Below are positions 1 through 64,000 of a stretch of DNA of 64,000 nt, in pieces. Under the pieces are notes generated by a model. It saw only the letters and a list, made by a program, of their open reading frames with translations. It did not search any database and was not told where the DNA came from. The position numbers and the translations under genes were made by a program. Origin of the DNA: Amygdalobacter nucleatus. Lineage in GTDB: Bacteria > Bacillota > Clostridia > Saccharofermentanales > Fastidiosipilaceae. Location: positions 550,001 through 614,000 of the forward strand of contig NZ_JARFNM010000001.1 of assembly GCF_029167365.1 (NCBI RefSeq), read 5' to 3'. The number at the start of each line of letters is the position of its first letter. Within the stretch, counting starts at the first letter, position 1.

Positions 1-1832
<1,832 letters not shown>

Positions 1833-1913
1833 AATTTCAAAAGAGAGTAGTCTTAAAGATGACGAAGAACTTGAGGAAGTTATAGAGTTTACTAAGAGCT
1901 CTGTGTAGTTTTG

Positions 1914-1928
1914 AGGGTGTTTCACCCT
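1914..1928 (+). other. hairpin in the 23S-5S spacer
   Basis: AGGGTG-TTT-CACCCT is a perfect 6-bp stem with a 3-nt loop, in the 100-nt spacer just before 5S rRNA. The spacer contains no tRNA gene. The hairpin probably takes part in pre-rRNA processing; that role is inferred from position only. Confidence 0.5.
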
Positions 1929-1933
1929 TACCA

Positions 1934-2051
<118 letters not shown>

Positions 2052-2112
2052 TTTTTTATGTCCTTTTTTATTAATATTTTTATTCCATTGCTTGCTACTA
2101 TTGTGCGCAATG

Positions 2113-2141
2113 TTGTTTAGATAGCGTTTTTTTGCTATTAT
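2113..2141 (+). promoter_or_regulatory. candidate sigma-A promoter for the 2.2-6.0 kb operon
   Basis: TTGTTT (2113-2118), 17-nt spacer, TATTAT (2136-2141). The spacer and -10 contain a 5-bp inverted repeat ATAGC/GCTAT (2121-2138). It sits 28 nt before the response regulator start. Confidence 0.5.
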
Positions 2142-2168
2142 TTAAGTACTACGTAGAGGGTTATGGGT

Positions 2169-2873
2169 ATGAGCTTTAAAATCTTAATTGTTGATGATGA
2201 AAAGAATATAGTTGATGTTTTGTCAACTAATTTAGAGCGTGAAGGTTACTTTACTCGTGCAGCTTATGATGGTTTGCAGGCACTTGAAATGATCGATAAG
2301 GATGTACCTGATCTGATTATTCTTGATTGTATGTTGCCAGGTATTGATGGCCTTGACGTTTGTAGACGTGTGCGCAAGAAGTTCCAAATGCCTATTATCA
2401 TGCTTACTGCGAAGAGTGAGGAGATTGATAAGGTTTTGGGTCTTGAACTTGGAGCTGATGATTATATTACCAAGCCGTTTAGCATCCGTGAGGTTTTGGC
2501 ACGTGTTAAGGCTTCTTTGCGTAGATCTAATCTTGGTGAAGTTGAGAACAACGATTCTAAGGTTATGAAATTCGGCGAGATTGAGATCGATTCTGACTGC
2601 TATGAAGTTAGACGTAATGGCGTAAATTTGCATTTGACTTTACGTGAATTTGAACTTGTACGTTTCTTGGCTGCTAATGCTGGACAAGTTTTCTCACGTG
2701 AAGATTTGTTATGCAAGGTTTGGGGCTATGAATATTATGGTGATGTTCGAACAGTTGATGTTACTATTCGACGTACCCGTGAAAAATTAGAGACCAATCA
2801 AGGTGATTATCGTTATATCATGACTAAGCGTGGTGTTGGCTATTATTTTGAGAAGAAGCCAGTAGTAGATTAG
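2169..2873 (+). CDS. OmpR/PhoB-family response regulator
   Basis: This is a DNA-binding response regulator of 234 residues, the usual length for the family. The receiver domain (about 1-120) has the acidic pair D9/D10, phospho-acceptor D53 in LIILDCMLPG, and the conserved Lys in ITKPFS. The C-terminal winged-helix domain (about 135-232) has the GEIEID and EFELVRFL segments and ends RGVGYYFE. I start at ATG 2169 because GAGGG at 2156-2160 is 8 nt upstream; the in-frame ATG at 2163 would be only 2 nt from it. The histidine kinase follows immediately, so the two form a two-component pair. It resembles WalR/PhoP-type regulators, but the target genes cannot be inferred. Confidence 0.93.
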   Translation: MSFKILIVDDEKNIVDVLSTNLEREGYFTRAAYDGLQALEMIDKDVPDLIILDCMLPGIDGLDVCRRVRKKFQMPIIMLTAKSEEIDKVLGLELGADDYITKPFSIREVLARVKASLRRSNLGEVENNDSKVMKFGEIEIDSDCYEVRRNGVNLHLTLREFELVRFLAANAGQVFSREDLLCKVWGYEYYGDVRTVDVTIRRTREKLETNQGDYRYIMTKRGVGYYFEKKPVVD

Positions 2874-4226
2874 TTGGTTGAGGTTGCCTTGGATCCGTTA
2901 TTAGTTGTTGGTTTAGCTTTGTCTTTTACAATTGTCTGTTTAATCTTGTTTTTGTTGCTCTTACGTAGGCATAAGCGACTTAGACAATTGTTTTTGCACT
3001 TTTTACCTTTCTTAGATTTCAGTTCGACGAATGATAAGGAGGCTAGCTTAGAGCTAGCAGCTTTTTCTGGTTTGCATTTAGGCATTATTTATTTTGATAA
3101 AAATGGTAAATGTACTTTCGTTAATAAAAGTGCTTTAGAGCTCTTATCTTTGCATGAGGAGCCTAGTTCTTTGACAGATATGTTGACTCTGTTTGGGCAT
3201 GTACCTGGTATAAAGAGCTTATTTTTAATGCAAGTCAATCCAAAGTCTATTACGTTTACAGTTAACGATAAGTCTGTCAATTTAGCTGTTAAGACTAATT
3301 ATCAGGATAAGCAACTTTTAAATACTGTAGTTGTCGTGCAGGATTTTACACAGCAAGAGTTACTAAATAAACAGCGAAAAGAATTTGTGGCGAACGTTTC
3401 ACATGAACTTAAAACCCCGATTACAACAATTAAGGCTTATACGGAATCGCTATTAGATTGGGGCATTAAGGAAAAGGATAAGGCACAGATTAAACAAGAT
3501 GTTGAAAAAATCCGTGATGATGCTTTTAGAATGGAAGCATTAGTCGGCGATTTGCTCTTACTGTCTAGTATTGATGGTAACAGACGTCAATCACACGTAG
3601 AACTTACTGAGGTTGAGCCTTTAATTAGAAGCCTGATTGATCGCTTTTCTATACAAGCTGCTGAAAAAGAGATTACTGTTAATTGCTATGTTTTGAATAA
3701 AGTGCCGATGATTTTTGCTGAACCTGATTCTTTATCTCGTGCTTTTGGTAATATTATAGGTAACGCTATAAAATATGGTGTACGCGGTGGCAAGCTTGAT
3801 ATTTATATCAGCTGTTTGCTGGAAGATGTTACAATTAAGTTTGCTGATAACGGTATTGGAATTTCTGAGGAGCATTTGCCTTACATATTTAACCGCTTTT
3901 ATCGTGTGGATAATAGTGGAACAAGGCAAAGTGGCGGAACTGGTTTGGGACTTTCTATTGTCAAAGAACTGGTTAAGATGCATCATGGCGAGATTTTGGT
4001 ACAGTCGGTATTAGGTTCTGGTACTGAGTTTACGATTATTTTGCCAGCGGAAGGTAGCATGTATCGTTCTATGATTAAAGCTGCAAATAAGAGTGATACG
4101 CTTACTGATCCATGGTTTATCGCAGCTAAGAATGAGTTGTTAGCGCAGGCCAAAGACTATGGCGTTGAAATTAAGAATATAGCTGATGTAAGTGATGCAG
4201 ATTTGAAAATTGTTTTAGAACAGTAA
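2874..4226 (+). CDS. membrane sensor histidine kinase
   Basis: This is the probable partner of the preceding regulator; the start directly abuts its stop. One hydrophobic segment lies at residues 8-31, followed by a basic stretch (RRHKRLRQ), a PAS-like region (about 65-155), a HisKA domain with phospho-acceptor H177 in NVSHELKTP, and a HATPase domain with DNGIGIS and GGTGLGLSIV. There is only one membrane segment and no extracellular loop, so it may sense a membrane or internal cue. About 50 residues follow the ATPase domain, an unusual C-terminal tail without a motif I recognise. The TTG start has no clear ribosome binding site and may be translationally coupled; a slightly later start is possible. 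Confidence 0.9.
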   Translation: MVEVALDPLLVVGLALSFTIVCLILFLLLLRRHKRLRQLFLHFLPFLDFSSTNDKEASLELAAFSGLHLGIIYFDKNGKCTFVNKSALELLSLHEEPSSLTDMLTLFGHVPGIKSLFLMQVNPKSITFTVNDKSVNLAVKTNYQDKQLLNTVVVVQDFTQQELLNKQRKEFVANVSHELKTPITTIKAYTESLLDWGIKEKDKAQIKQDVEKIRDDAFRMEALVGDLLLLSSIDGNRRQSHVELTEVEPLIRSLIDRFSIQAAEKEITVNCYVLNKVPMIFAEPDSLSRAFGNIIGNAIKYGVRGGKLDIYISCLLEDVTIKFADNGIGISEEHLPYIFNRFYRVDNSGTRQSGGTGLGLSIVKELVKMHHGEILVQSVLGSGTEFTIILPAEGSMYRSMIKAANKSDTLTDPWFIAAKNELLAQAKDYGVEIKNIADVSDADLKIVLEQ

Positions 4227-4238
4227 TGGTGTGTGACG

Positions 4239-5537
4239 ATGACTAGTTATTATGTTAAAGGTGGACATAGGTTAAAAGGCGAGGTAACAGTTAGCGGTTC
4301 TAAGAATGCTGCTTTAGGTGTTATTTCTGCTAGTGTTTTATTGGATGGACCGTGTGTAATTGAAAATGTGCCCATGATTTCGGATATTGTATCTTTAGTT
4401 GAGATTATTCGTGATTTAGGCGCTGAAATAGAATTTAACAATGGTACTTTAAGAATAGATCCAACGACTATTAACACACATATAGTTACAAATACACGTG
4501 CTAGAGAGATTCGGGCTTCATACTATTTATGGGGTGCAATTTTAGGGCGTTTTGGTAAGGTACAGTGCTTTTTGCCAGGTGGCTGTAATTTTGGCACGCG
4601 TCCATTTGATTTGCATATTAAGGGCTTTAATGCGTTAGGTGCTAAACATTCTATTAGTTATGGCAAAATCAATTTTACAGTTGAGCGTTGCTTGACTGGT
4701 AATAAGATTTATATGGACAAAGTCAGTGTTGGTGCAACTATGAATTTGATGATTGCAGCAACTAAAGCTTTTGGCCGAACTGTGATAGAGAATGCTGCAC
4801 GGGAACCACATATCGTTGATACAGCTAACTTTTTGAATGCTATGGGTGCTCAGATTCGTGGCGCTGGTACGGATGTAATACGTGTTGAAGGTGTTTCTTG
4901 TTTGCTTGCTAATGCTACATATTCAATTATTCCTGACCAGATTGAAGCTGGTACGTTTATGATTGCTGCAGCTATTACGCAGGGTAATGTTATTGTTAAA
5001 AATTTGATTCCTAAACATATGGAACCTTTAACTTCTAAATTTAAAGAGATGGGTATAGCTGTGATTTCCGGTGATGATTATTGTCATATCATTGCTGATT
5101 CAGAGAAAAAGTTTCATGCTACTTCTTTTATGACGTTGCCATATCCTGGCTTCCCAACTGATTTGCAACCGCAAACGGTTGTTTTATTAACTCAGGCTGT
5201 TGGTATCAGTAGGATGTTTGAAAACGTATGGGATAATCGTTTCCAATATGTGGATTATTTGCAGCAGATGGGAGCGCATATTCAGATAGCTGATCGTATG
5301 GCCTTGATTGAAGGGCCTTGTCAATTGACAAGCTCTGTTGTGGAAGCACATGATCTGCGTGCTGGAGCTGCGATGGTTTTGGCAGCATTAATTGCTAAAG
5401 GTGAAACTGAGATCTTTAAAGTAAGTTCCATTGAGCGTGGTTATGAGAATTTCGTGGAAAAACTGCAAGGTCTGGGTGCGGATATTTCAATTCGTAATGA
5501 ATCTGAAGAAGCTTATTTTTCACAGGCAGGCGATTGA
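4239..5537 (+). CDS. murA: UDP-N-acetylglucosamine 1-carboxyvinyltransferase
   Basis: MurA transfers enolpyruvate from PEP to UDP-GlcNAc, the first committed step of peptidoglycan synthesis in the cytoplasm. The 432-residue product shows the family pattern: KNAALG near the N-terminus, the catalytic cysteine at about residue 116 in LPGGCNFGTRP (equivalent to Cys115 of E. coli MurA), and the EAGTFMIAAA and DLRAGAAMVLAAL segments. A GTG at 4233 is an alternative start; neither has a strong ribosome binding site. The gene begins within about 12 nt of the kinase stop, suggesting co-transcription and possible control of wall synthesis by this two-component system. Clostridia often have two MurA paralogues; only one is in view. 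Confidence 0.95.
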   Translation: MTSYYVKGGHRLKGEVTVSGSKNAALGVISASVLLDGPCVIENVPMISDIVSLVEIIRDLGAEIEFNNGTLRIDPTTINTHIVTNTRAREIRASYYLWGAILGRFGKVQCFLPGGCNFGTRPFDLHIKGFNALGAKHSISYGKINFTVERCLTGNKIYMDKVSVGATMNLMIAATKAFGRTVIENAAREPHIVDTANFLNAMGAQIRGAGTDVIRVEGVSCLLANATYSIIPDQIEAGTFMIAAAITQGNVIVKNLIPKHMEPLTSKFKEMGIAVISGDDYCHIIADSEKKFHATSFMTLPYPGFPTDLQPQTVVLLTQAVGISRMFENVWDNRFQYVDYLQQMGAHIQIADRMALIEGPCQLTSSVVEAHDLRAGAAMVLAALIAKGETEIFKVSSIERGYENFVEKLQGLGADISIRNESEEAYFSQAGD

Positions 5538-6001
5538 TGCAGGTACAGATTGTAGCTGTTGGTTCTGTTAAGGAAAAATACATTCTCACGGGTATTAGTG
5601 ATTTTCAGAAACGCTTAAGACGTTTTTGCAATTTAAGTATAGTTGAAATTACTGCACAGCCTGATCAGATGGAAGCTAGACGGGCACTCAAGATAGAAGC
5701 TGATTTAATTCGGCAAAAGTGGCTTACGAAAGCTTATAAGGTTGCTTTAACACCACATGGTAAAGAACTTAGCTCAGAAGAGTTAGCAGCGAAGCTACCT
5801 AAATGGTTGGAGCAAGGAAATTCGGAGCTTACATTGATAATAGGTTCTTCAAGAGGTCTTGCTGCTGATATAATTAAAGAATGTCAGGCGACATGGGCGT
5901 TTGGCCCTTTAACCTTAACGCATGGTGTAGCTAGATTTATTGCAATTGAACAAATTTACCGTGCATATAAAATAAATGCGAATGAAGCCTATCACAAATA
6001 G
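5537..6001 (+). CDS. rlmH: 23S rRNA (pseudouridine-1915 N3)-methyltransferase RlmH
   Basis: RlmH is a SPOUT-class enzyme that methylates pseudouridine 1915 in helix 69 of 23S rRNA on the assembled 70S ribosome. The 154-residue product matches the usual length. It has the glycine-rich SAM-binding segment LIIGSSRGLA and the C-terminal family signature EQIYRAYKIN followed by EAYHK. The ATG at 5537 overlaps the murA stop by one base (ATGA-type coupling); an in-frame TTG at 5534 is less likely. It is the last gene before a terminator. Confidence 0.95.
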   Translation: MQVQIVAVGSVKEKYILTGISDFQKRLRRFCNLSIVEITAQPDQMEARRALKIEADLIRQKWLTKAYKVALTPHGKELSSEELAAKLPKWLEQGNSELTLIIGSSRGLAADIIKECQATWAFGPLTLTHGVARFIAIEQIYRAYKINANEAYHK

Positions 6002-6014
6002 GCTGATTAGGTTG

Positions 6015-6042
6015 CGTAAAAGCTAAATTTTACGTGTTTTTT
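6015..6042 (+). terminator. Rho-independent terminator after rlmH
   Basis: CGTAAAA, 6-nt loop, TTTTACG, then a GTG TTTTTT tract. This separates the murA operon from the str operon. Confidence 0.75.
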
Positions 6043-6055
6043 GGTCAAATTGGCC

Positions 6056-6084
6056 TTTTCAAAATACAAAAAGAAGATTATAAT
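6056..6084 (+). promoter_or_regulatory. promoter of the str operon
   Basis: TTTTCA (6056-6061), 17-nt spacer, perfect TATAAT (6079-6084). It starts just after the rlmH terminator and is the only good promoter upstream of rpsL. Confidence 0.6.
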
Positions 6085-6090
6085 TGTGAA

Positions 6091-6109
6091 GATTGGTTTT
6101 GTGCCAATC
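6091..6109 (+). promoter_or_regulatory. 5'-leader hairpin of rpsL mRNA
   Basis: GATTGG, 7-nt loop, CCAATC: a 6-bp perfect stem that would lie at the very 5' end of the transcript predicted from the promoter at 6056-6084. It may be a stability hairpin or a protein-binding element; no strong T-run follows, so it is a poor terminator. Confidence 0.4.
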
Positions 6110-6141
6110 TATTAGTTTTGCCTGTGAAAGGAGGAGTATTG

Positions 6142-6570
6142 ATGCCAACGTTCAATCAGTTAGTTAAGCAAGGACGCAGCTCAAAGACTTACAAGCCAAA
6201 AGCACCAGCTTTGCATGTAAAGATGAATACTTTGAAGAAGCGTACAAGCAACGTTGTTTCACCACAAAAGCGCGGTGTTTGCACTGTCGTTAAGACAACA
6301 ACACCAAAGAAACCAAACTCAGCTATGCGTAAGGTGGCTCGTGTTCGTTTGACTTCAGGTTTGGAAGTAACTTCATACATTCCTGGTATTGGTCACAACT
6401 TGCAAGAGCACTCAGTTGTTTTGATTCGTGGTGGCCGTGTTAAGGATTTACCTGGTGTTCGTTATCATATCATTCGCGGTACATTGGATACTGCTGGTGT
6501 TGCTAACAGAATGCAGGGTCGTTCTAAGTATGGTGCTAAACGACCAAAGTCAGCTAAGGTTAAGAAATAA
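6142..6570 (+). CDS. rpsL: 30S ribosomal protein S12
   Basis: S12 sits at the decoding centre of the 30S subunit and influences accuracy. The 142-residue product carries the family hallmark segments [19 protein letters not shown] and [11 protein letters not shown]; the Lys whose mutation gives streptomycin resistance is present as in wild type (TPKKPNS). The start is ATG 6142, preceded by AAAGGAGGAG with good spacing; the reading frame is open further upstream, but nothing there resembles S12. It is the first gene of the rpsL-rpsG-fusA-tuf cluster. Confidence 0.98.
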
Positions 6571-6596
6571 TCGGATCAGGTTGAACTCAAAGATCA

Positions 6597-6681
6597 GTAC
6601 TCACATTTATACATGTGATGGCCTGACAGTCGCATTAGCGATTTGAGTACCTGTGATGGCGATGAAATTCGCACTATCATG
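6597..6681 (+). promoter_or_regulatory. structured rpsL-rpsG intercistronic region, candidate S7 autoregulatory site
   Basis: The 128-nt spacer can fold. GTACTCA (6597-6603) pairs perfectly with TGAGTAC (6644-6650), enclosing a small ACAT/ATGT hairpin and a TCGC-ATTA-GCGA hairpin, which makes a three-way junction. A second hairpin (GCGA 6659-6662 with TCGC 6669-6672, extended by TGAT/ATCA) lies just before the rpsG ribosome binding site. The motif TGTGATGGC occurs in both parts. In E. coli, S7 represses the str operon by binding the rpsL-rpsG spacer; whether this RNA does the same is inference. Confidence 0.45.
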
Positions 6682-6698
6682 TAAAGGAGGGAAGACAA

Positions 6699-7169
6699 GT
6701 GCCAAGAAAAGGACATGTCCCAACAAGAGAAGTTCTTCCTGATCCCCTGTATCATGATGTTAGAGTCAGTAAGTTGATCAATAACGTCATGTTGGACGGG
6801 AAGAAAGGTTTAGCCCAGAGAATCGTTTATGAAGCTCTTGCTATGGTAAACGAGAAAGCAAATACAGAGGGCTTAGAGATTTTTGAAAAAGCTTTAGAGA
6901 ATACGATGCCACAATTGGAAGTTAAGGCTCGCCGTGTAGGTGGTGCTAACTACCAAGTCCCAGTCGAAGTAAGACCAGAGCGTCGTCAAACATTGTCACT
7001 GCGTTGGATCGTTGATTTTGCACGTAAGCGTAGCGAGAAGACTATGGTCGAGCGCTTAGCAGGTGAGCTTTTGGATGCAAGTAACAGTACCGGTGGTGCA
7101 TTCAAACGTAAAGAAGAGATGCATCGTATGGCAGAAGCAAACCGTGCCTTTGCCCATTACAGATGGTAA
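6699..7169 (+). CDS. rpsG: 30S ribosomal protein S7
   Basis: S7 nucleates assembly of the 30S head and contacts E-site tRNA. The 156-residue product is the normal length and begins [16 protein letters not shown], with conserved [18 protein letters not shown] and [10 protein letters not shown] at the end. The GTG start at 6699 has a strong AAAGGAGGG ribosome binding site. It lies between rpsL and fusA, the classic str order. Confidence 0.98.
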
Positions 7170-7196
7170 TTGCATTTAACAAAGGAGTAGTAATTA

Positions 7197-9263
7197 ATGA
7201 CAAGAGAATTCTCACTTGAGAATACACGTAACATTGGTATCATGGCGCACATCGATGCTGGTAAAACTACTACAACAGAACGTATCTTGTACTACACAGG
7301 TCGTATCTATAAGATGGTAGAAACACACGATGGTGGTGCAACCATGGACTGGATGGCACAAGAGCAGGAGCGTGGTATCACAATTACATCTGCTGCTACA
7401 ACTGCACAATGGAGACATTGCCGCATCAATATCATTGATACTCCAGGTCACGTTGACTTTACAGTTGAAGTTGAACGTTCCTTGCGCGTCTTGGACGGAG
7501 CTGTCACAGTTTTGGATGCTAAGAGCGGTGTTGAGCCACAAACAGAGACTGTTTGGAGACAGGCTGATCACTATGGCGTTCCACGTGTCGTGTACATTAA
7601 TAAGATGGATGTTACTGGTGCGGATTTCTATAAATCTGTGCAGTCAATTTACGATCGCCTACATGCTAATGCAGTACCTATTCAGATTCCAATCGGTACA
7701 GAAGATACATTCATTGGCGAAATTGATTTGATGACAATGAAGGCATATATCAGCCATGGCGAAGATGGCAAGGAAGTTGAAGAGACTGATATTCCAGCTG
7801 AGTATGTTGATTTGGCTAATGAGTGGCACGATAAGATGGTCGAGAAGATCGCAGAGTCTGATGATACTTTGATCGAGAAATACTTAGACGGCCAAACATT
7901 GACAATTGATGAGATGAAGGATGCTATGCGTAAGGCAACATGCCGTTGCGAGATGATCCCAGTAGTTTGTGGTTCTTCATATCGTAACAAGGGCGTTCAG
8001 AAAGTTTTGGATGCTGTTGTTGACTTCTTACCTTCACCATTAGATGTGCCACACATTAAGGGCGTAAATCCAGAAACTGAAGAAGAGGAAGAGAGACCAT
8101 CCGATGATAATGCACCATTTGCTGGTTTAGCGTTTAAGATCGCTGTTGATCCGTTCGTAGGTAAGCTTTGCTTCTTCCGTGTTTATTCAGGTCATTTGGA
8201 AGCTGGTTCTTATGTTTTGAATGCAACAAAGAATAAGCGTGAGCGTGTCGGCCGTATCGTGCAAATGCATGCTAATCACCGTAAAGAGATCACTGATGTT
8301 TATGCTGGTGATATTGCAGCTATCGTTGGCTTTAAGGAAACAACAACTGGTGATACAATCTGCGACCCAGATCATCCAATCGTCTTGGAGTCAATGGAGT
8401 TCCCAGAACCAGTTATTTCTGTTGCTATTGAGCCAAAGTCAAAGGCATCACAAGATAAGATGATGATTGCTTTAGGTAAGTTAGCTGAGGAAGATCCTAC
8501 ATTTAGAACATATACTGATGCTGAAACAGGACAAACAATTATTTCTGGTATGGGTGAATTACACCTTGATATTATTGTTGATCGTTTGTTCCGTGAGTTT
8601 AAGGTTGAAGCTAATGTTGGCGCTCCACAAGTTGCTTACAAAGAGACTGTGCGTAAGCCTGCAAGAGCTCAGGGTAAGTTCGTACGTCAGTCTGGTGGTC
8701 ATGGTCAATATGGTGACGCTGTTATCGAAATTGAACCTAATGAACCAGGTGCTGGTTATAGCTTTGAGAACGTAACAGTTGGTGGTGTTGTTCCTAAGGA
8801 ATTTATTGCACCAATTGACGCTGGTGTTCAGGAAGCTATGAAGGCTGGTATCTTAGGTGGATATCCAGTTGTTGACGTTAAGGTTCGCTTGGTTGATGGT
8901 TCATATCACGAAGTTGACTCTTCTGAAATGGCATTTAAGGTCGCTGGTTCTATGGCTTTCAAGGAAGCTATGCGTAAGGCAGATCCAATTTTGTTGGAGC
9001 CTGTAATGCGTGTTGATATTACTGTACCTGAAGAGTACATGGGCGATGTTATGGGTGATATTAGCTCACGTCGTGGCCGTATCGAAGGTATGGAAGCTTT
9101 AACTGGTGCCCAAAAGATTAAGGCTATGGTTCCATTGGCTGAGATGTTTGGTTATGCTACAGCTTTGCGTTCTAAGACACAGGGCCGTGGTACATTCCAG
9201 ATGCAAATTGACCACTTCGAAGAAGTGCCTAAGTCAATTATGGAAAAAGTATTAAAACAATAA
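7197..9263 (+). CDS. fusA: elongation factor G
   Basis: EF-G is the GTPase that drives ribosomal translocation and, with RRF, ribosome recycling. The 688-residue product has all five expected domains: P-loop AHIDAGKTT (about 17-25), the switch II region [12 protein letters not shown] guanine specificity motif, domain II from about 300, and domain IV with GGHGQYGD. It follows rpsG by 27 nt with an AAAGGAG ribosome binding site. This is the canonical housekeeping EF-G. Confidence 0.98.
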
Positions 9264-9371
9264 TCAAAGTGACGAAGTGACTTGCAAATTTTGTAAAAAT
9301 CTTTAATATTAAGATATTGGCTTTTGCCGATTGTCATTTTAGTTGCGTTTAGCAAAAGGAGGATCCTTCAT

Positions 9372-10574
9372 ATGGGTAAGAAGGTTTATGAGAGAAAAAA
9401 GGACCACGTCAACATCGGCACGATTGGCCACGTTGACCACGGTAAAACAACTTTGACAGCTGCTATTACAAAAGTATTAGCTCTCGCTGGCGATGCAGAA
9501 TACACTTCATACGATAACATCGATAAGACACCAGAGGAGCGTGAGCGTGGTATCACAATTAACTCTACACACGTTGAGTATGAGACTGAAAAACGTCACT
9601 ATGCACACGTTGACTGCCCAGGGCACGCTGACTATGTTAAGAACATGATCACCGGTGCTGCTCAGATGGATGGTGCTATCTTGGTTGTTTCCGCTGCTGA
9701 TGGTGTTATGCCTCAGACACGTGAGCACATCTTGTTAGCTCGTCAGGTTGGCGTTCCAACAATTGTTGTTTTCATGAATAAGACTGACCAAGTCGATGAT
9801 GAAGAATTACTTGACTTAGTTGAGATGGAAGTTCGTGACCTCTTGAATGAATACGATTTCGATGGCGATAACACACCAATCGTTCGTGGTTCTGCTTTGA
9901 AGGTCTTGGAGAGCTCATCTACAGATATTAATGCTCCTGAGTATCAGTGCATTCTTGAATTGATGAAGAATGTTGATGAATACATCCCAACACCAGATCG
10001 TCCTATCGATCAACCATTCTTGATGCCTATCGAGGAAGTCTTCACAATTTCTGGTCGTGGTACTGTTGCTACTGGCCGTGTCGAGCGTGGTCAAGTCAAG
10101 TTGAACGAAGCTGCTGAAATCGTTGGTTTGAACGATGAGCCTGTTTCGACTGTTGTTACTGGTATTGAAATGTTCCACAAGAGCATGGAATTCGCACAAG
10201 CTGGTGAAAACATCGGTACATTGTTGCGTGGTATTGCTCGTGATGGTGTTGAGCGTGGTCAAGTTTTGGCTAAGCCTAACACAATTCATCCACATACTAA
10301 GTTTGAAGGCCAAGTTTACGTCTTGACACAAGCTGAAGGTGGTCGTCATAAGCCATTCTTTGATGGTTATCGTCCACAATTCTTCTTCCGTACAACAGAC
10401 GTTACTGGTTCTATCAAATTGCCAGAAGGCACAGAGATGTGTATGCCTGGTGACCATATCAACATGGATATCGAATTGATTTACCCAATCGCTATTGAGC
10501 AAGGTTTACGTTTCGCTGTTCGTGAGGGTGGTCGTACAGTTGGTGCTGGTACAGTTGCTAAGATTTACGAGTAA
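9372..10574 (+). CDS. tuf: elongation factor Tu
   Basis: EF-Tu carries aminoacyl-tRNA to the ribosomal A site. The 400-residue product has GHVDHGKTT (P-loop), [14 protein letters not shown] and NKTD (more often NKCD in the family), followed by beta-barrel domains 2 and 3 ending GRTVGAGTV. The start is ATG 9372 after AAAAGGAGG; the frame is open 48 nt upstream but shows no EF-Tu sequence. The 108-nt gap from fusA has no convincing terminator, so tuf is probably co-transcribed, possibly with an extra internal promoter. A strong terminator follows. Confidence 0.98.
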
Positions 10575-10596
10575 TCTATACTGTGTGATTATTTAA

Positions 10597-10620
10597 GGGT
10601 GGCTTACGCCACCCTTTTTT
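10597..10620 (+). terminator. Rho-independent terminator after tuf
   Basis: GGGTGGC-TTAC-GCCACCC followed by TTTTTT: a perfect 7-bp GC-rich stem with a tetraloop. Confidence 0.95.
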
Positions 10621-10638
10621 ACTATATTGGTTGTTTAT

Positions 10639-13260
10639 ATGGCTAGGAAAAAGGTTAAATTAGATTTATTTGCTATTTATCAAGATGAGATGAATTATTT
10701 TGCTTCATTGCGTTCTAATGGGCAGACTTCTAACCAGCATGAAGTTTTCTTTAGGCAACTTTCAGAGCATGAAAAAGATAATGAACTATTGGTTATGCCT
10801 CAATTATCTGTGTATGAGAGTTGTGTTTTACCTGGAAGTAATGGTGTCTTTGATTGTGCTGATTATATTGCTTATCAAGGTGCGATGCGGAGCTTAGACG
10901 GTAATGGACTTGTTTTCATTGCTTCTTTGCTGGATGAGTCCGAGAAAGCTAGTTTAGCTGATTTTGCTAAATCTCAACATGTTACTAATAAAACTAAAGA
11001 ACCTGAGTTTATTAGTTTCCGCGATAGTGAGTATAAACAACTTAAAGTCGGTGTGATTGGGCAGATTTTATCATTGCAGGACGATGATGATAATAATTCC
11101 ACGCGTGTGATGATACAGGTACTTTGCCGTGCGGAACTAGTTGAACGGCAATCTGATGGGCAAATAGATCTGGTTCAGGTCAGATTGTTAGCTGATGATT
11201 ATCAATTTAAAACTATCAATCGTTCGACTTTAGAGAAGCAAATCGGCTTTTCCTTACCTAAATCCGGTACAAAACTGAAAAACAATGATTTAGCTGCCTT
11301 GCAGGCTATTCTGCGCCTTTATTTTGAAAAATGGTTAGCTGAAAATAAGTCTGCGAATGATTTAGGCAAGTATCAGTCACTTTACACGAAGATGGATCTT
11401 TCTGCCTTGTGTGATGCCATTTCCGAGACAGTACCTGTTTCTTATATTGAAAAAGTTTATTTATTGGCCTGTCCACATGTGCTTGTGCGTTTGTATTTAA
11501 CGTTGGATTTAGTTAAGCGCGATTTGGGTATGGCAAATCTAAGACGACAAATTGATCGTGAAACAGAAGATCTCATCAAAGCTGAGCAGCGCGATTATGT
11601 AATCAAAAACACAATAAAATTGTTGCGTAAAGAGCTGAGTAATGGTAAAGAAGATGATACGATTGCCAAACTTAACAAAAAACTAGCTGAATTTGAGCTC
11701 AAGCCAGATGTTCGTGCGCAATTACAAGAGGCGATCGATAAATTGGCCATTTTTGGTTCAACAAGCCCAGAAGCTGCTAATTTGCGTGATTATATTGATC
11801 TTTGTTTGAGTTTGCCATGGGGCAAAATGGTGGCTGAAAATTTTGATATTAAGCAAGTTAAGGCGAAGTTAGAGTCTGATCATTATGGTTTGGAGAAGGT
11901 CAAGAAGCGTATATTAGAATATTTGGCAATGCGTCATTTGCGTGTTGTCAAGCAAACGAAGGGGAAGACGGTTGAATTGTTGTGCCTGATCGGACCTCCT
12001 GGTATTGGTAAGACATCCATTGCGCGTTCAATAGCTGATGCACTTAAACGACCACTTGAGCGTATAAGTTTAGGTGGTGTAGATGACGAGTCTGAAATTC
12101 GCGGCCATAGACGCACTTATATTGGGGCTATGCCAGGTAGAATCATCAAGGCAATTCAAACAGCTCAATGTGACAATCCCGTTATTTTGCTAGATGAAAT
12201 TGATAAGTTGGCTTATAGCAGTAAGGGTGATCCAGCAGCTGCTTTGTTGGAGGTTTTGGATGGCGAACAGAATGACAAGTTCCGCGATAATTACGTTGAT
12301 TTACCATATGATTTGAGTAAGGTCTTGTTTATAGTCACAGCCAATGATTACGAAAATATACCGATGGCTTTGTACGATAGAATGGATGTAATTAATCTAA
12401 GTTCTTATACGGCAACTGAAAAGCTGCAAATTGCTAAGCATTATCTTTGGCCACAACTTTTAGCCTCAATAGCATACACTTCCAAGCAGATAAAAATTAG
12501 CGATAAGTGTTTACGTTACATTATTGATAATTACACGCGTGAAGCGGGTGTTAGACAGTTAGAAAGATGTTTGAAGACAATTTGCCGTACAATTGCGACA
12601 AAAATTTTGGCTGAGAGTGAAGATGCCTTGTTGCCTGTAAGCGTGAAAGTAAAAGATCTGGCTGACTATTTGGGAGTGGCGCCCTATATTGATGAAGGTG
12701 TGCATAAAGACGATTTAGTTGGCGTTGTTACAGGTCTAGCTTGGACTTATGTCGGCGGCGTGACGTTGGAAGTTGAAGTTAAGATCAGTAAGGGTAATGG
12801 TAAGATTCATTTAACTGGTAATTTAGGTGATGTGATGAAAGAATCAGCAAGCGTGGCTTGGACTTATATTATCAGTCAGGCAGATGAATTAAAGTTAGAT
12901 GAAGTTAAATGGCAAGAATTAGATGTTCATATTCATATTCCTGAAGGTGCTACACCTAAAGACGGCCCTTCAGCAGGCGTAACTTTAGCAACGGCGCTTT
13001 ATTCTGCCCTAAGTCATAAGAAAGTCAGACATGACATTGCCATGACAGGTGAATTGACTTTAACTGGACGCGTATTTCCAATCGGTGGCCTCAAAGAAAA
13101 ATTGATGGCAGCTTATCGAGCTAAGATGCATACAGTTTTGATCCCAATTGCGAATGTTAAGGATTTAACAGATGTTGATAAGGAAGTAAAGGAAAACTTG
13201 CAGATTATCTCAGTTAAACGGGTCGAAGAAGTTTGGCAACATGCCTTGCTTAGTGAGTAG
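10639..13260 (+). CDS. lon: ATP-dependent protease La (Lon)
   Basis: Lon is a cytoplasmic AAA+ serine protease that degrades damaged and regulatory proteins. The 873-residue product has a Walker A GPPGIGKT (452-459), Walker B VILLDEIDK, and the C-terminal protease domain with catalytic Ser778 in DGPSAGV and Lys821 in GGLKEKL. The N-terminal substrate-binding domain is divergent and begins with an extension of about 55 residues before the LPVLPLR-like position. Start ATG 10639 is chosen over TTG 10627; neither has a visible ribosome binding site, which is unusual beside its neighbours. The IMPACT gene follows after 6 nt. Confidence 0.95.
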   Translation: MARKKVKLDLFAIYQDEMNYFASLRSNGQTSNQHEVFFRQLSEHEKDNELLVMPQLSVYESCVLPGSNGVFDCADYIAYQGAMRSLDGNGLVFIASLLDESEKASLADFAKSQHVTNKTKEPEFISFRDSEYKQLKVGVIGQILSLQDDDDNNSTRVMIQVLCRAELVERQSDGQIDLVQVRLLADDYQFKTINRSTLEKQIGFSLPKSGTKLKNNDLAALQAILRLYFEKWLAENKSANDLGKYQSLYTKMDLSALCDAISETVPVSYIEKVYLLACPHVLVRLYLTLDLVKRDLGMANLRRQIDRETEDLIKAEQRDYVIKNTIKLLRKELSNGKEDDTIAKLNKKLAEFELKPDVRAQLQEAIDKLAIFGSTSPEAANLRDYIDLCLSLPWGKMVAENFDIKQVKAKLESDHYGLEKVKKRILEYLAMRHLRVVKQTKGKTVELLCLIGPPGIGKTSIARSIADALKRPLERISLGGVDDESEIRGHRRTYIGAMPGRIIKAIQTAQCDNPVILLDEIDKLAYSSKGDPAAALLEVLDGEQNDKFRDNYVDLPYDLSKVLFIVTANDYENIPMALYDRMDVINLSSYTATEKLQIAKHYLWPQLLASIAYTSKQIKISDKCLRYIIDNYTREAGVRQLERCLKTICRTIATKILAESEDALLPVSVKVKDLADYLGVAPYIDEGVHKDDLVGVVTGLAWTYVGGVTLEVEVKISKGNGKIHLTGNLGDVMKESASVAWTYIISQADELKLDEVKWQELDVHIHIPEGATPKDGPSAGVTLATALYSALSHKKVRHDIAMTGELTLTGRVFPIGGLKEKLMAAYRAKMHTVLIPIANVKDLTDVDKEVKENLQIISVKRVEEVWQHALLSE

Positions 13261-13266
13261 ATATTT

Positions 13267-13938
13267 ATGTTAAAAACAGAACTAGTTAAGGTACAGTCAG
13301 AAGCTACTATCAGCTTGACTATCAAACGTTCAGTTTTTATTGCGTATGCTGTACCCATTGCTAATTTAGCTGAGCTTGAGCAAAAACTAGCTGAAATTAG
13401 AACTAGGCAACCAGATGCCAAGCATCATGTCTATGCTTGGCAATTTTATGACACGCTGAATGAACAACAGTATGCCAAATTTAGTGATGATGGAGAGCCT
13501 AGTCAGACAGCAGGGGCCCCGCTTTTTCATGTTTTGACTGAAGCTGGAATAAATAACACGCTTTTGGTTGTTTCGAGAATCTTTGGCGGTATTTTGCTAG
13601 GGGCAGGTGGCTTGGTCAGAGCTTATAGCAAAGCAGGTAATTTGGCTTTACAAGAAGCTAGCTATGAACGTTTAGTCAAACGGGAAAAAGTGACATTTAG
13701 TTTGGATTATGCGCTTTATGATCAGTTCTGCTATTACGCTAACAAACAGAAGTGGCAGATATTTAGTAATGAGTTTGCTGCTAAAGTGACGTTGGTTTTG
13801 ATCCTTAAACCTGAAGAAATAAGTGCGTTGGAAGTTTATTTAGATGAACTTAACGGCTCTAAACAACAAATTAAAAAGTTAGGCACAGAGCTAGTAACTA
13901 TACCATATACACCTAATTTAAAAGGCGAAGATGGATAA
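13267..13938 (+). CDS. IMPACT/YigZ family protein
   Basis: This is a 223-residue protein of the UPF0029/IMPACT family, whose bacterial members (YigZ/YvyE) are of uncertain function, with proposed links to translation control. The N-terminal domain shows family segments HHVYAW, FSDDGEPSQTAGAP and FGGILLGAGGLVRAYS; the C-terminal domain (about 140-220) has the ferredoxin-like fold expected from the family. It begins 6 nt after lon, so the two are probably co-transcribed. Confidence 0.88.
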   Translation: MLKTELVKVQSEATISLTIKRSVFIAYAVPIANLAELEQKLAEIRTRQPDAKHHVYAWQFYDTLNEQQYAKFSDDGEPSQTAGAPLFHVLTEAGINNTLLVVSRIFGGILLGAGGLVRAYSKAGNLALQEASYERLVKREKVTFSLDYALYDQFCYYANKQKWQIFSNEFAAKVTLVLILKPEEISALEVYLDELNGSKQQIKKLGTELVTIPYTPNLKGEDG

Positions 13939-13965
13939 TTAATTTCTAGCGATTAGATTAACAAA

Positions 13966-13985
13966 ATATCTATTTAAATAGATAT
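13966..13985. repeat. perfect 20-bp palindrome upstream of secDF
   Basis: ATATCTATTTAAATAGATAT reads identically on both strands with no spacer. It lies 27 nt after the YigZ-like gene and about 70 nt before the secDF promoter, a plausible operator position. No T-run follows, so it does not look like a terminator. Confidence 0.6.
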
Positions 13986-14057
13986 AGCTAAAATGAATTA
14001 TATGCTGGCGTTATATGGCTGAATAAGTCGGAGATGCTGGCTTTTTACGTCATTTGC

Positions 14058-14086
14058 TTGCCTTAGCTTTGAATTTTATGTAAAAT
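14058..14086 (+). promoter_or_regulatory. secDF promoter
   Basis: TTGCCT (14058-14063), 17-nt spacer, TAAAAT (14081-14086). It is about 45 nt upstream of secDF. Confidence 0.55.
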
Positions 14087-14131
14087 GGACCAGTTATAGT
14101 GCTCATGTGAGCTAGAGGAAAGGATTAGGCT

Positions 14132-16420
14132 ATGGCTAGAACTAAAATTCGCAAATCCCATAGTTGGAGTTTCTTTGTAGCTGTTTTATGTGTCGCTTTG
14201 GCAACCATTTTGTGTTGGACAGGTTTGACATTACCAGCTCCCAAAGGTAAGACTTTGCCGCTTTATGGCGCCAAAGATATTCGTTTAGGTATTGATATTA
14301 GAGGTGGTGTTGAGGCTGTATTTGCACCAAAGGATTACAGCGGGACACCAACTGATCGCGAGTTACGCTCAGTAGTTTCTGTTTTGGAGAAACGACTTGA
14401 TAATTTGCAAATTCTTGATCGTGATGTTATTCCCGTTCCACAATCTGGACGTGTTATTGTTCGTTTCCCTTGGAAATCTAATGAACAGAATTTCAATCCA
14501 GAAGAGGCTATGCAAGAGTTAGGTCAGACAGCTCAGCTCACATTCAAAGATCCAGATGGCAAAGTTGTGTTGACTGGTAATGATGTAGCTAGCGCAGATG
14601 CTATGGCTGATACGCGGAGTGGTAGCAGTTTCGTTTCTTTGGATTTGAAACCAGAAGGCGCTAAGAAGTTTGCTGATGCTACATCACGCTTGTTAGGTAA
14701 ACCTATTTCAATCAATATGGATGACAAGCTTTTGTCAGCGCCAATTGTGCAAGCTAAGATTATGGATGGTAAGGCTCAAATTACTGGTATGGAAGATGCA
14801 CAGAGTGCAGCTCGTTTAGCTAACCAGATCAATGCTGGTGCTTTGCCTTTCTCAATCACAGCTATCAGTTCAAATGCTATTTCGCCTAAATTAGGTAATG
14901 ACGCTTTGCGTGTGATGATTTTAGCTGGTCTTGTGGCTATGGTTATCATCTTTATTTTCCTATTGGAACGTTATCGTTTAGCTGGTATTGTTGCTTGTGT
15001 TGCCTTGGTTGCACAGATTGTTGGTATCCTATTGGTAATTTCAATTCCTCAGCAGACATTAACCTTGCAAGGTATAGCAGGTATTATTTTGTCAATTGGT
15101 ATGGGTGTTGATGCTAATATCATCATTTGCGAGCGTATTCGTGAGGAATTGCGTTCAGGTACACCTACGCAAACAGCTATTCATTATGGATTTGACCGTG
15201 CCTTTGCTTCTATTTTGGATGGTAACGTCACAGTTGCTATTTCATCTATTTGCTTGATGGTCTTCGGCACAGGTTCCATGTTGTCATTCGGCTATTCATT
15301 GTTGACAGGTGTTATTTTGAACTTGTTCTGCGGTGCTTATTTGTCCAATACAATGATGCGCTCATTGGCTGTCTTCAAACCTTTGCGTAAGACAAGTCTT
15401 TATCGTGTAAGTGATAAGATGATTGCTAAGGAAAGCAAGATCAGAAGTGAAGAGAAGGACAATTACACAATTGCGAATCGTTTAGCACCTCTGTTTGGCT
15501 TTAGTTTCTATAAGAATCGTTACAAATTCTTGGCCGTTTCAATTGTATTGATTGCAATTGGCTTGGTCTCATGGGCTATCTTTGGCACGAAGTTGTCAAT
15601 TGAATTTAAAGGTGGTTCAATCATTCGTTATACTGTCACTGGTGAGGGTGATATTAACACTGAGAAATTATCCGATGTAGCTAGTGAAAAATTGAGTGTG
15701 CCAGTCCTAGTGCAAGATTCAACTTCAGTTACAACTAATGAACGTTCATTGAGCGTTAGCGTATCTGGTAACAAAGCTTTGTTGCCTGAGGATTTGGTTG
15801 CTTTGCGTGACTTATTATCCAAGGAAGCTGGCGAAAATATCAAATTGACAGTTGCCGATTCAAACGTTGTCGATCCTTACATTGGTCGCGAGACTTTATT
15901 TAATGGATTGTTGGCCCTAATAGTTGCGTCAGTTTTGATCGTTTTGTATGTGTGGATTCGTTTCCGCCGCATTTCTGGTCTGTCAGCTGGTGCGTTCTCA
16001 CTGTTGGCATTGATCCATGACGTTTTTATTGCTTTCTTAACTTTTATCGTGGCACGTTATGCCTTGAATGATACAGTTATTGCCGTTGTGCTTTCGATTT
16101 TGGGTTGGTCAGTCAATGATACGATTGTTATCTTCGACCGTATTCGTGAGAATTCCAAATTGTTTGGCGCTAAAGTTAGCTTGCCTGATTTGGTCGACTT
16201 ATCAATTCGTGAATCTTGCTCACGTTCAATCTACACCTCAGTGTGTACGTTTATTGCCGTCTTAGTAGCCTTTGTCTTTGCAGCAGCAAATGGCATTACA
16301 AGTATCGTGCAATTTAGCTTGCCATTGATGGTCGGTATTATTGTTGGCTCTTACTCATCTGTTGCTTTGGCTACAGTATTCTGGGCGCAATATATTGTGA
16401 ACAAGCGCAAGGCTAAGTAA
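14132..16420 (+). CDS. secDF: SecD-SecF fusion, protein translocase auxiliary subunit
   Basis: SecD and SecF use the proton gradient to help pull exported proteins through SecYEG. The product (762 residues) joins both halves in one chain, as in many Bacillota. The SecD half (about 1-425) has the first membrane segment at 13-33, the GIDIRGGVEAVF motif, a periplasm-side domain, and a membrane bundle with GIAGIILSIGMGVDANIII. The SecF half begins near residue 440, with FKGGSIIRY and the GWSVNDTIVIFDRIREN motif in its membrane bundle. It has its own promoter and is followed by a terminator, so it is monocistronic. Confidence 0.96.
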   Translation: MARTKIRKSHSWSFFVAVLCVALATILCWTGLTLPAPKGKTLPLYGAKDIRLGIDIRGGVEAVFAPKDYSGTPTDRELRSVVSVLEKRLDNLQILDRDVIPVPQSGRVIVRFPWKSNEQNFNPEEAMQELGQTAQLTFKDPDGKVVLTGNDVASADAMADTRSGSSFVSLDLKPEGAKKFADATSRLLGKPISINMDDKLLSAPIVQAKIMDGKAQITGMEDAQSAARLANQINAGALPFSITAISSNAISPKLGNDALRVMILAGLVAMVIIFIFLLERYRLAGIVACVALVAQIVGILLVISIPQQTLTLQGIAGIILSIGMGVDANIIICERIREELRSGTPTQTAIHYGFDRAFASILDGNVTVAISSICLMVFGTGSMLSFGYSLLTGVILNLFCGAYLSNTMMRSLAVFKPLRKTSLYRVSDKMIAKESKIRSEEKDNYTIANRLAPLFGFSFYKNRYKFLAVSIVLIAIGLVSWAIFGTKLSIEFKGGSIIRYTVTGEGDINTEKLSDVASEKLSVPVLVQDSTSVTTNERSLSVSVSGNKALLPEDLVALRDLLSKEAGENIKLTVADSNVVDPYIGRETLFNGLLALIVASVLIVLYVWIRFRRISGLSAGAFSLLALIHDVFIAFLTFIVARYALNDTVIAVVLSILGWSVNDTIVIFDRIRENSKLFGAKVSLPDLVDLSIRESCSRSIYTSVCTFIAVLVAFVFAAANGITSIVQFSLPLMVGIIVGSYSSVALATVFWAQYIVNKRKAK

Positions 16421-16448
16421 TTTTCTTAGTTAGCAATTTTGAAAAATG

Positions 16449-16484
16449 GACTAGTTCAAGTTAAACTTGACTAGTCTATTTTTT
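16449..16484 (+). terminator. Rho-independent terminator after secDF
   Basis: GACTAGT-(T)-CAAGT, TAA loop, ACTTG-ACTAGTC, then TATTTTTT. It is a 12-bp stem with one bulged T. Confidence 0.85.
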
Positions 16485-16503
16485 ATTTTGAAAGAGAATA
16501 AAG

Positions 16504-18693
16504 ATGCACTTTATAAAATATGATTTACATGCCACACAAGCTAAAGCTTATTTGACACCATTCCACGATTATAGTTTAGATGAGCCAATTACGTGGACAG
16601 ATTCAATTTGTGATCCATTCAGATTACACGATATGAAAGCTACTTGTGAGAAGCTTATTTCAGCTTTAAGTAAGGAAACTAAAATTTTGATCTATGGTGA
16701 TTATGATTTAGATGGTATGTCGGCAGCAAGTAGCCTTTATTTAACTTTTTTACGTCTAAGGGCTGCTTTGTGGCAGATGAAAGCTGAGCAAGCGACAGAT
16801 TTAACTACTTTATTGTTAGATTTAGCCAAAAAGGATAATTGGCATGCCTTAATTAAAACTAGCAATTTTACAAGCTCACCTTTACAAAATGAGCGTTATA
16901 ATTTGGCAGTTTATATACCTGATCGCTTACAAGAAGGTTATAGTTTAAGTCAACATGCTGTCGATTACATCTTAAAGAATCAATATGAATTGGTGATAAC
17001 GGTTGATTGTGGGGTTAAATCTGCACCTGAAATTGCACAATTAAAGGCATCAGGGCTATGCGTATTGGTGACAGATCACCATGAGTGTCCAGAAATTTTG
17101 CCACCAGCAGATTTAGTCGTTAATCCTAAACGCTTAGATGAACAATATCCAAATCGTGATTTATCTGGCTCAGGCGTTGTTTTTAAGCTAGCGCAAGCTT
17201 TGGAAAAAACGTTAAATTTAGCTACAGGTTGCCTTACAAATTCAATTGTTGAAATAGCTGCTTTAGGCTTAATCAGCGATGTAATGCCACTTACTTTTGA
17301 AAATTGGCAGATCATTCGTGCCGCTTTTAATAAATTACAGCATGAGACTGGACAAATTGGCCTAAGTATTTTGCTTGCCAAATTAAATTTACAACGTAAT
17401 TTGTTGACGTATAGTGATATTGCCTTTTATGTTTGCCCTAAGTTTAATGCTTGTGGGAGAATTGATGATGCTTATTTAGGCTTGCGTTGCTTACTTACGG
17501 ATGACAAAGATCAGGTAGAGCAATATGTGTTAGATTTGCTCAAAGTTAATGCGAAACGCCAGAGTCTAACAGAAAAATATTGCGAAGAAGCAGAGGCTTT
17601 TTTGTATAGCCAACCAGAATTTTTGACAAAGCCGATTCTGTCTGTTCCACTTCATTCAGCTCATAGCGGTATTATTGGTTTGGTTGCAGCTCGTTTACAG
17701 ACGAAATACCTAAAGCCCTGTCTTTGTTTCACAGAGGTTGAAACGGAGGGGCAGCGAGTTTTGAAAGCATCTGGCCGTTCTTATGGCAATTTTAACCTGT
17801 ATGAAGCAATTTCTAATTTACAAGCTAAACAGCCAGATTTGTTTGTCAGCTTTGGTGGACATGCTTTGGCAGTAGGTCTTAGCATTTATGCAGCTAAATT
17901 TAATGAATTTAATAACTTACTTAATGAGTCTGTGCAGTCACAATTAGAAGCTGTGTCAGCCAAGGTAGAAATTAGTTATGATAGTTTAATTTCTGCTGAA
18001 AATGGTGAAGCTATTCTACCTAATGTCGAAGATTTAAAAAAGCAACTTTTAACTGAACCATATGGACCTAATCGACCTCTACCAATTTATTTATATGCTG
18101 GCAAATTAAAAAGTGCCAACTTAATTGGCAGTCAAGCTCGGCATAGCAAGATGTTGTTGGATAACGGTATAGCTCTTTTAGCTTTTAATCAGCCATTATT
18201 AGCGAAAATTGCCACGCAAACAGATACGCAGCTTAATTTATTATTTACAGCTAATTTGCACGAGTTTAGGCATACTATTTCAGCTCAGTATATTGTTAAA
18301 GGCGCTTATATTGTGGGCAATTTAAATCAAAATGGGCCTGAAACAGAAGTAGTTTCTACGCTAGAAGGGCTTAACGCTAAACAAATTTATACAATTTTGG
18401 CTGATTTCTATAACATTATTCAAACCTATGGTGAAATGAATTTGCTTTATTTAGATATAGCGGCTTTTGGTGAAATTTATTATCCTTGTTTAACTACGCT
18501 CAAACACAATGGCGAGCAGGCGTTTAGAATAGGTGTGAATGTAGTTTGCCAATGTTTGCAAATTTTGCGAGAATTAAATATCATTGAATCTTATAAACTA
18601 ACTGACAAAGTTCAGCTACTTAAGTTTATGCCCTTAAAAAAACAACTATCTTTGCAGACGGCAGATACTTTTAGAATGTTAGTAGCCAAGTAG
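16504..18693 (+). CDS. recJ: single-stranded-DNA exonuclease RecJ
   Basis: RecJ is a 5'-3' ssDNA exonuclease of the DHH phosphoesterase family, acting in recombination and mismatch or base-excision repair. The 729-residue product has the N-terminal motif IYGDYDLDGMSA, the DHH motif VTDHHECP, and the DHHA1 motif FGGHALAVGLS near residue 455. A C-terminal region of roughly 200 residues is poorly conserved. The start ATG 16504 follows AAAGAGAATAAAG. A RelA/SpoT gene follows closely, an order also seen in other Bacillota. Confidence 0.93.
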   Translation: MHFIKYDLHATQAKAYLTPFHDYSLDEPITWTDSICDPFRLHDMKATCEKLISALSKETKILIYGDYDLDGMSAASSLYLTFLRLRAALWQMKAEQATDLTTLLLDLAKKDNWHALIKTSNFTSSPLQNERYNLAVYIPDRLQEGYSLSQHAVDYILKNQYELVITVDCGVKSAPEIAQLKASGLCVLVTDHHECPEILPPADLVVNPKRLDEQYPNRDLSGSGVVFKLAQALEKTLNLATGCLTNSIVEIAALGLISDVMPLTFENWQIIRAAFNKLQHETGQIGLSILLAKLNLQRNLLTYSDIAFYVCPKFNACGRIDDAYLGLRCLLTDDKDQVEQYVLDLLKVNAKRQSLTEKYCEEAEAFLYSQPEFLTKPILSVPLHSAHSGIIGLVAARLQTKYLKPCLCFTEVETEGQRVLKASGRSYGNFNLYEAISNLQAKQPDLFVSFGGHALAVGLSIYAAKFNEFNNLLNESVQSQLEAVSAKVEISYDSLISAENGEAILPNVEDLKKQLLTEPYGPNRPLPIYLYAGKLKSANLIGSQARHSKMLLDNGIALLAFNQPLLAKIATQTDTQLNLLFTANLHEFRHTISAQYIVKGAYIVGNLNQNGPETEVVSTLEGLNAKQIYTILADFYNIIQTYGEMNLLYLDIAAFGEIYYPCLTTLKHNGEQAFRIGVNVVCQCLQILRELNIIESYKLTDKVQLLKFMPLKKQLSLQTADTFRMLVAK

Positions 18694-18732
18694 CCGTTAG
18701 CTATATTTGAAGATGTGACAAGAGGAAATATT

Positions 18733-21216
18733 ATGGCGAATGAGAACATCGATACTGTCGAAACTAATCACGCCCACGAAGTGAATCGACATGAACATAG
18801 CAAATTACAACTTGAAGGGGAAGAAAGTTCTGCTTCGCATGATACAGGTGTGGACCAACTGACGCATGTTTATTATGGTCAATATCTGGAATTGATTCAG
18901 TCAACGTATATCAAATTAATTGAATCATATCAGGCTTATGCAGGTAAGGATACAGACCTAAGCTTGATTGAAAAAGCCTACATATTTGCCGCTCAAGCCC
19001 ATGGCAATCAGAAACGCTTGACAGGTGAACCTTATATTATTCATCCTTTGTCAGTTGCGCAAATTTTGACGGGAATTGAGTCGGATGAAATTACAATCTG
19101 TGCCGCCCTATTACATGATACAGTTGAAGATACAGGTCGGACATTACAGGATATTTCAGAAAATTTTGGGACTGAGATTGCTAAATTAGTTGACGGTGTC
19201 ACCAAATTAGGCAAGATGAGCTATGAGTCCAAGGAAGACTTACAGGCTGAAAATTTCCGCAAACTATTTTTGGCGATGGCCGAAGATATACGCGTTGTTT
19301 TGATCAAGTTGGCAGATCGTCTGCATAATATGCGCACGTTGAAGTCGCAACGTGATTACAAGCAAGAAAGAATCAGCCGAGAAACATTGGACATATATGC
19401 ACCTTTAGCAGATCGCTTAGGTGTATATATGTGGAAATGGGAATTAGAAGACCTTTGCCTGTATTACCTTGATCGTGATGCTTACTATGAGCTAGTTGGC
19501 GCAATTACGCAAAAACGGGCTGAGCGGGAACGCTATTTACAAGAAATTATTGAACACCTTAGAGCTTTAATTAATGATATGCACATCAAGTGTGAGATTG
19601 ATGGGCGCCCGAAACATTTTTATAGCATTTATCGCAAGATGAAGAACAAGTGCAAAAATTTGGACCAAATTTACGATCTATTTGCTTGCCGTATCATTGT
19701 CGATACTGTGGCTGATTGCTATTCAATTCTAGGCTTAGTCCATAAAACTTATACGCCTATACCTGGCCGTTTCAAAGATTATATTGCTATGCCTAAACCC
19801 AATATGTATCAGTCCTTGCATACGACGGTTGTTGGTCCTAAAGGCTATCCGTTTGAAGTGCAGATACGTACTTTTGCGATGCATAGAACAGCTGAATATG
19901 GTATTGCTGCACACTGGAAATACAAAGCAGGTCTCTTTGATAAACCAGGTTCTTTAGAAGCAGATAATAGCAATTTGCCATGGCTGAAAAACTTAGTTGA
20001 ATGGCAAAAAGATTATTGCAATTCCAAAGAATATATGGATTCTTTGAAAACGGGCTTAATTGTTGAAGAGGTGTTCGTCATTACACCTAGAGGTGATGTT
20101 ATTTCATTGCCGCAAGGAGCAATCCCTATCGATTTGGCATATGCGATTCATTCAGGCGTTGGCAATCATATGTATGGAGCTAAGGTCAATGGTAAAATTG
20201 TGCCGTTGACTTATGAACTACAAAATGGCGATATAGTCGAAATTTTGACTTCCGATAAAATACAAGGCCCAAGTCGCGATTGGCTGAATTTGGTAAAAAG
20301 CTCAACTGCTCGTAACAAAATTACGCACTGGTTCAAAAAAGAATTACGTGATGAAAATATTCAACGTGGTAAGCAATTACTGGAGAAGGAAATTAAAAAA
20401 ATTGGTTTTAGTTCCTTGACACTAGTTAAGAGCGAATACGCCGATGCTATCTTGAAACGTTATAGTTTCCGTAATATTGATGACTTGTACGCGTCGATTG
20501 GTGATACTTCATCTGGCTTAACGGCAACTAAAGTAGCACCGAAATTGCGCGATTCTTATTTACGTAGCTTGAGTAGTACTGAATTAGAAGAGTTAGGCTA
20601 TTACATTAACCGTTATGGCAATTTGATTTATAATCCTTTGGCCAAGCAGATCAAAGAAGAGACAGAAAACAATAGCCAGTCGACAAACGCTTTTACTTTG
20701 AACAAAAAAGAAACAAGTAAACACAAACATTGTTCGAATGATTTGGGTATCGAAGTTAAAGACATCGATAACTGTAAAGTCAGTTTGTCACGTTGTTGCT
20801 CGCCTGTTCCAGGGGATCTTATTATCGGCTATATTACACGGGGCCGAGGTGTCATGGTACATCGCCAAGATTGCGCCAATATTCGTTCAGTTTTGGAAAA
20901 GTCCGCTTTGAGTGTGATCGAGGCAGAGAAGGCTAGTCGATTGATTGAAGTTAGCTGGAATGTGGCTGAGCGTAAGGGCAATTATCCAGTTGCGTTGAAG
21001 ATCATGGCCCACGATCGCTGGCATCTATTCGGCGATATTTCGAATGCTTTAGCTGATGAGAAGATAAATATTATTTCTGGTTCGATGAATTCAGTCAAAG
21101 ATGTAACGGCTGTTTTGGATATTACGATTGAAGTTTGTTCACAAGAACAATATAACAGGGTAGTTGGTCGTTTGAAGGCTATACCAGATGTCATTTCAGT
21201 TAATCGCTCTAATTGA
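18733..21216 (+). CDS. rel: RelA/SpoT-type (p)ppGpp synthetase/hydrolase
   Basis: This is a long Rel enzyme that makes and degrades (p)ppGpp in the stringent response. The 827-residue product shows an N-terminal HD hydrolase domain with intact HDTVEDT and DRLHNMRT, a synthetase domain with GRPKHFYSIYRKM and KDYIAMPKPN, a TGS domain (VFVITPRGDVISLP), a conserved CCSPVPGD segment, and a C-terminal ACT domain. Both catalytic domains look intact, so it is probably bifunctional. ATG 18733 is preferred because AGAGGA sits 7 nt upstream; the GTG at 18715 would add six residues. Confidence 0.95.
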   Translation: MANENIDTVETNHAHEVNRHEHSKLQLEGEESSASHDTGVDQLTHVYYGQYLELIQSTYIKLIESYQAYAGKDTDLSLIEKAYIFAAQAHGNQKRLTGEPYIIHPLSVAQILTGIESDEITICAALLHDTVEDTGRTLQDISENFGTEIAKLVDGVTKLGKMSYESKEDLQAENFRKLFLAMAEDIRVVLIKLADRLHNMRTLKSQRDYKQERISRETLDIYAPLADRLGVYMWKWELEDLCLYYLDRDAYYELVGAITQKRAERERYLQEIIEHLRALINDMHIKCEIDGRPKHFYSIYRKMKNKCKNLDQIYDLFACRIIVDTVADCYSILGLVHKTYTPIPGRFKDYIAMPKPNMYQSLHTTVVGPKGYPFEVQIRTFAMHRTAEYGIAAHWKYKAGLFDKPGSLEADNSNLPWLKNLVEWQKDYCNSKEYMDSLKTGLIVEEVFVITPRGDVISLPQGAIPIDLAYAIHSGVGNHMYGAKVNGKIVPLTYELQNGDIVEILTSDKIQGPSRDWLNLVKSSTARNKITHWFKKELRDENIQRGKQLLEKEIKKIGFSSLTLVKSEYADAILKRYSFRNIDDLYASIGDTSSGLTATKVAPKLRDSYLRSLSSTELEELGYYINRYGNLIYNPLAKQIKEETENNSQSTNAFTLNKKETSKHKHCSNDLGIEVKDIDNCKVSLSRCCSPVPGDLIIGYITRGRGVMVHRQDCANIRSVLEKSALSVIEAEKASRLIEVSWNVAERKGNYPVALKIMAHDRWHLFGDISNALADEKINIISGSMNSVKDVTAVLDITIEVCSQEQYNRVVGRLKAIPDVISVNRSN

Positions 21217-21246
21217 GCTAAACTTAAAGCTGATTTTGTATAAGCA

Positions 21247-21255
21247 TGGTACAAT
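21247..21255 (+). promoter_or_regulatory. extended -10 promoter for the second two-component operon
   Basis: TGG-TACAAT (21247-21255) is an extended -10 element about 50 nt upstream of the response regulator. No good -35 is visible. Confidence 0.4.
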
Positions 21256-21304
21256 TTATAGGGTAAAGAGTTGATGGTAGTGCCGGTGCAAAGGAGGAAA
21301 GAGT

Positions 21305-22009
21305 ATGGAGTTAGTGGTATTAGTTTGTGACGATGATCCGATTGTGCACGAGTCATTACGCTTATATTTGCAAAAAGAAGGCATGAAGATGCATTCGGCG
21401 TTCAATGGCGAAGACGGCTTGAAGCTCGTTAAAGAATTGAAGCCGGATTTTGCGATAGTAGATGTTATGATGCCTGTTATGTCCGGCTTGGAAATGTGCC
21501 GCGAAGTGCGTAAATTCAGTAATATGCCGATTATTATGTTGACGGCTCGTGGCGAAGAAATAGACCGTATTTTGGGCTTGGAATTAGGCGCTGATGATTA
21601 CATTGTGAAACCGTTTAGTCCAAGAGAAGTTATTGCTAGAATTAAGGCTATTTTGCGCAGAGTGGAAGAGACAAACGCGTATCGCGCCATTACAGCAGCT
21701 GGTAAGTTCGTCGAAATTCCTGGCTTAGAGATTGACTTGAAAAATGTGCAAGTAAAAGTAAATAGCGAGGAAGCTCATTTTACGAAGAAAGAGGCAGAAT
21801 TGCTCTACTTCTTAGCTAAGTATCCGAATGTTACATTTAGTCGTGAGCAGATTTTGGAAAAAATCTGGGGCTATGAGAGCGTCGGACAGAGTCGTACTGT
21901 TGATACTCATATTAAACAGATTAGAAAGAAATTGAGTAATTATGATTTGCCATGGTCTGTGGAAACAGTGCACGGCGTTGGCTATCGCTTGAAGAGCACG
22001 AAGATTTGA
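21305..22009 (+). CDS. OmpR/PhoB-family response regulator
   Basis: The product has 234 residues. The receiver domain has the acidic triplet D9-D11, phospho-acceptor D53 in AIVDVMMPVMSG and Lys in IVKPFSP. The winged-helix output domain (about 135-232) ends HGVGYRLK. An AAAGGAGGAAAGAGT ribosome binding site precedes ATG 21305. The kinase gene follows after 60 nt. Sequence and partner architecture are of the WalR/PhoP type, so this pair is the better candidate in the window for a cell-wall-stress (WalRK-like) system; that assignment is inference. Confidence 0.93.
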   Translation: MELVVLVCDDDPIVHESLRLYLQKEGMKMHSAFNGEDGLKLVKELKPDFAIVDVMMPVMSGLEMCREVRKFSNMPIIMLTARGEEIDRILGLELGADDYIVKPFSPREVIARIKAILRRVEETNAYRAITAAGKFVEIPGLEIDLKNVQVKVNSEEAHFTKKEAELLYFLAKYPNVTFSREQILEKIWGYESVGQSRTVDTHIKQIRKKLSNYDLPWSVETVHGVGYRLKSTKI

Positions 22010-22069
22010 TTGAAATTAGCTCAGCATTAACAGTTTCGATGGAATTTTTAGTAGGCAGAAAGGAAAGCA

Positions 22070-24097
22070 ATGAAAAAGTTAACTATTCTTCAGCAGGTTA
22101 TTGTGCTGATTTTAACTTGCCTTTTGCTTTTCTCACTGCTTATTTTTGGCTTTTTTTCGTATGTAACGCAAAACTTATTTCAGAAAAATCAGCTTTCAGA
22201 ATTGCAAGTGACTGTGCATGATATTGTTAAGACGGTCAAATCAATGTTCGGGCCAGGGACGGAAACTATTCATGGTCAAGAGATTTATCTGCACTTGTTA
22301 CCCAATGCAATCAGCTCAGATATTTTTATTGTTTATTTTGATCCCTTGCGTGAAGTGCCTGCCAAAGGCCAAAAAGTAGGTCAAGCTTTATCTGCACATG
22401 TAGATTACAACGATACAATTACCTATTGCTTACGTGATCAGCATGGCTTTAGCGAAAAAGATTTAAGTGAGATTGTCAAGCAAATTAAGCAGACTATACC
22501 TGAACTTTTGCAGCAAAGTTATTATAATTTCAATTTAACTTTGCCAAAAACTAATAATTTATTGAATAAGCAGCACAAATCAACGCAGACTGAGTTACAA
22601 GAACAGAAGCAAGGCAATGAGTTCATGGTAATTTCATCTGCTTTTACAGTTAATGAAACGGTTAATAGCAAGGGACTAAAAGGCGCTGTTTACTTAGTTA
22701 AATCGAAGAAATTATTGCGCAGCAATGAAGTTGTGCTCAATCTCTTTTTGCTGATAGCGGTATCCTTGACCTTGTTAATTATGATTGTGCCAGTTGTTTT
22801 GATTGTTTCACGCTTGATCAAACCGCTTATGAAGACGCGCGATGTTGCGTTAGCCTTGGGCAACGGCGACTTCTCGCAGCGAGCAGATGAGAATGCCCCG
22901 GCTGAAATTGGTGATTTGGCTCGGAGCATGAATCAGTTGGCAAGCAATTTGGACATGACACTTAGCTCTTTGCGCTTCGAAAAGAATCGTTTGCAGCAAG
23001 TCTTGAATAATTTGGCAGAAGGTGTGCTTGCCTATGATTTGTCTGGGCATATTACACATCAGAATCCAGCTATGCAAGATATGTTTAGAGCCTATCTAGT
23101 TGAGAATGATTTATGGCCAGAAGATGGTAACGCTGTCGCTTGGCCACAAGCTTTGGGCTTAGTTAATGAATTTCAGCAAATTACCTTGCGTGGCGGCTCG
23201 CTAACTTTAAAACGGCAATACGGCAAGATGGTTGTCGAAATAGCTTTGGATGCGTTGAATAATGAATTAGGCAATATTGTTGGTTCCTTGGCTAGTTTTA
23301 GAGATATTACGGAGCAGGAAGAAAGAGAGCAGACGCAAAAAGATTATGTGGCCAATGTTTCCCATGAGCTTCGTACGCCTTTGACAGCTATTCGCGGCCT
23401 GATTGAACCGTTAAGTGATGGTTTAGTTGAAGAAGAAACTGAGCGGCATCGCTATTATAAAATTATTCTTGATGAAACTTTACGCTTATCAAGATTGATC
23501 AACGAAATTCTGAAATTGAGTCGTATGCAAGCAAATAGGGAAACTATTGAGTTAGACTATTTCCAAATTTCAGATCTCTTCTTGTCCCTGAAAAATAAAT
23601 TTAGCATTTTGGCAACTGAAAAAAACATCACTTTCAATGTTCCGGATTTTTCTAAGCCATATATGTTCCAGGAACAAGAGATTAGACGCTTCAGGCGCTT
23701 TAATTTGAGCGACTTTATCGAGGAAGACTTGCTGATATGTTCCAGCTTCGATTATCTTGAACAATTGCTTGTTATTTTGATCGACAATGCGTTTAAGCAT
23801 ACACAATCTGGTGGAACGGTACAATTAATTCTCAGTCGAAATATCCATAAGCATTTAGTTATTTCTGTGCTAGATAATGGCGAAGGGATTGCGGCAGATC
23901 AACAAAAACACGTGTTTGAGCGCTTCTACAAGATTGATTCGTCTAGGGAACAAACAAAAGGTAACGGCTTAGGCTTGTCTATTGCCAAACAGATTGTCGA
24001 AAGTTTAGGCGGCCATATATATCTAGTTAGCCAGTTGCATGTTGGTAGTTGCTTTAGCTTTACAGTGAGGGAAAGGGAAGAAAGTGCAAAAAAATAA
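22070..24097 (+). CDS. sensor histidine kinase with extracytoplasmic, HAMP and PAS domains
   Basis: This 675-residue kinase partners the preceding regulator. Membrane segments lie at residues 9-31 and about 222-246, enclosing an extracytoplasmic domain of about 190 residues. Then come a HAMP domain (about 247-300), a PAS-like domain beginning LNNLAEGVLAYDLSG (about 312-420), HisKA with phospho-acceptor H432 in NVSHELRTPLTAI, and a HATPase domain with DNGEGIA and GNGLGLSIAKQIV. This order (TM-sensor-TM-HAMP-PAS-HisKA-HATPase) is that of WalK/PhoR kinases. The start has a GAAAGGAAAGC ribosome binding site. The end overlaps the next gene by 14 nt. Confidence 0.93.
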   Translation: MKKLTILQQVIVLILTCLLLFSLLIFGFFSYVTQNLFQKNQLSELQVTVHDIVKTVKSMFGPGTETIHGQEIYLHLLPNAISSDIFIVYFDPLREVPAKGQKVGQALSAHVDYNDTITYCLRDQHGFSEKDLSEIVKQIKQTIPELLQQSYYNFNLTLPKTNNLLNKQHKSTQTELQEQKQGNEFMVISSAFTVNETVNSKGLKGAVYLVKSKKLLRSNEVVLNLFLLIAVSLTLLIMIVPVVLIVSRLIKPLMKTRDVALALGNGDFSQRADENAPAEIGDLARSMNQLASNLDMTLSSLRFEKNRLQQVLNNLAEGVLAYDLSGHITHQNPAMQDMFRAYLVENDLWPEDGNAVAWPQALGLVNEFQQITLRGGSLTLKRQYGKMVVEIALDALNNELGNIVGSLASFRDITEQEEREQTQKDYVANVSHELRTPLTAIRGLIEPLSDGLVEEETERHRYYKIILDETLRLSRLINEILKLSRMQANRETIELDYFQISDLFLSLKNKFSILATEKNITFNVPDFSKPYMFQEQEIRRFRRFNLSDFIEEDLLICSSFDYLEQLLVILIDNAFKHTQSGGTVQLILSRNIHKHLVISVLDNGEGIAADQQKHVFERFYKIDSSREQTKGNGLGLSIAKQIVESLGGHIYLVSQLHVGSCFSFTVREREESAKK

Positions 24098-24965
24098 AAC
24101 ATTGAAAAAATTAGCTAATTTGACCGCACAGGTTAAGTTAGAACATTTGCCTAAAAATTTAAAAGAGCATAATTCCAAAGCTAAGCAAGCTTCAGCTTCT
24201 AAACTTAAAACAAATACAGTTCCTTTGAATGTAACTGATGAGCGCCTGAATAAATTTTTGGCCCGCTTGGGCATTTGTTCTAGGCGCGAGGCGGATGCGT
24301 TGATTAGTCAGGGACGCATACAAGTTAATGGCCAAATAGCTAGTTTGGGTAGCAGAGTGGACGTGACTGATACAATTTTACTAGATGGCAGGCTAATTAA
24401 TGTTGAACGGCCTAAGGCCATATATTTGGCGCTTAATAAGCCACGGGGGATTGTTTGTACTACCGATTTACGCGAAAAGAATAACATAGTCAGTTATCTG
24501 AATTTGCCTGAGCGAATTTTCCCAATCGGGCGATTGGATAAAGATTCAAGTGGTTTGATTTTGTTGACCAATGATGGCAGTATCGTCAATTCGATTTTGC
24601 GTGAGCGCTATGGCCATAGCAAGGAATATGAAGTTGAAGTTGATCAGCCAATCACAGCTGATTTTGTAAAACAGATGCAAAGTGGTGTGCATATCTTGGG
24701 ACAGATGACGAAGCCTTGTGAGGTCAGACAGCTTGGTACTAACAAGTTTAGAATTATTTTGACGCAGGGCTTAAACCGCCAAATTCGCCGTATGTGTGAA
24801 GCGTTAGGCTACAAAGTAATAAGTTTGGTTCGCTTGAGAATAATGGAGATAACGCTCGGCAATTTGCAATTGGGTGAATATCGCTATTTAACAGCTAAGG
24901 AGATCAAGCACTTAAAGGAAAATTTAAGCAAAGCTGAAGGGCAAGCTGGTGAACTTGATGACTGA
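24084..24965 (+). CDS. rluB: RsuA/RluB-family rRNA pseudouridine synthase
   Basis: This enzyme isomerises uridine to pseudouridine in rRNA; the RluB branch acts on 23S helix 89. The 293-residue product has a basic N-terminal extension (about 1-50), an S4 RNA-binding domain (LNKFLARLGICSRREAD, about 55-100), and the catalytic domain with the active-site Asp in GRLDKDSSGLILLTND. The GTG start at 24084 overlaps the kinase gene by 14 nt and has GGGAAGAA upstream. RsuA-type specificity for 16S cannot be excluded. Confidence 0.88.
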   Translation: MQKNKTLKKLANLTAQVKLEHLPKNLKEHNSKAKQASASKLKTNTVPLNVTDERLNKFLARLGICSRREADALISQGRIQVNGQIASLGSRVDVTDTILLDGRLINVERPKAIYLALNKPRGIVCTTDLREKNNIVSYLNLPERIFPIGRLDKDSSGLILLTNDGSIVNSILRERYGHSKEYEVEVDQPITADFVKQMQSGVHILGQMTKPCEVRQLGTNKFRIILTQGLNRQIRRMCEALGYKVISLVRLRIMEITLGNLQLGEYRYLTAKEIKHLKENLSKAEGQAGELDD

Positions 24966-25794
24966 TTTAGCTGTCAGAGTTAAAAAACTCGTTTCTGAGC
25001 GTTTGGAAGCTAAACAAAGCCCATTACCAGTCGTTTATGAGGACAATCATTTGTTAGCTGTCTGCAAATATCCTTTCGTTTTGAGTCAGGCAGATGGCTC
25101 AAGCAAACTGGAAACTCTGAATTTAGAGAGAATGTATATCAGGCAGGAATCTGAGCGACAAGGCAGGCCTAAGTTAGGCAATATTTATTTGGTTGCATGT
25201 CACCGCTTGGATTACACAGTTGGCGGAGTTTTACTGTTGGCCAAAACAGAGAAGACAGCCAAACGAATGCAATCTGCAATTAAGTCAAGGCAACTTGCAA
25301 AATCGTATATTGCCATAACAGAAGCTAATCATTTAGCTTTAGCTAAACTCAAAGCTAAGGAAATTGAAGAAGGGCTTTATCATTTGGAGAATTATCTAGC
25401 TAAAGATGAAGAACATCTAAAGGCTCGTATTTGGCAAGCTAGCTCTTCTAATGTACCTGCTAATTATAAAAAAGCTAGTTTAACAATGCGCTTATTGGCT
25501 GAATACAAGGATGCTTTTATTTGGCAGATTAGTTTGGAGACAGGGCGTTTCCATCAAATCAGAGCCCAACTAGCTAATGTTAATTTACCTTTACTGGGTG
25601 ACTACAAATATAATCAAGCACAGGCTCAAAAAAGTACTTTTGTAAGCCCCTTGCTTTGGGCTTACGAATTAGAATTTGAGCACCCTGTCAAAAAGATAAA
25701 TATTAAGTTACAAGCTTGGCCGGAAGCTTTTTGCTTCCAAGCATATGCCAATTTTCCTTATGCAGATTATCTCGCTATAAGGTCAAACCATTAA
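24949..25794 (+). CDS. RluA-like pseudouridine synthase
   Basis: This 281-residue protein belongs to the RluA-type pseudouridine synthases. The catalytic segment reads CHRLDYTVGGVLLLAKT, where the family normally has HRLDxxTSG; the catalytic Asp is kept but the following residues are atypical. RFHQIRAQLA near residue 200 matches the family RxHQIRxHL motif. No S4 domain is present. The GTG start at 24949 overlaps rluB by 17 nt, and GAAGGG is 7 nt upstream; ATG 24958 is the alternative. The RNA target is unknown. Confidence 0.82.
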   Translation: MNLMTDLAVRVKKLVSERLEAKQSPLPVVYEDNHLLAVCKYPFVLSQADGSSKLETLNLERMYIRQESERQGRPKLGNIYLVACHRLDYTVGGVLLLAKTEKTAKRMQSAIKSRQLAKSYIAITEANHLALAKLKAKEIEEGLYHLENYLAKDEEHLKARIWQASSSNVPANYKKASLTMRLLAEYKDAFIWQISLETGRFHQIRAQLANVNLPLLGDYKYNQAQAQKSTFVSPLLWAYELEFEHPVKKINIKLQAWPEAFCFQAYANFPYADYLAIRSNH

Positions 25795-25811
25795 GTTACA
25801 AGGAGATAAGC

Positions 25812-28800
25812 ATGGCTTCGACAAAATATGATTTGCTAATTGTGGATGCAAACAGTTTGATTTATCGCACGCATTTTGCCTCTGCTCACAGTCAATTAAG
25901 TACAGATGGGCAAGCTATGGGAGCGACATATGGATTTTTTAATATTCTTTTGAAAGTCATGCAAAGTTACCCAACCCCTTATTTGGCTTTTTGTTGGGAT
26001 GTAGCTAAAGAAACTTTTAGAAACAAATTATATAAAGATTACAAGTCAACTAGAGTCAGTATGCCTGAAGAATTGGCCAGCCAAATTCCTTTGGTGCGAA
26101 ATAGCTTACAGTTAGCTGGCTTTAGTCAACTGGGCAAACAAGGTTATGAGGCTGATGATTTGATCGGCAGCTTAAGTTGCTTGGCTAAATCTAAGGGTAT
26201 GCAGGTTTTGGTGTTATCAAGTGATAAGGACGACTTGCAATTGATAGATCCTAATGTTTCTATCTTAATGCCTAAGGGTGCTGGCGTTTATGAGCTATGG
26301 GATTTGGAGCGCTTACAAACTGAATATGGCGTAAATGGCGATGGTTGGTTACAGATGAAGGGCCTGATGGGCGATACATCTGATAATATACCTGGCGTTA
26401 AAGGCATAGGCATAAAAAGTGCAATGACCTTGATTAACAAATATCAAAACGTAGATAATTTGTTGGCGCACTTATCCGAATTAACTAAGACACAACAGAA
26501 GAAAATTAGCTTAGATCGTGACAACTTACTTTTATCACTAGAATTAAGTCGGATTAAGTGCGACTTACCTTTTGAGAGCAAATTGGAAAAAATCAAAAAT
26601 CCAGGTTATTGGCAAAAAGATCTAGCCAATGTTTTGCAGAGCTTAAAATTTAAATCGCTTATCGAACGTTATCAATTACAAAGTTTAGCGACAACGACTT
26701 ATAATTTTAGAGCTTTACTTACCCCGAATTTGCTTATAAATAGTCCTACGGAATTTGCACTTTGGCAGTGGCAGGAAAATATTACAGCTAATTATTTTAC
26801 GCAAGAACCAGAGATTAAAATAGAAAAATTGGGCTGGCAGATTGGCCGTGAAAATATAAATAATAATTTACAATTAAGCAGTGCCTTATTGCGCGATTAT
26901 ATAGTTTTGAACTATTGGCAACTTTTGCAATATGATGAAGAAGCGCGTCAATTGCTACATAATTGGTTGCAGCTATTACAAGCTGAAAACCCTGAAATTA
27001 GCCCGTTTTATAGCTTAAATTCTGAGCTTCAACAAGCTTTTAAGAATTTGGCTAATTGGAAAATAAATTATGTGACAGAGTTTACTGACTTGCCACAAAA
27101 TACGGAATATTTTTATCTGCCTTATCTAAAAATAACAAATGACAAGCATACCATCAAGGCGAATGAAATGGCCTTTATGTTGAGTAATTCAGTGACAGAT
27201 GGTTTATTGTGGACTTTAGCTGAGCCAAGCACATTATATGTATTAGCTCCAGAAATTTTGCGTAAGCTATTATGCAAAGTCCAAACTGAACCTTTGACCT
27301 GTTTAGCTTCACAAACGCAAACATATGAAAAGGCTAATTTTTATAGTTGGCAATTAAAAGATTTATTGAAAGCACTTGATGTCTATAGCCTACGGCCAGA
27401 TTTTGGCTTAGATTGCGAGAGTATCACACAAACTGAGTTGTTGAGGAACTCATGTGAAAATAAGCAAGTGAAAATGGTTAAAAGTGGTAGCGCTTACCTT
27501 GATATTGACCTTTTAGCCTACACTTTAGGCTGTTTACAGACAGATCTTTATCTTGAATTTTTTAATGAACACAAAAAAGAAGCTACAGTCACAGTGAAAG
27601 ATATAGAGAGTTTGCTTGAAAATACGCTTTTCTATCTTGATGTTGCCTATGCACAGGTTATATGGACAAAGGCAGCCACATTGTTGTTTAGGATTGAGCA
27701 ACCTTTAGTTGTAGTTTTGGCTAAGATGGAGAAGCAGGGGATTTTGCTAGATCAAGCTGCCTTGACCCAAGCGAAAGAGTTTTATCATACAGAGATGACG
27801 AAAGCTGAGCGCCAATTTATGTTTGCAGCTGGCCATCCAATCAACTTAAATTCACCAGAACAAATCAGTAACTTCTTATTTACGGAATTAAATTTGGTTA
27901 GTGGCGAGCAGAAACTGAACAAATCAGGCTTTATTTCAACTCGCAACGAATATTTGCAAGAATTAGCACCAACATATCCTTTGGTCCAAACTTTGTTAGA
28001 TTATCGTAAGTATCAGAAATTGTTGGCATTTGCTGAAGGGTTACAGAAAGCTTGTAATCCAGAAACCAATAGGGTTTCAACAGAATTTTTGCAGACTAAA
28101 ACAGCTACGGGACGTTTGTCTTCCCAAAATCCAAATTTGCAGAATATTCCTGTACGAGCTGAAGTTAAACATGGTTTACGGGAAGTGTTTGTAGCTGAGT
28201 CAGGCAGAGTATTATTAGATGTCGACTATTCTCAAATTGAATTAAGAATCATGGCTGCCTTGGCGAACGATCCTGTGATGCTGCAGGCGTTCAAAGACGG
28301 ACGTGATATTCATTCTGAAGTTGCTAGTCATATCTTTCACAAAGAAATAAGTCAAATAACGCCGATTGAGCGCAGTCACGCTAAAGCAATTAATTTTAGC
28401 TTGATTTACGGTGCAACGGCCTTTGGTACAGCTAAACGTTTGAATATCAGCTTTAAAGAAGCCAAAACCTACCTTGAAAATTACTTCCATAAATTTTCAA
28501 AAATCAAAGATTATATGGACTTTTTGCAAAGTCTAGCTGCAAAGCATGATTATGTTGCAACTGTGTTTGCCCGCCGCCGTTATCTGGAAAAAGTTAGAGC
28601 GCATCAGCTTGAGAAAAGCAAATTTGAATTTACTAACAAGTTGCAAAGCCTAGCTAAAACTTGTTTGGCCAACATACAAGCCGATGCGGCAGATATGCAC
28701 AATTTACCTGAACAAAAATTAAGCTTAGCTGATAAACGCATTATCATCAATACGCCAATTCAAGGTACAGGTGCTGATATTATCAAATTGGCTATGCTAA

Positions 28801-29003
28801 AGACAGTTTTAGCCCTGAAGGATGCTAACTTTGAAGCTGATTTGTTGCTGCAAGTTCACGATGAACTTTTATTTTCTGTCAAAAGTGAGGATGTAGAACA
28901 AGTTGCTAGCCTAGTTAAGAAAAGTATGGAGTCTCTAGTGGATATTGGAGTTAAATTAGAGGTCAAAATGGAATGGGGCGAAAATTGGGCAGAGATACAT
29001 TAA
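25812..29003 (+). CDS. polA: DNA polymerase I
   Basis: Pol I performs gap filling, repair synthesis and Okazaki primer removal. The 1063-residue product is longer than the usual 850-930. The N-terminal 5' nuclease domain (about 1-300) has IVDANSLIYR, EADDLIGSL and the GDTSDNIPGVKGIG helix-hairpin-helix. Residues about 300-650 form an enlarged middle domain where proofreading exonuclease motifs are not recognisable. The polymerase domain has TATGRLSSQNPNLQNIP, motif A with D805 (DYSQIELR), the O-helix KAINFSLIYGA, and motif C with H1016/D1017 (QVHDELLF). ATG 25812 has an AAGGAGATAAGC site; the open frame upstream overlaps the preceding gene and is not PolA-like. Confidence 0.95.
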   Translation: MASTKYDLLIVDANSLIYRTHFASAHSQLSTDGQAMGATYGFFNILLKVMQSYPTPYLAFCWDVAKETFRNKLYKDYKSTRVSMPEELASQIPLVRNSLQLAGFSQLGKQGYEADDLIGSLSCLAKSKGMQVLVLSSDKDDLQLIDPNVSILMPKGAGVYELWDLERLQTEYGVNGDGWLQMKGLMGDTSDNIPGVKGIGIKSAMTLINKYQNVDNLLAHLSELTKTQQKKISLDRDNLLLSLELSRIKCDLPFESKLEKIKNPGYWQKDLANVLQSLKFKSLIERYQLQSLATTTYNFRALLTPNLLINSPTEFALWQWQENITANYFTQEPEIKIEKLGWQIGRENINNNLQLSSALLRDYIVLNYWQLLQYDEEARQLLHNWLQLLQAENPEISPFYSLNSELQQAFKNLANWKINYVTEFTDLPQNTEYFYLPYLKITNDKHTIKANEMAFMLSNSVTDGLLWTLAEPSTLYVLAPEILRKLLCKVQTEPLTCLASQTQTYEKANFYSWQLKDLLKALDVYSLRPDFGLDCESITQTELLRNSCENKQVKMVKSGSAYLDIDLLAYTLGCLQTDLYLEFFNEHKKEATVTVKDIESLLENTLFYLDVAYAQVIWTKAATLLFRIEQPLVVVLAKMEKQGILLDQAALTQAKEFYHTEMTKAERQFMFAAGHPINLNSPEQISNFLFTELNLVSGEQKLNKSGFISTRNEYLQELAPTYPLVQTLLDYRKYQKLLAFAEGLQKACNPETNRVSTEFLQTKTATGRLSSQNPNLQNIPVRAEVKHGLREVFVAESGRVLLDVDYSQIELRIMAALANDPVMLQAFKDGRDIHSEVASHIFHKEISQITPIERSHAKAINFSLIYGATAFGTAKRLNISFKEAKTYLENYFHKFSKIKDYMDFLQSLAAKHDYVATVFARRRYLEKVRAHQLEKSKFEFTNKLQSLAKTCLANIQADAADMHNLPEQKLSLADKRIIINTPIQGTGADIIKLAMLKTVLALKDANFEADLLLQVHDELLFSVKSEDVEQVASLVKKSMESLVDIGVKLEVKMEWGENWAEIH

Positions 29004-29045
29004 AGCAGCTACAAAATAAATGAAAAGTCTAAGGAGAGGAAAAGA

Positions 29046-29654
29046 ATGTTTGTTTTAGGAATTACAGGTGGCATAGGCTGTGGCAAGTCGACATTTTCCA
29101 ACTTCTTTCGGGAAGCGGGCGTAAAAGTTGTTGATGCTGATGCAATTTCGCATGTAGTTACGGCTGTGGGTGGTAGCGCCTTAGATGAGTTACGTTTATG
29201 TTTACCAGCTACTTGCTTTCAGGCTGATGGCAGTTTAGACCGTGAACAAGTAGCAGCGCTTGTTTTTAATGACAAAACTTTGCTTGATCAAATCAGTTTG
29301 ATTATTCATGAACAGGTGATCAATGAAATTCAAAAAGAAGTTGAGGCTGCCAAACAGGCTAGTTTACCTCTAATTGTCTTAGATGTACCTTTGCCTGTAC
29401 AACATGGCTTCTTGGATTTATCTGACTTTGTGCTAGTAATTTGGGCAAATGAGGATGTCAGAATTGAACGCTTACAACAACGAGGCCTAGCTAAGTTGGC
29501 TGCTAAACAGCGAATAGCTTGTCAGATGACCAAAGAAGAGTATGCCAAATTGGCTAATTTGACAATTGATAATAGTGTAGATTTGGCAGCGCTTAAACAA
29601 AAGTTTAGTGAATTTGTTGAGCAAGAATTAAACAGTCGAGGCATTTTTCTCTAA
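29046..29654 (+). CDS. coaE: dephospho-CoA kinase
   Basis: CoaE phosphorylates dephospho-CoA, the last step of coenzyme A synthesis. The 202-residue product has the P-loop GITGGIGCGKST (5-16), DADAISHVV, and the LDVPLP segment with the family's arrangement. The start has AAGGAGAGGAAAAGA upstream. It lies 42 nt after polA; a polA-coaE neighbourhood is common in Bacillota. Confidence 0.95.
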   Translation: MFVLGITGGIGCGKSTFSNFFREAGVKVVDADAISHVVTAVGGSALDELRLCLPATCFQADGSLDREQVAALVFNDKTLLDQISLIIHEQVINEIQKEVEAAKQASLPLIVLDVPLPVQHGFLDLSDFVLVIWANEDVRIERLQQRGLAKLAAKQRIACQMTKEEYAKLANLTIDNSVDLAALKQKFSEFVEQELNSRGIFL

Positions 29655-29664
29655 GTATAATTAC

Positions 29665-29693
29665 TTGGATTATCTTGCATAATCTGTTAGAAT
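29665..29693 (+). promoter_or_regulatory. rnpB promoter
   Basis: TTGGAT (29665-29670), 17-nt spacer, TAGAAT (29688-29693), with an extended -10 TG at 29685-29686. Predicted start is a few bases before the mature RNase P RNA. Confidence 0.65.
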
Positions 29694-29709
29694 TGAAAAA
29701 CTCAGATTA

Positions 29710-30037
29710 GTGAATAAACGCGCTACTTAGCTGAAAAGCTAAGTAGTGAGGAAAGTCCGAGCACCACGATCAAAAACGCCAGATAACGTCTGGTAAAGGT
29801 GACTTTAAGGATAGTGCAACAGAAATAGACAGCAGCTTAGGCTGTGATGGTGGAAAGGCGAGGTAAGAGCTCACCGGAACTGATAGGAGTCAGTTGCCCT
29901 GTAAACCCCGTTTGGTGCAACACTGTGGAAAGCGATAATATGATCGTAACGCTTTAGGAGGTGGCTTTCGAGCTAGTTGGCAACAACTAGAATAGATAAA
30001 TGTTTATTCACGACAGAACTCGGCTTATAGCTAGTCT
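29710..30037 (+). ncRNA. rnpB: RNase P RNA, bacterial type A
   Basis: This is the catalytic RNA of ribonuclease P, which matures the 5' ends of tRNAs. The signatures are GAGGAAAGTCCGAGC near 29748, ACAGAAATAGAC, the P8-P9 region GGAAAGGCGAGGTAAGAGCTCACCGG, and near the 3' end ACAGAACTCGGCTTATAG. The first bases GTGAATAAACG pair with GTTTATTCAC near 30002-30011 (helix P1-P2 type). Exact ends are approximate. Confidence 0.93.
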
Positions 30038-30043
30038 GAGATG

Positions 30044-30072
30044 AGCAGCTTTGGCAGGTCCTAGCTGCTTTT
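30044..30072 (+). terminator. terminator after rnpB
   Basis: AGCAGCT, 12-nt loop, AGCTGCT followed by TTT, A, G then more T-rich sequence. Confidence 0.65.
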
Positions 30073-30182
30073 TAGATTTTTGTAACTAATACGCAAAACT
30101 TGTGCTATGTTCGTCAATAATTGCTCAATTGCCTGCAAAAAGTGTTATCATGAACGAGAACAAGAGTTCAAGGAGAAATCAA

Positions 30183-31157
30183 ATGAAAAAAAGAAGTCCT
30201 ATGGGACTGCCCCAAAATCAAAATCCTATGCAGCCTTATCCTGCTGGGCACGCAGATAATTATGTTGATTTTACTAATGATGTTAGGTCAACTCAGGCAG
30301 ATAATACGGTTTTACAGAGAGACAATCAGTTGGCTAATCAGCCTAATCAAGCTACACAAGCATGGTTGGCTGCCAATCAAGATAGCAAAGCTTCACAAGC
30401 TCGGCATATGACTAGAAATAGGCAATTTAGAAGTCGAACAAGTAAGCGTAAACGCCGTCCATTGACGATTGCTTTGAACGTAGTCATTGTTTTGTTAGTG
30501 TTCATCGGTGTTTACTTGGTAGCACGTCCATTGATTCATCAGTGGAACCGTGATAGAAGCACACAGGCTTTGCTGGCTGGATTAGAGAAGAAGCAGCAAT
30601 TGACTAATAGCACAGAAGAGATCAGCGAGACATTGTGGGTAGATCCTAATGCTAACCCTATCAATGGTGAAGAGTATGATTTGCCACCTGGAGTAAGTGC
30701 TGATGATTTAGTTGTCAACGAGAAGAAGAATGATAAGGGTCAGGTCTTGGTTGAAGCTATCGGTCGTATCGTGATTGATTCAGTTAATATCAACTTGCCT
30801 ATTGTCAAGGGTGCAACTGAAACACCATTGAAGTATGGCGCTGGCTGGTATGATTATTCTTCAAAGATTGGTGAACAAGGCGGTAATGCTGTTATTTTGG
30901 CTCACCGTATGTTGACATACGGCCGTATGTTCAACCGCTTGGATGAAGTTAAGAATGGAGACATTGTTGAGATCAATTACGATAACAAGATTTATAAATA
31001 CAAAGTTTATGATTCATTCTCAGTTGATCCTAAGCAACAAGATATGTATGAGTGCTTTAAGCCCCTAGATAATGGCAAGACTGTTATTACGTTGGTGACT
31101 TGCTCCAAGGATGATGGCCGTTTGAGGATCATGGTTAGAGCTGAACTAATCAGTTAA
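30183..31157 (+). CDS. sortase-family transpeptidase
   Basis: Sortases cut a C-terminal sorting signal and attach surface proteins to peptidoglycan. The 324-residue product has a long polar, Gln/Asn-rich cytoplasmic region (1-88), a basic stretch, one membrane anchor (about 98-120), and a C-terminal catalytic domain with H241 in LAHRM, the catalytic Cys307 in TLVTCS, and Arg313/Arg315 in GRLRIMV. ATG 30183 has AAGGAG 8 nt upstream; the frame is open 81 nt further. The class (D/E-like) is not certain. No substrate gene is adjacent; a candidate substrate is the surface protein at 52231-54903. Confidence 0.88.
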   Translation: MKKRSPMGLPQNQNPMQPYPAGHADNYVDFTNDVRSTQADNTVLQRDNQLANQPNQATQAWLAANQDSKASQARHMTRNRQFRSRTSKRKRRPLTIALNVVIVLLVFIGVYLVARPLIHQWNRDRSTQALLAGLEKKQQLTNSTEEISETLWVDPNANPINGEEYDLPPGVSADDLVVNEKKNDKGQVLVEAIGRIVIDSVNINLPIVKGATETPLKYGAGWYDYSSKIGEQGGNAVILAHRMLTYGRMFNRLDEVKNGDIVEINYDNKIYKYKVYDSFSVDPKQQDMYECFKPLDNGKTVITLVTCSKDDGRLRIMVRAELIS

Positions 31158-31175
31158 GTTAGAATTTGATTTAAC

Positions 31176-31210
31176 AGAGCTCCAGGCATACGCTTGGGGC
31201 TCTAATTTTT
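31176..31210 (+). terminator. terminator after the sortase gene
   Basis: AGAGC(T)CCAGGC, ATAC loop, GCTTGG(G)GCTCT, then TAATTTTT. The stem is imperfect but GC-rich. Confidence 0.7.
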
Positions 31211-31233
31211 AGTATTACGCTTTGAAACAGCGC

Positions 31234-31262
31234 TTGAAAAAACTCACTAAATAGATTATAAT
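31234..31262 (+). promoter_or_regulatory. rpsU promoter
   Basis: TTGAAA (31234-31239), 17-nt spacer, perfect TATAAT (31257-31262), 54 nt before the rpsU start. Confidence 0.75.
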
Positions 31263-31316
31263 CCCCTCTGTTGCAAGGTTTTTGACCTAATATTTGCACT
31301 GAGAGGAGTGATTAAA

Positions 31317-31490
31317 ATGGCAGTTGTACGCGTAAAAGAGAATGAAACACTCGAAAGTGCATTACGTCGTTTTAAACGTTCTTGCGCTCGCTCAGGCATT
31401 CTAGCTGAAGTACGTAAACGTGAACATTACGAGAAACCAAGTGTTCGCCGTAAGAAAAAACAAGAAGCAGCTCGTAAGCGCAAGCACTAA
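31317..31490 (+). CDS. rpsU: 30S ribosomal protein S21
   Basis: S21 is a small basic protein bound near the mRNA exit region of the 30S platform. The 57-residue product matches the family: [18 protein letters not shown] and the highly basic C-terminus [17 protein letters not shown] 31317 has AGGAG 8 nt upstream; GTG 31308 lies inside that ribosome binding site and is unlikely. It has its own strong promoter. A hairpin TGAGCATTCAC/GGTGCTCA with a weak T-run follows at about 31498-31535. Confidence 0.96.
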
Positions 31491-31542
31491 GTATTGTTGA
31501 GCATTCACTTGATGGTGGGTGCTCACTTTTCAATTAGCAGAC

Positions 31543-31631
31543 GGAAACGTATCGAAGTGGTCATAACGGGCCTGACTCGAAATCAGGTAGTCCTCATTCG
31601 GGGCTCGAGGGTTCGAATCCCTCCGTTTCCG
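31543..31631 (+). tRNA. tRNA-Ser (anticodon CGA)
   Basis: Acceptor GGAAACG (31543-31549) pairs with CGTTTCC (31624-31630). The anticodon stem CTGA/TCAG encloses CTCGAAA, giving anticodon CGA, which reads UCG. There is a long variable arm (CTCATTCGGGG region), as expected for class II tRNA-Ser, and a T-arm GAGGGTTCGAATCCCTC. CCA is not encoded. A T6 run at 31632-31637 follows. Confidence 0.96.
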
Positions 31632-31758
31632 TTTTTTGTTTAATCAATTTTTAAAGAAATTTTCGCTTATATAACTTAATAAATCTACTTATTTTTAGCA
31701 AAATCTTGCAAAATGTAGCCTAAATCAATTTAATTTTAGTTCGTTTTATTTTAGATGA

Positions 31759-31764
31759 TATAAT
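31759..31764 (+). promoter_or_regulatory. possible -10 of the pflA promoter
   Basis: A perfect TATAAT lies about 120 nt before pflA. The matching -35 is weak (TTTAGT region), so this is a tentative call. The rest of the 249-nt gap is AT-rich and without a gene. Confidence 0.35.
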
Positions 31765-31886
31765 TAAAGTATCATTACAGTATTAGGACAACGATATAAA
31801 AAGCGCATAGATTGCGTGACATAGATTAGCTGGTTAGGAGTTATGGTGAATTACTAATCAGACATAAGATAAGAGGTGAAGGATAC

Positions 31887-32621
31887 ATGAAAGCGAGAGT
31901 TCATTCTTTTGAGAGTTTCGGTACCGTTGATGGACCGGGTATACGCTTTGTCATCTTTATGCAGGGCTGTCCTTTGCGTTGTTTATACTGTCATAATCCT
32001 GATACGTGGACATTGAATGCAGGTACAGAGTATGATGTCGAAGAACTTGTACAAAAAGTGCTTAAGTACCGTAATTACATTAAAAGTGGTGGCGTGACAG
32101 TTAGTGGTGGCGAGCCATTATTGCAAATTGATTTTTTGATTGAGTTTTACAAACGGATGAAAGAAGAAGGAATTCATACTTGCTGTGATACTTCAGGCTA
32201 TGTTTTCACGCCTAGAGCAACAGCAAAGTTTGATGAACTGATTAAGTATTGCGATTTGTTTTTACTTGATATTAAGCAGATTGATCCAGCTAAACACAAA
32301 GTTTTAACTGGTGTTAAATCTGATAATATCCTTAAGTTTGCACGCTATTTGAGTGATCATAATAAAACAATGTGGATTAGACATGTTTTAGTACCTGGTT
32401 ATACAGATCAAAGAGAAGATTGGATTAAACTTAGACAATTTATTGATACGTTGAAGACAGTTGAGAAGGTCGAAATTCTGCCTTATCACACAATGGGTGT
32501 TAATAAGTATAAAATGATGAACATGAGCTATCCTTTGGAGGGGGTAGAACCGCCTAAGAAGGATGTCATAGAAATGGCACGTGCAGTTGTAGAAAGAGGA
32601 GAGTATGACAAAATCAGTTGA
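31887..32621 (+). CDS. pflA: pyruvate formate-lyase-activating enzyme
   Basis: PflA is the radical-SAM activase that puts the glycyl radical on PFL. The 244-residue product has the [4Fe-4S]-binding CxxxCxxC with C28, C32 and C35 in GCPLRCLYC, an N-terminal FGTVDGPGIRFV, and VSGGEPLL for SAM binding. The length is normal. RBS AGAGGTGAAGG precedes ATG 31887. It overlaps the next gene by 17 nt. In many bacteria pflA lies after pflB; here it is first. It should act on the separate 77-residue glycyl-radical subunit at 35242. Confidence 0.96.
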   Translation: MKARVHSFESFGTVDGPGIRFVIFMQGCPLRCLYCHNPDTWTLNAGTEYDVEELVQKVLKYRNYIKSGGVTVSGGEPLLQIDFLIEFYKRMKEEGIHTCCDTSGYVFTPRATAKFDELIKYCDLFLLDIKQIDPAKHKVLTGVKSDNILKFARYLSDHNKTMWIRHVLVPGYTDQREDWIKLRQFIDTLKTVEKVEILPYHTMGVNKYKMMNMSYPLEGVEPPKKDVIEMARAVVERGEYDKIS

Positions 32622-32934
32622 AATTGATAATGAGAACTTTCAAGAAGTTGTAGCAAACGGTACTCACTTGATTGAGTTGGGCGGTGATGGTTGTTCCGGG
32701 TGCATAGCTTTAAAGCCTATTGTTATGGATTTATTACCTAAATATCCTGATGTTATCTATCATAATGTTGTTGTTACACACCGGACATCTGAAATTTGCC
32801 ATCGCTATGAGATAGATAGAATACCAGCCTTGCTCGTAATTCATAATGGTGTTTTAGTAGCTTCAGTTAAGGGCTTCCAACCTGCTGAAATCTTAGATTT
32901 GTGGCTTGAAGATGTTATCTCTAAATTGAAGTAA
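32605..32934 (+). CDS. small thioredoxin-fold protein with CSGC motif
   Basis: This is a 109-residue cytoplasmic protein with thioredoxin-like spacing: a beta strand, then C30-S-G-C33 in GGDGCSGCIALKP at the helix start, and IPALLVIHNG, where thioredoxins have their cis-proline segment. There is no signal peptide. The start overlaps pflA by 17 nt with GGAG just upstream, so the two are translationally linked. Its place between activase and PFL suggests it supports redox maintenance of the PFL system, for example the catalytic cysteines or the activase; that is inference. It could also be a general thioredoxin. Confidence 0.8.
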   Translation: MTKSVEIDNENFQEVVANGTHLIELGGDGCSGCIALKPIVMDLLPKYPDVIYHNVVVTHRTSEICHRYEIDRIPALLVIHNGVLVASVKGFQPAEILDLWLEDVISKLK

Positions 32935-33045
32935 GCGTGAAAAAACTATAAAGCGTTAACTTAAATGCACAATATGTAGAAATATAGTAAAAAACACGCT
33001 TAAGGCTTGAAAAAAAGTAAGCTTATGTGCGAAAATAACTAAAAG

Positions 33046-33061
33046 TTGTGATGTGTCACAA
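33046..33061. promoter_or_regulatory. inverted repeat upstream of pflB, candidate redox or CRP/FNR-type operator
   Basis: TTGTGA-TGTG-TCACAA is a perfect 6-bp inverted repeat with 4-nt spacer, 61 nt upstream of the pflB -10 hexamer. Half-sites resemble both CRP/FNR-family (TGTGA...TCACA) and Rex (TTGTGA...TCACAA) sites, but the classical spacer for those half-sites is 6 nt. Confidence 0.5.
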
Positions 33062-33118
33062 AAAAACTTGGGCAAAGGTTACATTGTAATTGCCGTCATA
33101 TTTTGTTAGCGATTACCT

Positions 33119-33127
33119 TGTTATACT
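33119..33127 (+). promoter_or_regulatory. extended -10 promoter of pflB
   Basis: TG-T-TATACT (33119-33127), no clear -35. It is 57 nt before pflB. This suggests the two PFL genes can be expressed separately from pflA. Confidence 0.45.
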
Positions 33128-33184
33128 AAAACCATCAGGTTAACAAAGCAAAACAATAGCCTGTATGCAGGCATAGGAGGAAAT

Positions 33185-35185
33185 ATGGAAGCTTATAGAA
33201 GTTTCAAAAAAGGTCATTGGATGGACACGATTGATGTTCGTGACTTTATCCAACACAACTACACACCCTATGAAGGCGATGATTCATTCTTGGAAGGACC
33301 AACCGAGGCAACTAATCAACTCTGGTCACAAGTAATGGAATTAAACAAGCAAGAAGCTGCTAAAGGCGGTGTCCTTGACGCTGATACAAAGATTGTATCA
33401 ACAATTACATCACATGGCCCTGGTTATCTTAACAAAGATTTAGAGAAGATCGTTGGCTTCCAAACTGATAAGCCTTTCAAGCGTTCATTACAACCATTCG
33501 GTGGTATTCGTATGGCTGAGAGTGCTTTATCTGCTTATGGCTACACAATTGACCCTGAAGTTGAAGAAATTTTCACTAAGTATCGTAAGACACACAACCA
33601 AGGCGTTTTCGATGCTTACACACCAGAAATGAAGGCTGCACGTCATTGCGGTATCATTACTGGTTTGCCAGATGCTTATGGCCGCGGCCGTATCATTGGT
33701 GACTATCGTCGAGTTGCTCTTTATGGTATTGATCGTTTGATCGAAGATAAGAAAGAACAATTACATATTCTTGAAGCTCCAACAATGACAGCCGATATTA
33801 TCCGTGATCGTGAAGAGATCAGCGAGCAAATCCGTGCTTTGGATGAAATGGCCCAAATGGCAGCTACATACGGGTTTGATATTCGTCGCCCAGCTGAGAC
33901 AGCTCAGGAAGCTATTCAATGGCTCTATTTCGCTTACTTATCAGCTGTTAAGGAGCAAAACGGTGCTGCAATGAGCTTAGGCCGTACATCTACATTCTTG
34001 GATATTTACATTCAACGTGACTTGGAAGAAGGCCGTATCACAGAGAAGGAAGCTCAGGAATTCATGGATCACTTCGTTATGAAGTTACGTCTTGTCAAGT
34101 TCATGCGTACACCTGAATACAATGATTTGTTCTCTGGCGATCCTACATGGGTTACAGAGTCAATCGGTGGTATGGGTATTGATGGCCGTACATTGGTTAC
34201 AAAGAACTCATTCCGTGTTTTGCATACATTGTCTAACTTAGGACCAGCCCCAGAACCAAACTTGACAGTTCTTTGGTCCCCACGTTTGCCAATTGGTTTC
34301 CGTCGCTTCTGCGCAAAGACATCAATCAACACATCTTCTATCCAATATGAGAGTGATGAATTGATGCGTGCTGAGATGTTCGATGACTATGCAATCGCTT
34401 GCTGCGTCAGCTCAATGCGTGTTGGTAAAGAAATGCAATTCTTTGGTGCTCGTGCTAACTTGGCTAAGTGCCTACTCTATGCTATCAACGGTGGTATGGA
34501 TGAAAAGAAGAAGATGCAAGTTGCTCCTAAGTTCGCTCCTATCACAAGCGAGTATCTCGATTATGATGAAGTTATGGAGAAGTACACTCAAATGATGGAG
34601 TGGTTAGCTGGCTTGTATGTGAATGCTTTAAACATCATCCACTACATGCATGATAAGTATTGCTACGAGCGTTCAGAGATGGCTTTGCATGACCGTGTTG
34701 TTAAACGTTATTTCGCTACTGGTATCGCTGGCTTGAGTGTTGTGGCTGATAGCTTGTCTGCAATTAAGTATGCTAAGGTAAAGCCAATTCGTGACGAAGA
34801 TGGTGTTGCTGTTGACTTCGAAATTGAAGGCGACTTCCCTAAGTATGGTAACAACGATGACCGTGTTGACTTGATCGCCGCTCACTTGGTATCTACTTTC
34901 ATGAATATGATTCGTAAGCATCATACATATCGTAACAGTATCCCAACTATGAGTATCTTAACCATTACATCTAACGTTGTTTATGGTAAGAAGACAGGTA
35001 CAACACCTGATGGCCGTAGGGCTGGTCAACCATTTGCCCCAGGTGCTAACCCAATGCATGGCCGTGATAGTAACGGAGCTTTGGCTTCCTTGGAGAGTGT
35101 TGCTAAGTTACCTTACAGCGATTCTCGTGACGGTATTTCAAATACATTCTCACTTGTACCTAACTCATTAGGTAAAGAGGATTAA
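33185..35185 (+). CDS. pflB: pyruvate formate-lyase catalytic subunit lacking the glycyl-radical domain
   Basis: PFL converts pyruvate and CoA to acetyl-CoA and formate. The 666-residue product aligns with ordinary PFL (about 740-760 residues) from its N-terminus through the catalytic cysteine pair C406-C407 ([10 protein letters not shown], equivalent to Cys418-Cys419 of E. coli PflB) and on to [16 protein letters not shown], then stops. In E. coli the same stretch reads NALGKDD and continues into the glycyl-radical domain. Here that domain is a separate gene 56 nt downstream. Start ATG 33185 has AGGAGGAAAT. The chain alone has no glycyl-radical site, so activity should need the downstream subunit. 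Confidence 0.93.
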
Positions 35186-35241
35186 TTAGTTAATAAGTTA
35201 ACTTATTTAAGTTATAAATTATTGTTTGGAGGAGATAGACT

Positions 35242-35475
35242 ATGGCTAAAAGAGAAGACAACCTAGTTGAATTAATTGATGGTTATATCATGGATGGCGG
35301 TCACCATTTGAATGTTAACGTTTTCAATCGCGATACATTGTTGGACGCTCAAGCACATCCAGAAAAGTACCCACAATTGACAATTCGTGTCAGTGGTTAT
35401 GCTGTTAACTTTAATAAGTTGACAAAGGAACAACAAGATGAGGTTATTGCTCGTACAATGCATGAGCATATGTAA
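35242..35475 (+). CDS. stand-alone glycyl-radical domain, second subunit of PFL (GrcA/YfiD-like)
   Basis: The 77-residue product equals the C-terminal domain of [39 protein letters not shown] with the radical glycine at residue 52, and [18 protein letters not shown] at the end. The start ATG 35242 has a strong GGAGGAG 7 nt upstream. The stop codon of the large subunit and an in-frame TAG at 35236-35238 separate the two, and they are in different frames, so this is not a read-through. E. coli GrcA (YfiD) is a similar small protein, but there it only repairs an intact PFL; here no radical domain is present on the large chain. Confidence 0.92.
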
Positions 35476-35495
35476 TCTTATTACTTGTTTCAGAA

Positions 35496-35523
35496 AAGGC
35501 GTTGCACTAGCAACGCCTTTTTT
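35496..35523 (+). terminator. terminator of the PFL operon
   Basis: AAGGCGTTGC-ACTA-GCAACGCCTT followed by a T-run: a perfect 10-bp stem with tetraloop. Confidence 0.95.
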
Positions 35524-35562
35524 GTATTATTAGCTTATAGCCTTAACTAGTGGAGGTATCGT

Positions 35563-35880
35563 ATGAATAACCGTCCATCCTTAGCCCCTTACATGAACTA
35601 TAAGAAACGCTTTGCGCTTGAATTGCACATTGCGCGCAGTCACAAGCATATGTCACAGCGAGTTTTAGCTATGGAAATAGGTACAACTCAGAGTGAGGTT
35701 TGCAACTGGGAGCGAGCTAATATTTTCCCTAATCTATTCACGATCTTAGCTTTACAGCGCATCCTGAATGCTGATTTTTTAACTAATATAGTTGCAGCAT
35801 ATGATCAAAAAATGGAAGAGGAAGAGAAAAATAAGGCTGAGCATGGCGTTAAACGTGATTTTGTCATATTGAAAAGGTGA
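35563..35880 (+). CDS. XRE-family helix-turn-helix protein
   Basis: A 105-residue protein with a Cro/C1-type helix-turn-helix at about 20-72: LHIARSHKHMSQRVLAMEIG, TTQSEVCNWERA and NLFTILALQRIL. The remainder is charged (KMEEEEKNKAEHG). A GTGGAGGTATCGT ribosome binding site precedes ATG 35563. It is probably a DNA-binding regulator. It sits directly after the PFL terminator and before secG, so it could regulate the PFL operon, but nothing in the sequence proves that. Confidence 0.75.
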   Translation: MNNRPSLAPYMNYKKRFALELHIARSHKHMSQRVLAMEIGTTQSEVCNWERANIFPNLFTILALQRILNADFLTNIVAAYDQKMEEEEKNKAEHGVKRDFVILKR

Positions 35881-35978
35881 CGGCCTTTTGCTTTAATAGT
35901 TTTGACAGGCTCTATGATTGCTTTTGTGACATGTTTCATAGAAGCTTAGAGGCAAATTTGCGTGTGAATGCAAGAAAT

Positions 35979-36007
35979 TTGACATTGTTTAGCCTAATAG
36001 GTATAAT
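35979..36007 (+). promoter_or_regulatory. perfect consensus sigma-A promoter for secG
   Basis: TTGACA (35979-35984), 17-nt spacer, TATAAT (36002-36007): both hexamers and spacing are ideal. Confidence 0.9.
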
Positions 36008-36050
36008 TTAACTTGCTGTTTTAACAGGCTGTATTTGAAGGAGAAAGACA

Positions 36051-36281
36051 ATGGTCTATGTAATCGCAGTATTAGATGTAATTATCTGTGTCGCATTGGT
36101 GATATTGGTTATGATGCAAGAAGGCAATACGAATGGTCTTGGCGTTATCGATGGTGGCGCTGGCACATTCTTTGGCCATAACAAAGCACGCAGCGTGGAT
36201 GCTTTACTGAAGAAGGTTACAACTATTCTTGTTTGTATTCTAGTTGTGTTGACTATCATCTTGAACTTCTATTTGAACTAA
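36051..36281 (+). CDS. secG: protein translocase subunit SecG
   Basis: SecG is the small membrane subunit of the SecYEG channel. The 76-residue product has two membrane segments (about 3-21 and 53-74), a central loop with LVMMQEGNTNGLG and the conserved GGAGTFFGHNKARSVDALLKK segment. GAAGGAGAAAGAC precedes ATG 36051. A strong promoter lies upstream and a terminator-like hairpin downstream. SecG before an RNase R gene is a conserved order in Bacillota, supporting both calls. Confidence 0.93.
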   Translation: MVYVIAVLDVIICVALVILVMMQEGNTNGLGVIDGGAGTFFGHNKARSVDALLKKVTTILVCILVVLTIILNFYLN

Positions 36282-36305
36282 TACAAACGTTTAGGGAGAT
36301 TATTT

Positions 36306-36333
36306 AAGCAGTCGGTTATACGGCTGCTTTTTT
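36306..36333 (+). terminator. terminator between secG and the RNase R-like gene
   Basis: AAGCAGTCG, loop, CGGCTGCTTTTTT. The stem is 6 bp plus a weaker inner part. Confidence 0.7.
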
Positions 36334-36374
36334 CGTATATTATATTGTTGAGTGAATGGATGGGAGTTTAATAT

Positions 36375-38117
36375 TTGTTAAAAGAAAGAATTGATTTTAT
36401 TCGTGATTATATTGAAAAGCAACAGCACTTTTCAGCTAAATGCAAGGCGGAAACTGAGCGCTTCCAGCCTAAAATAGATGGCCGCAGTTTCTCTAAGCGC
36501 AGCCCAAGACGTGATTTAAGAAATTTACCGACATTGACAATTGACGGTGCTTCCGCAAAGGACTTAGATGATGCTATTTCTTTAACTTTAGATGAAGCTG
36601 GTTTGCGCCACCTTTATGTTCATATTGCAGATGTCAGCCATTATGTGCAGGCAGGCACTTCGTTGGATGAAGAAGCTTATGCACGCGGCAATAGCTTTTA
36701 TCTGGGCGAAATTGTCTTGCCGATGCTACCGAAGATATTAGCTAACAATCTTTGTTCTTTACAAGCAGGTACCAATAAGCTAACTTTGACAGCTGAATTA
36801 GTTTACGATCAAGAAGCTACGCTTGTCAGAACTGATTTTTACGAATCTGTCATTAAGAGTGATTTACGGGCGACATATGAAGATATATACGCCTATTTTC
36901 AAAAAGGTGAATTAGATGATCCATTAACGTATGAACTTTTAACAGAGGCTGATTTAGCGAATATGCCAGCAGCTTATCGTAAGCTGGCAAAAGAAATATG
37001 TTTGGCCAAACAGCTGGCAGCTCAGCTCAGGGCTAAAAGGATTAAACATGGTTCGATCATGTTTGAAGTGCCAGAGCTAGAGTTTACATTTAATGCCGAG
37101 CATGAACCAATTAAGGCTGGATTACACGTTATTACATGGACAAACCAACTGATTGAAGAGTTCATGATTGCTGCGAACGAGGCAGTAGCTGCTTATGCGA
37201 AAGCTAACAATATAGATATTGTTTATCGTACACATGGGCAACCAGAAGCTGAGAAATTTGCAAACTTTTTACAGCTAGCTAAGGCCTTAGGCGCAATTAT
37301 TCCACGCTCGTTTTATCGTGGCGTTAAAGCAATCAAGCCAGTTGATATTAATCATTTCTTAACTAGGAATCAGACTAACGCCGCTTTTAGCACATTGGAG
37401 ACCATGCTTTTAAGAAGTCAAGCTAAAGCTTGTTATCTACCGCAAGCTAAGGGCCATTTTGGTCTAGCTTTGGCTGATTATTGCCATTTTACTTCTCCAA
37501 TCAGACGTTATAGCGATTTACTGACACATCGGGCCTTAAAAAATTATTGGCATAGGAAGAGTAACAAGCACTTAGCTAAAAATCTAAGTAAACAGTGTGA
37601 ACATATTTCTGAACAGGAACGTATGGCGCTTATGATGGAACGCGATGTAGATGACATTTTATCTGCTAAGTATATGCAGCAATTTATTGGAGAGCGTTAC
37701 ACTGCAACTGTGAGTGGAATTGTTGCACATGGTGTATTCTTGGACTTGCCTAATGCCATTGAGGGCTTTTTGCCTTTTAGAGATTTAGCCGACCATTTCA
37801 TTTTTATGCCTGAAAAAATGCTGGCGTTAGGCTTGCGTACGCGTAAAACTTTACATTTAGGTGATAAAATCGAAGTGGAGTTAGCTAGAGTCGACCTTGA
37901 AACTTATTTGATTGATTTTGTAGCACTTGATCCTTATTTAGGCGTCAAGAAGTCTAGTTCTAGAGTCAAAAAATCTAGTGCAAAAGCGAAAAAATCACAT
38001 AAGGCTAAGGGAAAAGCAGTCAAGGTTATTCAAGCAAAACCGCATGCTAAAAAGCACAAAGTCATTAGGAAGCAAAGAAAAAAGGCTGGGAGAATTAATG
38101 ACAGACACAAACAATAA
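36375..38117 (+). CDS. RNase R/RNase II-type 3'-5' exoribonuclease lacking N-terminal domains
   Basis: This is an RNB-domain exoribonuclease involved in RNA turnover. The 580-residue product begins almost directly with the RNB domain: TIDGASAKDLDDAIS carries the metal-binding Asp residues, and HFTSPIRRYSDLLTHRAL is the later signature. An S1 domain (about 440-520) and a Lys/Arg-rich tail (about 530-580) follow, as in RNase R. The usual N-terminal helix-turn-helix and two cold-shock domains (roughly 200 residues) are missing. Only 93 nt separate it from secG, so they are not hidden upstream. The TTG start at 36375 has GGGAG 8 nt upstream. Confidence 0.88.
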   Translation: MLKERIDFIRDYIEKQQHFSAKCKAETERFQPKIDGRSFSKRSPRRDLRNLPTLTIDGASAKDLDDAISLTLDEAGLRHLYVHIADVSHYVQAGTSLDEEAYARGNSFYLGEIVLPMLPKILANNLCSLQAGTNKLTLTAELVYDQEATLVRTDFYESVIKSDLRATYEDIYAYFQKGELDDPLTYELLTEADLANMPAAYRKLAKEICLAKQLAAQLRAKRIKHGSIMFEVPELEFTFNAEHEPIKAGLHVITWTNQLIEEFMIAANEAVAAYAKANNIDIVYRTHGQPEAEKFANFLQLAKALGAIIPRSFYRGVKAIKPVDINHFLTRNQTNAAFSTLETMLLRSQAKACYLPQAKGHFGLALADYCHFTSPIRRYSDLLTHRALKNYWHRKSNKHLAKNLSKQCEHISEQERMALMMERDVDDILSAKYMQQFIGERYTATVSGIVAHGVFLDLPNAIEGFLPFRDLADHFIFMPEKMLALGLRTRKTLHLGDKIEVELARVDLETYLIDFVALDPYLGVKKSSSRVKKSSAKAKKSHKAKGKAVKVIQAKPHAKKHKVIRKQRKKAGRINDRHKQ

Positions 38118-39528
38118 GCAAACAGAGCGCTTGATTTTCAAGCTGGTTACCTTAGGTTGTCGAGTTAATCGTTATGAGTCTGATGCTATTAGCCAAGGCC
38201 TACAAAGCTATGGCTGGGAAGATCACGATTTAATTGAAGATAATGAGAGCCTGCCAGATGTTTATGTAATTAACACTTGTGGTGTTACCAAGGAAGCTGC
38301 CAGAAAATCTAGGCAGATGGTGCATAAGTGCCTGAAAGCTAATCCTAAAGCCTATGTTGTAGCTGTCGGTTGTCAGATTGATCTTGCACATGATACTTTG
38401 GGTGCTCATTTGGGTATCAGCAACAATGACAAAGCCAAAGCGGCGCAGATTGTCTATACACAATACAAAGATTTCTTAGCCCAGAATGGGACAGAATATC
38501 CTAAACATTTGCTACCTAGACGCCAGGCCGCCTGCACCTTTTCTGATTTTGGTATTGTTAAACAGCAGAGTGAAACGAGAGCGTTTATTAAAATTCAGGA
38601 CGGTTGTCAATTAAATTGCTCGTATTGTGCTATTCCGTTAGCACGCGGACCTGTGCGCAGTCGGCCATTAGACGTAATTGTGGATGAAGCTAAGGCTTTA
38701 TTAGCAAATGGCTTTAAAGAAATAGTTCTAACTGGCATACACATATCATCCTATGGACTAGACTTAAGGAAGCAGGCCGAAAATGTTAGCTTGATCGATG
38801 TGATGAGAGCAATTGATAATTTGCCAAATATCGAACGTTTACGTCTAGGCTCTTTGGAACCTCGTTTAATTACGGCCAAATTTGTGGAACAGATTGCAAC
38901 TTTGAAGCATTTGACGCCGCATTTCCATTTATCTTTGCAAAGTGGCTCAGATTCAGTTCTGAGAAGGATGCGTAGACGCTATACAACTAGAGAATATAGT
39001 AAGGCAATTGATTTATTAAAGAACTTATATCCAGAGTTGAATTTAACGACGGATATAATCGCTGGTTTCCCAGGCGAAAGCCTAGAAGAACATCAGGCAA
39101 GCATGCGTTATGTCGAAGAAAAAGGCTTTACCCATTTGCACGTTTTCCCTTTTAGTCAGAGAGAGGGAACTTTGGCCAATACTATGCCGAATCAACTGGA
39201 TAACAGTTTGAAACGAGCTCGGACTAAGGAGTTCATTAAGTTGAACAATATGCTTTGGCGCAAGCGTGCGAATTTGGAGATTGGCCGTCAGCATGAAGTT
39301 TTGCTGGAGTCTAAAATTGCCAAAGAGGATGCTTTAACAGCTGAACAACAGAAATTCTTCGGCCTTGAGAATGTTTTTGCTGAAGTTAGCGGCTACACAT
39401 ATAACTATTTGCCAGTTCGTCTGTTCTTTACGGATGAGGAGCAATTTAGGCAATGTCATTGCAATGATTTGGTCAAAGTTGAGATTTTTAGTCATGATGG
39501 TGATGATTTGTTCGCTAAATTGCTTTAA
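38098..39528 (+). CDS. mtaB: tRNA methylthiotransferase MtaB
   Basis: MtaB converts threonylcarbamoyl-A37 to its 2-methylthio form in tRNAs reading ANN codons. The 476-residue product has the N-terminal UPF0004 cysteines (TLGCRVN, NTCGVT, AVGCQ), the radical-SAM CxxxCxxC in GCQLNCSYCAIPLARG, and a C-terminal TRAM-like domain. RumA-like or MiaB alternatives are less likely because LGCRVN and CAIPLARG are MtaB-typical. ATG 38098 has GGGAG 5 nt upstream and overlaps the exoribonuclease gene by 20 nt; the reading frame is open upstream, but that part is the other gene's basic tail. Confidence 0.92.
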   Translation: MTDTNNKQTERLIFKLVTLGCRVNRYESDAISQGLQSYGWEDHDLIEDNESLPDVYVINTCGVTKEAARKSRQMVHKCLKANPKAYVVAVGCQIDLAHDTLGAHLGISNNDKAKAAQIVYTQYKDFLAQNGTEYPKHLLPRRQAACTFSDFGIVKQQSETRAFIKIQDGCQLNCSYCAIPLARGPVRSRPLDVIVDEAKALLANGFKEIVLTGIHISSYGLDLRKQAENVSLIDVMRAIDNLPNIERLRLGSLEPRLITAKFVEQIATLKHLTPHFHLSLQSGSDSVLRRMRRRYTTREYSKAIDLLKNLYPELNLTTDIIAGFPGESLEEHQASMRYVEEKGFTHLHVFPFSQREGTLANTMPNQLDNSLKRARTKEFIKLNNMLWRKRANLEIGRQHEVLLESKIAKEDALTAEQQKFFGLENVFAEVSGYTYNYLPVRLFFTDEEQFRQCHCNDLVKVEIFSHDGDDLFAKLL

Positions 39529-39531
39529 TTC

Positions 39532-39540
39532 TGTTATAAT
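39532..39540 (+). promoter_or_regulatory. extended -10 promoter for ireB-like-ruvX
   Basis: TG-T-TATAAT (39532-39540) starts just past the mtaB stop codon, about 38 nt before the next start. Confidence 0.55.
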
Positions 39541-39578
39541 ATAGTAATATTGTAATTTTGCTTTAACAAGGAGTGAAT

Positions 39579-39842
39579 ATGACAAATAATAATACTGCTC
39601 GTTTCGATTTGCGCCTGGACAAAAATAGCGAGGCTGAACAGATTATGCAAGAGGTGTTGTTAGCACTTGAGGAGAAGGGCTACAATCCAATTAATCAATT
39701 GGTCGGATATTTCTTGTCAGGAGATCCTACTTATATTACGAATCATCGAGGAGCTAGAGCTGTGATTCGCCGGATGGAGCGTGATGAACTCTTAGAGGTT
39801 ATCATTCGCTTGTATTGTGAGCAGCTCAAGAACAAAAGATGA
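39579..39842 (+). CDS. ireB: IreB family (UPF0297) regulatory protein
   Basis: The 87-residue product matches the UPF0297/IreB family: [57 protein letters not shown]. In Enterococcus IreB is a phosphorylation target of the PASTA kinase IreK and affects cell-wall stress tolerance. ATG 39579 has AAGGAG 5 nt upstream; the GTG at 39573 overlaps that site. ruvX overlaps its stop by four bases, a conserved IreB-RuvX pair. Confidence 0.92.
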
Positions 39843-40264
39843 GTCGAGTATTAGGTATTGATTTTGGCTTGGCACGGATAGGCTTAGCTTTAAGTGATCC
39901 GCTTGGTATGTTCGCCCGTGGCTATAAGACTTTGCAGAATAAGCCGAATTTGCAGGCTGAGATTATGGCTGAGATTAAGGACGTGATAGCCAAGGAAGAT
40001 GTGACGGAAATTGTCTTAGGTCTGCCTAAGCGCACAGATGGCAAAGCTTCAAATAGCGAAGCGTTAGCTAGAGAATTTGGAGCTATGTTGGAAGCTGTCT
40101 GCAATTTACCTATTCACTTCTTTGATGAGCGCTTTACAACTGTTATTGCGCATCAAATTTTGAATGCGAGTGCTAAGAAGCGTGACAGTCACGCTAAACG
40201 CAAGGTCGTAGATCAAGTAGCAGCTGAGATAATTTTGCAAAACTATTTGGATAGTCGGCGCTGA
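39839..40264 (+). CDS. ruvX: Holliday junction resolvase-like RuvX (YqgF)
   Basis: The 141-residue product belongs to the RuvX/YqgF RNase H-fold nucleases, linked to rRNA processing and recombination. It shows the N-terminal [16 protein letters not shown] motif with the catalytic Asp, GLPKRTDGK, and FFDERFTT with an acidic pair. The ATGA overlap with the ireB-like gene indicates translational coupling. The stop codon lies inside the loop of the following terminator. Confidence 0.92.
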
Positions 40265-40279
40265 TGAGGCGCCTTTTTT
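40257..40279 (+). terminator. terminator after ruvX
   Basis: GGCGC-TGATGAG-GCGCC followed by TTTTTT; the ruvX stop codon lies in the loop. Confidence 0.85.
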
Positions 40280-40442
40280 ATTGGCGCATTTACATTGCTG
40301 CTTAGAAGTAGCATATTTATGAATTTACAGACAATTGATGAATTTTTCGAGAATTAATTACTACAGTAGAGAAGACTTATATAGTGATGTCTAACGGAAG
40401 TTAGTAAAATTAGTTGACTAATAGCAATTAAAGGTTTAAGGC

Positions 40443-43349
40443 ATGCAGAAATTTATACAAATACGAGGTGCGAGAGAGCACAATCTAAAAAATGTCAATT
40501 TAGATTTACCACGTGAAAAATTAATCGTCCTAACTGGCTTGAGTGGATCTGGCAAATCATCATTAGCTTTCGATACGATTTTTGCTGAAGGTCAGAGACG
40601 CTACATTGAATCTTTGTCGACTTACGCTAGGATGTTCTTGGGCCAAAGTCACAAGCCAGATGTTGATGCTATTCATGGCTTAAGCCCAACTGTGGCAATC
40701 GATCAAAAAACAAATTCACATAACCCACGTTCAACAGTTGGAACAGTAACAGAAGTTTATGATTATTTACGTTTGTTGTACGCAAGAATTGGTAAGGCGC
40801 ATTGCCCAAATTGTAAGCAACCAATTGAACATTTGGCCAAAGACCAGATTTTGAAGTCAATCTTAGATCTAGGTGAGGGCAGTCGACTCTTAATTTTAGC
40901 GCCTTTAGTTTTGCAAGCTAAGGGTGAATACAAGAAATTATTTAGCAATTTTCATGATCAAGGCTATGTTCGTTTCTTTGTGGATGGCGAAATTTATGAT
41001 CTTGATGATGGTCCAATTAATTTAGACAAAAACAAGAAGCATGTGATTGCCTTAGTTGTCGATCGTATCGTTTTGCGTCTGAATGATTTGGAGCGCATAA
41101 GCGCAGCTGTTGAGTTAGCACTAGATTTAGGTAAAGGAATGCTCTTTGTCAAAAAAATTGAGCGTAATTCAGAAGCTATGGTGAATAAGCTGCCTGAGAA
41201 AGGCAAAAATAATGTGCTAAATTTGCCTGAACTGGGTACATTGTATTCTACGCTTAATTCTTGCCCCAAATGTCAAATTAGCATCGGTAATATCGATCGG
41301 CCACTTTTTTCTTTTAATAGTCCGATTGGCGCTTGCCCAGAATGTAAGGGATTAGGTTCCTTCAAAAGCGTTAATTTGCAAGCAGTCGTGCGTTATCCTG
41401 AGCGTTCGATTAAAGATGGCGCAATTCAAGCCCCAGGCTGGAATTATGGTAGCAATAATTATGCGACAACTTTATTTGATGCCATAGCTAAACATTATGC
41501 CATTGATTTACAACGCCCATGGTGTGATTTATCTAAGCAAGAACAGGCAATAATTCTTTATGGTAACAATGGCGAAAAAATTGACGTAGATCCAAGTAAG
41601 TTGCGCTTCAAGACAAGTCAGACCAAGCGCGCGTTCGAAGGCGTAATTCCGTCCTTAAATCGCCGCTATTTGGAAAATTTGACGAACCCTGATGCCTTAG
41701 CTATTTATGAGCAGGTGATGAGTGAAACAATCTGCCCAATTTGTCACGGCCAACGTTTGAACAAAACGGCCTTATCTGTTTATTTCCTTGGCAAAAACAT
41801 CGCAGAATTATGCGCTATGCCGATCAATGAATTAGCTGATTTTTTGGAACAGGGCAAGACAACTTTAAGTAAGAATGAGTTGAAAATTGCCGATAAGTTG
41901 CTTGGAGCTATTTTGAATCGCCTAGGCTTCATGTTAGAAGTTGGCCTTTCGTATTTAACTTTAGCTCGTTCAGCTATGACTTTAAGCGGTGGTGAATCGC
42001 AACGTATTCGCTTAGCGACCCAAATTGGTGCTGGCTTAACCGGTGTAGTTTATATTTTGGATGAGCCGTCTATCGGTTTACATCAACGCGATAATAGCAA
42101 ACTTTTGCAGAGCTTAAGGCGTCTACAGGAACTTGGTAATACCGTTATCATCGTGGAACATGATGAAGAAACGATGCTGTCAGCTGATTATTTGGTTGAC
42201 TTAGGTCCAGGTGCAGGCAAAAATGGTGGCGAAATTATAGCTTGTGGTACGCCAAAAGAAGTTATGGCTAACCCTAATTCATTGACAGCAGCTTATCTAT
42301 CAGGCCGAAAGTATATTCCTTATAAAGCTGAAAAACGGGCTGGTAATGGCAAGTCCGTTTGCTTGGAGGGCGCAAGCTGCCACAACTTGCAGAACGTGAC
42401 AGTTGATTTCCCGCTTGGCAAATTTATTGCCGTAACTGGCGTTTCTGGCTCTGGCAAATCTAGTTTGATTAATAGCACTTTATTACCAGCTTTACAGGCC
42501 AAACTCAATAAGTCCGATATTTTGCCAGCTAATTTGCAAACGATTAAGGGCTTTGAGCATATTGATAAGGTTATTAATATTGATCAATCACCTATCGGCC
42601 GCACACCTAGAAGTAATCCGGCTACTTATACAGGTGTTTTTGATTTGATTCGTGAATTATTTGCTATGATGCCATTAGCCAAAGCTAGAGGCTATAAGCC
42701 AGGCCGCTTCAGCTTTAATGTCCCAGGTGGCCGTTGTGAAGCTTGCAAAGGCGATGGCGTTAAGTGTATTTCGATGAATTTTTTGCCAGATGTCTATGTG
42801 AATTGCGACGTCTGCCAGGGCAAGCGTTATCAAGCAGATACTTTGGAAGTTAAGGTTAATGAGAAAAATATTTATGAAGTTTTAGAGATGGACATTGCCA
42901 CAGCCTATGACTTTTTCCAAGCTTATCCTAAAATTGAACGCAAATTGAAAACTTTGCTTGATGTTGGCTTGGGTTATCTCAGTTTGGGCCATAATTCAAC
43001 CCTTTTGTCAGGTGGTGAAGCACAACGCATCAAATTAGCCAGCGAATTAGCTAGACAGGCAACAGGTTCAACGTTCTATATTTTGGACGAGCCAACGACT
43101 GGTTTACATATCGATGATGTAGCGAGATTGATTGCAATTTTGCAAAAGTTAGTCGATCAGGGTAATACAGTTTTAGTGATTGAACATAATTTGGACGTGA
43201 TAAAAGTGGCTGACTATATCATCGATTTAGGCCCAGAAGGTGGTAAAAATGGTGGAACTGTCATAGCAACTGGTACACCTAACGACTTGATGAAGACAGA
43301 AAAATCATTTACAGGTCAGTATTTGAAAAAACTTGATTTAAGGCCTTAG
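40443..43349 (+). CDS. uvrA: excinuclease ABC subunit A
   Basis: UvrA is the damage-recognition ATPase of nucleotide excision repair. The 968-residue product has two ABC modules: Walker A GLSGSGKSS (about 32-40) and GVSGSGKSS in the second half, and signatures LSGGESQRIRLA and LSGGEAQRIKLA. Zinc-binding pairs CPNC, CPKC/CPEC, CPIC and CEAC/CDVC are all visible. The ATG at 40443 has only a weak AAGG upstream. No LexA-type box is evident in the 163-nt gap before it. It lies alone between ruvX and the Clp gene. Confidence 0.97.
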   Translation: MQKFIQIRGAREHNLKNVNLDLPREKLIVLTGLSGSGKSSLAFDTIFAEGQRRYIESLSTYARMFLGQSHKPDVDAIHGLSPTVAIDQKTNSHNPRSTVGTVTEVYDYLRLLYARIGKAHCPNCKQPIEHLAKDQILKSILDLGEGSRLLILAPLVLQAKGEYKKLFSNFHDQGYVRFFVDGEIYDLDDGPINLDKNKKHVIALVVDRIVLRLNDLERISAAVELALDLGKGMLFVKKIERNSEAMVNKLPEKGKNNVLNLPELGTLYSTLNSCPKCQISIGNIDRPLFSFNSPIGACPECKGLGSFKSVNLQAVVRYPERSIKDGAIQAPGWNYGSNNYATTLFDAIAKHYAIDLQRPWCDLSKQEQAIILYGNNGEKIDVDPSKLRFKTSQTKRAFEGVIPSLNRRYLENLTNPDALAIYEQVMSETICPICHGQRLNKTALSVYFLGKNIAELCAMPINELADFLEQGKTTLSKNELKIADKLLGAILNRLGFMLEVGLSYLTLARSAMTLSGGESQRIRLATQIGAGLTGVVYILDEPSIGLHQRDNSKLLQSLRRLQELGNTVIIVEHDEETMLSADYLVDLGPGAGKNGGEIIACGTPKEVMANPNSLTAAYLSGRKYIPYKAEKRAGNGKSVCLEGASCHNLQNVTVDFPLGKFIAVTGVSGSGKSSLINSTLLPALQAKLNKSDILPANLQTIKGFEHIDKVINIDQSPIGRTPRSNPATYTGVFDLIRELFAMMPLAKARGYKPGRFSFNVPGGRCEACKGDGVKCISMNFLPDVYVNCDVCQGKRYQADTLEVKVNEKNIYEVLEMDIATAYDFFQAYPKIERKLKTLLDVGLGYLSLGHNSTLLSGGEAQRIKLASELARQATGSTFYILDEPTTGLHIDDVARLIAILQKLVDQGNTVLVIEHNLDVIKVADYIIDLGPEGGKNGGTVIATGTPNDLMKTEKSFTGQYLKKLDLRP

Positions 43350-43419
43350 TTATTTCATTGCTGCGAAGAGCGTGTTAAACTAACAGTTAAATTTATTTTT
43401 GCTGAGAAAAGAGGAGAAG

Positions 43420-45975
43420 ATGAATCCGCTAAACGGCTTAGGAAAAATTGAAGCTTGTGATAATTGCCATGAATATGTCGCTGTTATGCACATATTTAAG
43501 GGTAATAAGAATATGAAGCTGTGTATAAGCTGCGCTTATAAATTGGGTTTAGCTCAAGAAAATAGCGATATTGCCAAAGCCTTTGCTGCGATGGGCATTA
43601 CGCAAGAGAATGCTGATATGTTCAATACCAGGATAGAAGATGTCCAAGATATGTTCCCAGATGGCGATATTTCAAGTGCTGTCCAAGAAACTTTTGGTAC
43701 GACAAATGGCGCTGAAATTCAGAATATGTTAGGCGAATTGCAGAAAAATCTACTTAACAAGGCTGACAAAGACGAACAGACAGCAGATGATGCTTACGAT
43801 GAAACTAGCGATGGCATGAATGAATCGAACTCACTTTTTGCGAATTTTCCGCTTTTTAAGCAGGATAAAAAGCCAAAGGGAGAGAATAAAGATAAGAGCA
43901 ATCTTAAATTTTTGAGTAAATATGCGCTCAATTTGAATGAGCAGGCCAGACAAGGCAAGATTGATGCAATGATTGGTCGTAAAGAAGAATTGAGTCGTTT
44001 GATTCAGATTCTAAATCGGCGCAACAAAAACAATCCTGTCTTGTTGGGTGAACCTGGTGTTGGTAAAACAGCATTAGCTGAGGGATTGGCGACAGCCATT
44101 GTAAATGGTGAAGTGCCAGGTAAGTTGGCTGACTTTGAGGTTTATTTACTAGATATGACGGCTTTGGTAGCCGGGACACAATTTCGTGGCCAATTTGAAA
44201 ACCGCTTAAAAGGTGTTGTGGATGAAGTTAAGCGCTTAGGTAATGTAATTTTGGTTATAGATGAATTACATAACATAATGGGCGCTGGCAATTCAGAAGG
44301 GGCAATGAATGCAGCTAATATCTTGAAACCAGCTTTGGCAAGAGGCGAAATTAGAATTATCGGCTCAACTACTTTAGCTGAATATAGAAAGTCAATTGAA
44401 AAGGACACAGCTTTAGAACGCCGTTTCCAGCCAATCATCGTGAATGAACCTAATCGCGAAGATACTCTAGCTATGCTTTATAGCAAGCGTGCCTATTTGG
44501 AAGATTATCACTATGTAACTTATTCTGATGAAATATTAACAGCCACGTTTGATTTAGCTGACCGTTATATTACCAATCGTTTCTTCCCAGATAAAGCGAT
44601 TGATATTCTTGATGAAGCTGGCTCACAGGCCAATTTGAACAACAAAGATTTGAATATTTATCAAAAGGTGTTCAAAGCCTGTATTGAACTGAAGAAACAG
44701 ATAAGTCAGACAGAAGAACTCGTAGATAAAGCCCGTGAGTCAGGTAAAGTTAATATCACGGAACAAGCTGATTCAAAACAGGGTAAATCAGCTGAACTTG
44801 ATATTAACAAGTTATATGCAACTTTAGCTCAACTTAAAGCTGAATTAGCTCAACAAGAAGAGGTCAAGACAGCAGCTGAACAAAAGATGACGAGAACAAA
44901 GATTAAGTTCAGCGATATTGCAGCTGTTATTGAGAAATGGACGCATATTCCAGTTAAAGAAATCAGTCAAAGTGAATCAGAGCGCTTGTTGGCACTTAAA
45001 GAACGCTTAAGTTCTAAAGTTATTGGCCAACCTGAGGCAATTAATGCTTTAGCTCAAGCTATCAAGCGTAAACGCCTAGGCTTAGGCAAACCTGGCAAAC
45101 CAAGCTCCTTTATCTTTGTTGGCCCAACTGGTGTAGGTAAAACAGAGTTAGTCAAAACTTTAGCAGAGGCAATGTTTGGGCGCAAAGATGCCTATATTCG
45201 CCTTGATATGTCTGAATACATGGAGAGTCATACGGTATCTAAGTTAATCGGTTCGCCACCAGGTTATGTTGGTTATGAAGATGCCGGCCAATTAACTGAG
45301 AAAGTTAGACGTAACCCATATAGCGTTATTCTGTTGGATGAAATAGAAAAAGCGCATCAAGATGTGTTTAATATACTCTTGCAAATTTTGGATGATGGTC
45401 GCCTAACTGACAGTCAGGGCCGCTTGGTCAATTTCAGTAATACCATTATTGTTATGACAAGTAACGCTGGTACAAGCTTGAAGCAAGCTTCAATTGGCTT
45501 TACGCCTGATGCATATACTTCTATGGAGCAAAAGGTGCAAGAAGCTTTGCGGCAAGTGTTTAAGCCAGAATTCTTGAACCGTGTGGATGAGATCATTGTC
45601 TTCCGCCAGCTTAAGCTGCCACAAATTAGAGAGATCATTGATTTGATGCTGAATGAGCTTAATGAATGCCTTGCTAAACGGCAGATCAATCTGACAATTA
45701 GCAAGGCTGCCAAAAACTTATTGTCACTTGTCGGTTATGATGAACAGTATGGCGCTCGCCCATTACGGCGAACAATAACTCGCTATATTGAAAATAAAAT
45801 AGCTGATTTGTACTTGCTAAACAAGTTAGATCATGTGCATGAACTGTTTATCTCATTGCCAGAAGAACGAGAAGCAGTATGTAGTGATTGTGCAAATCTA
45901 CAAAATTACTCTAAACAAGAATTAGCAATATGGGCAGCTGAAATTGTCTTTTCGGCTGATGGAAAGCAATTATAA
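43420..45975 (+). CDS. clpE: Clp-family AAA+ unfoldase, ClpE-like (N-terminal zinc finger)
   Basis: This is a class I Clp/Hsp100 ATPase that probably feeds proteins to ClpP. The 851-residue product begins with a four-cysteine zinc-binding motif (CDNC about 12-15, CISC about 35-38) in place of the double Clp N-domain; this is the ClpE pattern. AAA domain 1 has [13 protein letters not shown], with a short coiled middle domain (about 425-500), and AAA domain 2 has [12 protein letters not shown] and [13 protein letters not shown] 43420 has GAGGAG; the TTG at 43399 is earlier in frame but less likely. No CtsR-type repeat is visible upstream. ClpC is the main alternative, less likely given the zinc finger. 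Confidence 0.88.
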
Positions 45976-45986
45976 ACAGATTTAAG

Positions 45987-46022
45987 AGCGGTCGGATTTG
46001 CTAGCAAATTCGGCTGCTTTTT
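45987..46022 (+). terminator. terminator after clpE
   Basis: A 14-bp stem with some G-T pairs (AGCGGTCGGATTTG with CAAATTCGGCTGCT), CTAG loop, then TTTTT. Confidence 0.85.
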
Positions 46023-46209
46023 GTTGCTCTGATTTGAAAACACTATGCAAATAGTGCTCAAAATTATGAAACGTAAGGCAACAAATTGCATTAATAAAAT
46101 GAAATAATTATGAACTAAACGACCTGATATGTGCATATTGCCCCAAAAATAGGGCTGAACTTGTCTGCTTTATCAATTTGCACTATTTTTTTGAAAATTG
46201 CTTGCAATT

Positions 46210-46240
46210 CGTTGCAGTCGCAACGTTATTAGCTTATAAT
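46210..46240 (+). promoter_or_regulatory. promoter with overlapping operator-like repeat, zinc cluster
   Basis: TTGCAG (46212-46217), 17-nt spacer, TATAAT (46235-46240). The inverted repeat CGTTGC-AGTC-GCAACG (46210-46225) covers the -35 element, so a bound repressor would block it. The 286-nt gap before the first gene holds nothing else that I recognise. Confidence 0.6.
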
Positions 46241-46308
46241 ATGGCCGTTTCATAAATTTATTTAGTTGCCTTGCTCATGGTAACGAGGCAATAGAAAGGT
46301 CTTTTATT

Positions 46309-46590
46309 ATGAAGAAGAGTTTAGCATTAGCATTGTCTTTAGTATTGACAGCAGGTTTATTGGGCGCTTGCACAAGCGACAAGAAAGCTAAGGAAACAAA
46401 GAGTTCAGTTGCTGCTACAACTGTAGCTGCTGACAAGAAGGCTGAAGAGAGCAAAAAAGTAGAAGTTAGCGCTGCTCCAAGCAAGGAAGAAGCTAAAAAG
46501 TCCAAGGAAGAACAAAAGGAAAGCAAGGAGAGCAAGGCTGAAGCTACAAAGACAGCTGAGTCTGTCAAAGAGACTAAATCAGCAAAATAA
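46309..46590 (+). CDS. small Lys/Glu/Ala-rich lipoprotein
   Basis: The 93-residue product has a lipoprotein signal peptide with lipobox LLGAC (Cys21) and then about 70 residues of Lys, Glu, Ala and Ser without hydrophobic structure. The signal peptide and first part resemble the next gene (LALALSLVLTA shared), so it looks like a paralogue that lacks the ZinT domain, or a truncated copy. It is probably an exported, membrane-tethered disordered tail; function unknown. A ribosome binding site AGAAAGG is upstream. Confidence 0.7.
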   Translation: MKKSLALALSLVLTAGLLGACTSDKKAKETKSSVAATTVAADKKAEESKKVEVSAAPSKEEAKKSKEEQKESKESKAEATKTAESVKETKSAK

Positions 46591-46610
46591 ATTTTTATAG
46601 GGGTGTTTAT

Positions 46611-47303
46611 ATGAAAAAACATATAGCATTAGCATTATCTTTGGTTCTGACTGCAAGTTTGTTTGCAGCATGTTCTAAGCAGGAAGCTAAGCCGACAAAG
46701 GCAGCTAAGGAAACAAAAGCTGCAGAGTCAGTGGCAGCTACTAAAGCTGAGAGCAAGGAAACAAAGTCATCCGAAGCTGACAAGAAGCCAGCCAAAGCCG
46801 AAGAGGTTTCTCTTGAGGATTGGAAGGGTACTTGGAATAGCATCGAGGGTTACTATGATGAGCCTGAAGTCAAGAAGGCTATGGAAGAAAAGGCTAAGGA
46901 GATCAAAAAGAAGTTTGATGATCTCAAGGCTGAAAAGTCTAAAGAATGTCATGTTGATTGGCTTGGCTTGAAGATCGACGGCAAGACGATCACTTTCTTA
47001 GACAACTTTGCAAGCAAAAACGGCAAAGAGCTTGAGAAGGTCGAATATGTCTTCAAAGAGATGAAGCAAGTCGGTAAAGAGGGCGAAGAGCACTCCAAAT
47101 GGGCAGTGTTCGAAGCTAAAGACAAGAATGCAAAGCATCCTTTGTTGTTGATGATGCCAGTTCATGGCGAAGACGAAATTACACATTTCCATATTCGTTA
47201 TGGTAAGAGTGTTGATGAAATGTTGAAGATGGATGAGTGGTGGCCTGTAATGGCTAAGGACTCCAGCACAATGGAGCAAGTTATCACAGAAGTGACACAC
47301 TAA
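46611..47303 (+). CDS. zinT: ZinT-domain lipoprotein
   Basis: A 230-residue lipoprotein: signal peptide with lipobox LFAAC (Cys21), a disordered Lys/Ala/Glu linker (to about 65), and a C-terminal ZinT/YodA domain. The domain shows SLEDWKGTWNSIEGYY, then later THFHIRYG, whose histidines match the zinc-binding HxH of ZinT, and ends with the family's EVVxEM-like helix. ZinT proteins bind zinc and pass it to ZnuA. In streptococcal AdcA the ZinT domain is fused to the binding protein; here it is separate, 131 nt upstream of the ZnuA-like gene. Confidence 0.85.
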   Translation: MKKHIALALSLVLTASLFAACSKQEAKPTKAAKETKAAESVAATKAESKETKSSEADKKPAKAEEVSLEDWKGTWNSIEGYYDEPEVKKAMEEKAKEIKKKFDDLKAEKSKECHVDWLGLKIDGKTITFLDNFASKNGKELEKVEYVFKEMKQVGKEGEEHSKWAVFEAKDKNAKHPLLLMMPVHGEDEITHFHIRYGKSVDEMLKMDEWWPVMAKDSSTMEQVITEVTH

Positions 47304-47324
47304 GTCCAACACTTTTATAGCTTA

Positions 47325-47355
47325 ACAAAGGCTCGCTTTGATGCGAGCTTTTGTT
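47325..47355 (+). terminator. terminator after the ZinT-like gene
   Basis: ACAAAGGCTCGC, TTTGAT loop, GCGAGCTTTTGT. The T-run is interrupted, so it may be partial and allow read-through to znuA. Confidence 0.65.
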
Positions 47356-47434
47356 GCATAAAAAATAAATTGAGATTTATCAAGTAATTGTACTGCTATT
47401 TAGTATAAAAGCTTCCTAATATAGATAGAAAAAT

Positions 47435-48757
47435 ATGAAAAATAGATTGATTCGCATGCTGGCTGTTTTGCTGGCTGTTACTTTTAGCCTGGGTGCTTGT
47501 CAAGCTAAACAAGATGCAAACAATGGTGAGCATAAACCAATTGTTTATGCTTCTTTTTTCCCAATTTATGATTTAGTTAGACAAGTTTCCGGCGATACAC
47601 TTGATGTGCGTTCGTTTATGCCGACCAACACCGATTTACATACCTGGGAGCCAACTGGTCGCAATATGAAAGAATTAGCTAAGGCTGATATTCTGTTTGT
47701 GAATGGCGCTAACATGGAACGGTGGGTCGACAGTGTTAAACATAACTTCCCCAATTTGAAGGTTGTCAGTTTGGCTGATAAGGTACAGTTAATTACCTAC
47801 AAAGGCGCAGCTTCGATTGGTGACTTTCAATATATGACTGAAATTTCTGCCAAGGCAGATACAACCTATAAGTTTGAGTTCGGACATACCCATGAAGATA
47901 TTATGCGTGTGGCATTCATCCGCAAAGATAAAGATTATGCTTTGAAGGAGATCATTAATATCGGTAAAAAGGTGATGGAACAAAAAGGCGAACTTATACC
48001 GCAAGAGCAAGAAATTGCTGTTACACCCGATAAAGTTTATGCCTTAGAGATGGGGCATGTGAGCGGCCGTGTCTATTTCAAATTACCTGAAGATGGCGAT
48101 TGGTATGTTTTGTCAGGTCGTGTGTCTGAACGTTTGTTGCCATATACTTTACAAACTAAGGCAGGCGAGAAGATTGAGCATAATGATTTGGTCACTACTT
48201 CCACTAATGGCCATGATAAAGTCACTTATGATCCGCATTCCTGGCTTTCATTAAATAATGCCAAGCGTTACTTGAATTATATTTATGACACGTTGAAAAC
48301 AACTTATCCTGATAATGCCAAATTATATGGCAAGCGCAAGTTTAAGGCTGTTGATCGCCTAACTGATATTCAAGCGCAATATAAAGAAAAGTTCGCAAGC
48401 TTAGACAAAAAGGCGTTCCTAGTCACTCACTATGCTTGGGAATATTTAGCTAAGGAATATGGCTTGATGCAATATCCTTTGCAGGGCTTAATTTCAACAG
48501 AATCACCGAGTTTGAAGACAATCAAAAAGGCAATCAAATTCTGCCGCGATCAAGAGGTAAATACCGTTTTCTACGAGAGCAATATGCCGCCTAAAGAGGC
48601 GCAAGCTTTAGCCCAAGAGATAAACGGCAAGTTTGTTGATCTTACCAGTATGGAATTTGTGCCTAGTGATGATCAGGGCGAAATTGGTAGCTATACGAAG
48701 ATTATGGAAGCTAATTTAGCTAAGTTGTATGCAGCGTTGAGCGGAGAGACAAAATGA
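47435..48757 (+). CDS. znuA: ZnuA-type metal ABC transporter binding lipoprotein with large insertion
   Basis: A cluster-A-I metal-binding lipoprotein of 440 residues, longer than the usual 300-330. The signal peptide ends in lipobox LGAC (Cys22). Expected metal-ligand positions are H69 in DLHTWEPT, H268 in YDPHSWLS, and H332 in VTHYAWEYLAKEYGL, with FYESNMPP near the end. Between about residues 120 and 255, where other ZnuA proteins have a short His-rich loop, sits an insertion of about 130 residues (FGHTHEDIM, EMGHVSGRVYF) that I do not recognise. znuC follows with an ATGA overlap. Mn or Fe cannot be excluded, but ZinT next door favours zinc. Confidence 0.88.
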   Translation: MKNRLIRMLAVLLAVTFSLGACQAKQDANNGEHKPIVYASFFPIYDLVRQVSGDTLDVRSFMPTNTDLHTWEPTGRNMKELAKADILFVNGANMERWVDSVKHNFPNLKVVSLADKVQLITYKGAASIGDFQYMTEISAKADTTYKFEFGHTHEDIMRVAFIRKDKDYALKEIINIGKKVMEQKGELIPQEQEIAVTPDKVYALEMGHVSGRVYFKLPEDGDWYVLSGRVSERLLPYTLQTKAGEKIEHNDLVTTSTNGHDKVTYDPHSWLSLNNAKRYLNYIYDTLKTTYPDNAKLYGKRKFKAVDRLTDIQAQYKEKFASLDKKAFLVTHYAWEYLAKEYGLMQYPLQGLISTESPSLKTIKKAIKFCRDQEVNTVFYESNMPPKEAQALAQEINGKFVDLTSMEFVPSDDQGEIGSYTKIMEANLAKLYAALSGETK

Positions 48758-49425
48758 AACAGATAGAAATAAATGATTTAAGTTTTGGCTTTAATAGTGA
48801 GCTGATTCTTAAAAATATTAATTTTGCCGAGGAGGCAGGCGAGATTGTCGCTATTCACGGCGAAAATGGTACGGGTAAAAGTACCTTATTGAAATTGATT
48901 TTAGGTGAATTAACCGCAACTAGTGGCGAAATAAAGGTACAAGGCCAAAATCTTAGAAAAATGAAAGATTTTTCTAAGATTGCTTATGTTCCGCAATTAC
49001 AGACATTTGATAATATAACATTCCCAATTACCTGTACTGAGATTGTTGCTTTGAATTTGTATCGCCAATTTGGTTTCTTCAAAATTCCTAGAGCTTGTCA
49101 TAGAGAAGCGGCTAGAAAAATTTTGACTGAGATGGGTCTACAAGATTATTTAGATACACCATATAATCAGCTGTCTGGTGGCTTCAAGCAACGTACACTC
49201 ATTGCTAGGGCTATGATTAACAACCCAGAATTGTTGATTTTGGATGAGCCGACAGCTGGCGTTGATCAGGCAAGCAAAGTGAACTTCTTGCAATTAATTA
49301 AAGAGACGAATCAAAAGAAAAAGACAACTGTTTTGATCGTTACGCACGAGATGACCTTAGTTGAGCAGCAATTGCCGTTAGATGCTGTCTACGAGATGAA
49401 GAATGGGGGTCTCCAAAAATGTTAG
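48754..49425 (+). CDS. znuC: metal ABC transporter ATP-binding protein
   Basis: The cytoplasmic ATPase of the importer. The 223-residue product has Walker A HGENGTGKST, Q-loop VPQLQTFD, signature LSGGFKQRTLIARAM, Walker B LLILDEPTAGVD, and H-loop VTHEM. It overlaps znuA by four bases and znuB by seven, so the three are one translationally coupled operon. Confidence 0.93.
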   Translation: MKQIEINDLSFGFNSELILKNINFAEEAGEIVAIHGENGTGKSTLLKLILGELTATSGEIKVQGQNLRKMKDFSKIAYVPQLQTFDNITFPITCTEIVALNLYRQFGFFKIPRACHREAARKILTEMGLQDYLDTPYNQLSGGFKQRTLIARAMINNPELLILDEPTAGVDQASKVNFLQLIKETNQKKKTTVLIVTHEMTLVEQQLPLDAVYEMKNGGLQKC

Positions 49426-50216
49426 AATTTGCTTTCATGCGTCATGCTTTGTTGGCTGGGTTCTTCCTGTCAATCATTATTCCAATGATCGGTATCGTGA
49501 TGGTCAATCGCAAAACCAGTATGATTGGTGATGCCTTGTCACATACTTCTTTGAGTGGTGTAGCTTTAGGCTTGATCTTTGGCTTTAATCCAGTTTGGGG
49601 CGTCTTGCTTATCTGCCTGATTGCTGCATATGCAATTGAATATATTCGCGCTAAATTCCCGCATTATGGCGATATGGCTACGGCTGTTATTACAAGTACA
49701 GGCTTGGGCCTGGCAGCTGTATTAACGAAGTTTGCTGCAGGGGGTAACAATTTTGAAAGCTATCTATTTGGTAGTATTTCCGCTGTTACTTTGTATGATG
49801 TGGTGAGCGTGGCAATTGTCTTTGTGGCAGTTGTAGTTGTCAGCATCGTTTATTATGCCGCTTTACTTGATTTGGCAATTGATAGTAATTTGGCTCGCTT
49901 AGCTGGCGTCAATGTTAAATTGGTCAATGCTATTTATACATTCTTGTCAGCTGTGACAATTGCTTTGAGCTGTAAGATTGTTGGTGCCTTACTCGTTTTG
50001 TCAATGTTGGTATTACCTGTTGCGACAGCTTTGATTATTTGCCGAAGCTATAAGACAACTTATATCATGTCAATTGTTTTGGGCGTATTTTACACTATGT
50101 CAGGTATCATCATTTCCTATTATTATGATGTGCCGACAGGTGGTGCGATTGTTATCTTGGCCGTACTTGGGATGCTAATCACAGCCATCTATCGTAAATG
50201 CTGCCGTAAGAATTAA
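49419..50216 (+). CDS. znuB: metal ABC transporter permease
   Basis: The membrane subunit of the zinc importer, 265 residues with about eight hydrophobic segments. Family features visible are RKTSMIGDALSHTSLSGVALG and, later, KIVGALLVLSMLVLPVATA. It begins in the end of znuC and is followed by a strong terminator, closing the operon. Confidence 0.92.
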   Translation: MLEFAFMRHALLAGFFLSIIIPMIGIVMVNRKTSMIGDALSHTSLSGVALGLIFGFNPVWGVLLICLIAAYAIEYIRAKFPHYGDMATAVITSTGLGLAAVLTKFAAGGNNFESYLFGSISAVTLYDVVSVAIVFVAVVVVSIVYYAALLDLAIDSNLARLAGVNVKLVNAIYTFLSAVTIALSCKIVGALLVLSMLVLPVATALIICRSYKTTYIMSIVLGVFYTMSGIIISYYYDVPTGGAIVILAVLGMLITAIYRKCCRKN

Positions 50217-50236
50217 TTACAATTAAGTTAAAGCTG

Positions 50237-50270
50237 AAAGCCGACTTATTTTTTAGTAAGTCGGCTTTTT
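50237..50270 (+). terminator. terminator after znuB
   Basis: AAAGCCGACTTA, 8-nt T-rich loop, TAAGTCGGCTTT, then a T-run: a perfect 12-bp stem. Confidence 0.95.
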
Positions 50271-50313
50271 ATGTTATAGTTCAAACATAGAGCGTTTGAG
50301 AGGAATTTAGGGC

Positions 50314-51348
50314 ATGGACAAATTAAAGGCTGAACTTTTAGCTTTAGGTGTTAAGAATTTGATTTTAAAAGAAGCTGGCAAAGTAGTTTGGCAATTTCAA
50401 ACAGAGCCTAATCGCTTGTTCAATCAATATTCTGTGACAAAGGCTTTCACAGCTTTAGCCTGCTTAGCAGCGTGCAGAGCGGGCTTTTTGAGCTTAGACA
50501 GTAATGTGACAGAGCTTCTTAAAAAGCTAGAAGCGGCTAATAAAGCAAATTTAAGTTCGACTAATACTGAGCAGATAGAAACTCACATAAAGGCTAATTG
50601 TGTGGAGAATTTAGCCATAACAGCCAAAGAGGTTAGATATGATGTTTCTGAATTAAATGCGCTTGCTATTAAGTTAGAACAGGCTGAATTACAGCTTTTA
50701 TTCTGCAATTTACCCAAACGTGCTAGGCTTGAGCAATTAACGATTAGACATTTATTGAATATGACAAGCGGGCATGGGCAGACGCATATGTTTATAGATG
50801 AAAGGCAAAAACTTAGTCTGGGGACAAACTGGTTTGATTTTTGCTTGAATTTGAGTTTTGCTAGGCGGCCTGGGACGCATTTTCTCTATACGAATGCTGG
50901 CCCTTATATGGCAGGTGTGCTTGTGCAAGCTTTAACAGGTAAGCGTTTAAGTCAGAATTTAGCTAATTTGTTCAAATTAGGCTTAGGCATGGAGCATGTG
51001 AAATGGCAGCAAGATCCGCTTGGCTATGAATTTGGGGCGAGTGAACTGTTTATGAGTACAGAGAAACTGAGTGAGTTCGCTGAGATTTTGCGTAAAGGTG
51101 GTCAAGCCTATACTTCAGAAGAAGCGGTTAAATTAGCAACGAGTGTGAGTTATAACAATGCTGAAAAAGGTATTTACTATGGCTATGGTTTTTGGCTGTA
51201 TCCTGATGGAGCTTATAGAGCAGATGGTAGCCATGGCCAGTATATTATGGTCGATGCCAAGCGCAATTTAAGCTTAGCGGTGAACAGTGACGCAACAGAC
51301 GAAAGACAACTCAAAGAGTTGTTGTATACAAGTTTAATTAAGCATTGA
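50314..51348 (+). CDS. serine hydrolase of the beta-lactamase/PBP family, no signal peptide
   Basis: This 344-residue protein has the class C beta-lactamase fold signatures: S40-V-T-K43 (the SxxK nucleophile), FLYTNAG (YxN motif), and GSHGQY (HxG-like) near the C-terminus, with HLLNMTSGHG in between. There is no signal peptide or membrane segment, so it should be cytoplasmic, unlike true beta-lactamases; esterase or peptidase activity is more likely. A GAGAGGAATTTAGGGC ribosome binding site and an extended -10 (TG-T-TATAGT, about 50272-50280) precede it. An insertion rich in Lys/Asn at residues 70-130 is not typical. Confidence 0.8.
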   Translation: MDKLKAELLALGVKNLILKEAGKVVWQFQTEPNRLFNQYSVTKAFTALACLAACRAGFLSLDSNVTELLKKLEAANKANLSSTNTEQIETHIKANCVENLAITAKEVRYDVSELNALAIKLEQAELQLLFCNLPKRARLEQLTIRHLLNMTSGHGQTHMFIDERQKLSLGTNWFDFCLNLSFARRPGTHFLYTNAGPYMAGVLVQALTGKRLSQNLANLFKLGLGMEHVKWQQDPLGYEFGASELFMSTEKLSEFAEILRKGGQAYTSEEAVKLATSVSYNNAEKGIYYGYGFWLYPDGAYRADGSHGQYIMVDAKRNLSLAVNSDATDERQLKELLYTSLIKH

Positions 51349-51381
51349 TTAGCTTAAAGTAATTTATAAGACAATAAATAA

Positions 51382-51426
51382 GGGGCTTACAGATGTTTGC
51401 AAACATGCTTGCAACTTGTAAGTCCC
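51382..51426. terminator. bidirectional terminator between two convergent genes
   Basis: A long hairpin with outer GGGGCTTACA/TGTAAGTCCC arms and an inner GTTTGCAA/TTGCAAC stem, with A-rich sequence on the left and T-rich sequence on the right. It serves the hydrolase (+) and ung (-). Confidence 0.75.
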
Positions 51427-51436
51427 ATTTTGTTTC

Positions 51437-52087
51437 TTAGTTATAGTCAGGCAATTTCCAGTCGATAGCTTCTAAGTTGTGAGACACTAGAAAATCATTA
51501 GCCTTTTGAAAGTGTTTACAACCGGCAAAGCCACGATAAACAGCTAAAGGACTTGGGTGACTCGTCATTAAAAATAGTTGATTTTCTTTAGTTATAGCTG
51601 GCTTTAGAGCTTGGGCAGCTTTACCCCAGAACATGAAAACCATGGGCCTATCACTAGCATAAAGGTAGGACAGAATGTTGGTCGTAAAAGTTTCCCAACC
51701 TTGGTTTTGGTGGCTGAAGGCCTGGCTATCTCTAACAGTTAGCACTCTGTTTAGAAGAAAGACGCCTTGCTTTGCCCAATAGGTTAAATCGCCATGCTTA
51801 GGATTTTGCCCTTGTTCTTTGAAAATATTTTGGAGCGAGGGTGGAATTTGAACTCCACGATTCACCGAGAACGCAAGTCCCATGGCTTGGCCTTTTTGGT
51901 GATAGGGGTCTTGGCCGACGATAACGACTTTCACTTTGTCAAAGGGGCAGAAGTTGAAGCTGTTGAAAACTTGTTCTGCTGGCGGGTAAACAGCATAATG
52001 TTTACGTTCTTCTGTCACAAATTGGCGTAAGTGTGCAAAATAGGGCTTAGTCATCTCATTTGAGATAATATCGTACCAGTTATCCAC
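51437..52087 (-). CDS. ung: uracil-DNA glycosylase, family 1
   Basis: Ung removes uracil from DNA at the start of base-excision repair. The product has the family-1 motifs GQDPYHQKGQAMGLAFSV (catalytic Asp) and TSHPSPL (His loop), and ends LEAIDWKLP. I choose GTG 52087 (216 residues) because GAGGA lies 8 nt upstream of it; an in-frame TTG at 52102 would be inside that ribosome binding site. Confidence 0.95.
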   Translation of the reverse strand: MDNWYDIISNEMTKPYFAHLRQFVTEERKHYAVYPPAEQVFNSFNFCPFDKVKVVIVGQDPYHQKGQAMGLAFSVNRGVQIPPSLQNIFKEQGQNPKHGDLTYWAKQGVFLLNRVLTVRDSQAFSHQNQGWETFTTNILSYLYASDRPMVFMFWGKAAQALKPAITKENQLFLMTSHPSPLAVYRGFAGCKHFQKANDFLVSHNLEAIDWKLPDYN

Positions 52088-52171
52088 TTCTTTGTTCCTC
52101 AACTATATTCGCATTGCTCGTCTTGCTGTTATTGTGCAAGATACTATCTTGCATAAGTATACGCATTTATT

Positions 52172-52203
52172 TATAAAAAGAGCAAATGCACTTGGCATTT
52201 GCT
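52172..52203 (-). terminator. terminator of the surface-protein gene
   Basis: On the minus strand: AGCAAATGC-CAAGT-GCATTTGCT followed by CTTTTTATAAA. The stem is perfect and 9 bp. Confidence 0.85.
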
Positions 52204-52230
52204 CCATAATTATGATGCTATCAAGCTGAG

Positions 52231-54903
52231 TTATTTGCGTCTTTTGGCAAGGATATAAGCTACACCGATAACCAAATATGCTAGATAATTTGTGGAGTTT
52301 ATTAATTCACCCGTTTTAACAATTTGTCCACGTTTAGCTGGCGTAATTGCTCTCAATTCTACTGTACCGTTTGTGTCACTTGTGTCGCTTGGAATATAAT
52401 TTGGCAAGTGAGCTTGTGGAGCTGGTTCAATTGGAACTTGACCTGTGCCAATCTCATGCTTTGTGCTATCACCGTTGCTAGACCATTCTGCATATAATTC
52501 AGTGTGCTGATTGTTGAAATCTAAATTAGTGAGATTAAATTGGTTGCTACCTTTCCAATCGAATTTTTGCGTTCCAACTTGATCCGTGGTCCACGCCATG
52601 AATTTATAGTCTTTGAAACTAGGATTAATTAGCTTAGCAAGATCAATACTAGGATCATTACTCAGTTTGCCATCAACAATAGAATTAGTAGGATTTTTTT
52701 GCCAGAAGCACTGTTCTATAATTGGCTCTGTTTTAGAGTTCTCCTTTTTTAGCTTAATATAGCCAACATATTTGTCTTCAACTTTTCCATCTTCGGCATT
52801 GTTGAGGTGCAGGGTGAGCTTCATGGGTACTCTGACGAAAGTCAGTTTATCTTGCTGAAGATTCTTTAATTTTGCACTGTATTTGAACATTTCTTCAGCT
52901 GTCATAGGCTCACCAACTGGATTTTCTTCTGTACCAGAGCTTGTTATAGTGCCTGTATTTTCGTCAATCTTATTAACTGCTCGCCATATGTTACCTAAGT
53001 CATCTTTAGAATATAGAACAGGATCTTTGCCAGCTATGTTCATTGTAACCCAATTACTTGGTATGTGAGTGCTAAAAAGAGCAGAATTTTTGCCAAGATC
53101 AATTTTTTGCAAACTTGAAGTGGCACATAGTAGCATCACTCGATTACAATTCTCTTGAATTTGCCATTTGCTTAAATCTAGTGAGCGTAAATTTTCTGCA
53201 TACTCGAACATTTTTTCTATAGTATTTACTTTTCCGACATCCCAATTGCTGACATCGATAGCTTTTAATTTAGTACAGCTAAACATACACGCCATATCTT
53301 CTACATTTTGTGTCTGCCATTTACTTACATCTAAAGTTGCCAAATTTGTTTTACTGCCTAGGTGGGGGAAGGCATTACGCATGGTTGTAACTTTGCTGAC
53401 ATCTAAGTTGCTTACATCTAAGCTGTTTAGATTTTCACAATGCGCAAAGATGTTCTCCATATTTGTTAATGCTGTAGTTTTCCATTTGCTGATGTTTAAG
53501 TTCTTTAATTCCTGGGCACCTTTAAACATGTTCATCATGCTTGTGACCTTACTAACGTCCCAATTTTCAGTAGCTAATGTTGAAACATATTTTGTATTAT
53601 TGAACATGTAGGTCATATCAGTAACATTAGCTGTTTGCCAATTACTGACATCAATGCTTTCTACTTTATCAGCTTCTGCAAACATCCTGTTCATGCTTGT
53701 AACTTGGCTACAGTTCCAATTTGCTGCATTAAGCTTTTTAAGTTGAGAGCCACCAAACATTGAACTCATATCTGTGACTTTGCTGACATCCCAATTTGTT
53801 AAGTCCAACTCACATTCACTAATTGAACCTGAAAAAGTGCTTATCATATTAGTAACTTTGCTTGTATTCCAGTTAGCAATATCATTGAGATTTCTAATTT
53901 TAGATTTATAGAATGTTGCTTCTAAGTTTTGAACTTCATCTGTTTTGAAGCTAGATAGATTATCTAGATTTTTTAAGCTGGGTGTGTTACAGAAAAGATA
54001 GCTGAAATTAATGACCTTAGAAGTATCCCAATTACTAATATTTAGCGTTTCTAACTTTTCCATATGAGCAAATGTACCACTTAAATCGGTGATATGGCTG
54101 ATGTCCCAACTGCTTAAATCTAGCGACTGTAATTCTTTACAGCCTGCAAACATATAAGCAAGGCTCGTTAATTCACTGATATCTAAATTTTCTAAGCCAA
54201 TGATTTCTTTAACAGCCCCTAAACCTGTGAAAGTATTATTAGTGCCAACAAATACAGAGTTGCCACCTTCAGCAGCTTTTACTTTTATTTTTCCACCACC
54301 AGTTTTTGTTTCGAGGATGATTTTTGTGATACTATCACGTTGTTCAAACCAGGGTGTTGCTTGCCCTCGCTCGAAGCCATATTTCCCCAAAAGAGAATCA
54401 AAGGCATGAAAATTTTTGGCTGTAGAATTAACCGAATACACCGTCGGACAAGGCAAAACGTCTGCGCTTATTGTTAAAGTGCCATTTTCTAAACGCCATT
54501 CTGCTGAGTTGTTATTTTTGTCAGTCCATGTTTGCCAGCTTGTGGCACGATCAGAATATATTGAGGCGTTGCTTTCCACTTTTACACCACTTAGAGCTTG
54601 ATTTTCTGAATTATCAGCAAGTTTAGCACTGTTGTCATTTGCAAGCTTAACAATGTTAGAATTTAGCTTAACCTCAGTATCAGCTTTATCAATTTCTTGT
54701 GAATTAGGTTCATCTGAGGCTTGAACAGAATCAGACTTATGCTGACTATTATCATTTGAACTAGCTACATCTAAACTAGGCTCTTGCATGTTTAGCGACG
54801 TAGTTGCAGTACTGTTTTGTTCGGCATGTGTTTGAATACGATTGTTTACAAAAAGTGAACAAAAAAATAAGCTTGCAATGCCAATACTTAGTAGTTTACG
54901 CAT
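52231..54903 (-). CDS. BspA-type repeat surface protein with C-terminal sorting-type signal
   Basis: An 890-residue exported protein. It has an N-terminal signal peptide (MRKLLSIGIASLFFCSLF..., ending about THA), a Ser/Asn-rich region, then about 13 copies of a 24-26-residue DUF285/BspA-like repeat (pattern NWDTSKVTNMSSMF), a Listeria-Bacteroides-type domain ending ELYAEWS, and a C-terminus GQIVKTGE + hydrophobic + AKRRK. This matches cell-wall sorting signals except that IVKTG replaces LPxTG. It may mediate adhesion. ATG 54903 is preferred over an ATG 54 nt upstream because AGAGGT lies about 8 nt before it. Confidence 0.9.
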   Translation of the reverse strand: MRKLLSIGIASLFFCSLFVNNRIQTHAEQNSTATTSLNMQEPSLDVASSNDNSQHKSDSVQASDEPNSQEIDKADTEVKLNSNIVKLANDNSAKLADNSENQALSGVKVESNASIYSDRATSWQTWTDKNNNSAEWRLENGTLTISADVLPCPTVYSVNSTAKNFHAFDSLLGKYGFERGQATPWFEQRDSITKIILETKTGGGKIKVKAAEGGNSVFVGTNNTFTGLGAVKEIIGLENLDISELTSLAYMFAGCKELQSLDLSSWDISHITDLSGTFAHMEKLETLNISNWDTSKVINFSYLFCNTPSLKNLDNLSSFKTDEVQNLEATFYKSKIRNLNDIANWNTSKVTNMISTFSGSISECELDLTNWDVSKVTDMSSMFGGSQLKKLNAANWNCSQVTSMNRMFAEADKVESIDVSNWQTANVTDMTYMFNNTKYVSTLATENWDVSKVTSMMNMFKGAQELKNLNISKWKTTALTNMENIFAHCENLNSLDVSNLDVSKVTTMRNAFPHLGSKTNLATLDVSKWQTQNVEDMACMFSCTKLKAIDVSNWDVGKVNTIEKMFEYAENLRSLDLSKWQIQENCNRVMLLCATSSLQKIDLGKNSALFSTHIPSNWVTMNIAGKDPVLYSKDDLGNIWRAVNKIDENTGTITSSGTEENPVGEPMTAEEMFKYSAKLKNLQQDKLTFVRVPMKLTLHLNNAEDGKVEDKYVGYIKLKKENSKTEPIIEQCFWQKNPTNSIVDGKLSNDPSIDLAKLINPSFKDYKFMAWTTDQVGTQKFDWKGSNQFNLTNLDFNNQHTELYAEWSSNGDSTKHEIGTGQVPIEPAPQAHLPNYIPSDTSDTNGTVELRAITPAKRGQIVKTGELINSTNYLAYLVIGVAYILAKRRK
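53085..54213 (-). repeat. protein-coding tandem repeats (DUF285 type) inside the surface-protein gene
   Basis: About 13 repeats of roughly 24-25 codons, each with a CTTTGCTGACATCCCAATT-like DNA core on the + strand (complement of NWDVSKV). Copies differ by many bases, so this is an old protein repeat and not a CRISPR array. Confidence 0.85.
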
Positions 54904-54920
54904 AATCCGTACCTCTTGTG

Positions 54921-54977
54921 TAGTGTTATTAAACACTAACTTGCCAGACAGGGGCAACTAGGTAACAACTGTGTTAC
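54921..54977 (-). promoter_or_regulatory. two operator-like inverted repeats at the surface-protein promoter
   Basis: TAGTGTT-ATTA-AACACTA (54921-54938) and GTAACA-ACTG-TGTTAC (54962-54977) are both perfect with a 4-nt spacer. On the minus strand a possible promoter TTGCCC-N18-TTTAAT has its -10 inside the first repeat, and the second repeat lies just upstream of the -35. The first repeat is also directly before the ribosome binding site. Confidence 0.5.
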
Positions 54978-55455
54978 AAGCAGACTACATGTTTAAGAGG
55001 TACTGTTTGATAGCTAGTAGTATTACTATCTAGGCTTTGAAAGGTGAAGGAAGATAAAAGTTCAGTAAAGCCCCTAAATTTAGGGATAAATAACTGCATT
55101 TTTACAAATTCGATGGCTAATTTTTATGGTGATATCCGTCTAAATACGGGGTTTTAGTGAAATTTTAAGACATCAATTTCGGGTCAATTTCATGCCTATA
55201 CGAAGCAAAAAGCTTATAAATTTAATTAGAACAATTGACTTATTCAGCGCCTAATCACTAACTTTTTACCAGGGATACAAAGATGGTGAGAGTAAAATAG
55301 AGAGGGAAGCAGATACCAAGATAAATAGAGGTACTTTAATTACAAGCTACTAAGAGGATTGAAAGTAAGTGATTTTTTTCGTGCTAAGCTCCAAAGCTTG
55401 GCGTTCCACAACAAAGTTGCATTGTATACATTACGAGTCAAACTATAACAAGCAT
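54978..55455. other. gene-free AT-rich intergenic region with several palindromes
   Basis: No plausible gene lies between the surface protein and tRNA-Arg. I see an imperfect repeat (GATAG/CTATC, with TAGTA/TACTA inside, 55009-55030), the perfect palindrome CCCTAAATTTAGGG (55072-55085), CCGT/ACGG near 55137 and GCTAAGCT/AGCTTGGC near 55383. No RNA family is recognisable. Confidence 0.6.
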
Positions 55456-55485
55456 TTGCTAAAAAGTTATACTTGAACTTATAAT
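55456..55485 (+). promoter_or_regulatory. tRNA-Arg promoter
   Basis: TTGCTA (55456-55461), 18-nt spacer, TATAAT (55480-55485). The -10 is enclosed by an inverted repeat ACTTGAAC (55471-55478) / GTTCAAGT (55492-55499). Confidence 0.55.
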
Positions 55486-55497
55486 AAGTCTGTTCAA

Positions 55498-55571
<74 letters not shown>

Positions 55572-55573
55572 TT

Positions 55574-55604
55574 AGCTTCCTGTTAAGCAGGGAGCTTTTA
55601 TTTT
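55574..55604 (+). terminator. terminator after tRNA-Arg
   Basis: AGCTTCCTG-TTAAG-CAGGGAGCT followed by TTTATTTT. Confidence 0.85.
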
Positions 55605-55704
55605 AGCTGTATCGAAAGCTTATTGGCAAAAGTTATTTTCTAGCTTAAAAGATAGCCAGTTTTGAGCTAATTGTGCTAAACTAAATGGACGCAAGGAGAG
55701 AGAT

Positions 55705-56802
55705 ATGAAGATAGGTATTGTCGGTTTACCGAACGTCGGTAAAAGCACTTTATTTAATGCAATTACACAGGCTGGAGCTGAGGCTGCCAACTATCCTTTT
55801 TGTACAATTGAACCTAATGTCGGTATCGTTAGCGTACCAGATGAGCGTTTAGAGCCACTAGTTAAGCTTTATGATGCGGAGAAGTGTACGCCAGCTGTTG
55901 TTGAATTTGTCGATATTGCTGGCTTAGTTGCTGGTGCAAGTAAAGGTGAGGGCTTAGGCAATAAGTTCTTGTCCCATATCCGTGAATGCGATGCAATTTT
56001 GCAAGTTGTCAGATGCTTCGAAAATGAAAATATCGTGCATGTGAATGGTAAACCTGATCCAATCCGCGATATTGATATTATTGAAACTGAGTTGATTCTA
56101 GCTGATTTAGAATTCTTGGCTAAGCGCATTAGCAAGGTTGAGAAGCTTTGCAAAGGTGGCAACAAAGATGCCAATAAAGAACTAGCCTTCCTTGAACGTT
56201 TGCAAGCTTGGTTGAATGATAACCATTCAGCTCGCTCATTTGCAAGTAGCGATGAGGAAGCTGACTATTGGAATGAGCTTTATCTATTATCCCGTAAGCC
56301 AATTTTGTTTGTGGCTAATGTTAGCGAAGATGATATTCATGCCACAAGTGAAACAAACGACTTCATTAAGGATGTTAGTGAGAAAGCTAAAGAAGAACAA
56401 GCAGAAACTTTAGTAATTTCAGCTGAAATTGAATCAGAGATAGCAGCTTTAGATGATGAAGATAAAGAGATGTTCCTCAATGATTTGGGCCTCGAACAAA
56501 GTGGTTTGAACAGAATTATCAAAGCTAGCTACAAATTACTCGGCTTGATGTCTTATTTGACAGCAGGCCCAAAGGAAGTAAGAGCTTGGACGATTCCAAT
56601 TGGTTGCACAGCGCCTAAGGCCGCTGGTAAAATTCACTCTGACTTTGAGCGTGGCTTTATCAGAGCTGAAGTTGTCAATTACAAAGATTTGTTAGAAGCT
56701 GGTTCCTTAGCCAAAGCCAAAGAAAAAGGCCTTGTGCGTTCAGAAGGTAAAGAGTACGTTATGCAAGATGGAGATGTGGTTCTCTTCCGCTTTAACGTTT
56801 GA
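55705..56802 (+). CDS. ychF: redox-regulated ATPase YchF
   Basis: YchF/OLA1 is a widely conserved P-loop NTPase that binds ribosomes and prefers ATP. The 365-residue product has GLPNVGKSTLFNA (P-loop, 7-19), the DIAGLV motif, a coiled helical insertion, and a C-terminal TGS domain ending GDVVLFRFNV. A GGAGAGAG ribosome binding site precedes ATG 55705. It is flanked by terminators and so is monocistronic. Confidence 0.96.
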   Translation: MKIGIVGLPNVGKSTLFNAITQAGAEAANYPFCTIEPNVGIVSVPDERLEPLVKLYDAEKCTPAVVEFVDIAGLVAGASKGEGLGNKFLSHIRECDAILQVVRCFENENIVHVNGKPDPIRDIDIIETELILADLEFLAKRISKVEKLCKGGNKDANKELAFLERLQAWLNDNHSARSFASSDEEADYWNELYLLSRKPILFVANVSEDDIHATSETNDFIKDVSEKAKEEQAETLVISAEIESEIAALDDEDKEMFLNDLGLEQSGLNRIIKASYKLLGLMSYLTAGPKEVRAWTIPIGCTAPKAAGKIHSDFERGFIRAEVVNYKDLLEAGSLAKAKEKGLVRSEGKEYVMQDGDVVLFRFNV

Positions 56803-56828
56803 TTTTAGATTGAATAGATTATTTAGAT

Positions 56829-56860
56829 TGGCCTAAGTTATTGCAACTTAGGCCATTTTT
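56829..56860 (+). terminator. terminator after ychF
   Basis: TGGCCTAAGTT-ATTGC-AACTTAGGCCA followed by TTTTT: a perfect 11-bp stem. Confidence 0.95.
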
Positions 56861-56919
56861 GTGCTGTTTTTAGGCTGCTGATAAGGGCCATTGATGCAAA
56901 TTTTTAGCTTGCGAATTTA

Positions 56920-56940
56920 CGAATTTTTGTTCGAAAATTC
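56920..56940. promoter_or_regulatory. candidate operator (LexA-like) upstream of the comM-like gene
   Basis: CGAAT-TTTT-GTTCG (56920-56933) differs from the Gram-positive SOS box CGAAC-N4-GTTCG by one base. It overlaps a perfect inverted repeat GAATTTT-N6-AAAATTC (56921-56940). It is about 100 nt upstream of the gene. Confidence 0.35.
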
Positions 56941-57042
56941 CTGCAAAAATTCGTTCTATCTAGTTTAACCTGTAATTAAGCCTTAATTAGGAATGGTCAA
57001 CTGTTTCTAACTAGAGCTTAATAGTTATGTGAGGATAGAGAA

Positions 57043-58761
57043 ATGGCCCATATCAGCAATGCAAGTATATATAGTTTGTATCGTAATGCTAAAAATCAGT
57101 TGCAACTTTGCCAAGTGGCAGTCAGCATCAGTAATGGCTTAAATGGTTGTCAAATTATAGGTGGCGTAGATAAGACGATTAAAGAGGCTTATTTTCGTGT
57201 GAAAGCAGCCATAAAGGCTAGTGATTTTCGTTACCCACCAGGTAAGATTGTGGTCAATTTAAGTCCGCTTGCGGCGGCTAAAAAAGGTAGTTGTTTTGAT
57301 TTGGCGATTGCTTTGGCTTTATTAAAAGCGAGTAAACAGATTAAATTACCAGCAGTCTGTTTGGCCTATGGTGAATTGAGTTTAGCAGGTTCGTTGATTG
57401 AACCGAGTAATTTGTTGAGTGATGCAGATTTAGATTTGGATTCTAAGCAACTTAAAGCTTTGGTGACTTCTTTGAGACAGCTTTGCCCGAGTGAAACGAT
57501 TGTCTGTTTGGGACCAGATTTGGATAAAACAGGTAGAATTACTTGCAATGTGCTTTGTCTGTTGGCTAAGTTTCAGAAAATTTCTGTTAAGACGGAAGCG
57601 ATAAGTAACTTGAAAGATTTTAATTTGCTTAAATTTGCTGATGCCAAGCTTAATGCGAATGGTATGTCCTTGCCGGTGCCGTATATGTTGGATGTTGAGA
57701 TAAGCTCTAAATTAGCTAGTTCAATAGATAGGGAGGAATTATTGGCTGAATTATCAGCTAGATCGAAAATAGCTTTGCAAACTTATTCAGCTCTGCGAAA
57801 TATTGCTTTTTGCAAAGAAGTATTCAAATTGGCTTTGGCTGGCGGGCATAGTTTAGCATTGATTGGTTCCAACGGTTCAGGTAAGACTGAATTGTTGCAT
57901 AGCGCAATTTATTTTTTAGCAAATGAAATAAAAGCACAGATTGAGCGAAAACAGTCTAATTTGATCGAGCTAAATAATTATGTACTTGACTTGGATTTTA
58001 TGACTTTGCCGAGCAAATTATTGAATTACAAATTACAAACAGGTAAACTTTGGCATTTGCAAAATGGGCTAATTTTTCTATCCGAACTTAATAAGTTCAG
58101 GACTAAATCACTTCTCTGCTTGGAACAATTTTTTAAGCAGCAAATTGATTTGAGTCAGAACTGTAAACAGCAACAAATCATGCAAGCTGATCAACTAAAT
58201 ATAAGTCCGCATTGCCAAATGTTGGTAGATTTTAACCCATGTCCTTGTGGCAATCTGTTTGAGCCATGGCTGACTGCTTGTAGTTGTTCAAATTTCCAAA
58301 TTAAGCAATTCAATCGGCGTTTAACAGGCGCTATTTGGGATAGATTGGCCTTAATTTGTATTGCAAGACGCATAACAGCTGAGGAGACAAAAGGCGAAAA
58401 TATGCAAGTTCAATCTAATGGTAAGGAAGAGAAGCTGGAAGAATCTGCTAGCCAGGTTAAATATCAGATTGAACAATGTCGAAAATGGCAACGCGAACGA
58501 AATGGCAAAACGTGTATGCATGCTTGTTTGAACAGCCAATTGACGCTTGCTGAATTAAATACTGTACAGTTACTTTCAAATGATATGCATGACTTCTTGC
58601 ATTTAATGCGTCTAAGTCGGCACTATTCTTATCGGCGCTTGTATTTTGTAAGAACGACAGCTTTAACGTTAGCTGATTTAGCTTGTGAAAAATGTCAACT
58701 TAAACATTTTTTACAAGCCAGCAATTATTGCTCGGTACCGGAGGAATTTAATTATGCTTAA
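57043..58761 (+). CDS. ComM/YifB-like Mg-chelatase family ATPase, divergent
   Basis: A 572-residue protein of the YifB/ComM group, linked to branch migration during natural transformation in other bacteria. The N-terminal domain has FDLAIALALL, as in the family. The ATPase core has Walker A GSNGSGKTELL, but Walker B reads GLIFLSELNKF where the family has LFLDELPEF, and the PFRxPHH segment is missing. A zinc-ribbon-like NPCPCG...CSC follows, and TGAIWDRLAL replaces the usual SGPLLDRIDL. It overlaps dprA by 8 nt, the classic comM-dprA context. Confidence 0.85.
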   Translation: MAHISNASIYSLYRNAKNQLQLCQVAVSISNGLNGCQIIGGVDKTIKEAYFRVKAAIKASDFRYPPGKIVVNLSPLAAAKKGSCFDLAIALALLKASKQIKLPAVCLAYGELSLAGSLIEPSNLLSDADLDLDSKQLKALVTSLRQLCPSETIVCLGPDLDKTGRITCNVLCLLAKFQKISVKTEAISNLKDFNLLKFADAKLNANGMSLPVPYMLDVEISSKLASSIDREELLAELSARSKIALQTYSALRNIAFCKEVFKLALAGGHSLALIGSNGSGKTELLHSAIYFLANEIKAQIERKQSNLIELNNYVLDLDFMTLPSKLLNYKLQTGKLWHLQNGLIFLSELNKFRTKSLLCLEQFFKQQIDLSQNCKQQQIMQADQLNISPHCQMLVDFNPCPCGNLFEPWLTACSCSNFQIKQFNRRLTGAIWDRLALICIARRITAEETKGENMQVQSNGKEEKLEESASQVKYQIEQCRKWQRERNGKTCMHACLNSQLTLAELNTVQLLSNDMHDFLHLMRLSRHYSYRRLYFVRTTALTLADLACEKCQLKHFLQASNYCSVPEEFNYA

Positions 58762-60091
58762 GGAGTTAGATTTGGCGAAGTATCTAGCGAGAAATGGTCA
58801 ATCTGAATTGTTAAATGTTTGGTCTGGCTCCTTTCTTTGTTTATTGGCTAGCACTTTGAAGATAGCAAGAAGCTATTTAGTCAAAGTCTTAGAAGAACAA
58901 GCAGATAGTCGCCCAGAGCTAGGTGAAAATTTAATAGTGTGGGCTAAGCGTTTTACAGTTTCAGTCTTAACTTATTATGCAGAAGATTTTAATAAGAAAG
59001 CTGGGACTTTTAGTAAGCTGAATTTGCTCTTTTCAGAGGCTAAAATTAGTGAAAATGCTTGTCATTTATCTAATAGTATATTAACTGAATTAGCGCAAAT
59101 TGAGATTGATGTTAGAGAACTTTATGATATTAAGGTGATGCTTTGTTTTGAAAACAGATTCCCACGCCTCTTAAAAGAAATTGCCAATGCGCCAGCTTTG
59201 CTGTTTTATATTGGTAAAACTGAAAATATGCAATATAACTGTCTGCCAACTGTAGCTATTGTTGGCTCACGGCATATGACTAATTACGGAGCTATGGTTA
59301 TTCGCCAACTTATGCAAAGTTTAAGTTTGTATAAGCTAAATATAGCTAGCGGTTTAGCCTATGGCTGCGATATTACAGCCCATAACAGTTGCTTAGATAA
59401 CGGCTTAATTCCAATTGCTATCTTACCCAATGGACTTGCTAAATGTTATCCAAGTGAGCATCGGCCTTATTTGAATAAAATTAAGGAAAAAGGTTTTGTG
59501 TTTAGCGAGTTTTTGCCGTGGCAGATGGCACAGCCGAGTTTTTTTGCAGCGAGAAATAGATTGATAAGTGGTTTGGCACAGCTTGTAGTTATTATCGAGG
59601 CAGCCCAAAAGAGCGGCAGCCTAATTACAGCGTCTTTTGCAGCTACACAAGGTAGGGAAGTTTTAGCTGTGCCTGGTGCAATTACGCAAGCATATAGCGT
59701 TGGTTGTAATAACTTAATTTTAGATGGCTGTCAGCCATATTTAGGAGCAGAGCAAGTAACTAATATTCTAAATGCCAAATTTGCTATTTATCCTTTGCAA
59801 TTAAAGGAAACTTTCACCTTGGATGCAGATGAAAGGAATTTGGCAGCTGACAAGCTACCAATTAATGAGGTGACAAATTTATCTAAGCATGCTAAATTAG
59901 CGGCATTGATTTGCCAAAGCTTACAAGAAAATGTTAGTATGCTAAGTCAGGATTTGTATGCTTGCGTAAGGCAAACAAAAGAATTTACGAATAATTTAGA
60001 AATTGGCGAATTTCTGAGCACTTTAGAACTTTTAGAATTAACCGGTAAAGTTAAAAAGCAGAGAATGCAATATTATTTAGCTTCAGGTTAG
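58754..60091 (+). CDS. dprA: DNA-processing protein DprA
   Basis: DprA loads RecA on incoming single-stranded DNA in transformation. The 445-residue product has a variable N-terminal region (about 1-150), the Rossmann-like DprA domain with VAIVGSRHMTNYG, SGLAYGCDITAH, FAARNRLISGLA, SGSLITASFAATQ and VLAVPGA, and a C-terminal winged-helix-like domain. ATG 58754 has GGAGGA 7 nt upstream; the frame is open further upstream within the comM-like gene. It is followed by topA, the common dprA-topA order. Confidence 0.94.
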   Translation: MLKELDLAKYLARNGQSELLNVWSGSFLCLLASTLKIARSYLVKVLEEQADSRPELGENLIVWAKRFTVSVLTYYAEDFNKKAGTFSKLNLLFSEAKISENACHLSNSILTELAQIEIDVRELYDIKVMLCFENRFPRLLKEIANAPALLFYIGKTENMQYNCLPTVAIVGSRHMTNYGAMVIRQLMQSLSLYKLNIASGLAYGCDITAHNSCLDNGLIPIAILPNGLAKCYPSEHRPYLNKIKEKGFVFSEFLPWQMAQPSFFAARNRLISGLAQLVVIIEAAQKSGSLITASFAATQGREVLAVPGAITQAYSVGCNNLILDGCQPYLGAEQVTNILNAKFAIYPLQLKETFTLDADERNLAADKLPINEVTNLSKHAKLAALICQSLQENVSMLSQDLYACVRQTKEFTNNLEIGEFLSTLELLELTGKVKKQRMQYYLASG

Positions 60092-60131
60092 GTTGATTAA
60101 GCTTAGTAATTTGTATTAATGAGGATGAAAA

Positions 60132-62438
60132 ATGGGGAAGAAACTGTTGATTGTTGAGTCGCCTGCTAAGGCCAAAACGATTAATCGGTATCTGGGTGAT
60201 GATTATATGATAGCGGCATCAGTAGGCCACGTACGGGACTTGCCATCTATGAGTTTAGGGGTTGATGTTCGCCATGATTTTAAGCCACGTTATATCAATA
60301 TGCGTGGTAAAGAAAAGGTAATTAAAGATTTAAAAGCTAAAGCAGAACAGGCTGACTGTATTTATATCGCAACCGACCCTGATCGCGAGGGAGAAGCGAT
60401 TGGTTGGCATTTGGAAAAATTACTAAATTTAGACGAAACAGAGCCAGTTAGAATTACGTTTAATGAAATTACCAAAAATGCTATACAAAAAGCTGTTACA
60501 GAGCCAAGAACGATTGATATTAACTTAGTTAATGCGCAGCAAGCTAGACGTATTTTGGACAGATTAGTTGGCTATGAACTTAGTCCAGTTCTATGGCAGA
60601 AAATTCGTAAAGGTTTGTCTGCTGGTCGTGTGCAATCTGTTGCGACCAAGATCATAGTTGATCGCGAAAGAGAAATAAAAGCTTTCGTGCCAGAAGAATA
60701 TTGGTTACTGAACGCAGAATTTGCTAAAGCTAATAGCCAAGCCTTTGCAGCTGAATTTTATGGTCGTTTACAAGCTGGCAAGATCAGTAAAGTCGAACTA
60801 AAAAATGAGATACGGGCCAAGGAAATTTATGAGCAGATTAAAGGTCAACAGGCTGTTGTTAAAGAGCTGAAAAAAGGCGAACGCAAACGTTCAGCAGCTC
60901 CGCCTTATACAACTTCAACTTTACAACAAGAAGCATCATGGCGTTTAGGCTTCGGTTCATCTAGGACGATGAAAATAGCGCAACAGCTATATGAAGGCGT
61001 TGAGATCCAAGGCTTAGGTCAAATTTCTTTGATCAGTTATATCCGTACAGACTCTGTGCGTATATCTGAGGAAGCTTTGAAAGTTGCAAGAGAGTTGATC
61101 AGTAAAAAATTTGGCGAAGCAGCTTTGCCAGCTAAACCGAATTATTACAAAAACAAAGGTGCTAGTCAGGATGCTCACGAAGCAATTCGTCCAACCCATT
61201 TTGAATTGGAGCCAGAATTTGTTAAGCACAGTTTGACCAATGAGCAATACCAATTATATAAGCTTATTTTCCAAAAATTTCTAGCTTCGCAGATGTGCCC
61301 AGCTGTTTTTAGCACGCAAAAATTAGACATTTTGGTGGCTGATGAATTTGTCTTCAAAGCTAAAGGCGAACGCTTACTCAAACCAGGCTTTTTAGCTGCT
61401 TTTAATAGCCGTAGTTGGGAAGAAAACCAAAAAGAGGGTATGCAAGATAATTTGTTACCTGAACTTACAGTTGGCGAAAAGTTGGAAAGCAAAAAATTGC
61501 GACTTGAACAAAAATTTACAAGTCCACCTAAAAGATATACGGAAGCTTCACTGATTAAATTGATGGAAGAACAAGGTATCGGCCGACCATCTACATATGC
61601 GCCAACGATTAAAACAATTATAGAGCGTGCTTATGTTGAGAAAGTTGAACGCAGCTTACAGCCAACAGAGCTAGGCATAATTGTTACAGAATTTTTGGAA
61701 GCTAATTTCCCAAAAATCGTCAATGTTTCTTTTACAAAAGCAATGGAAGATGACTTAGACTTGGTCGAGGCTGGTAAAAAAGATTATCCGACAGTTTTAC
61801 ACGAGTTTTACGAGCCTTTCAGCAAAGATATTAAAAATGTCAAGGAGAATATTGCTAAAGTTGAATTGGCAGTTAGCAAAACTGGTGAAAAATGTCCAGA
61901 ATGCAAAGAGGGAGATTTGGTGTATAAAGAGGGGCGCTTTGGTAAGTTTATTGCTTGCGAGCGTTTCCCAGAATGTAAATATACACATAATGCTTATACA
62001 AAGACGGAGGCAATTTGTCCCCTTTGTGGCTCACCTATCATAGCCATGCGCTCGCACAAGCGGAAGAAAATTTTCTATGTTTGTGATAAATCCAAACAAG
62101 CAGATTGTGCGTTTATTAGCTGGAATTTGCCGTTAGCTGAGAAATGCGAAATTTGTGGCGCCTATAAGGAAGAAAGAATATTTAGACGGCAGAAGAGTAT
62201 TATTTGTTCCAATGAAGAGTGCCCTAGCAGAGTGAAAAAAACCGATAAGACTAAGCAGACAGAGACAGATAATGAGGTTGAAAAGGAGCCTAAAGCCAAG
62301 AAAACGACCAAGGCTAAAAAGGCAACTAAAACTAGAAAAGCAGATACTGTAGAATCAGAAAATACAGCTGATTCTGCAAAGACATCTAAGACTAAAAATC
62401 TTAAAAAAGCAGCAAAAAAGGCCGCTTCTAGCAAGTAA
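60132..62438 (+). CDS. topA: DNA topoisomerase I
   Basis: TopA relaxes negative supercoils through a 5'-phosphotyrosine intermediate. The 768-residue product begins with the TOPRIM domain (LLIVESPAKAKTI and TDPDREGEAIGWH), has the catalytic Tyr303 in SYIRTDSVRIS, and ends with three four-cysteine zinc fingers (CPEC..., CPLC..., CEIC...) and a Lys/Thr/Ala-rich tail of about 60 residues. GAGGATGAAAA precedes ATG 60132. trmFO follows after 17 nt. Confidence 0.97.
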   Translation: MGKKLLIVESPAKAKTINRYLGDDYMIAASVGHVRDLPSMSLGVDVRHDFKPRYINMRGKEKVIKDLKAKAEQADCIYIATDPDREGEAIGWHLEKLLNLDETEPVRITFNEITKNAIQKAVTEPRTIDINLVNAQQARRILDRLVGYELSPVLWQKIRKGLSAGRVQSVATKIIVDREREIKAFVPEEYWLLNAEFAKANSQAFAAEFYGRLQAGKISKVELKNEIRAKEIYEQIKGQQAVVKELKKGERKRSAAPPYTTSTLQQEASWRLGFGSSRTMKIAQQLYEGVEIQGLGQISLISYIRTDSVRISEEALKVARELISKKFGEAALPAKPNYYKNKGASQDAHEAIRPTHFELEPEFVKHSLTNEQYQLYKLIFQKFLASQMCPAVFSTQKLDILVADEFVFKAKGERLLKPGFLAAFNSRSWEENQKEGMQDNLLPELTVGEKLESKKLRLEQKFTSPPKRYTEASLIKLMEEQGIGRPSTYAPTIKTIIERAYVEKVERSLQPTELGIIVTEFLEANFPKIVNVSFTKAMEDDLDLVEAGKKDYPTVLHEFYEPFSKDIKNVKENIAKVELAVSKTGEKCPECKEGDLVYKEGRFGKFIACERFPECKYTHNAYTKTEAICPLCGSPIIAMRSHKRKKIFYVCDKSKQADCAFISWNLPLAEKCEICGAYKEERIFRRQKSIICSNEECPSRVKKTDKTKQTETDNEVEKEPKAKKTTKAKKATKTRKADTVESENTADSAKTSKTKNLKKAAKKAASSK

Positions 62439-62455
62439 GCTGAGGAAAAAACAGA

Positions 62456-63880
62456 ATGAGAGTAATGATATATGGTGGCGGCTTAGCAGGATCGGAAGCT
62501 GCTTTGACTTTAGCTAAGTTAGGCGTAAAAGTTGATTTGTATGAGGAAAAAACGCTCACTGCTAAACCTGTATACAAGACAGATAAATTTGCAGAACTCG
62601 TTTGTTCTAATTCTTTGAAAGCCAAACGGCCATATGTAGCCTCAGGTATGCTAAAAGGTGAAGCTTTGGCCTTAGGTTCAACTTTGTTGCAATATGCGAA
62701 AGAGTCAGCTGTTGAAGCTGGCGGGGCTTTGGCTGTTGATAGAGACTGTTTTGCCGACAAAGTGACAGATGCTATTCAGGCTGAACCGTTAATTACGGTT
62801 CATCCAGCTAGCATAAAAGCTTTATGTGATGATGAATGTTACCAATTAGTAGCTACAGGTCCACTTACAGACATGGATTTCCTGACTAATTTGCAAACTT
62901 ATTTGAGTAGCGCTGATAACAAAGTGAAATTAGCGTATTTCTTTGACGCTCAGGCACCTTTAATTGAAAAAGATTCAATTGACTTTGAGCATGCCTTTTA
63001 CATGTCAAGATATGAGCGTGGCGAAGCGGCATATTTGAACTGCCCGATGAATAAGGCTGAATATACAGCTTTTTACGAAGCCTTAATTTCAGCTGAACGT
63101 GCAGAAGTGCATGACTTTGAGCGAAAATTATTATTTCAAGGTTGCATGCCGGTTGAACAGATAGCTATGACTGGTTACAAATCATTATTGTTTGGACCTT
63201 TAAAACCAGTTGGATTAGTGGATCCAGTAACAGGCAAACGGCCCTATGCTTGCGTGCAATTAAGACAAGATAATATGGCTAAGACTTTGTACAACATAGT
63301 TGGTTTTCAAACGCAATTAAAATGGCCAGAGCAAAAACGCGTGTTTGGCTTAATTCCAGCGCTAAAAGAGGCTAGTTTAGCCCGCTATGGAGTTATGCAT
63401 CGAAACAGTTATTTACATAGTCCAGCTTTCTTAACTGACAGTTTGGCTTCTAAATATGCTAAAAGTGTTTATTTTGCTGGCCAAATTACAGGCATGGAAG
63501 GCTATGTACCAGCGATAGCTTCTGGTTTGTGGGCTGCTTTGAATATATATGTTGCCTTGCAAACTAACAATTCTAAGAACTTAGAATTGCCACAAGTTTG
63601 TATGTTAGGTTCTTTAATTAGATACATATGTACAGAGCAGGCTAATTTCCAACCAATGACAGCTAATTTGGGTATATTGCCTGAACTTGCTGAAAATTAT
63701 CGTGATAAACGCTTGAAAGGTAAGGCTTATGCTAAGCGGAGCATTCAAGCATTAACAGAGTTTTTCCAAACAGAATTATGGCCTTTATTATCTGAACATA
63801 CAGAATTTATTAAGTGCCAAACTCAGGCTTTGCAAGCTTGGCAACGAGCATTGGATACAGATGCAGAAGAAATTGCGTAA
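62456..63880 (+). CDS. trmFO: tRNA uridine-54 C5-methyltransferase TrmFO
   Basis: TrmFO makes ribothymidine at position 54 of tRNA using methylene-tetrahydrofolate and FAD. The 474-residue product starts with the FAD-binding MIYGGGLAGSEAAL, then DKFAELVCSNSLKAK, LLFQGCMPVEQIA (with its conserved Cys), YACVQLRQDN and AGQITGMEGYVPAIASGL. It is slightly longer than the usual 435-450. GAGGAA precedes ATG 62456; topA-trmFO adjacency is typical in Bacillota. Confidence 0.95.
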   Translation: MRVMIYGGGLAGSEAALTLAKLGVKVDLYEEKTLTAKPVYKTDKFAELVCSNSLKAKRPYVASGMLKGEALALGSTLLQYAKESAVEAGGALAVDRDCFADKVTDAIQAEPLITVHPASIKALCDDECYQLVATGPLTDMDFLTNLQTYLSSADNKVKLAYFFDAQAPLIEKDSIDFEHAFYMSRYERGEAAYLNCPMNKAEYTAFYEALISAERAEVHDFERKLLFQGCMPVEQIAMTGYKSLLFGPLKPVGLVDPVTGKRPYACVQLRQDNMAKTLYNIVGFQTQLKWPEQKRVFGLIPALKEASLARYGVMHRNSYLHSPAFLTDSLASKYAKSVYFAGQITGMEGYVPAIASGLWAALNIYVALQTNNSKNLELPQVCMLGSLIRYICTEQANFQPMTANLGILPELAENYRDKRLKGKAYAKRSIQALTEFFQTELWPLLSEHTEFIKCQTQALQAWQRALDTDAEEIA

Positions 63881-63961
63881 ATTAGCTCCATTTCTGCGCT
63901 ATAATGATGAGATGTACAGCTTAAAAACTGCAATTGAACTTTAGTAATCGAGGAAAAAGAA

Positions 63962-64000
63962 GTGAAAACGAGTGATTTTGGTTATGATTTGCCGCTAGAA
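63962..64000 (+). CDS. queA: start of queA, S-adenosylmethionine:tRNA ribosyltransferase-isomerase (truncated by window end)
   Basis: Only 13 codons are visible: a GTG start, then KTSDFGYDLPLE, which matches the QueA N-terminus (M-K-x-SDF-x-Y-x-LP). QueA makes epoxyqueuosine in tRNA. GAGGA 7 nt upstream supports the start, and a TATAAT at 63900-63905 may be its promoter. The assignment rests on a short stretch. Confidence 0.7.
   Translation, partial: MKTSDFGYDLPLE

Follow-up and report, generated by a model that had tools for sequence, protein, structure and literature searches.

A probable two-subunit pyruvate formate-lyase in Amygdalobacter nucleatus with the radical glycine on a separate 77-residue protein

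The stretch of DNA analysed here, 64,000 nucleotides from Amygdalobacter nucleatus (the window), contains two adjacent genes that very probably, at roughly nine chances in ten, encode a working two-subunit pyruvate formate-lyase (PFL) with its radical glycine on a separate subunit of 77 residues. From the sequences we establish the division of the catalytic residues between two chains, the absence of any other PFL-family gene, the conservation of the arrangement and its mutual exclusion with fused PFL in two genome samples.

PFL, a textbook example of an anaerobic fermentation enzyme, is broken by oxygen at its radical glycine. A natural two-subunit form would provide a removable radical domain, so that activation, docking, radical transfer and repair would become separately measurable. 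The separate small gene also suggests that the fragile radical part could be replaced without remaking the whole enzyme.

Two chains together cover one PFL

The larger chain (the core) aligns to residues 9-679 of E. coli PflB with 67.7% identity, its Cys-406 and Cys-407 falling on Cys-419 and Cys-420 in Met numbering (Cys-418 and Cys-419 of the mature protein). The 77-residue protein aligns to residues 679-760 with 64.9% identity, and its Gly-52 corresponds to Gly-735, which is Gly-734 of the mature protein. According to these alignments the two proteins tile the whole enzyme (PflB 9-760) and meet at residue 679. Against TIGR01255 the core scores 1125.9 bits (cut-off 994.2) with a match that stops at model position 662 of 744, and the small protein matches positions 665-744. 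The small protein also matches Pfam Gly_radical (80.9 bits, model positions 52-106), narrowly misses NF038360, the GrcA3 model (154.3 bits, cut-off 158), and falls far below the cut-off of 170 of TIGR04365, the E. coli GrcA model, with 97.2 bits.

The initial annotation had described a large chain with the Cys-406/Cys-407 pair and without the radical domain, followed by a gene for just that domain, and the PflB alignment and the coverage of TIGR01255 bear this out. The core likewise has no radical glycine of its own, as had been claimed, for the chain ends at model position 662 of 744 and Gly-52 lies on the separate open reading frame (ORF). A re-reading of the sequence returned the same coordinates, ORF lengths of 666 and 77 residues, 56-nt gap, GGAGGAG motif, TAG codon and frames.

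In common with single-chain PFL (E. coli PflB, TIGR01255, PDB-code: 2pfl), the locus has the whole core fold with its adjacent catalytic cysteines, the radical loop and a dedicated radical-SAM activase, PflA. In contrast to E. coli PflB, the radical glycine and its domain are placed on a separate chain, the cut lying at the equivalent of E. coli residue 679. A GrcA protein would reach the TIGR04365 score and stand alongside a complete PFL, and the locus shows neither. It has instead what defines a two-gene PFL: a core that ends before the radical domain, a separate small ORF and no fused PFL in the genome.

The features of the locus, in window coordinates, are the following.

31887..32621, + strand: pflA, radical-SAM PFL-activating enzyme, 244 aa (TIGR02493 332.3 bits, cut-off 231.75)
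32605..32934, + strand: thioredoxin-like protein, 109 aa, with a C-S-G-C motif (Pfam Thioredoxin 42.9 bits), overlapping the end of pflA
33046..33061, no strand: perfect dyad TTGTGA-N4-TCACAA, putative regulator site 5' of the core (repeat search)
33185..35185, + strand: PFL core subunit, 666 aa, without the glycyl-radical domain (family models, PflB alignment, identical PDB stretch)
34400..34405, + strand: codons of the catalytic pair C406-C407, equivalent to E. coli C418/C419 in mature numbering
35186..35241, + strand: 56-nt gap between the ORFs of the core and the radical subunit
35192-35207: 16-nt perfect palindrome in the gap (repeat search)
35228-35234, + strand: ribosome-binding site GGAGGAG of the small gene, within the 56-nt gap
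35236-35238, + strand: in-frame TAG, six bases 5' of the small-gene ATG
35242..35475, + strand: radical subunit, 77 aa, GrcA3-like, with RVSGYAV (Gly_radical and NF038360 matches)
35395..35397, + strand: codon of the radical glycine G52, equivalent to E. coli G734 in mature numbering
35491..35524, + strand: intrinsic-terminator-like site, 15-pair stem and T run, 3' of the radical subunit

The order on the + strand is thus pflA, the thioredoxin-like gene, the core, the radical subunit and the terminator-like site. A terminator scan of the window found no intrinsic-terminator-like site between the core and the small gene, the site at 35491-35524 being the first on the + strand 3' of the core. 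Therefore, the two genes probably form one transcript.

The only PFL of the genome

Pfam family PF02901, the PFL core family, has a single match in the whole genome (1,614,203 bases, 3 contigs), namely the window core, and this search found neither a full-length PFL nor any other PFL-family gene. The initial annotation had pointed to a full-length PFL elsewhere, with the two genes as its remnants, as the case that would speak against a split enzyme; no such gene is present. The glycyl-radical family PF01228 matches at the locus and at one other place in the genome, which, judged by eye, appears to be NrdD, the anaerobic ribonucleotide reductase.

Formate is listed among the major end products of A. 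nucleatus in the available part of PMC11318147. The organism is treated as formate-producing in the consulted portion of PMC12208373, where the PFL inhibitor hypophosphite reduces its growth and 63 spectra of PFL unique to Amygdalobacter (BVAB2) are given for bacterial-vaginosis samples. Because the only PFL of A. nucleatus is split and formate is reported from it in these excerpts, the split PFL probably works in vivo.

The split arrangement is widespread

Scanning of GTDB genomes with the 77-residue protein gave at least 585 pattern matches, at least 573 of them confirmed, with 80 loci among the matches listed. The split arrangement, in which the core stops upstream of a separate small ORF, is seen in 71 of these 80 listed loci, which come from Clostridia, Erysipelotrichaceae, Coriobacteriia and others. 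Three loci carry a fused PFL (that of Enterococcus casseliflavus, L076, and two MAG loci, L078 and L100), and in the other six the fetched stretch contains the small gene but no core. The genomes of 50 listed loci were searched whole: a split core is present in 47 and a fused PFL in 3, and two of the 47 (L064 and Blautia caecimuris L097) also have a fused PFL, with 65-66% identity to the window core.

All six core-less loci have a split core elsewhere in the same genome. In five genomes (G079, G081, G087, G094 and G104) the remote core has its own small gene, so that the small gene at the locus is an extra copy; in G097 the core and the small gene are on different contigs. Two to three lone small genes accompany one core in six of the 47 split genomes (G093 included), and the remaining 41 have a single lone small gene. 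Some of the extra genes adjoin unrelated genes, e.g. a rubrerythrin or FUR-family gene, and lone small genes also occur on 10 viral contigs among the matches listed. The extra and viral copies fit with replacement of the radical subunit or control of its amount.

In all, 88 split loci were collected besides the window (91 minus the window, L153 and L161), which makes a sequencing error very unlikely. Related genomes, where a search for the same split had been suggested from the outset, do contain it, and the split is neither accident nor unique; many gut bacteria have PFL in this two-gene form.

Lone small genes and fused PFL exclude each other

A GrcA-type repair protein is expected alongside a full PFL. 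We counted lone small genes and fused PFLs (E <= 1e-19) in 118 genomes from the order of one Erysipelotrichaceae MAG and in 120 genomes from the family of Blautia caecimuris. The first sample contains 37 genomes with only the lone small gene, 57 with only the fused PFL, none with both and 24 with neither. The corresponding numbers in the second are 42, 47, 3 and 28, i.e. totals of 45 for the lone small gene and 50 for the fused PFL, including as fused G651, whose frame runs off the contig. With lone small genes in 37/118 and 45/120 genomes, the split is common in both sampled groups. The probability of the observed overlap under independence is 1e-14 for the 118 genomes and 2.5e-10 for the 120 genomes, both values ignoring relatedness. 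Since the lone small gene and a fused PFL rarely share a genome, the small gene is best understood as an obligate subunit and not as a spare part. Together with the lack of another PFL-family gene in the window genome, this exclusion upholds the original proposal that this is a genuine two-gene PFL and not a spare part accompanying a complete enzyme.

A PFL core is present in 78 of 80 genomes that were chosen mostly for their lone small gene (77 of them, counting G651, come from the two samples and 3 from the phylum sample described below). Of the 78 cores, five (G572, G584, G651, G659 and G677) are incomplete or broken. The two genomes without a core match, G557 and G639, have small genes that begin 269 and 515 bases into the contig, and the core may be cut off there.

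Among 398 genomes of the window's phylum (completeness 90 or more), at least four have a lone small frame with at least 73% identity (the window, G311, G469 and G485), and at least three have further short frames: at a contig edge in G132, with unknown bases in G288 and for a 47%-identical protein in G292. By these lower-bound counts the split is rare in the window's own phylum. No lone small gene was found among the 11 other members of the window's family, three of which have no match of any kind.

Two operon designs and the origin of the split

A tree built by a quick method from 86 split and 37 fused cores (123 in all), without L018 and L019 (from the genomes and contigs of L012 and L013) and without core pieces shorter than 400 aa, needs 4 changes of the split or fused label. 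The split cores comprise 46 of a “short” type with 2-7 residues after the ..LG motif, the window included, and 40 of a “long” type with 16-52 residues after it. Fused rows are nested in both sets, L078 in the short and L100 and L124-L127 in the long one. The linker of the fused PFL L126 retains a Cys-rich tail followed by the start of a small subunit, which would be as expected of a re-fusion. In the best tree a branch of support 43 separates the split rows, together with the six fused rows nested among them, from the remaining rows.

Tail length and operon order divide the split cores into two related groups. Where the flank is 1.5 kb or longer (40 short-type loci, the window among them), pflA is upstream in 39/40 and downstream in 0/41 short-type loci, and the thioredoxin-like gene is upstream in 36/40. 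In long-type loci pflA is upstream in 0/22 and downstream in 20/21, and the thioredoxin-like gene is present in 0/22. Fused loci with enough flank have neither the thioredoxin-like gene (0/8) nor an upstream pflA (0/8). However, the upstream order is not special to the split, because L078, L128, L129 and L142, four fused loci whose flanks are shorter, do have pflA upstream. The thioredoxin-like proteins keep CxxC in 37 of 38 cases (CANC in 24), the remaining one being an alignment gap.

The window core has 80% identity to an Erysipelotrichaceae split core and is placed in that clade. Seven of the 11 other members of its family have fused PFLs, which share 58-64% identity with the window core and lie elsewhere in the tree. 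Given these divergent fused PFLs and the position of the core in the Erysipelotrichaceae clade, local fission inside the family is unlikely, and a gain of the split genes by horizontal transfer is probably the better explanation of the two placements.

A third protein in long-type loci

In all 16 long-type loci with a gap of at least 215 nt, the gap encodes another protein of 55-89 aa (55 in L144), so these long-type gaps turned out to be coding. The N-terminal part of this third protein matches the small subunit (hhalign probability 96.7, E 4e-10, 37 columns), and five of 10 members tested match the start of GrcA3 at E <= 0.1, the best at 7e-6. It has no radical loop, and at its C-terminal end is a Cys motif, A-C-x-x-P, that is invariant in 15/15 aligned sequences (L144 being excluded from the alignment). 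A Cys on the core tail is found in 0/16 loci where the third gene is present and in 24/24 where it is absent (Fisher 1.6e-11, a value that ignores relatedness). Because the two are complementary, the Cys segment is always present in the 40 long-type loci, whether in cis or in trans. In the window both the tail Cys and the third gene are absent; its cluster has the CxxC thioredoxin-like protein instead. Our guess is that the Cys segment may serve the open barrel as placeholder or redox guard. The long core-small gaps showed nothing consistent in the way of hairpins or terminators, and Rfam gave no match at gathering thresholds in the third-gene gaps of the 14 of 16 loci searched.

Structure and closest known systems

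The AlphaFold model of the core (pLDDT 88) superimposes on E. coli PFL (PDB-code: 2pfl) with a Z of 60.4 over 659 residues. Its low-confidence stretches are residues 317-320, 593-599, 617-626 and 656-666 and include the end to which the absent radical domain would attach. Modelled by itself, the small protein gives a poor result (pLDDT 63), and its Foldseek matches therefore add little beyond sequence.

Two PDB entries, both named “Formate acetyltransferase”, touch on this family. Residues 22-687 of 38la_A (687 residues, four chains) are identical to the window core letter for letter, after a 21-residue extension, and 38lb_A resembles the long-tailed split cores, tail included. A search with two small subunits found no GrcA3-like or radical-subunit chain in either entry. 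Neither entry is among the structure-search matches listed (structure library to 2026-04-08).

GrcA/YfiD (TIGR04365, PDB-code: 6owr) shares the free-standing radical domain, and residues 15-75 of the small subunit match YfiD 65-125. Unlike YfiD, however, the small subunit keeps a PFL helix that the matched part of YfiD lacks, it is without the 60-residue disordered N-terminus described for YfiD in the available part of PMC8683613, and the window genome has no full PFL to repair. The NCBIfam family NF038360 (GrcA3) is closer: five of six other split-type small proteins pass its cut-off, and the sixth, from a viral contig, misses it narrowly, like that of the window. By these scores GrcA3 and the split radical subunits very likely belong to the same family, though GrcA3 is named a cofactor (“autonomous glycyl radical cofactor”) and here would be the radical subunit of a two-gene PFL.

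The nearest engineered system is tPFL, E. coli PFL 1-695, in which a core without its radical domain is complemented in trans, in vitro, by YfiD or truncated YfiD; in the excerpted text of PMC8683613 tPFL with separate YfiD is functional and called “active as wild-type”. It is a laboratory truncation, made 17 residues further on than the natural cut here. According to the same excerpt tPFL binds YfiD more weakly and is activated less than a longer cleaved PFL, and a separate radical domain can thus carry a cost. As summarized in the accessible part of PMC12338860, E. coli PflB G734A gives intermediate formate with GrcA and none without it.

According to the initial annotation, such a split was not known to be described. 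In the open-access literature, which omits most subscription papers, we found no description of a split PFL, and to that extent the statement stands; it has to give way in that the arrangement is widespread, the core is that of PDB entry 38la and the family GrcA3 already exists. Excerpts of PMC9239101 and PMC5476646 mention a “cofactor” beside PFL for Ca. Mycoplasma girerdii, and one of PMC11979175 lists grcA and pflB jointly as down-regulated in Fannyhessea vaginae. Family models hide the split: the window core and three other split cores tested pass as formate C-acetyltransferase, and the radical subunit is named a cofactor. Studies in which the small protein is taken to indicate oxygen repair may be misreading an essential subunit. 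We regard the two-gene PFL as real, widespread and probably functional, a variant of a known enzyme that structural work has already touched.

Proposed mechanism and alternatives

From the placement of the residues we propose how the two chains could assemble, be activated, catalyse in trans and be restored after oxygen damage. The 666-residue subunit would form the barrel and hold the Cys-406/Cys-407 pair that attacks pyruvate, and the 77-residue subunit, carrying Gly-52, would dock at the place of the C-terminal domain of an ordinary PFL. By analogy with PflB, PflA would take a hydrogen from Gly-52 of the small subunit to give the glycyl radical. The Gly-52 loop would then dock beside Cys-407 and oxidise the core cysteine, and pyruvate and CoA would be converted to acetyl-CoA and formate at the assembled enzyme. 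Cleavage by oxygen at Gly-52 would cost only the 77-residue subunit, and a fresh one could replace it.

Could the core be a PFL that has decayed and lost its activity, and the small protein an ordinary spare part of the GrcA type? The NCBI GrcA3 model does label such proteins “autonomous glycyl radical cofactor”, but we consider this very improbable, since TIGR04365 is missed by far (97.2 bits vs. 170), a full-length PFL to repair is absent from the window genome, and from the same PFL family also in 45/47 split genomes, and lone small genes and fused PFLs avoid each other in the 118- and 120-genome samples. Decay of the core is also contradicted by its conservation: leaving aside L153 (broken core frame) and L161 (unknown bases), the Cys pair is invariant in 86/86 split cores, and the radical loop with Gly-52 in 89/89 aligned split radical subunits (uncropped alignment; in the cropped one two small subunits show gaps, with letters in 84/86). 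Purifying selection is seen in 15/15 pairs, with dN/dS below 0.3 for both genes, although single values for the small gene are rough owing to few substitutions; this, together with recurrence in many species, leads us to reject a pseudogene or error. Core and small-subunit distances correlate with r 0.705, a value that 0/1000 permutations reach and that common descent alone can give. Still further from credible, and close to negligible, is a joining of both frames into one chain, whether through a frameshift, through a sequencing error or through recoding by readthrough or programmed frameshifting. The genes are adjacent and their summed length is that of a normal PFL, but the 56-nt gap contains stops and the small gene's own ribosome-binding site. 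Moreover, across 84 measured split loci the gap ranges from 1 to 427 nt (with a third gene inside it in 16), all three frame relations occur (33, 30 and 21), and a Shine-Dalgarno-like site precedes the small gene in 83. A joined chain is also at odds with the extra small genes in 6/47 genomes and with G097, where the two genes are on different contigs.

A two-gene enzyme might also be split for stoichiometric or regulatory control, with more small subunit than core, rather than for oxygen repair, and we treat this as a possible though somewhat doubtful reading. It would suit the two to three small genes beside one core in 6/47 split genomes, the position of some extra copies beside unrelated genes such as rubrerythrin or a FUR-family gene, and the palindrome in the window's core-small gap; against it, 41/47 split genomes make do with a single lone small gene. 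Returning to the exchangeable subunit, we put forward tentatively, as an idea that may well prove wrong, that a large part of the gut Firmicutes has a modular PFL, consisting of a core and one to three exchangeable radical-subunit genes, to which phages would bring their own copies, and that in one lineage the Cys motif, on the core tail or on a glycine-less third protein, would serve as placeholder or redox guard of the undocked open barrel.

As a side observation on the assembly, a search of the genome matched a single 16S gene, and no 16S is seen in the 4.8 kb that precede a 23S gene entering the window. The available part of PMC11318147 gives two 16S copies for the 1.61 Mb draft of A. nucleatus KA00274, a difference that masked stretches could explain, and a GC content of 39.3%; that of the window is 39.4% (mean of four 16-kb blocks).

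Radical subunits and radical-subunit-like genes in the fetched loci

Among the split pyruvate formate-lyase (PFL) loci fetched from other genomes (L-numbers), a third small gene with homology to the radical subunit and a Cys motif is found between the core and the radical subunit in several long-type loci, in which 16-52 residues follow the ..LG motif of the core:

L072:5688-5945, + strand, third small gene
Core-small gap of L083, L086, L089, L109, L141, L144, L145 and L149, third small gene
Core-small gap of L151, L152, L155, L156, L158, L159 and L160, third small gene

The homology is confined to the N-terminal part of the encoded protein, which lacks the radical glycine and carries the Cys motif at its end. 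The presence of the third gene is complementary to Cys on the core tail, which occurs in none of the 16 loci with the gene vs. all 24 long-type loci without it. A Cys-rich long-type tail is also retained, together with the start of the small subunit, in the linker of a fused PFL from a Blautia family sample (L126); this composition is what secondary re-fusion predicts.

Radical subunits also vary in length and in genomic position. Two are extended past the usual length, and five loci hold an additional lone radical-subunit gene away from the core:

L080:4684-5097, radical subunit of 138 aa
L084:4860-5249, radical subunit of 130 aa
L075, L087, L062, L106 and L059, each at about 6001-6234, additional radical-subunit gene

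The additional gene adjoins rubrerythrin in L075 and a FUR-family gene in L087; in the other loci its neighbours are unrelated genes.

Split-type genes on IMG/VR contigs

On two IMG/VR contigs, the gene for a radical subunit precedes that for a split PFL core whose reading frame contains two TGA codons:

L112:6001-8267, radical subunit and core
L120:3548-5814, radical subunit and core

The two TGA codons align with two Trp residues of the window core, which suggests that TGA is decoded as Trp in these cores. L111, L114-L119 and L121-L123 carry stand-alone split-type radical subunits, and their fetched stretches contain no PFL core. These subunits may be phage-borne, the viral nature of the contigs being taken from the IMG/VR label and neighbouring ORFs being listed for L115 only. 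The complete split PFL on the viral-labelled contig L113 is almost identical to a bacterial MAG locus (L056), and this contig may be host DNA despite its label.

Surroundings of the split PFL in the window

Two further features lie upstream of the PFL core:

32605-32934, gene for a thioredoxin-like CxxC protein, between pflA and the core
33046-33061, perfect dyad TTGTGA-N4-TCACAA, from a repeat search

The thioredoxin-like gene accompanies the short-type split operon (2-7 residues after ..LG) in 36 of the 40 loci with enough flank, and its product could be a redox partner of PflA or of the PFL core. The dyad is a putative site for a redox or CRP/FNR-type regulator, the type of regulator being a guess.

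At the window start, a 23S gene that begins about 4.8 kb into G000:C1:545000-551000 (L165, same contig) extends into positions 1-1832; no 16S gene was matched ahead of it within L165, and the whole genome gave a single 16S match.
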